A stretch of DNA of 18,923 bases from assembly GCA_024650095.1 (NCBI GenBank), contig JANKMV010000004.1, positions 1 through 18,923 on the forward strand, given 5' to 3'. The notes under the pieces are model-generated. The model saw only the letters and a program-made list of their open reading frames with translations. It was not told where the DNA came from and made no database searches. Positions 1 through 18,923 of the stretch are shown piece after piece; within the stretch, counting starts at the first letter, position 1; each line of letters opens with the position of its first letter. The stretch comes from Bacillota bacterium (lineage in GTDB: Bacteria > Bacillota > Dethiobacteria > Dethiobacterales > Dethiobacteraceae). The translations under genes were made by a program, and so were the position numbers.

Positions 1-93
1 CGCCTTGCTTATACTGGCAGAAATTATTTCGCTTGCAATCAGCAAGCGGCTAGTGTAGCCAGTATTGCAAGCACGCATGAGGGAGCCGAATAA
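1..93 (+). CDS. C-terminal end of an unrecognised protein (partial at window edge)
   Basis: Frame 1 is open from the first base for 30 codons and stops at TAA 91-93. The last residues read ASIASTHEGAE. A terminator hairpin overlaps the stop codon, which supports this being the true end of a gene that starts outside the window. The fragment is too short to assign to a family. The DNA also holds nested inverted repeats (arms near 30-36/42-48 and 10-17/58-65), so a structured RNA is an alternative reading. Confidence 0.45.
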   Translation, partial: RLAYTGRNYFACNQQAASVASIASTHEGAE

Positions 94-110
94 GCGCGCT
101 TGCTTATTTT
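89..110 (+). terminator. Rho-independent terminator of the left-edge gene
   Basis: A 7-bp stem AATAAGC/GCTTATT (89-95 and 102-108) with a 6-base loop runs into TTTT and a T-rich stretch. It overlaps the stop codon of the upstream partial gene. Confidence 0.6.
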
Positions 111-152
111 CTTAATTATTTTTAAGAAATATTAATATTTACTTAACTTTTA

Positions 153-182
153 GCAGGAATTACGTAATAACTTGCCGAATAT
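153..182 (+). promoter_or_regulatory. Sigma-H-like promoter for the M23 peptidase gene
   Basis: GCAGGAATT (153-161) and GCCGAATAT (174-182) are 12 bases apart. Both fit the Bacillus subtilis sigma-H consensus RNAGGAWWW / RNNGAATWW at every position. The predicted transcription start lies about 55-60 bases before the ATG at 247. This is a consensus match read by eye, with no functional data. Confidence 0.5.
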
Positions 183-246
183 AGTAATCGGTTCAAAAAA
201 GACGCTTATTTCAGGGGAAATTTTACTTAAACGTGTGAGGTGGATT

Positions 247-1773
247 ATGCATAACAATCAATTTACAGCTGTTTGGCAAAAAGTACGCTTACATGTATGC
301 AACAAAACAGCAACTATGAAGGAAAAATTTAAGGCAACACTACATAAAGGCCGCATGGCTATCAAACGTACATACGGGAACAGCAAGGATGCCATAGCTA
401 GTCTTTATGGGAGGCTCTTGGCCATCAGTCCTCGTGTTAAGCATTCTGTTTTAGCGGTCCTGGTACTTGCCTTGCTCATCACCTCTACTAGCGTGTATGC
501 CTATATCGGTTCATTTACTTATGTTGTGTATATAGATGATCAAGAAGTGGGCTATGTGACAACGGAAACTGTTATTCCTGATTTTATCGCTGGTTGGCAA
601 GCACAGCAAAGCGAGCTAGCGGGTGCAGATTTGATCACCGAGCAAGAAATAGAGGTTACACGTGAGCAACGGAAAGGCATCAAGGAAGATGATGAGGCAG
701 TAAAACAGTATATTCGTGAAGAGGTAGAATTGGGCGTTTATGCTTACATGGTTATGATTAATGATAAGCCCATCTTACCGGTAGCTACCACGGATGATTA
801 CAACCAAGTCATTGAAGAACTAAAAAATATCTATATTACAGACGCAGAGAATGCTGTAATTCAAGCCGTTGTGTTAAGTGATAAACTGGAAGCACGCCTT
901 ACCCTTGTGCAACCGACTGATATTTATTCTGTAGAAAAGACAGTGGAACTTTTGTGTTATGGTACAGATAAGCGTGAAACCTACATAGTATCTCGTGGCG
1001 ATTCCCTGTGGTCCATTGCCCATGAAACGGAAATGTCCGTTACGGATATAAAAAATGCCAACCCCGAATTAGTATCAGACAAGCTTATGCCCGGGGATCA
1101 GTTAAGCTTAGTTGTTTCGGAACCTATGGTTAATGTTTCTGTGACACAGGATATTGTGGTCTCGGAAAGCATTGCGTACGAAACCGAAACTAAAGAAGAT
1201 AAGACCATGTACAAAGGAACGTCAAAAGTCCTGCAAGCGGGTAAAAAGGGTAGCAAAGAGATAACGTACCGTGTGACGCAGGAAAATGGCAGAGAAGTTA
1301 AGCGAACCAGCTTAGCGGAAAAAGTAATCAAGGAGCCAGTTACAAAAATCATAGCTAAGGGAACTAAGGCAGTGCCAGTCCCATCTGGGGGTAGCAGTGG
1401 CACGGGTCGTTTCCTCTGGCCTGTTGCCGGTCGTGGAACCATTACATCCCGCTATGGTTATCGCTGGGGCGGCTTCCACCGAGGGCTCGATATCGCCACG
1501 CCATCAGGTACAGCTGTTTTAGCCGCCGATAGTGGTAGAGTTACTCAGTCCGGTTGGCAGGGAGCCTATGGTATATTGGTTACCATTAACCACGGTAATG
1601 GCTACGTGACAAAATATGCTCACAATTCGGCCACTCTTGTTACTGTGGGACAAAATGTGCAAAAAGGACAACAAATTGCTCGTTCTGGTAGCACCGGTAA
1701 TTCCACGGGTCCTCACCTACATTTTGAAGTGATTAAAAATGGATCTAACGTAAACCCATTATCTTATCTATAA
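247..1773 (+). CDS. Membrane-anchored LysM-G5-M23 peptidoglycan endopeptidase
   Basis: This 508-residue protein is predicted to bind and cut peptidoglycan outside the membrane. A basic cytoplasmic N-terminus is followed by one membrane segment at about residues 66-87. A LysM domain lies at about 244-289, a G5-like domain at about 295-373, and a C-terminal M23 (LytM-type) peptidase domain at about 390-508. The zinc and catalytic residues of M23 are visible: H411 and D415 in HRGLD, H459 in YAHN, and H490/H492 in HLHF. The ATG at 247 was chosen because GAGGTG lies 4 bases upstream; an upstream in-frame TTG at 172 has no ribosome site and would overlap the promoter. Location upstream of walRK fits a cell-wall remodelling role. 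The active-site set looks complete, so it is probably an active enzyme and not a degenerate activator. Confidence 0.9.
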   Translation: MHNNQFTAVWQKVRLHVCNKTATMKEKFKATLHKGRMAIKRTYGNSKDAIASLYGRLLAISPRVKHSVLAVLVLALLITSTSVYAYIGSFTYVVYIDDQEVGYVTTETVIPDFIAGWQAQQSELAGADLITEQEIEVTREQRKGIKEDDEAVKQYIREEVELGVYAYMVMINDKPILPVATTDDYNQVIEELKNIYITDAENAVIQAVVLSDKLEARLTLVQPTDIYSVEKTVELLCYGTDKRETYIVSRGDSLWSIAHETEMSVTDIKNANPELVSDKLMPGDQLSLVVSEPMVNVSVTQDIVVSESIAYETETKEDKTMYKGTSKVLQAGKKGSKEITYRVTQENGREVKRTSLAEKVIKEPVTKIIAKGTKAVPVPSGGSSGTGRFLWPVAGRGTITSRYGYRWGGFHRGLDIATPSGTAVLAADSGRVTQSGWQGAYGILVTINHGNGYVTKYAHNSATLVTVGQNVQKGQQIARSGSTGNSTGPHLHFEVIKNGSNVNPLSYL

Positions 1774-1779
1774 ATATCC

Positions 1780-1805
1780 ATGAGCACACCGATCGGTGTG
1801 CTCAT
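1780..1805. terminator. 26-bp perfect palindrome after the M23 gene
   Basis: A perfect inverted repeat with half-site ATGAGCACACCGA begins 6 bases after the stop codon. As RNA it forms a hairpin of up to 11-13 bp. Only a poor U-tract (TTATGTT) follows, so termination may be leaky. It could equally be a protein-binding palindrome. Confidence 0.45.
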
Positions 1806-1855
1806 TTATGTTACTGCAAAGCGTATTTTTTCTTGTCACTAAACAATAAAGCCCT

Positions 1856-1888
1856 TGTAATATGGTTGTAATAAAGAGGTTGTATAAT
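1856..1888 (+). promoter_or_regulatory. Perfect WalR box with downstream TATAAT -10
   Basis: TGTAAT (1856-1861) and TGTAAT (1867-1872) are separated by exactly 5 bases. This matches the WalR/YycF consensus TGTWAH-N5-TGTWAH at every position. A perfect TATAAT lies at 1883-1888, and no recognisable -35 is found at the right spacing, so the box occupies the -35 region. This suggests a WalR-controlled promoter reading toward the HExxH peptidase gene, with walR itself about 1.2 kb downstream. Confidence 0.5.
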
Positions 1889-1930
1889 AAAAACAAGGTT
1901 TGACCCCCTCTTAATATATTTTTTTCTTTT

Positions 1931-1958
1931 CAACGTGGTGCGCCACGTTGTTTTTTTT
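1931..1958 (+). terminator. Strong rho-independent terminator or attenuator
   Basis: An 8-bp stem CAACGTGG/CCACGTTG with loop TGCG (1931-1950) is followed by eight T residues. It lies between the WalR-box promoter and the next gene. It may end leaky M23 transcripts, or act as an attenuator or the end of a roughly 60-nt RNA. Confidence 0.8.
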
Positions 1959-2050
1959 GTCAAAGTTGCTGTCCTTTACCAGTGAATCAGCTACATAAAC
2001 CTGTTACAATGGTAGTACTATTTGTATACAGAGGGGGGAGGCTGCAGGAG

Positions 2051-2923
2051 ATGGTGAAAATGGTAAAGCGAGCAAACGTGACCGCAGTTTTATTCCTTTG
2101 TTTTTTGTTTTTATTCTCCTCTGCATCCTTCTTCGGTGACACTGCATACGCCGGTTGGAAATTCCTAACTGCCCTATCCACAAGAAGGCACTATCGAGAT
2201 TGGCAAGCGCTAGAGACGTCACATTTCCGACTGCGATATACGGAGGCAGACGAACAGTTAGCGCCTTGGCTTGGCAGAGAAGCTGATCAGGCGGCCAAAG
2301 AAGTATCAACTATTTTACAGCACCAGCAAACAGTAAAGCCATGGTTGGTGATCTCGCCTGATCAGGGTACGCTGAGAGAGGTGTTCGGTTGGGGCGAAGG
2401 CACAGGTGCCTTAGGAGTCTACGTGGCAGAAACCATTATTATACTGTCTCCGCAGGCATGGGAGTGGGAGGTACCCGCACAGCGCCAAGCGGTCTTTGCA
2501 GAACAAGGACCACTCGTGCATGAATATACACATTATGTATTGGATGCTCGCGCTCAGGGCAATTATACTCGCTGGTTTAGCGAAGGCCTTGCCCAGTATG
2601 TGGAGTATAGAGTCAATGGCTATGAATGGATAGAAGCTAGTAGTTCATTAGCAAATCCTCACTATACGAAGCAAGAGTTGGAGCAATATTTCGATCAATT
2701 GCCCAATCAGGCGCTTGCCTATAGGCAAGCATTCAGTATGGTTAGCTATTTAGTAGAGCTACAAGGGGAAGCTGGTTTAAATAAGATGATCGATCTTCTT
2801 GGGCAAGGGACTCCCTTCTATGATGCGCTCAGGCAAAACTATGGCCTTGAGCAACTAGATTTTATAGCTGGGTGGCGTTCTTGGGTACAAAAGGGTGTGC
2901 GGTGGTACGAAATAAAAGGGTAG
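2051..2923 (+). CDS. Exported HExxH metallopeptidase (peptidase MA-like)
   Basis: This 290-residue protein has an N-terminal hydrophobic segment (about residues 10-34) typical of a signal peptide or anchor, so the catalytic part should lie outside the membrane. The zinc-peptidase motif HEYTH (H157, E158, H161) is followed by FSEGLAQYVE, whose glutamate (E178) is placed as the third metal ligand of gluzincins. This matches the peptidase MA-like family; the substrate is unknown. The start is ambiguous. ATG 2051 is served by GAGGGGGGAG at 2031-2040, and ATG 2060 by AGGAG at 2046-2050. The longer form is given; a GTG at 1982 lacks a ribosome site. The WalR box upstream suggests a cell-wall-linked role. 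It is followed immediately by a terminator. Confidence 0.82.
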   Translation: MVKMVKRANVTAVLFLCFLFLFSSASFFGDTAYAGWKFLTALSTRRHYRDWQALETSHFRLRYTEADEQLAPWLGREADQAAKEVSTILQHQQTVKPWLVISPDQGTLREVFGWGEGTGALGVYVAETIIILSPQAWEWEVPAQRQAVFAEQGPLVHEYTHYVLDARAQGNYTRWFSEGLAQYVEYRVNGYEWIEASSSLANPHYTKQELEQYFDQLPNQALAYRQAFSMVSYLVELQGEAGLNKMIDLLGQGTPFYDALRQNYGLEQLDFIAGWRSWVQKGVRWYEIKG

Positions 2924-2925
2924 AG

Positions 2926-2949
2926 AAAAAGCGCAAGTGCGCTTTTTTT
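2926..2949 (+). terminator. Rho-independent terminator after the peptidase gene
   Basis: AAAAAGCGC (2926-2934), loop AAGT, then GCGC followed by seven T residues (2939-2949). It separates this gene from the walR operon. Confidence 0.85.
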
Positions 2950-2987
2950 GTTAGAGTCATTCCTTTGCTTGGCAACTTTTATGTTAA

Positions 2988-3016
2988 GCAGGAAATGCAG
3001 GCTTTAAACAGAAGTA
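2988..3016 (+). promoter_or_regulatory. Possible sigma-H-like promoter of the walR operon
   Basis: GCAGGAAAT (2988-2996) and ACAGAAGTA (3008-3016) are 11 bases apart. The -35 part fits RNAGGAWWW. The -10 part has GAAG instead of GAAT, a mismatch at a normally conserved base. This is a weak candidate; a vegetative promoter elsewhere in 2950-3050 is equally possible. Confidence 0.25.
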
Positions 3017-3057
3017 AACAAAGTAATAAATAGACTGTCAGAGGATGGGGTGAAAGT

Positions 3058-3759
3058 ATGTCGCGTGCAAAAATTCTTGTGGTTGATGATGAAAAGCCCA
3101 TCGCAGAAATCCTTCGCTATAATTTAGAGCAAGATGGCTACGAAGTAGCCGTAGCTTATGATGGAGAAGAGGCCCTGGCACAGGCGCGTAAACTGCATCC
3201 GGATCTAATCCTCCTCGATATTATGTTACCTAAAAAGGATGGTTTCGCGGTTTGTCGCGAGATCCGTCGTCTGAGTAATGTCCCCATTATCATGCTAACG
3301 GCAAAAGATACCGAGTTGGATAAGGTTTTGGGTCTAGAACTAGGTGCGGATGATTATGTAACCAAACCCTTTTCCGCTCGGGAAGTAGTGGCACGCGTGA
3401 AGGCCTTGTTGCGGCGTGTGATAGCCCTTAAAGAAGATGCTTTAGGGGAAGTGCTTGCTTGTCAAGATCTACAAGTTGACACCGGCCGAATGGAAGTTAT
3501 GAAGGATGGTCACATGGTGGAGTTAACCTACCGCGAATACTTACTATTAACCTACCTCATGCGTCATGCCGGCTTTGTTATTAGTCGAGAAAAGTTACTA
3601 GAAGAAGTTTGGGGTTATGATTTCTATGGCGATGAGCGCACAGTAGACGTAACCATTCGTCGTTTACGGGAAAAAATAGAACTAAAACCTAGTGAGCCAA
3701 GTTATATCCTCACCAAGCGTGGCGCCGGGTACTTTATGGGGAAAAAGAGAAATGTTTAA
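3058..3759 (+). CDS. walR: Response regulator WalR (YycF), OmpR/PhoB family
   Basis: This 233-residue transcription factor is the regulator of the WalRK system that controls cell-wall hydrolase genes in Bacillota. The receiver domain covers about residues 1-120, with acidic pocket D10/D11, phosphoacceptor D54, T81 and K103. A winged-helix DNA-binding domain covers about 132-230, including the TYREYLLLTYLM and RTVDVTIRRLREKI stretches typical of the OmpR family. The start ATG follows GAGGATGGGG. Its 3' end overlaps the start of walK by 8 bases, showing translational coupling. Assignment as WalR and not PhoP rests on the linked walK-yycH-yycI-yycJ-htrA-rlmH cluster. Confidence 0.95.
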   Translation: MSRAKILVVDDEKPIAEILRYNLEQDGYEVAVAYDGEEALAQARKLHPDLILLDIMLPKKDGFAVCREIRRLSNVPIIMLTAKDTELDKVLGLELGADDYVTKPFSAREVVARVKALLRRVIALKEDALGEVLACQDLQVDTGRMEVMKDGHMVELTYREYLLLTYLMRHAGFVISREKLLEEVWGYDFYGDERTVDVTIRRLREKIELKPSEPSYILTKRGAGYFMGKKRNV

Positions 3760-5572
3760 AAGCATTCAGTGGAAACTGGTTCTAATTTATTCTTTACTCA
3801 TTTTATTTGCCATGCAATTTTTCGCGGTCTTTCTTTCCCAGTCACTTGAGGATTATTATGTGAACACATACTCAAAAAACTTGGAATCGCAGGGATTATT
3901 GTTGGTTAACTTTCTTGAACGCTATTTTGATGATAGTGACGGCGAAGACGCAAATAATGCCATTGATGATTTAGTTCTTGAGTATTCTCGCTATGCGGGT
4001 ACCACAGATATCATGGTACTAGATGCGTTTGGTCGTGTTATCTCATCGTCGCGACAAGAAAATCAACTTCGTGGCCAGCGGATTATGCAGGAGGAAATTA
4101 CACGCGCATTGATGGGTAACAGTAGTGAAGCTATCCGCCTAGATCCAGAAACACGGGAGCGCATGAAATACTTAGCTCTTCCAGTGTTTTCGGGAGAAAG
4201 GCAGCAAGGCGTTGTCTATGTAATCGGCTCGTTAGAGCCGATATATAGTACGTTACGTGAGATACAGTTAATTTTTCTCACCGGAGCACTCATGGTGATT
4301 GGTATTACCATCCTGCTCGGTTTTTTTCTGGCGAAATCCATAACCGGACCTATTCAAGAAGTGACATCTAAGGCAGCACAAATTGCACATGGAGATTTTC
4401 GTCAACGTATTACTACTCATTCCGAGGATGAAATTGGTCGTCTTGGCGATATGTTTAATTATTTGTCTCAGCAGTTAGATGCCACTCTACAGGAGATATC
4501 CTCTGAGAAAGGAAAAGTAGAAGCCATTCTTAATCATATGACTGATGGCATTGTGGCGCTGGCACGTGATGGCCAAGTCCTACATGTAAATCCAAAAGCT
4601 CGGCGTCTCCTGGGTCTAAGCGCGGGTGAAGAATTGTCTATGGACTCTCTAACTCAGCTGGTTTCCCAAATTGACGTGGCCCAGTTGCTAAAGACAGGAC
4701 AACAGGATAGCCATGAAGTGGTTATTGCTGCTCCGCAGCAGCAAATAATTCATGCTAATTATGTGCCCTTTCATACACAAGATGTGGCGGAGCCAGACTA
4801 TTTCTCTGGGATACTGATTGTGTTACATGACGTGACGCAAGAACGGGAACTCATTCGCATTCAGCAGGAGTTTGTTGCCAATGTATCGCACGAGTTGCGT
4901 ACGCCCTTGACGACGTTGAAGAGTTATACCGAGACTTTACTTGATGGAGCCATGTTACAGCCAGATACTTGTCTTTCCTTTCTGACCACGATGGAGAAGG
5001 AAACTGAGCGCATGGTGCGTTTGGTTAGGGATCTTTTATCATTGTCCCAACTCGATTATAGGCAAGTGGGCTGGCATAAAGAGAACCACTATCTTGATGA
5101 CGTAATAAAAGAAGTGGTCAATGAGTTAAAGATAAAAAATAAAACAGATACTCGTCGTGTTACCGTTTCACTACCGGTATTCCCTGTGACCGTGTATGTT
5201 GACCGAGATAAGATTAAGCAAGTGTTACTTAACATTATGCAGAATGCGCACAAGTTTACTGAGGTAGATGGACATATTGCCATCTTACTCGACCAAACGG
5301 ACAGTGATGCAATTATCCAGGTAATAGACGACGGTATGGGTATTCCGGCTGAGGATGTTGAACGTGTGTTTGAACGATTTTATCGTGTCGACAAAACTCG
5401 TTCACGGGAGTATGGTGGTACGGGCTTAGGTCTGTCCATTGCACGAGAAATAATAGCCGCCCATGGTGGCACCATTTCTCTAGTTAGTGAGCAAGATTTT
5501 GGGACGACGGTGACAATCACTGTGCCCTTAGTGGTTTTAAAGGAGGATGGTGGAACATGCGCGAGCGCATAA
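3752..5572 (+). CDS. walK: Sensor histidine kinase WalK (YycG)
   Basis: This 606-residue membrane kinase phosphorylates WalR. Two membrane segments (about residues 9-29 and 171-193) flank an extracellular sensor region of about 140 residues. A HAMP domain (about 194-245), a PAS domain (about 255-365), the HisKA dimerisation helix with the phosphorylated histidine in VSHELRTP (H380), and a C-terminal ATPase domain follow. The ATPase domain shows the N box (NIMQNAHKF), DDGMGIP and GGTGLGLSI. This is the full WalK architecture of Bacillota. The start at 3752, within the end of walR, was chosen because translation coupling replaces the weak ribosome site; the frame stays open further upstream only inside walR. 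Its end overlaps yycH by 16 bases. Confidence 0.95.
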   Translation: MFKSIQWKLVLIYSLLILFAMQFFAVFLSQSLEDYYVNTYSKNLESQGLLLVNFLERYFDDSDGEDANNAIDDLVLEYSRYAGTTDIMVLDAFGRVISSSRQENQLRGQRIMQEEITRALMGNSSEAIRLDPETRERMKYLALPVFSGERQQGVVYVIGSLEPIYSTLREIQLIFLTGALMVIGITILLGFFLAKSITGPIQEVTSKAAQIAHGDFRQRITTHSEDEIGRLGDMFNYLSQQLDATLQEISSEKGKVEAILNHMTDGIVALARDGQVLHVNPKARRLLGLSAGEELSMDSLTQLVSQIDVAQLLKTGQQDSHEVVIAAPQQQIIHANYVPFHTQDVAEPDYFSGILIVLHDVTQERELIRIQQEFVANVSHELRTPLTTLKSYTETLLDGAMLQPDTCLSFLTTMEKETERMVRLVRDLLSLSQLDYRQVGWHKENHYLDDVIKEVVNELKIKNKTDTRRVTVSLPVFPVTVYVDRDKIKQVLLNIMQNAHKFTEVDGHIAILLDQTDSDAIIQVIDDGMGIPAEDVERVFERFYRVDKTRSREYGGTGLGLSIAREIIAAHGGTISLVSEQDFGTTVTITVPLVVLKEDGGTCASA

Positions 5573-6867
5573 AGTCAATTGTCCTTCTTATTTTGATCAT
5601 TACCAGTCTTTTTTTCACGACCTTCCTCCTCTTCGGAAAACCGTATCTGGAGACAGCAACTCCGCCGGCATATGAACAACTCACATTTGGTGAACTACGC
5701 CCGCTAGAGGAACAAATTCTGCCCACTCTACGTCTGGGTGAAGAGGATCAGTGGTTACGTCTGCAGCCCTGGCACGAGGGTTATGATGAGACGTGGGAGT
5801 GGCTATTAGTCTTGCTCCAGCTCGCGGAAGAAGCACAGCCACATGATCCTCCCGCCGCTACCAGCGGCCAACAAGTGAGAATGGCGTTTTCTGTACCGGC
5901 AGATCTCTCTTGGTGGTTACCTAGTGCTCGTATTGCGGACATGCGCATAGAGGAGGCTAGCTGGTTTGCCGAAGAACCACAAGTGCTCTGGTATCGCCAA
6001 GCAAGCGGGGAGTGGCTGCGGGCATCGTTGCGCACTCTTCCCAGTAACTGGAGTGCCCGCCTCGGGGAGCTTTTTGCCCTGGGTGAAGAAATGCATCTGG
6101 CCACACCGGCGGAGTTGGGAGAGCTGGCTGCGGCGGATGAAGGCGTTCTGCTTTCGCAGACGGTACCGGCACTAGCCGTTCATACCACAGTGGAGGAATC
6201 ACTAGAAACAGAGAAATTATTGCGGAGTATTTTTGTGAACATGGCGTTAGTGAGACGTATTGAAGAGCGTGATGGAGCCATGATTTATACAGATGGTCAA
6301 AGGGGATTGCGTCTTTTTGTCCATGGTGAACTCGAGTATACTGCGCCAGAGAATGAACCGGGTGTAAAGCAGTTGGCGCTAACAGACGCATTACGCCTAA
6401 GCGCTCAGTACCTGCAGTTGATGGGTGGATGGCCAGACGATCTGATGGTTGAAGTGGTGAATGCTACAAAACAATCCGTAAATAATGTGGCACAATGGCA
6501 CACGTATGAGATCCTATTTCGCTCTGTGCAAAAAGGGCTCCCACTCGTTGGTGCTACCCCCGCCTTACAGTTATACTTATCTGACCGCGGTGTCATATAT
6601 TATAATAGGCAAATTCGTAGGTTAGGGAATGCAACGGCGCCGGTAGCTCCCCTTGTTGCCCCACGCGTGGCCATAGCTGCGGTTGCTAGCATCTTGGGGT
6701 CACAAGCAGCAGAAGGAAAGCTTGCGATGGTGGAGCCGGTGTATTATCTGGAAAATGATGCGAGGGGACAATCATTAGCCCGTCCGGCTTGGCGAATTCA
6801 GCTACAAAATCAGGAGGTCGCCATCGTAGATGGGCACTCAGGCGAATTTATAACCTGGCTGGAGTAG
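5557..6867 (+). CDS. yycH: WalK regulatory protein YycH (WalH)
   Basis: This 436-residue protein has one N-terminal membrane anchor (about residues 5-26) and a large predicted extracytoplasmic domain. YycH and YycI in other Bacillota form a membrane complex that modulates WalK, repressing it in Bacillus subtilis and activating it in Staphylococcus aureus. Assignment rests on position directly after walK, size close to known YycH (about 450 residues), topology, and a following yycI-like gene; sequence conservation in this family is low. A near-perfect ribosome site AAAGGAGG (5539-5546) lies 10 bases before the ATG, inside the walK coding end, and the genes overlap by 16 bases. Ten bases separate it from yycI. 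Confidence 0.85.
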   Translation: MRERIKSIVLLILIITSLFFTTFLLFGKPYLETATPPAYEQLTFGELRPLEEQILPTLRLGEEDQWLRLQPWHEGYDETWEWLLVLLQLAEEAQPHDPPAATSGQQVRMAFSVPADLSWWLPSARIADMRIEEASWFAEEPQVLWYRQASGEWLRASLRTLPSNWSARLGELFALGEEMHLATPAELGELAAADEGVLLSQTVPALAVHTTVEESLETEKLLRSIFVNMALVRRIEERDGAMIYTDGQRGLRLFVHGELEYTAPENEPGVKQLALTDALRLSAQYLQLMGGWPDDLMVEVVNATKQSVNNVAQWHTYEILFRSVQKGLPLVGATPALQLYLSDRGVIYYNRQIRRLGNATAPVAPLVAPRVAIAAVASILGSQAAEGKLAMVEPVYYLENDARGQSLARPAWRIQLQNQEVAIVDGHSGEFITWLE

Positions 6868-6877
6868 GAGGTTTACT

Positions 6878-7720
6878 GTGGATCTATCAAGGGTAAAAAC
6901 AGTTTTAATTGTGGCATTCTTGGGGTTAAATATATTCTTAGGCTATAAACTTTGGCTCGTACCACAAACTCTTCGTCAGGCAAGTGTACTAACCCGTGAA
7001 CAGATGGAGCAGACAGCAGAATTACTAGCAGAGCACGGCTTTGAACTAGAAGTCCCGCTGCCGAAACAAATTCCTCGCCTAGCTCTCCTCCATGTATCAC
7101 GGCAGCAACTTGAGGATGCTAGTTGGGTGTATAACTTTTTGGGAGAGCAGGTGCCAAACGTACAGTATGCTGATGGTAAGACTGTTTATACTGTGGGAGC
7201 TGCGTCACTCGAAGTAGCGGATAACGGACATATCGTGTACAAGTCGGGGTTGCAAGGGACAGGGGGCGAAAATTCAAGAGCTCTTGCAGAGCGACAGCTT
7301 CGTGAGTGGGATTTATGGCAGCATAATATGAAGTTAGATTTGGCCGTGCCGTGGGGTCAAAATGGCTATCGCTATCGCTTTGTACAAACATATCAAAGCT
7401 TTCCTCTCTTTTTCAGTGACGTCGAAGTATTTCTTCGTGACGGGGTCTTGCAAGAACTGCATCTAAACCAAGCATCAGCCCACGGCTTTGGGGATAAAGA
7501 AGTCACTGTGATTTCGGCGCAGACGGCCATCGAAACCTTTGTCAGAGAAGCACCTGCATTAAATAAAAAAAGTATCATCGATATTTCACTTGGCTACTAC
7601 AGTTTGAATTACGACGCGGAACGTTGGGAAAGTGCTCCCGTGTGGAGAATTGCCACAGCAGATGGTACATCTTTCTATATTAATGCGTTTACGGGTGAAG
7701 CAGAAAAATCTGCTTTGTAA
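6878..7720 (+). CDS. yycI: WalK regulatory protein YycI (WalI)
   Basis: This 280-residue protein has a single N-terminal membrane segment (about residues 7-26) and an extracytoplasmic beta-rich region ending in the DGTSFYINAFTGE stretch common to YycI proteins. It partners YycH in modulating the kinase WalK. Translation begins at GTG 6878, preceded by TAGGAGGT, which overlaps the yycH stop codon, so the two are translated as a unit. The expected yycJ does not follow directly; murA and a phosphatase gene intervene. Function is by family and context, as no catalytic motif is expected. Confidence 0.85.
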   Translation: MDLSRVKTVLIVAFLGLNIFLGYKLWLVPQTLRQASVLTREQMEQTAELLAEHGFELEVPLPKQIPRLALLHVSRQQLEDASWVYNFLGEQVPNVQYADGKTVYTVGAASLEVADNGHIVYKSGLQGTGGENSRALAERQLREWDLWQHNMKLDLAVPWGQNGYRYRFVQTYQSFPLFFSDVEVFLRDGVLQELHLNQASAHGFGDKEVTVISAQTAIETFVREAPALNKKSIIDISLGYYSLNYDAERWESAPVWRIATADGTSFYINAFTGEAEKSAL

Positions 7721-7733
7721 AGTTTAGCAAAAA

Positions 7734-7762
7734 ACAGGAATTAAACATTTTTGCAAGAATGT
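7734..7762 (+). promoter_or_regulatory. Possible sigma-H-like promoter for murA
   Basis: ACAGGAATT (7734-7742) fits the sigma-H -35 consensus fully. CAAGAATGT (7754-7762), 11 bases later, keeps the core GAAT but mismatches two flanking positions. It lies in the 95-base gap between yycI and murA, about 55 bases before the murA start. It may allow murA expression apart from the wal operon. Confidence 0.4.
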
Positions 7763-7815
7763 ATAGGTAGTTATAGGCAAAAGAGAACAGGTGACTATCA
7801 GGAGGATTGTTTCAT

Positions 7816-9069
7816 ATGCCCAGACTTCATGTAACCGGCGGTAATCCGCTAGGCGGTACCGTTAAAATTAGTGGTGCAAAGAATGCAGCTGTAGCCATCA
7901 TTCCAGCCGCTCTGCTTACGGAAGCACCGGTACGAATCGAAAATTTACCAGATATCCAAGACATCCAAGCACTGGTTGAAATATTACAATATCTCGGCGT
8001 TAAGGTCGTATGGGAAACGCCTACGACACTATTTATCGACGCATCAACTCTTTCTAAATGGCAAGCACCGTATGAGCTTGTAAAAAAGCTACGCGCTTCG
8101 TACTATTTAATCGGAGCATTGTTGGGTCGCTTTGGGCGTGCTTATGTGCCGGTACCTGGTGGATGCGATCTCGGACCCCGCCCCATTGACCAACACATCA
8201 AGGGCTTTGTTGCTATGGGGGCCAACGTTGAAGTTGAGCATGGCCTGATCAAAGTAGTTGCAAACAAATTGATGGGTACGGAAATCTATCTAGATGTGGT
8301 TAGTGTTGGTGCCACTATTAACATTATGTTAGCGGCGGTCCGCGCATCAGGAAAGACTATTATAGAAAATGCTGCCAAAGAGCCTGAGATTGTGGATGTT
8401 GCCAACTTTCTCAATGCCATGGGAGCTAAAATTCGTGGTGCCGGTACTGATGTTATTAAAATTACGGGGGTACAAGAGCTAGGCTCCGCCACACACTGTG
8501 TCATTCCAGATCGGATTGAGGCCGGGACCTACATGATTGCCGCTGCTGCCACGATGGGTAATGTAGCGATACAAGGCGTGATCCCAAAACATTTAGAACC
8601 GATAACGGCTAAACTGCGTGAAATGGGCATGGCGGTGGATGTGGCAGATGATCAACTACATGTTGTCGGCACTTCCAATGCACAACCGGTCGATATTAAA
8701 ACCTTTCCTTACCCTGGCTTCCCCACTGATATGCAATCCTTGGCGATGGTCCTTTTAACGCAAGCAACAGGGAGTAGCGTCATTACAGAAAATGTTTTTG
8801 AAGGGCGTTTTAAGCATGTGGATGAATTGAAGCGGATGGGGGCAAGGATTAAAGTGGAAGGACGTACCGCCATCATTGATGGTCGTACCCGGCTGAGCGG
8901 GGCGCCTGTGAAAGCAACGGACTTGCGGGCGGGCGCAGCGTTTATTATTGCAGGTCTCATTGCAGAGGGTGAGACGGTGATTAGCGAGGTAGACCATATT
9001 TACCGTGGCTATGAAAATGTTTGCGAAAAACTAACGGCATTGGGTGCTGTGATTAAACAAATCGGGTAA
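7816..9069 (+). CDS. murA: UDP-N-acetylglucosamine 1-carboxyvinyltransferase MurA
   Basis: This 417-residue cytoplasmic enzyme transfers enolpyruvate from PEP to UDP-GlcNAc, the first committed step of peptidoglycan synthesis. The family signatures are present: SGAKNAA near the N-terminus with K22 and N23, the loop GGCDLGPRPIDQH with the catalytic cysteine C117, and the region PYPGFPTDMQ. Cysteine at the fosfomycin-attacked position predicts a fosfomycin-sensitive type, by family knowledge. The ATG at 7816 lies 10 bases after AGGAGG; a TTG at 7807 is only one base from that site and was rejected. Bacillota often carry two MurA paralogues, and which one this is cannot be told here. Its position between yycI and yycJ is unlike the Bacillus locus. 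Confidence 0.95.
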   Translation: MPRLHVTGGNPLGGTVKISGAKNAAVAIIPAALLTEAPVRIENLPDIQDIQALVEILQYLGVKVVWETPTTLFIDASTLSKWQAPYELVKKLRASYYLIGALLGRFGRAYVPVPGGCDLGPRPIDQHIKGFVAMGANVEVEHGLIKVVANKLMGTEIYLDVVSVGATINIMLAAVRASGKTIIENAAKEPEIVDVANFLNAMGAKIRGAGTDVIKITGVQELGSATHCVIPDRIEAGTYMIAAAATMGNVAIQGVIPKHLEPITAKLREMGMAVDVADDQLHVVGTSNAQPVDIKTFPYPGFPTDMQSLAMVLLTQATGSSVITENVFEGRFKHVDELKRMGARIKVEGRTAIIDGRTRLSGAPVKATDLRAGAAFIIAGLIAEGETVISEVDHIYRGYENVCEKLTALGAVIKQIG

Positions 9070-9086
9070 GGAGGACGAAGAAATAG

Positions 9087-9704
9087 ATGCGTATCCTTCT
9101 AGCTAGGCACGGACAGACGGCTGCCAATGCCGCAGGTCGTTTTCAAGGGACACTAGATTTTCCCCTGAATGCAAAGGGGCGTAAGCAGGCTCAACAGCTA
9201 GCGCCGCTACTTGCACAGTATACTCCAGGGAAGCTTTTCACCAGTAATCTCAGACGTAGTATTGAAACAGCCGCACCTACTGCCCACCTATTGGGTATAG
9301 AGCCTACGGCCTCCCCTGTCTTTAGAGAATACTCGTGGGGTATCCTAGAAGGGCTATCGCGGAGTGAAATAAAGGAACAACATCCCGTACTCTTTTCTCA
9401 ACTCGATGTAAACTTACGCGGAGCAGAGATCCCTCAACAAGAACCACTAGAACAATTCCGTGAGCGTCTTCGGCAGGGGTTAGCGCTTCTGTTGGCGGAG
9501 GATAACCCCTGCACTGTGGCATTAGTCGGTCATGGCCGTTATTTAAACGCGCTTGTAGTAGAGTTTCTTGGTTTAGATATTACTGGGCCATGGCCTTTTT
9601 CATTTGCCTCGGCCGCCGTTACACTCCTAGAGATACAGGACGATCGTCGTCGCTTGCTCCAATTCAACGAAGAATGTCACCTGAGAGGAGAACAAAATGA
9701 TTGA
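9087..9704 (+). CDS. Histidine phosphatase family protein (phosphoglycerate mutase-like)
   Basis: This 205-residue cytoplasmic protein belongs to the branch-1 histidine phosphatases. The catalytic RHG motif (R7, H8) lies in LLARHGQT. The second arginine falls in SNLRRSIETA, the acid residue is E81 in REYSWGILEG, and the second histidine is H149 in VGHGR. All core catalytic residues are present, so activity is likely. Related proteins include phosphoglycerate mutase, alpha-ribazole phosphatase and broad phosphatases; the substrate cannot be told from sequence. The ribosome site AAGGAGG is 12 bases upstream. It overlaps the start of the next gene by 8 bases, so it is co-translated with the YycJ-type hydrolase. 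Confidence 0.88.
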   Translation: MRILLARHGQTAANAAGRFQGTLDFPLNAKGRKQAQQLAPLLAQYTPGKLFTSNLRRSIETAAPTAHLLGIEPTASPVFREYSWGILEGLSRSEIKEQHPVLFSQLDVNLRGAEIPQQEPLEQFRERLRQGLALLLAEDNPCTVALVGHGRYLNALVVEFLGLDITGPWPFSFASAAVTLLEIQDDRRRLLQFNEECHLRGEQND

Positions 9705-10494
9705 AATCTGTATGCTTGCCAGTGGCTCCTCCGGTAACGCCATCTATGTAGCAACTCAACACGTTAAAATCCTCGTTGACGCAGGGCTTAGTGGTAAACG
9801 CATTGCCAGCGCACTTACGGCAATTGGCACTGAAGCCTCTGCTCTTGATGCACTTCTCCTGTCCCATGATCATAATGACCATACTTGTGGTGCAGGTATC
9901 ATGTCACGTCGTTACGGCTTGCCTGTATACGCCACGGCTCCCACCTGGCAAGTTGCAGGTAAAAAAATGGGACCTATACCTGCAGACCGTTGCCATCGAC
10001 TTCCAAGCTGTGGCACGATTACGTTTGGTGACTTAACGGTGGAGACCATCCCCATCCCCCATGACGCAGCCGATCCCGTGGGTTTTATCTTTCGCTGTGA
10101 AGAACGTGCCATTGCACTGGTAACTGACCTCGGCCATGTCACACCCTACATCCAAGAACGCCTACAAGCCATGGACTGTTTGGTGATGGAAGCCAACCAT
10201 GATGAAGAGATGTTGATAAACGGGACTTATCCCTGGCCCCTGAAAAATAGAATTCTTGGCAAAAACGGACACTTATCCAATGCAACCGTTGCCGAATGTC
10301 TTTGTAAACTCATCTCTCCACAAACCCAGCATGTGGTATTGGCACACATAAGCGAACATAATAATCTGCCACAGCTTGCCTTTGATACAGTATGTTTACG
10401 TTTAAAAGAGGCAGGCCACCTCAAACAAGGTAAACAGCTGACCGTTCGCGTTGCTGACCGTTATCTGCCTAGCTGCCACATTCAGTTGGCGTAG
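9697..10494 (+). CDS. yycJ: WalJ/YycJ metallo-beta-lactamase-fold hydrolase
   Basis: This 265-residue cytoplasmic protein has the metallo-beta-lactamase fold. The signature HDHNDH (H57, H59, D61, H62) and later ligands H122 (PHDAADP) and D144 (TDLGH) are visible, followed by MEANHDEEML. It matches the YycJ/WalJ family, proposed to be a 5'-3' exonuclease-like enzyme that links DNA replication or repair with cell division and wall metabolism. It starts at ATG 9697 after GAGGAG, overlapping the phosphatase gene by 8 bases. Linkage with walRK and htrA supports the assignment over other family members. Confidence 0.9.
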   Translation: MIEICMLASGSSGNAIYVATQHVKILVDAGLSGKRIASALTAIGTEASALDALLLSHDHNDHTCGAGIMSRRYGLPVYATAPTWQVAGKKMGPIPADRCHRLPSCGTITFGDLTVETIPIPHDAADPVGFIFRCEERAIALVTDLGHVTPYIQERLQAMDCLVMEANHDEEMLINGTYPWPLKNRILGKNGHLSNATVAECLCKLISPQTQHVVLAHISEHNNLPQLAFDTVCLRLKEAGHLKQGKQLTVRVADRYLPSCHIQLA

Positions 10495-10555
10495 TATGTT
10501 TACATAAATATGGGAAATAATGCCTATGTGGTGCATTTTTGATTTCTTCATATTA

Positions 10556-10584
10556 TTGTCACATCTTCTTGCTATATTTAGGAT
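10556..10584 (+). promoter_or_regulatory. Sigma-A-type promoter for htrA
   Basis: TTGTCA (10556-10561), a 17-base spacer, then TAGGAT (10579-10584). The -35 matches 5 of 6 and the -10 matches 4 of 6 consensus bases. It lies in the 120-base gap after yycJ, about 30 bases before the htrA start, so htrA can be transcribed on its own. Confidence 0.5.
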
Positions 10585-10614
10585 AGAAAACGGAAGAAGG
10601 GGGTCTTTGGGTCC

Positions 10615-11781
10615 ATGGATTTTTTTAATGGGTTTTACCAACAGCCCAGGAGATCGGGGTTAGTAGGGTTTTTATTCACCGCCCTGTTTGGTGCCATCGT
10701 GGGCGGCGTATTGGTTGCTTTTATTGTTTTGCGCTTTGTCATACCCGGACTAGCGCCAGTTCCTTCAGACACAAACAGTATTCCTGGCAACATGCCAGAT
10801 ATTCCATATACAGAGCGAGATTTGCCTGAATATCAGAACACGGCCATCGTCCGATCTGCTGAAAGAGTCGTGCCAGCCGTAGTGGGTATTACCAATAAAG
10901 GCATGGTATATGATATGTGGCACGGACGGTCCCTCTTGCAAGAACGGGCTACCGGTTCCGGTGTTATCATTGAGGCTAATGGCTTTATCGTCACCAATAA
11001 TCATGTTATTGAGGGCGCTGCCGAAATATGGGTCACACTAGGCGACGGAGAGGAATATCAAGCCGAACTGGTTGGTGCCGATCCCACCACAGATTTGGCC
11101 GTGATCAAAGTTAATAAAGAAGGCTTACCAGCTGCCCAGTTTGGTAACTCAGACGATATTGTTGTGGGTGAAGCGGCCATAGCTATCGGCAACCCCTTAG
11201 GACTCGATTTTTCACAAACAGTCACCGTCGGCTATATTAGTGCTAAAAAACGTGCCATTACCATTAATGAATATACGTTTAACTTTATACAAACAGATGC
11301 CGCCATTAATGATGGTAATAGCGGTGGCGCTCTCGTTAATTTAAATGGAGAAGTCGTCGGTATCAACACCGCGAAAATTAAAATTTCAGGTGTAGAAGGC
11401 ATGGGTTTTGCCATTCCCGCCAATACAGTGAAAAGTATCTCCCAAGAACTGATCACCAGTGGACGCATTAAACGACCTTGGTTGGGCGTATATTCCGGCG
11501 GCGATGTGGATGAAACACTGGCTGAACAACTCCAACTCCCAGTCAACTATGGTGTACTCGTGCAAGAGGTGCTAGCAGATAGCCCTGCAAGCCTAGCCGG
11601 TATTACCCGTGGAGATGTTATTATTAAAATGGCAGGCAAGCAAATTAAAACATTTAATGAATTACGCAACGTCATCTACGAACAGAAAATGGATACCCCC
11701 GTGGAAATTGTTGTGGTCCGCGACGGTAAGGAAGTCTCAACCACCGTCACCCTCACCGAACTACCCGAGGGGTCAGGTTAG
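10615..11781 (+). CDS. htrA: Membrane-anchored serine protease HtrA/DegP family
   Basis: This 388-residue protein degrades or refolds damaged exported proteins at the outer face of the membrane. A short cytoplasmic N-terminus and one membrane segment (about residues 20-44) precede a trypsin-like domain. The catalytic triad is visible: H130 in TNNHVIEG, D160 in DPTTDLAVIK and S236 in NDGNSGGAL. A single PDZ domain covers about 290-380. This matches the HtrA/HtrC protein encoded near yycJ in Bacillus. The ATG at 10615 follows AAGGGGG by 11 bases. It has its own promoter candidate and is followed by a long hairpin, so it may be monocistronic. Confidence 0.95.
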   Translation: MDFFNGFYQQPRRSGLVGFLFTALFGAIVGGVLVAFIVLRFVIPGLAPVPSDTNSIPGNMPDIPYTERDLPEYQNTAIVRSAERVVPAVVGITNKGMVYDMWHGRSLLQERATGSGVIIEANGFIVTNNHVIEGAAEIWVTLGDGEEYQAELVGADPTTDLAVIKVNKEGLPAAQFGNSDDIVVGEAAIAIGNPLGLDFSQTVTVGYISAKKRAITINEYTFNFIQTDAAINDGNSGGALVNLNGEVVGINTAKIKISGVEGMGFAIPANTVKSISQELITSGRIKRPWLGVYSGGDVDETLAEQLQLPVNYGVLVQEVLADSPASLAGITRGDVIIKMAGKQIKTFNELRNVIYEQKMDTPVEIVVVRDGKEVSTTVTLTELPEGSG

Positions 11782-11800
11782 AACTTTTGAAGATTCTCGC

Positions 11801-11842
11801 TAAATATAAATGACGACCTCCTCAGGTCGTCATTTATATTTA
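11801..11842 (+). terminator. 19-bp hairpin after htrA
   Basis: Arms 11801-11819 and 11824-11842 are perfectly complementary over 19 bp with loop CCTC. The 3' arm ends ATTTATATTTA, U-rich within the stem, and no separate T-run follows. It is a likely terminator or an mRNA 3' stabiliser. TAGGAGGT directly follows, with no start codon in range. Confidence 0.65.
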
Positions 11843-11910
11843 GGAGGTTAATAAAATATCACATTTTACTAGCGTGGAATCCGTGCCCCCTTTTATGCTG
11901 TAAATCATTG

Positions 11911-11919
11911 TGATATGAT
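11911..11919 (+). promoter_or_regulatory. Extended -10 promoter for the metalloenzyme gene
   Basis: TGATATGAT contains the extended motif TGN followed by TATGAT (11914-11919, 5 of 6 consensus). No good -35 is seen. The predicted start leaves a short leader with GGAG just before the ATG at 11941. Confidence 0.4.
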
Positions 11920-11940
11920 AAAGCAAAAAAGGAGTACCCT

Positions 11941-12840
11941 ATGCGTATCATCCTTTTCTTTATTGATGGAGTGGGTCTCGCGCCTGCTAGACCCACAAAT
12001 CTCCTTTCCGCAACGCCTACCCCTTGCCTACAAGAATTACTCTATGGTCATCGGTTAACGCTAGAAGCTGTGGGCACGCACAATGAACAAGCGACGCTAC
12101 TCTCCCTTGACGCAACACTGGGTGTACCCGGGGAACCGCAAAGTGCCACTGGCCAGACATCACTCTTTACCGGCGTCAATGCCGCGCAGGCCGTGGGACG
12201 CCATATCCGTGGCTTCCCCACAGAAGCGTTGAGTACTATTTTGGAGAACGAGGGTATTTTAAAAAAAATGATTCAAACGGGGAAAAAAGCAACGTTTTTA
12301 AATACGTATCGTCCCCAGTTTTTTGTGAGCCGTCCGAAAGGGCGGCGTGCGTATGCCACCACGACGTTGCTCAATATGTATGCAGGTCTTCCCTTTCACA
12401 CGCTAGACGATATGAAGGCGGGACGCTCATTGAATGCCGATATTACCAATGAGGTATTAATAGAACAGGGTTACCCCGTATCCCTCCTCGACCCCTTTAC
12501 GGCAGGGGAACGAGTGGCTACCAGGACAGAGCATTTTGACTTTTTACTTTTTGAATACTTTCTCACCGATCATTTTTCCCACAAGCGTAATCAGGAAAAG
12601 ATACAAAAGTGTATCACTACCATTGATCGTTTTATCGCGGGCATCGTAAGCAAACAAAATCTAGCTGATACCTTACTACTGGTTACCAGTGACCATGGCA
12701 ATCTAGAGGATCTAACTACGTCCGCACATACCCGTAACCCCGTACCATTACTCTTAGTTGGGGCTGGACGGGAGCATTTACCACCACTACGTACCTTAAC
12801 GGATCTAGCGCCCTTTATTCTTGAAAGACTACCACACTAG
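11941..12840 (+). CDS. Alkaline phosphatase superfamily metalloenzyme (iPGM/phosphopentomutase-like)
   Basis: This 299-residue cytoplasmic protein has the metal-site layout of the superfamily containing cofactor-independent phosphoglycerate mutase and phosphopentomutase. The visible elements are FIDGVG with D9, a nucleophile region SATGQTSLFTG (T70 or T73), DHFSH (D210, H211, H214), SDHGN (D251, H252) and AHTRNPVP (H263). It is far shorter than true iPGM (about 510 residues) because the inserted mutase domain is missing or reduced, so it is not expected to be a glycolytic mutase. The substrate is unknown. It starts at ATG 11941 after GGAG. Its stop codon overlaps the ribosome site of the next small gene, indicating an operon with the CxxH/CxxC gene and rlmH. 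Confidence 0.8.
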   Translation: MRIILFFIDGVGLAPARPTNLLSATPTPCLQELLYGHRLTLEAVGTHNEQATLLSLDATLGVPGEPQSATGQTSLFTGVNAAQAVGRHIRGFPTEALSTILENEGILKKMIQTGKKATFLNTYRPQFFVSRPKGRRAYATTTLLNMYAGLPFHTLDDMKAGRSLNADITNEVLIEQGYPVSLLDPFTAGERVATRTEHFDFLLFEYFLTDHFSHKRNQEKIQKCITTIDRFIAGIVSKQNLADTLLLVTSDHGNLEDLTTSAHTRNPVPLLLVGAGREHLPPLRTLTDLAPFILERLPH

Positions 12841-12851
12841 GAGGATTGACC

Positions 12852-13016
12852 ATGTATGTAGCCTGCCAAGAGCATATCGACCATGCAATTGAAGCATACA
12901 TAGATAAGTTTGAACGATCTCCTGATCTTTATCTCCTAGACCGCATCGACATCGGCGAAACGAAGCCCGAGCGATGCCATTTCTGTGAGCGTACGCCCGT
13001 CTACCTTGTAAAATAA
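12852..13016 (+). CDS. CxxH/CxxC microprotein
   Basis: This 54-residue protein is encoded between the metalloenzyme gene and rlmH. It has CQEH near the N-terminus (C5, H8) and CHFC near the C-terminus (C42, C45), a four-ligand set that suggests a small zinc-binding fold. It matches the CxxH/CxxC protein family that Bacilli encode beside rlmH and htrA; the function is unknown. The ribosome site AGGAGG (12839-12844) overlaps the upstream stop codon and lies 7 bases before the ATG. Only 9 bases separate it from rlmH, with GGAG in between, so the three genes are co-translated. Confidence 0.88.
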   Translation: MYVACQEHIDHAIEAYIDKFERSPDLYLLDRIDIGETKPERCHFCERTPVYLVK

Positions 13017-13025
13017 GGAGCACTC

Positions 13026-13505
13026 ATGCAAATTAAAATTTTAACTGTGGGTAAAATCAAGGAAAAATATCTTACTGCAGGAATCAATGAATACCGAAAA
13101 AGGCTCAGCGCCTATGCAAAAGTTGAAGTTTTGGAAGTAAAGGATGAAAAAACACCCGATCACGCTTCTGCCGCCGAGGAAGATATTGTGCGAGAAAATG
13201 AAGCAACGCGTCTGGCAGCACTTATTGCCCCCCAAACATACCTTGTTGCACTCGCCATTAAGGGGAAGTCGTTTTCGTCTCCAGAACTCGCTGCGCATAT
13301 AGCCGCACAAGCTCTCGCAGGAAAAAGCCACCTTACCTTTCTCATTGGAGGTAGTTTAGGGCTTGCACCGCGACTTATCCAACAGGCAGATTTACAGCTG
13401 TCATTCTCCTCATTAACTTTCCCTCACCAACTCTTTCGCCTTCTTTTACTAGAACAACTTTATCGAGCGTTTAAAATCAACCGTGGTGAACCCTATCATA
13501 AATGA
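13026..13505 (+). CDS. rlmH: 23S rRNA (pseudouridine-1915 N3) methyltransferase RlmH
   Basis: This 159-residue SPOUT methyltransferase modifies pseudouridine 1915 in helix 69 of 23S rRNA. The length is that of the full family. The SAM-binding knot shows as FLIGGSLGL (105-113), followed by TFPHQLFR (131-138), LLEQLYRAF, and the conserved C-terminus INRGEPYHK. The start follows AAGGAG. The gene is intact, but its terminal bases 13485-13505 are repeated at 14655-14675 with a foreign-looking gene in between. In staphylococci the same 3' end, coding for Y-H-K-stop, is the integration site of SCC elements. The last codons here may therefore be element-derived sequence restoring the reading frame. 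Confidence 0.96.
   Translation: MQIKILTVGKIKEKYLTAGINEYRKRLSAYAKVEVLEVKDEKTPDHASAAEEDIVRENEATRLAALIAPQTYLVALAIKGKSFSSPELAAHIAAQALAGKSHLTFLIGGSLGLAPRLIQQADLQLSFSSLTFPHQLFRLLLLEQLYRAFKINRGEPYHK
13485..13505 (+). repeat. Direct repeat copy 1 at the rlmH 3' end (candidate attL)
   Basis: These 21 bases code for G-E-P-Y-H-K-stop of rlmH and match 14655-14675 at 18 of 21 positions. The last 12 bases, TATCATAAATGA, are those recalled for the staphylococcal SCC attachment site in rlmH. Confidence 0.7.
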
Positions 13506-13636
13506 CTGCGGTTCTCCTATAACCTAGTAATATTATAGTTACAGGGAATATTTATCTTATATACTTAGAACTAATGTAAAAACAGTAAAAATAAGTTATG
13601 TAGAATCTAGAATAATGCTAAATGGGTGGCTCAATT

Positions 13637-14605
13637 ATGATAAACACAAAATTAATTTTAATTGACGGAATAACAGGCTCAGGTAAATCGACTACAGCTC
13701 AATTTTTAGCAAATCAGTCAAAAATGAATGGGGCTAATGTTAAGTGGTACCATGAGGAAGAAACTAACCATCCTTTAGGGTATGAAGAAGATGTGGAAGT
13801 TTTTGCTTCACAGGTCGAGATAGAGAAATTTTTAGGAACAATTCCAAAACTATGGCAACAATTTGTTAAACAAGTAAGACAATCTGATGAAGTACATATT
13901 ATTGAAAGTCATCTTTTACAGGATACTGTTAGGGTTCTTTTTCAGAACAATATTGAAGAAGCAAGAATTATAGATTTTGTGCAGGAAATTGAAGACATAA
14001 TCAAACCGCTAAATCCAGCTCTACTTTATTTTCATCAACAGGATGCCAATCGTTCTATTCGGAAAGTTTGGCAACGTAGGGGTGATGCTTGGAAAAAGTG
14101 GTTTATTGATTCAGATATTCAAACACCTTATGTTAAAGCAAGTGGTTTAACAGGAGAGATAGGAGTTATAAAACTCTGGTCGGATTATCAGAATTTTACC
14201 AATCAACTCTTTGAGAGGTATCAATTTAAGAAATTATCTATTGAAAACTCTGCAGGTGAATGGGATGATTATCACAAAAGAATTTTAGATTTTTTAAACC
14301 TAAATTTAGTTGTTGAAAATAGAGGCTTAACATTAGATGAAAAAAAAAGATATTGCGGAACTTACAAAGAGCAAGAAGGAAAGCTAGGATGTACATTAAA
14401 ACTTCTTAATGGCAATTTGGTTTGTGACTTAATCTGGCCTGATATTAGAATTTTACCTGTGGAGACTGGAAATATGAACCATTTCTATTTGGAATCGTTT
14501 CCTGTTTTCATTAAATTTAAAGAAAATGAAGAAGGTTGCATTAAAGAGTTAAACTTAAGTGGTGGGAGAAAGAGATTGGAAGATAAAAAAATGTATAAAG
14601 TCTAA
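13637..14605 (+). CDS. P-loop kinase-like protein with C-terminal beta-rich domain
   Basis: This 322-residue cytoplasmic protein begins with a Walker A motif, GITGSGKST at residues 11-19, directly after the first strand, as in nucleoside/nucleotide kinase-like P-loop proteins. A candidate second strand reads VHIIES (about 86-91), and a basic stretch with RSIRKVWQRR (about 139-148) could be a lid. The region from about 236 to the end contains YCGTYKEQEGKLGCTLKLL and looks like a small beta-barrel, similar in pattern to the C-terminal domain attached to some S12 serine hydrolases; that likeness is tentative. The substrate is unknown. ATG 13637 was chosen with GGGTGG 7 bases upstream; ATG 13622 is possible. 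The AT-rich codons (AAA, TTA, ATT) differ from neighbours, suggesting transfer. Confidence 0.75.
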   Translation: MINTKLILIDGITGSGKSTTAQFLANQSKMNGANVKWYHEEETNHPLGYEEDVEVFASQVEIEKFLGTIPKLWQQFVKQVRQSDEVHIIESHLLQDTVRVLFQNNIEEARIIDFVQEIEDIIKPLNPALLYFHQQDANRSIRKVWQRRGDAWKKWFIDSDIQTPYVKASGLTGEIGVIKLWSDYQNFTNQLFERYQFKKLSIENSAGEWDDYHKRILDFLNLNLVVENRGLTLDEKKRYCGTYKEQEGKLGCTLKLLNGNLVCDLIWPDIRILPVETGNMNHFYLESFPVFIKFKENEEGCIKELNLSGGRKRLEDKKMYKV

Positions 14606-14638
14606 AAGATGAATACATTTAGGAGGAGTCTAAAAAAC

Positions 14639-14675
14639 CGCATTACAACGATATGGTGAACCATACCATAAATAA
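14639..14675 (+). pseudogene. Remnant of the rlmH 3' end (candidate attR)
   Basis: Bases 14655-14675 read GGT GAA CCA TAC CAT AAA TAA, i.e. G-E-P-Y-H-K-stop, identical in protein to the end of intact rlmH. CGCATT at 14639-14644 could be a trace of the R-I codons seen in many RlmH C-termini, shifted by a few extra bases. No upstream coding sequence remains, so it is a fragment. The differing third positions show it is not a recent simple copy of the intact end. Confidence 0.65.
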
Positions 14676-14708
14676 AAATGTGACAAGGGAAAGCTCCTTG
14701 TCACATTT
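14676..14708. terminator. Bidirectional terminator between convergent genes
   Basis: A 13-bp perfect stem (14676-14688 with 14696-14708, arm AAATGTGACAAGG) with a 7-base loop. The minus-strand transcript has the better U-tract (TTTTTATTT). It ends the minus-strand gene at 14724 and probably once ended rlmH. Confidence 0.85.
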
Positions 14709-14723
14709 AGTACGTGCTAAATG

Positions 14724-15122
14724 CTAGGAAAAAACTGGACCCTCCAGGATGATTTCGCCACTATTTTCCGTCCCCAATTGAGGTCTCACGGATACATTAA
14801 TATTGGGCAATGTTCCACCGAAACGCAAAAGAACTGATCCTACCCAGTTTTGTTGATCCTCTGTTGGCACTAAATATATTGTCGCTAATGGTTGTAATGA
14901 CTCTGGAACCTTGAGCGTGGCCACATAACTGTCGTATGGTCCGAACGTATCTGGATCCGGCAGATTAATACCTAAAATTGTAACCCGCTGTACTGGTGGG
15001 GTAAAGATTGTTATTTCAAAGACCGACGCTCCTGCGATAAAAAGTTGTTCCGCAGGTCCTGTGGGAAGCAAGGGGTTCGTGACAATAAATTCTTCCTGAT
15101 TGCCATTTACATTACTATTCAT
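14724..15122 (-). CDS. Hypothetical protein, predicted beta-rich, no family recognised
   Basis: This 132-residue protein has no cysteine, no signal peptide and no membrane segment. Its many valine, isoleucine, proline and glycine residues in short alternating hydrophobic stretches suggest a beta-sandwich. The N-terminus MNSNVNGNQEE is polar and probably flexible. GGAGGTG is about 5 bases upstream of the ATG on the minus strand, and a terminator follows the stop, so it is a well-formed gene. It is the last of three minus-strand genes, after two DUF2382 stress proteins, with 95 bases between it and the second. A structural or spore-surface role would be a guess. Confidence 0.7.
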   Translation of the reverse strand: MNSNVNGNQEEFIVTNPLLPTGPAEQLFIAGASVFEITIFTPPVQRVTILGINLPDPDTFGPYDSYVATLKVPESLQPLATIYLVPTEDQQNWVGSVLLRFGGTLPNINVSVRPQLGTENSGEIILEGPVFS

Positions 15123-15217
15123 AAGGCACCTCCTTTTTTTTCTATACTATGCAGTTGAAGAGAAGGTGTGCACAGATGATAGCGCGTTTGATAGAAAGTA
15201 ATACTCCATTAAATTCG

Positions 15218-15856
15218 TTACCAGTGATGGTGCATTTTTTTTGCACGGCTGCTTGATGTGGCAGTGTTATCCTTATCATGGACGATAGCCTCGCCAGCAA
15301 CATCTACATTTGCCTCTTCCCGTTTTACTGTTTCACTTACATGAATTGTTTCCTTTACTTGATCTTTAAAGATGGAGACATCATTTAATTCAACCGGATG
15401 CGTGGAAATATCGACTTTCTCTTCGCGGATGGGTATGCGGATGGTTTCAGTGGCAGCTACATCATTTTGGTTAGCATTACTTTCATCGTTGATTTGAATA
15501 ACAAGCTCCTCACGTTGTAGCGGAACAGAGATCACCTTATCTTCACTGATGATTTCTTTGTGTATCTGTACAGTCGCTGTATTGACACGATTTTTAATAA
15601 TCTCCAGTTCCTCTTTGCGGAGGAGGAGCGATGCATCTTGATTTGTGTCAGTATGATCATAAACTGGGACGTCTGCACTTGCTTTTCGCCGCTGTGCCAC
15701 CATGCCAACGATTCCACCCCCCACGAGAAAAGCCAGTAGTGACATTTCAGTGGATGGCGTTGCTACAATGAGTACATATAGTGCTGTGCCAATGATCCCG
15801 CCAAGGAGCGTAGCAGTAATAATGATGGGATAATTGATGATCTTCTTTGTTTTCAT
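15218..15856 (-). CDS. Membrane-anchored DUF2382 (YsnF-like) stress protein
   Basis: This 212-residue protein has two predicted membrane segments close together (about residues 9-30 and 38-56) and a charged soluble region carrying DUF2382. Two repeats are visible: LLLRKEELEI...VQIHKEI (about residues 77-102) and ETIRIPIREEKVDI...ETIHVSETVKREEA (about 136-180). DUF2382 occurs in YsnF of Bacillus subtilis and in stress-related proteins; the biochemical role is unknown. The start was moved to ATG 15856 (minus strand) because GGAGG lies 5 bases upstream; an ATG four codons earlier overlaps that site. The protein ends in a histidine-rich tail, MHHHW. It is a paralogue of the neighbouring gene at 15929-16384. 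Confidence 0.8.
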   Translation of the reverse strand: MKTKKIINYPIIITATLLGGIIGTALYVLIVATPSTEMSLLAFLVGGGIVGMVAQRRKASADVPVYDHTDTNQDASLLLRKEELEIIKNRVNTATVQIHKEIISEDKVISVPLQREELVIQINDESNANQNDVAATETIRIPIREEKVDISTHPVELNDVSIFKDQVKETIHVSETVKREEANVDVAGEAIVHDKDNTATSSSRAKKMHHHW

Positions 15857-15879
15857 CTTTACCTCCATTTATGTACTTG

Positions 15880-15914
15880 AAAAAAACACCCTACAATCGT
15901 TACACGATTGTAGG
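15880..15914 (-). terminator. Rho-independent terminator between the DUF2382 genes
   Basis: On the minus strand an 11-bp stem (arms 15904-15914 and 15890-15900, CCTACAATCGT and its complement) with a 3-base loop is followed, after 3 bases, by seven T residues. It lies just after the upstream DUF2382 gene and before the second, limiting readthrough. Confidence 0.75.
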
Positions 15915-15928
15915 TGTCAATCTTTAGA

Positions 15929-16384
15929 TTATTTTTTGTCGCGTTCTTTTGCAATAATTCTCTTGCGATCACCGTCAACGTCTATACGCGCTTCCTCTCT
16001 TTTTACCAGCTCATCGAAATGCTTAGTTTCTTCCACTTCACGCTTGTGAGCAGAAATCTCACCTATTATCTCAGTATGTTTACCTATCTCAACCCGCTCT
16101 TCACTGACAGGGATGTGTATTGTTTCTTCTTCCCCAATAGGTGAGTTGCTTTGTTGATGGTCTAATGCGCGTCGCTCTATGACCACTTCTTCATGAGTTA
16201 CAGGAACATCTACAGACGTATGCTCTTCAATAATATCTTTGTGCAGAGTTACTTCACCTGTGCGGATTCGATCCTTGGCCACATCTAACTCTTCTTCCCG
16301 TAATAAAAGGTTCTCGTCTCTCGCCATTTCTGTGTCAGCGGTTTCGTCATCACTAAAGAGACCAAAGAAATTTTTCTTTTTCAT
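15929..16384 (-). CDS. Soluble DUF2382 (YsnF-like) stress protein
   Basis: This 151-residue, highly charged protein lacks a membrane segment and carries the same two conserved blocks as its neighbour: LLLREEELDVAKDRI...VTLHKDI (about residues 26-50) and ETIHIPVSEERVEI...ELVKREEARIDV (about 86-137). It is the DUF2382 type seen in general stress proteins such as YsnF, of unknown biochemical role. The ribosome site AAGGAGG precedes the ATG on the minus strand. The upstream 205-base gap is shared with the divergent DUF1801 gene and must hold both promoters. The pair looks like an old tandem duplication, in which one copy is membrane-anchored. Confidence 0.82.
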   Translation of the reverse strand: MKKKNFFGLFSDDETADTEMARDENLLLREEELDVAKDRIRTGEVTLHKDIIEEHTSVDVPVTHEEVVIERRALDHQQSNSPIGEEETIHIPVSEERVEIGKHTEIIGEISAHKREVEETKHFDELVKREEARIDVDGDRKRIIAKERDKK

Positions 16385-16589
16385 AGTAAACCTCCTTAAA
16401 GGTGATAATTCATTTTTCCCGTAGTTATGATCTCATATTCGCGCCTATGATTGACATATACAGCAAAAATTTAGATTAAGAAAAAAAGCAACGTTCTCCT
16501 TGCCAGTGTCCCGTCTGTTTGTCTCAGTATCGATGGAGCCTAATCTCATCAGGTAGCAGTACAAATTAAAAAGGGAGGAAATCTAAAAT

Positions 16590-17009
16590 ATGTATCAGCA
16601 AAAAACAAGGGAAAATGATGACAGCGTGCTTGCGTTTATCGAACAAGTTGAGAAACCTACAAAACGAGCAGACGCCTATAAATTACTAGAAATTTTTGCT
16701 GAAACCACAGGCTATCAAGCCAAAATGTGGGGCAAGAGTATCGTCGGCTTTGGCGCGTACCACTATAAATACGAATCAGGTCATGAAGGTGACGCCCCAC
16801 TCGTTGGTTTTTCGCCACGCAAACAGACGTTTACTGTTTATGTGGCGACGGGTGATATAAAAAGAGAAGATCTATTACAGAAATTAGGTAAATATAAAAT
16901 GGGTAAGGGATGCATCTATATTAATAAAGTAGACGATATTGATGTAGAGGTCTTGAAGGCCTTACTTCGCCAATCTGTGCGATTTTTACAAGAAACGTAT
17001 CCATCATAA
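16590..17009 (+). CDS. DUF1801 domain protein
   Basis: This 139-residue soluble protein matches the DUF1801 (YdhG-like, CyaY-related fold) family. Recognisable parts are the start SVLAFIEQVEKPTKRADAYK, the centre MWGKSIVGFGAYHYKY, the segment LVGFSPRKQTFTVYV, and the end GKGCIYINKVDDIDVEVLKALL. The length is the usual size for the family. The biochemical function is unknown; the fold resembles frataxin-like proteins by family annotation. GGGAGG precedes the ATG by 9-10 bases. TTGACA at 16451-16456 could be a -35 but has only a weak partner (GATTAA) 17 bases on. It diverges from the DUF2382 genes. Confidence 0.85.
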   Translation: MYQQKTRENDDSVLAFIEQVEKPTKRADAYKLLEIFAETTGYQAKMWGKSIVGFGAYHYKYESGHEGDAPLVGFSPRKQTFTVYVATGDIKREDLLQKLGKYKMGKGCIYINKVDDIDVEVLKALLRQSVRFLQETYPS

Positions 17010-17129
17010 AATAATGATAAAAAATAACGGATCTCTTTGTAGCGCGTAGTAAATCTAGATGCAGATATACTTGTCCAAATAAATATGCAAAATGTAAAAT
17101 ATTTAACAGCATCATCGCCATTTTTCCTC

Positions 17130-17135
17130 TATAAT
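17130..17135 (+). promoter_or_regulatory. Possible -10 element for the split-barrel protein gene
   Basis: A perfect TATAAT lies about 29 bases before the ATG at 17164, in the 154-base gap after the DUF1801 gene. No convincing -35 hexamer is found 16-18 bases upstream, so an activator may be needed. Confidence 0.35.
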
Positions 17136-17163
17136 TAACCCAAACAGTAAAGGAGGAGATTTT

Positions 17164-17475
17164 ATGGTAATAACTACGGAAATTAAAGAGCTTGCTACCC
17201 AGGTTCCTTTTGTACCCATTGCTACCGTTTCTAACGAGGGTACACCACATTTAATTGTGGTGGGTAAGGTCAAAGAAGTTAGAGACGATGATGTCGTAGT
17301 TTTCGGTGTTTATAAAATGGAATCCACCCAAGCAAACATAAAAGCCAATGGTGTTATGCAAGTTGTCTTTGTCACGACGGCAGATGGTCCTAAGGGAGTC
17401 CGTCTCTCGGGAAAAGCTTGCATCGAAGGTACAGAATTGTTATTTAAGGCTGAGCAGGCAGAAGCTTTAATATAA
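17164..17475 (+). CDS. Small pyridoxamine 5'-phosphate oxidase-like (flavin split-barrel) protein
   Basis: This 103-residue protein fits the FMN-binding split-barrel family. It opens with FVPIATVSNEGTPHL, the typical strand-turn of PNPOx-like proteins, followed by MESTQANIKANGVMQVVF and a later GVRLSGKACIEG strand. It is shorter than the usual 130-150 residues and lacks much of the C-terminal part. Flavin binding and a reductase role are therefore uncertain. AAAGGAGG precedes the ATG by about 8 bases. A terminator follows, so it is probably monocistronic. It lies next to a Crp/Fnr regulator, which fits redox or nitrosative stress control, but that is inference. Confidence 0.78.
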   Translation: MVITTEIKELATQVPFVPIATVSNEGTPHLIVVGKVKEVRDDDVVVFGVYKMESTQANIKANGVMQVVFVTTADGPKGVRLSGKACIEGTELLFKAEQAEALI

Positions 17476-17504
17476 ACAAAAATAACTGCAAGGTAAGATT
17501 AGAT

Positions 17505-17529
17505 CCGGCTCTCTTGAGGGCCGGTTTTT
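17505..17529 (+). terminator. Rho-independent terminator
   Basis: An 8-bp stem CCGGCTCT/AGGGCCGG (17505-17512 and 17517-17524, one G-U pair) with loop CTTG is followed by TTTTT. It ends the split-barrel gene transcript. Confidence 0.85.
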
Positions 17530-17600
17530 ATATTATTGTTTCTTGATTAAACATAGTGGTGGGTGCTATGATTGAAGCAGAATGGGTTAGGAGGACGCCA

Positions 17601-18305
17601 ATGTCTAGATGTATGCTCTGTCTACATGATCTCCCCATCTTTGATAGCCTTCCAAGGGAAGACTTTAAAGATATCTGTTTAAACGCGACGAAAAAAACAC
17701 TGAAAAAAGGTGATTACCTATTTTATCAAGGTCAGCTCGCAGACACCCTTTACTTAATTAAAGATGGTGCAGTTAAACTGGTTCAATTTACCGAACAGGG
17801 AAAAGAATTGATCATAGATGTTGTGGGAAGAGGTCAAGTGGTGGGGGAGACCGCTCTCTTTAAGCAACAGCAGAATTTATGCGATGCCGTGGCACTGGAA
17901 ACAGTACATGTTTGCTCTTTTTCACTCGCTCAGTTTGAGGCATTAATTGAAATTCGACCACAGATTGCCTTACAGATAATATCCAACCTTGGGCATAAGC
18001 TTTATATCTCCATGCAGCGTCTCGGCGATGCCACAAACCATTCAGTGGAAAGTAAGGTGTTAGCTCTGCTTTTTCGTTTGGCTCAAGAGCATGGACATGA
18101 AACATTGAATGGGCATATCATTGAGCTAACGCTTACTCAAGAGGACATTGCAAACATGATTGGGGCATCTCGCGTAATGGTAGCTCAAGTTTTAAAGCAA
18201 TTTAGTCAAGATGGTATTATAGCTAAACAGGGAAAGTACTATTTAATTCTGGATAAATGTTTAAAAACAAATTTCGGAGAAAAGGAAAGCTTGGATCAAG
18301 CGTGA
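17601..18305 (+). CDS. Crp/Fnr family transcription regulator with N-terminal CxxC
   Basis: This 234-residue regulator has a cyclic-nucleotide-binding-like effector domain (about residues 12-130, with KKGDYLFYQGQLADTLYLI and GRGQVVGETALF) and a helix-turn-helix DNA-binding domain (about 150-220). In the latter, TQEDIANMIGASRVMVAQVL contains the SR pair of the family's recognition helix. The N-terminus MSRCMLC has cysteines C4 and C7, recalling the cysteine cluster that binds an iron-sulphur centre in Fnr; the usual third nearby cysteine is absent. It may be a redox or oxygen sensor, but this is not proven. ATG 17601 was chosen for TAGGAGG 6 bases upstream; in-frame starts at 17556 and 17568 lack so good a site. 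Confidence 0.87.
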   Translation: MSRCMLCLHDLPIFDSLPREDFKDICLNATKKTLKKGDYLFYQGQLADTLYLIKDGAVKLVQFTEQGKELIIDVVGRGQVVGETALFKQQQNLCDAVALETVHVCSFSLAQFEALIEIRPQIALQIISNLGHKLYISMQRLGDATNHSVESKVLALLFRLAQEHGHETLNGHIIELTLTQEDIANMIGASRVMVAQVLKQFSQDGIIAKQGKYYLILDKCLKTNFGEKESLDQA

Positions 18306-18379
18306 CCCGTCTATCGAACTATATCTAGCCCTTTTGAATACGATGGTTATGAAACTTTCGTAGGAAGGAGGGTTGTGTG

Positions 18380-18823
18380 ATGATGCAGTTTTTTGCAACA
18401 TTACGAGGATCAGAGGAAGTTCCCCCGGTGTCAACTAATGCATCGGGTACCACTACGTTTAAGGTAAGTGAAGACCAGCGGATGATGCATTATCAATTGA
18501 CGGTCAACAATCTTGCCAATTTAACTGAGGCTCATATCCATCTAGGACGTCGCGGCGAAAATGGGCCCGTTGTTGTCTTCTTATTTGGCCCTGTAGATCG
18601 AGGAATCACAGTGAGCCAAGGCATTGTGCGCGGCACAGTGAGTCAGAGAGATCTAGTAGGTCCTTTGGCAGGACAGCCATTTTCTGACCTGCTTGCTCAG
18701 ATGCAGGCGGGTACCACCTACGTCAATGTCCACACGAAGCGGCATCCAGCAGGTGAAATCCGGGGGCAAATAAGCCATAGCAAAAAAGTAATGGCACGGC
18801 CTACAGAAGATCAAGAGCTGTAA
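18380..18823 (+). CDS. CHRD domain protein
   Basis: This 147-residue protein is almost entirely one CHRD domain, named after chordin. Key signs are LRGSEEVPPVSTNASG at the start, TEAHIHLGRRGENGPVVVFL in the middle, and VHTKRHPAGEIRGQI at the end, with histidines in AHIH and VHTKRH that may bind metal. The family's function is unknown in bacteria. Most CHRD proteins are exported, yet no signal peptide or anchor is present, so this one should be cytoplasmic or reach the surface by another route. AAGGAGGG precedes ATG 18380 by 7 bases; GTG 18377 and ATG 18383 are near alternatives. It sits 74 bases after the Crp/Fnr gene with no terminator between, so co-transcription is possible. Confidence 0.88.
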   Translation: MMQFFATLRGSEEVPPVSTNASGTTTFKVSEDQRMMHYQLTVNNLANLTEAHIHLGRRGENGPVVVFLFGPVDRGITVSQGIVRGTVSQRDLVGPLAGQPFSDLLAQMQAGTTYVNVHTKRHPAGEIRGQISHSKKVMARPTEDQEL

Positions 18824-18888
18824 TATTAGAATTAAAACTAGCTAGGCTATGGTGATCGTATAAAACATGCGTTATAAGGAAATAATCA

Positions 18889-18923
18889 GAACAATAGTGG
18901 GTATTCATTTCCCACTATTGTTC
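18889..18923 (+). terminator. Terminator hairpin at the right edge
   Basis: A 13-bp perfect stem (18889-18901 with 18911-18923, arm GAACAATAGTGGG) with a 9-base loop reaches the last base of the window, so its T-run cannot be seen. Confidence 0.6.

Follow-up and report, generated by a model that had tools for sequence, protein, structure and literature searches.

A probable one-gene, recombinase-less cassette at an SCC-type site in the rlmH 3' end of a Dethiobacteraceae genome

The rlmH locus and its duplicated tail

In staphylococci, the cassettes that confer methicillin resistance (staphylococcal cassette chromosome [SCC] elements) dock at the 3' end of the housekeeping gene rlmH. We analyzed a stretch of 18,923 nucleotides from a member of the Dethiobacteraceae (contig JANKMV010000004.1 of assembly GCA_024650095.1), referred to here as the window, in which the end of rlmH is present twice. 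The features of the locus are as follows.

13026..13505, + strand: rlmH, encoding a SPOUT methyltransferase of 159 aa (Pfam SPOUT_MTase, 187 bits); its 3' end is the putative attachment site
13485..13505, + strand: left direct repeat (attL core), the final 21 bases of rlmH, with the putative crossover dinucleotide GA at 13488-13489
13507..13513, + strand: left terminal inverted-repeat arm TGCGGTT, cassette side, assigned from the sequence and from a pairing test over 27 intervals
13622..14605, + strand: cargo gene, encoding a P-loop kinase-like protein of 327 aa (alternative start at 13637)
14636..14642, + strand: right terminal inverted-repeat arm AACCGCA, cassette side, assigned from the sequence
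14652..14665, + strand: inner dyad TATGGT-GA-ACCATA of the right repeat, assigned from the sequence, with 7 of 8 inner positions pairing
14655..14675, + strand: right direct repeat (attR core), taken to be the original end of rlmH, encoding GEPYHK-stop
14676..14708, no strand assigned: stem-loop of 13 pairs, starting at the base next to the second stop and shared with the convergent gene
14724..15122, - strand: convergent gene of 132 aa, outside the cassette, with no Pfam match

rlmH ends in GGTGAACCCTATCATAAATGA at 13485-13505, and the second copy, at 14655-14675, reads GGTGAACCATACCATAAATAA. As the first-pass annotation had claimed, 18 of the 21 bases are identical and both copies encode GEPYHK-stop, the only differences being two synonymous positions and the stop codon. 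The ungapped repeat comprises 13484-13503 and 14654-14673 (18/20 identical), and the identity of the two copies stops at the repeat edge on both sides. None of 200 dinucleotide shuffles of the window contained a match to the 21-base repeat at three or fewer mismatches. The genome is a draft of 2,658,718 bases in 556 contigs (93% complete), and a search of it for further copies, which the annotation had proposed, returned only these two sites for a degenerate 19-base form of the repeat (two or fewer mismatches; reversed control, 0). The shuffle test and the restriction to two sites across the assembly rule out a chance repeat. The arrangement is that of an SCC-type insertion at the rlmH 3' end, flanked by direct repeats.

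A single open reading frame of at least 70 aa, that of the 327-aa protein, lies wholly between the repeats, in the same direction as rlmH. The GC content of the interval is 0.32 compared to 0.43 in the flanks, and the GC3 of the gene is 0.24 compared to 0.34 to 0.45 in 13 neighboring genes, in agreement with the earlier description of one AT-rich gene unlike its neighbors. The TGCGGTT and AACCGCA arms pair with a score of 7, giving the interval the terminal inverted repeats of SCC elements. The right copy has a perfect dyad of 6 bp around its GA center, and the last copy carries no right arm, a regularity that we call the right-arm rule. In its sequence, the window repeat is thus built like an SCC attachment site, with its position at the rlmH 3' end, its GA center, and terminal inverted repeats. 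We read the interval as a pseudo-SCC-like unit, with apparent SCC-type ends and site and with cargo, but without ccr.

The stem-loop directly behind the second copy confirms part of a further claim, that a strong terminator shared with the convergent gene stands there; however, its terminator-like score was restricted to the minus strand, the strand of the convergent gene. This 132-aa gene had no tblastn match in the stretches behind rlmH of 13 relatives. Farther from the cassette, two adjacent DUF2382 genes occupy 15218-16384 on the minus strand. An Rfam scan of the window gave no hit at the gathering cutoffs.

The cargo protein scored 27.4 bits against Pfam AAA_18 and 143 bits against PRK06761, below the respective cutoffs of 29.4 and 270, and a profile of its family had weak matches in the PDB to thymidylate kinases and seryl-tRNA(Sec) kinases. 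Residues G16, G19, G21, K22, and S23 of the P-loop kinase-like half are invariant in 36 aligned sequences. The C-terminal part beyond about residue 230 matched no Pfam or NCBIfam family, and a PADLOC scan of the cargo returned no family. The viral, phage, and plasmid collections contained no close relative (viral, 0; phages, 0; plasmids, 1 at 29% identity). By analogy with the company that such cassettes keep, our guess is that the gene is perhaps a kinase-like resistance or defense gene.

rlmH loci of related genomes

RlmH is 63 to 77% identical in 16 genomes of the same family; one other genome (G018) yielded fragments only, and another (G002) yielded no match to rlmH. The P-loop gene was found in 1 of 19 family genomes, that of the window, and in none of the 18 others. 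The annotation had named its presence at the same place in all close relatives, with vertical phylogeny, as an argument against an insertion, and this is not the situation in the family.

Stretches of 0.6 to 11 kb on the 3' side of rlmH were compared in 13 relatives, and a single repeat was present in 12 of them (three or fewer mismatches). In the thirteenth, G010, a second repeat, GGCTAACCGTATCATAAGTAA, lies 6.5 kb away, after the restriction system genes hsdM, hsdS, and hsdR. Its center is TA, not GA, and it is therefore perhaps no longer functional. When the final 21 bases of rlmH in the 13 relatives were compared with the two copies of the window, five were closer to the right copy, four were closer to the left copy, and four were tied; with this split they do not tell which copy is the original. 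Seven window genes beyond the cassette were also compared, six of which had no match in the stretches behind the relatives' rlmH. The seventh, a CHRD-like gene (18377-18823), had partial matches behind rlmH in G013 and G017; these lie 0.05 to 0.4 kb past the rlmH end, and the window gene lies about 4.9 kb away from it. The proposed comparison of relatives gave single-repeat sites and, in G010, other cargo, but no strict empty-site ortholog, since the relatives' rlmH is not followed, in the stretches compared, by the genes that lie just past the cassette in the window.

The same cassette in distant genomes

One genome each of 84,980 species was searched for the cargo gene with six short peptide patterns, which have only close relatives within reach. 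The gene was found at four loci (L033 to L036) with 71 to 81% identity. The Sporosalibacterium faouarense copy (L035) belongs to a tandem array that follows rlmH and in which four repeats delimit three one-gene cassettes, carrying an acetyltransferase-like gene (259 aa), the P-loop gene, and a RimI-like gene (197 aa). Positions 13485-14590 of the window and 9866-10966 of the Sporosalibacterium stretch share 81% DNA identity over 1,107 bp, beginning exactly at the repeat, and positions 14633-14675 match the last repeat of the array at 91% over 44 bp (E = 5e-11). The RlmH proteins of the two genomes are only 52% identical. Vertical descent would not be expected to give this combination of 81% DNA identity for the gene with 52% identity for RlmH. 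Sporosalibacterium is placed in another class on the basis that G465, from its class list, shares contig positions with G385, from the list of genomes sharing the phylum only. Among 291 genomes of that class, a close copy (77%) was present in one, that of L035 itself, and seven others had matches at 24 to 48% identity. At L034 the gene is located between two repeats, on a contig with no rlmH match. The genes at L033 and L036 are not accompanied by such repeats, and these two loci were left out of the cassette counts.

Survey of rlmH-tail repeats

The rlmH-tail pattern occurred in 96 of 398 genomes of the phylum, with no reversed control among the matches listed. Two or more exact copies on one strand within 12 kb were present in 15 of the 398 genomes. 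All 15 loci were read, and the first copy was the rlmH end in 14 of them (14/398), the exception being G250. The dyad-type repeat was present in 21 of 391 genomes of the class of L035 (reversed control, 0), a set that includes the genome of L035 and apparently also G385 of the first set. The loci were mostly selected for carrying two repeats or a single additional one, and the counts below are therefore not a random sample.

Sixteen of the 27 intervals between neighboring repeats, from all loci fetched, were shorter than 2 kb. Dyads, sizes, and orientations were analyzed for 64 repeats (one or no mismatch) in 38 loci, and the pairing of inverted ends was analyzed in 40 loci. The longest open reading frame ran in the rlmH direction in 15 of the 16 short intervals (P = 5e-4, an optimistic value because related genomes are not independent). 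The inner dyad was stronger in copies outside rlmH, with a mean of 5.56 of 8 positions (n = 41) compared to 3.22 in rlmH copies (n = 23; P = 3e-7, again optimistic because rlmH copies are constrained by coding and the genomes are related). Inverted ends paired better within an interval than when permuted (mean of 6.37 versus 5.19; standard deviation, 0.29; 0 of 1,000 permutations), with 13 of the 27 intervals scoring only 3 to 5, no better than the permuted mean. The right-arm rule was broken, as judged by eye, in 9 of 20 arrays (L035, L086, L087, L089, L091, L092, L094, L098, and L132), in which further cassettes or a chromosomal-side arm may follow. Duplication of the coding tail alone is ruled out by the arrays that carry different cargo. 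In G147 (L095, reversed 4523-12099), two rlmH copies lie 7.1 kb apart with repeats at both ends, and the upstream copy matches as two overlapping pieces.

PADLOC was applied to 10 hand-picked proteins out of 76 cargo open reading frames. It identified Thoeris (ThsA, 624 bits; ThsB, 208 bits) in a 3.2-kb cassette of G173, Hachiman (HamA, 50 bits; HamB, 385 bits) in a 4.6-kb cassette of G080, AbiD (89 bits) in a 1.5-kb cassette of G132, AbiU (416 bits) in a 1.8-kb cassette of G226, and HEC-06 (580 bits) in a 6.5-kb interval of G084. Pfam matches in other cassettes included a Phd antitoxin, two Fic proteins, a nitroreductase, an ATP-grasp protein, a GNAT protein, and a helix-turn-helix (HTH) protein; one cassette protein of 192 aa had no Pfam match. 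In G173, a two-contig genome with no PF07508 match, the Thoeris-like pair and a third gene lie between rlmH-tail repeats (L090, reversed 4981-8226). In G080, the Hachiman-like cassette is followed by a second interval with an operon resembling an ABC transporter (L091, reversed 4702-9338). A recombinase-less cassette in G744 (L213 and L214, 26377-29064) holds a BlaI-like regulator and an M56/BlaR1-like gene of 749 aa and stands behind a Ccr-type element. For the G744 and G080 cargo, the designations BlaI/M56, methyltransferase, ATPase, and ABC transporter come from inspection by eye.

Recombinases at the repeats

The statement in the first-pass annotation that no Ccr recombinase is present was upheld for the interval, with its one open reading frame, and for the draft assembly, in which no protein matched PF00239, PF07508, or a Ccr-like query. 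Unlike a full SCC element, the interval thus has no ccr gene of its own. The wider recombinase search that the annotation had called for gave no serine recombinase in the assembly but did give tyrosine-recombinase-type matches. Matches of the latter type were present in all 21 genomes tested, that of the window included, and in all 14 control genomes as well. None of the 21 passed the integron-integrase cutoff (TIGR02249), the best E value in the window's genome being 3.6e-17.

The 76 cargo open reading frames (at least 70 aa) gave no match at an E value of 1e-3 to a set of large serine recombinases; the recombinase-bearing intervals of G071 and G744 are outside these 76 frames and the 27 intervals. 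In five genomes (G071, G419, G744, G385, and G244), large serine recombinase genes overlap the repeat by their 3' ends. The best NCBIfam family was CcrB for G071 (315 bits), G419 (384 bits), G744 (283 bits, over a 514-aa stretch), and G385 (81 bits, for a C-terminal piece), while the G244 recombinase scored 77 bits with XisF and 50 with CcrB. We refer to these enzymes as Ccr-type and not as CcrB, because all score far under the staphylococcal NCBIfam cutoffs (900 and 700). The gene of G244 (L150, 13-1554) itself ends in GEPYHK-stop, its frame closing within the attachment repeat.

The order in G744 is an rlmH repeat, 13.7 kb ending in the Ccr-type gene, a repeat, a recombinase-less cassette of 3.5 kb, and a repeat. 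Such an order would be expected of an autonomous element that carries a passenger, and it is the one observation that points to mobilization of ccr-less cassettes by Ccr in trans. Most serine recombinase genes of the 96 repeat-bearing genomes lie away from any repeat. Cassettes are also present in three genomes that lack a PF07508 match, namely, the window's genome, G173, and G423. A distant match to the G419 recombinase was present in 9 of the 19 family genomes (best, 155 bits in G004), the window's genome having none.

Comparison with known elements

Integron cassettes consist of one gene and one recombination site and form arrays with a bias in gene orientation. The rlmH cassettes described here share the one-gene, one-site organization, the arrays, and the bias (15/16). 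They differ from integron cassettes in that none of the 21 genomes has an integron integrase over the cutoff, the site is the rlmH tail (although the repeat folds), and the recombinase genes at the site encode serine enzymes.

That staphylococcal cassettes use the rlmH 3' end as their attachment site, as the annotation had stated, agrees with PMC10581047, PMC3637587, and PMC2984492. According to these papers, SCC and pseudo-SCC elements resemble the window in having the rlmH 3' end as their site, direct repeats made of that end, inverted repeats at their termini, and a GA center; tandem or composite elements and elements without ccr are further points of likeness. CcrAB is reported to need 60 to 70 bp and a central GA (PMC10581047). 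The window unit has one gene in 1.17 kb, whereas the pseudo-SCC element in PMC10581047 is 26.6 kb; in contrast to SCC, its host belongs to the Dethiobacteraceae, with no ccr match anywhere in the draft assembly. Enterococcus cassette chromosome (ECC) elements, like the window unit, are inserted in rlmH, and PMC6222049 describes repeats of about 50 bp, inverted repeats in attR and in the circle sites, and a TATCATAA motif with an essential C. In the window, the left copy has TATCATAA and the right copy has TACCATAA, with the C kept. In contrast, ECC has ccrAB and was 32 kb in the transfer experiment (PMC6222049), and the window unit has neither. SCC-like islands with PolA-SSB primases in other Bacillota are, according to PMC10061031, mostly located 3' of rlmH with the second end marked by about 12 bp of rlmH, some being tandem composites, with conflict genes as cargo. 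They encode a helicase, a primase, and at least one recombinase, whereas the window unit encodes none of these.

Larger SCC-like islands that target rlmH have already been described outside staphylococci, tandem composites among them (PMC10061031, PMC6222049, and PMC10581047), as have pseudo-SCC elements lacking ccr (PMC10581047 and PMC3637587). We found no report in the open-licence literature of one-gene, integron-like rlmH cassettes in clostridia or Dethiobacteria. The window cassette would work like a pseudo-SCC element and is organized like an integron cassette, and it is a full member of neither class.

Proposed mechanism and alternatives

We consider it likely that 13488-14657 is a recombinase-less cassette of 1,170 bp in the rlmH 3' end, at an SCC-type site, moved by a Ccr-family enzyme in trans. 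The Ccr-family large serine recombinase would come from a larger element, resident in this host or in an earlier one. The circular form of the cassette would consist of the gene and one dyad site of about 48 bp and would recombine with an rlmH tail, crossing over at the GA of GGTGAACC. Closure of the circle at GA would bring the two arms to either side of the core, in a site of about 48 bp, and an empty site would hold neither arm. The cassette would supply its own PYHK-stop, displacing the original tail to 14655-14675, and rlmH would be kept whole because the cassette brings these codons. A crossover at GA, with the last rlmH codons supplied by the cassette, would also explain why the copies still encode PYHK-stop. 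We infer that a recombinase acting in trans would excise the cassette as a circle through this candidate crossover point, and that the cassette may be mobile at present. The annotation had offered a decayed element, a minimal one mobilized in trans, or a new class using the same site; minimal and mobilized in trans fits best, and decay is less probable, given that 16 of the 27 intervals span less than 2 kb.

A decayed remnant, in which a larger SCC-like island had its own recombinase deleted and one gene was left between the repeats, is unlikely in our judgment. The pseudo-SCC elements without ccr known from PMC10581047 and PMC3637587 would be precedents, and the assembly has no serine recombinase match. 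However, the distant Sporosalibacterium genome has this one-gene unit too, with the left end in common, small size is common and does not in itself signal decay, and no second open reading frame of at least 70 aa remains wholly between the repeats. Less probable still is movement by a tyrosine recombinase or by an integron-like route through a folded single strand, with the dyad acting as a hairpin substrate and not as a double-stranded serine recombinase site. The one-gene cassettes with their common orientation and foldable repeat do resemble integron cassettes, every genome tested has tyrosine-recombinase-type matches, and three genomes (G000, which is that of the window, G173, and G423) hold cassettes with no PF07508 match. 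Yet the controls have such matches too, none of the 21 genomes reaches the integrase cutoff, Ccr-type genes sit on the repeat itself, and the GA center is a published Ccr requirement (PMC10581047). Very improbable is an origin without site-specific recombination, by tail duplication with illegitimate or homologous insertion or by a transposon with a long target duplication: the two rlmH copies of G147 and a second partial rlmH end in G131 indicate that duplication of the region happens, but the interval has no transposase, the differences between the copies are confined to two synonymous positions and the stop codon, unrelated genomes also have such arrays, with different cargo, and the inverted ends lie inside the direct repeats.

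Beyond the single locus, the case is evenly balanced for a general system in which, in clostridial and Dethiobacteria-like lineages, the rlmH tail would be the dock of an integron-like serine recombinase system. Small, oriented, mostly one-gene cassettes (phage defense, toxin-antitoxin-like, acetyltransferase, and kinase-like) would stand there in tandem and be exchanged between classes by Ccr-type enzymes that autonomous elements inserted there would provide in trans. If the trans-mobilized cassette reading is correct, the SCC principle known from the spread of methicillin resistance would reach single genes and other Firmicutes lineages, and the movement of recombinase-free genes between classes would be explained. 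A repeated rlmH tail would then be a simple sequence rule for mobile defense or resistance genes beside a widely conserved gene, and ideas about the place of assembly of SCC cargo would become testable.

In G385, exact repeats occur on six contigs (L132 to L137), and rlmH lies in the stretch read only at L136. Several of these repeats have AAAACCTCATTT/AAATGAGGTTTT arms and are possible dispersed cassette sites.
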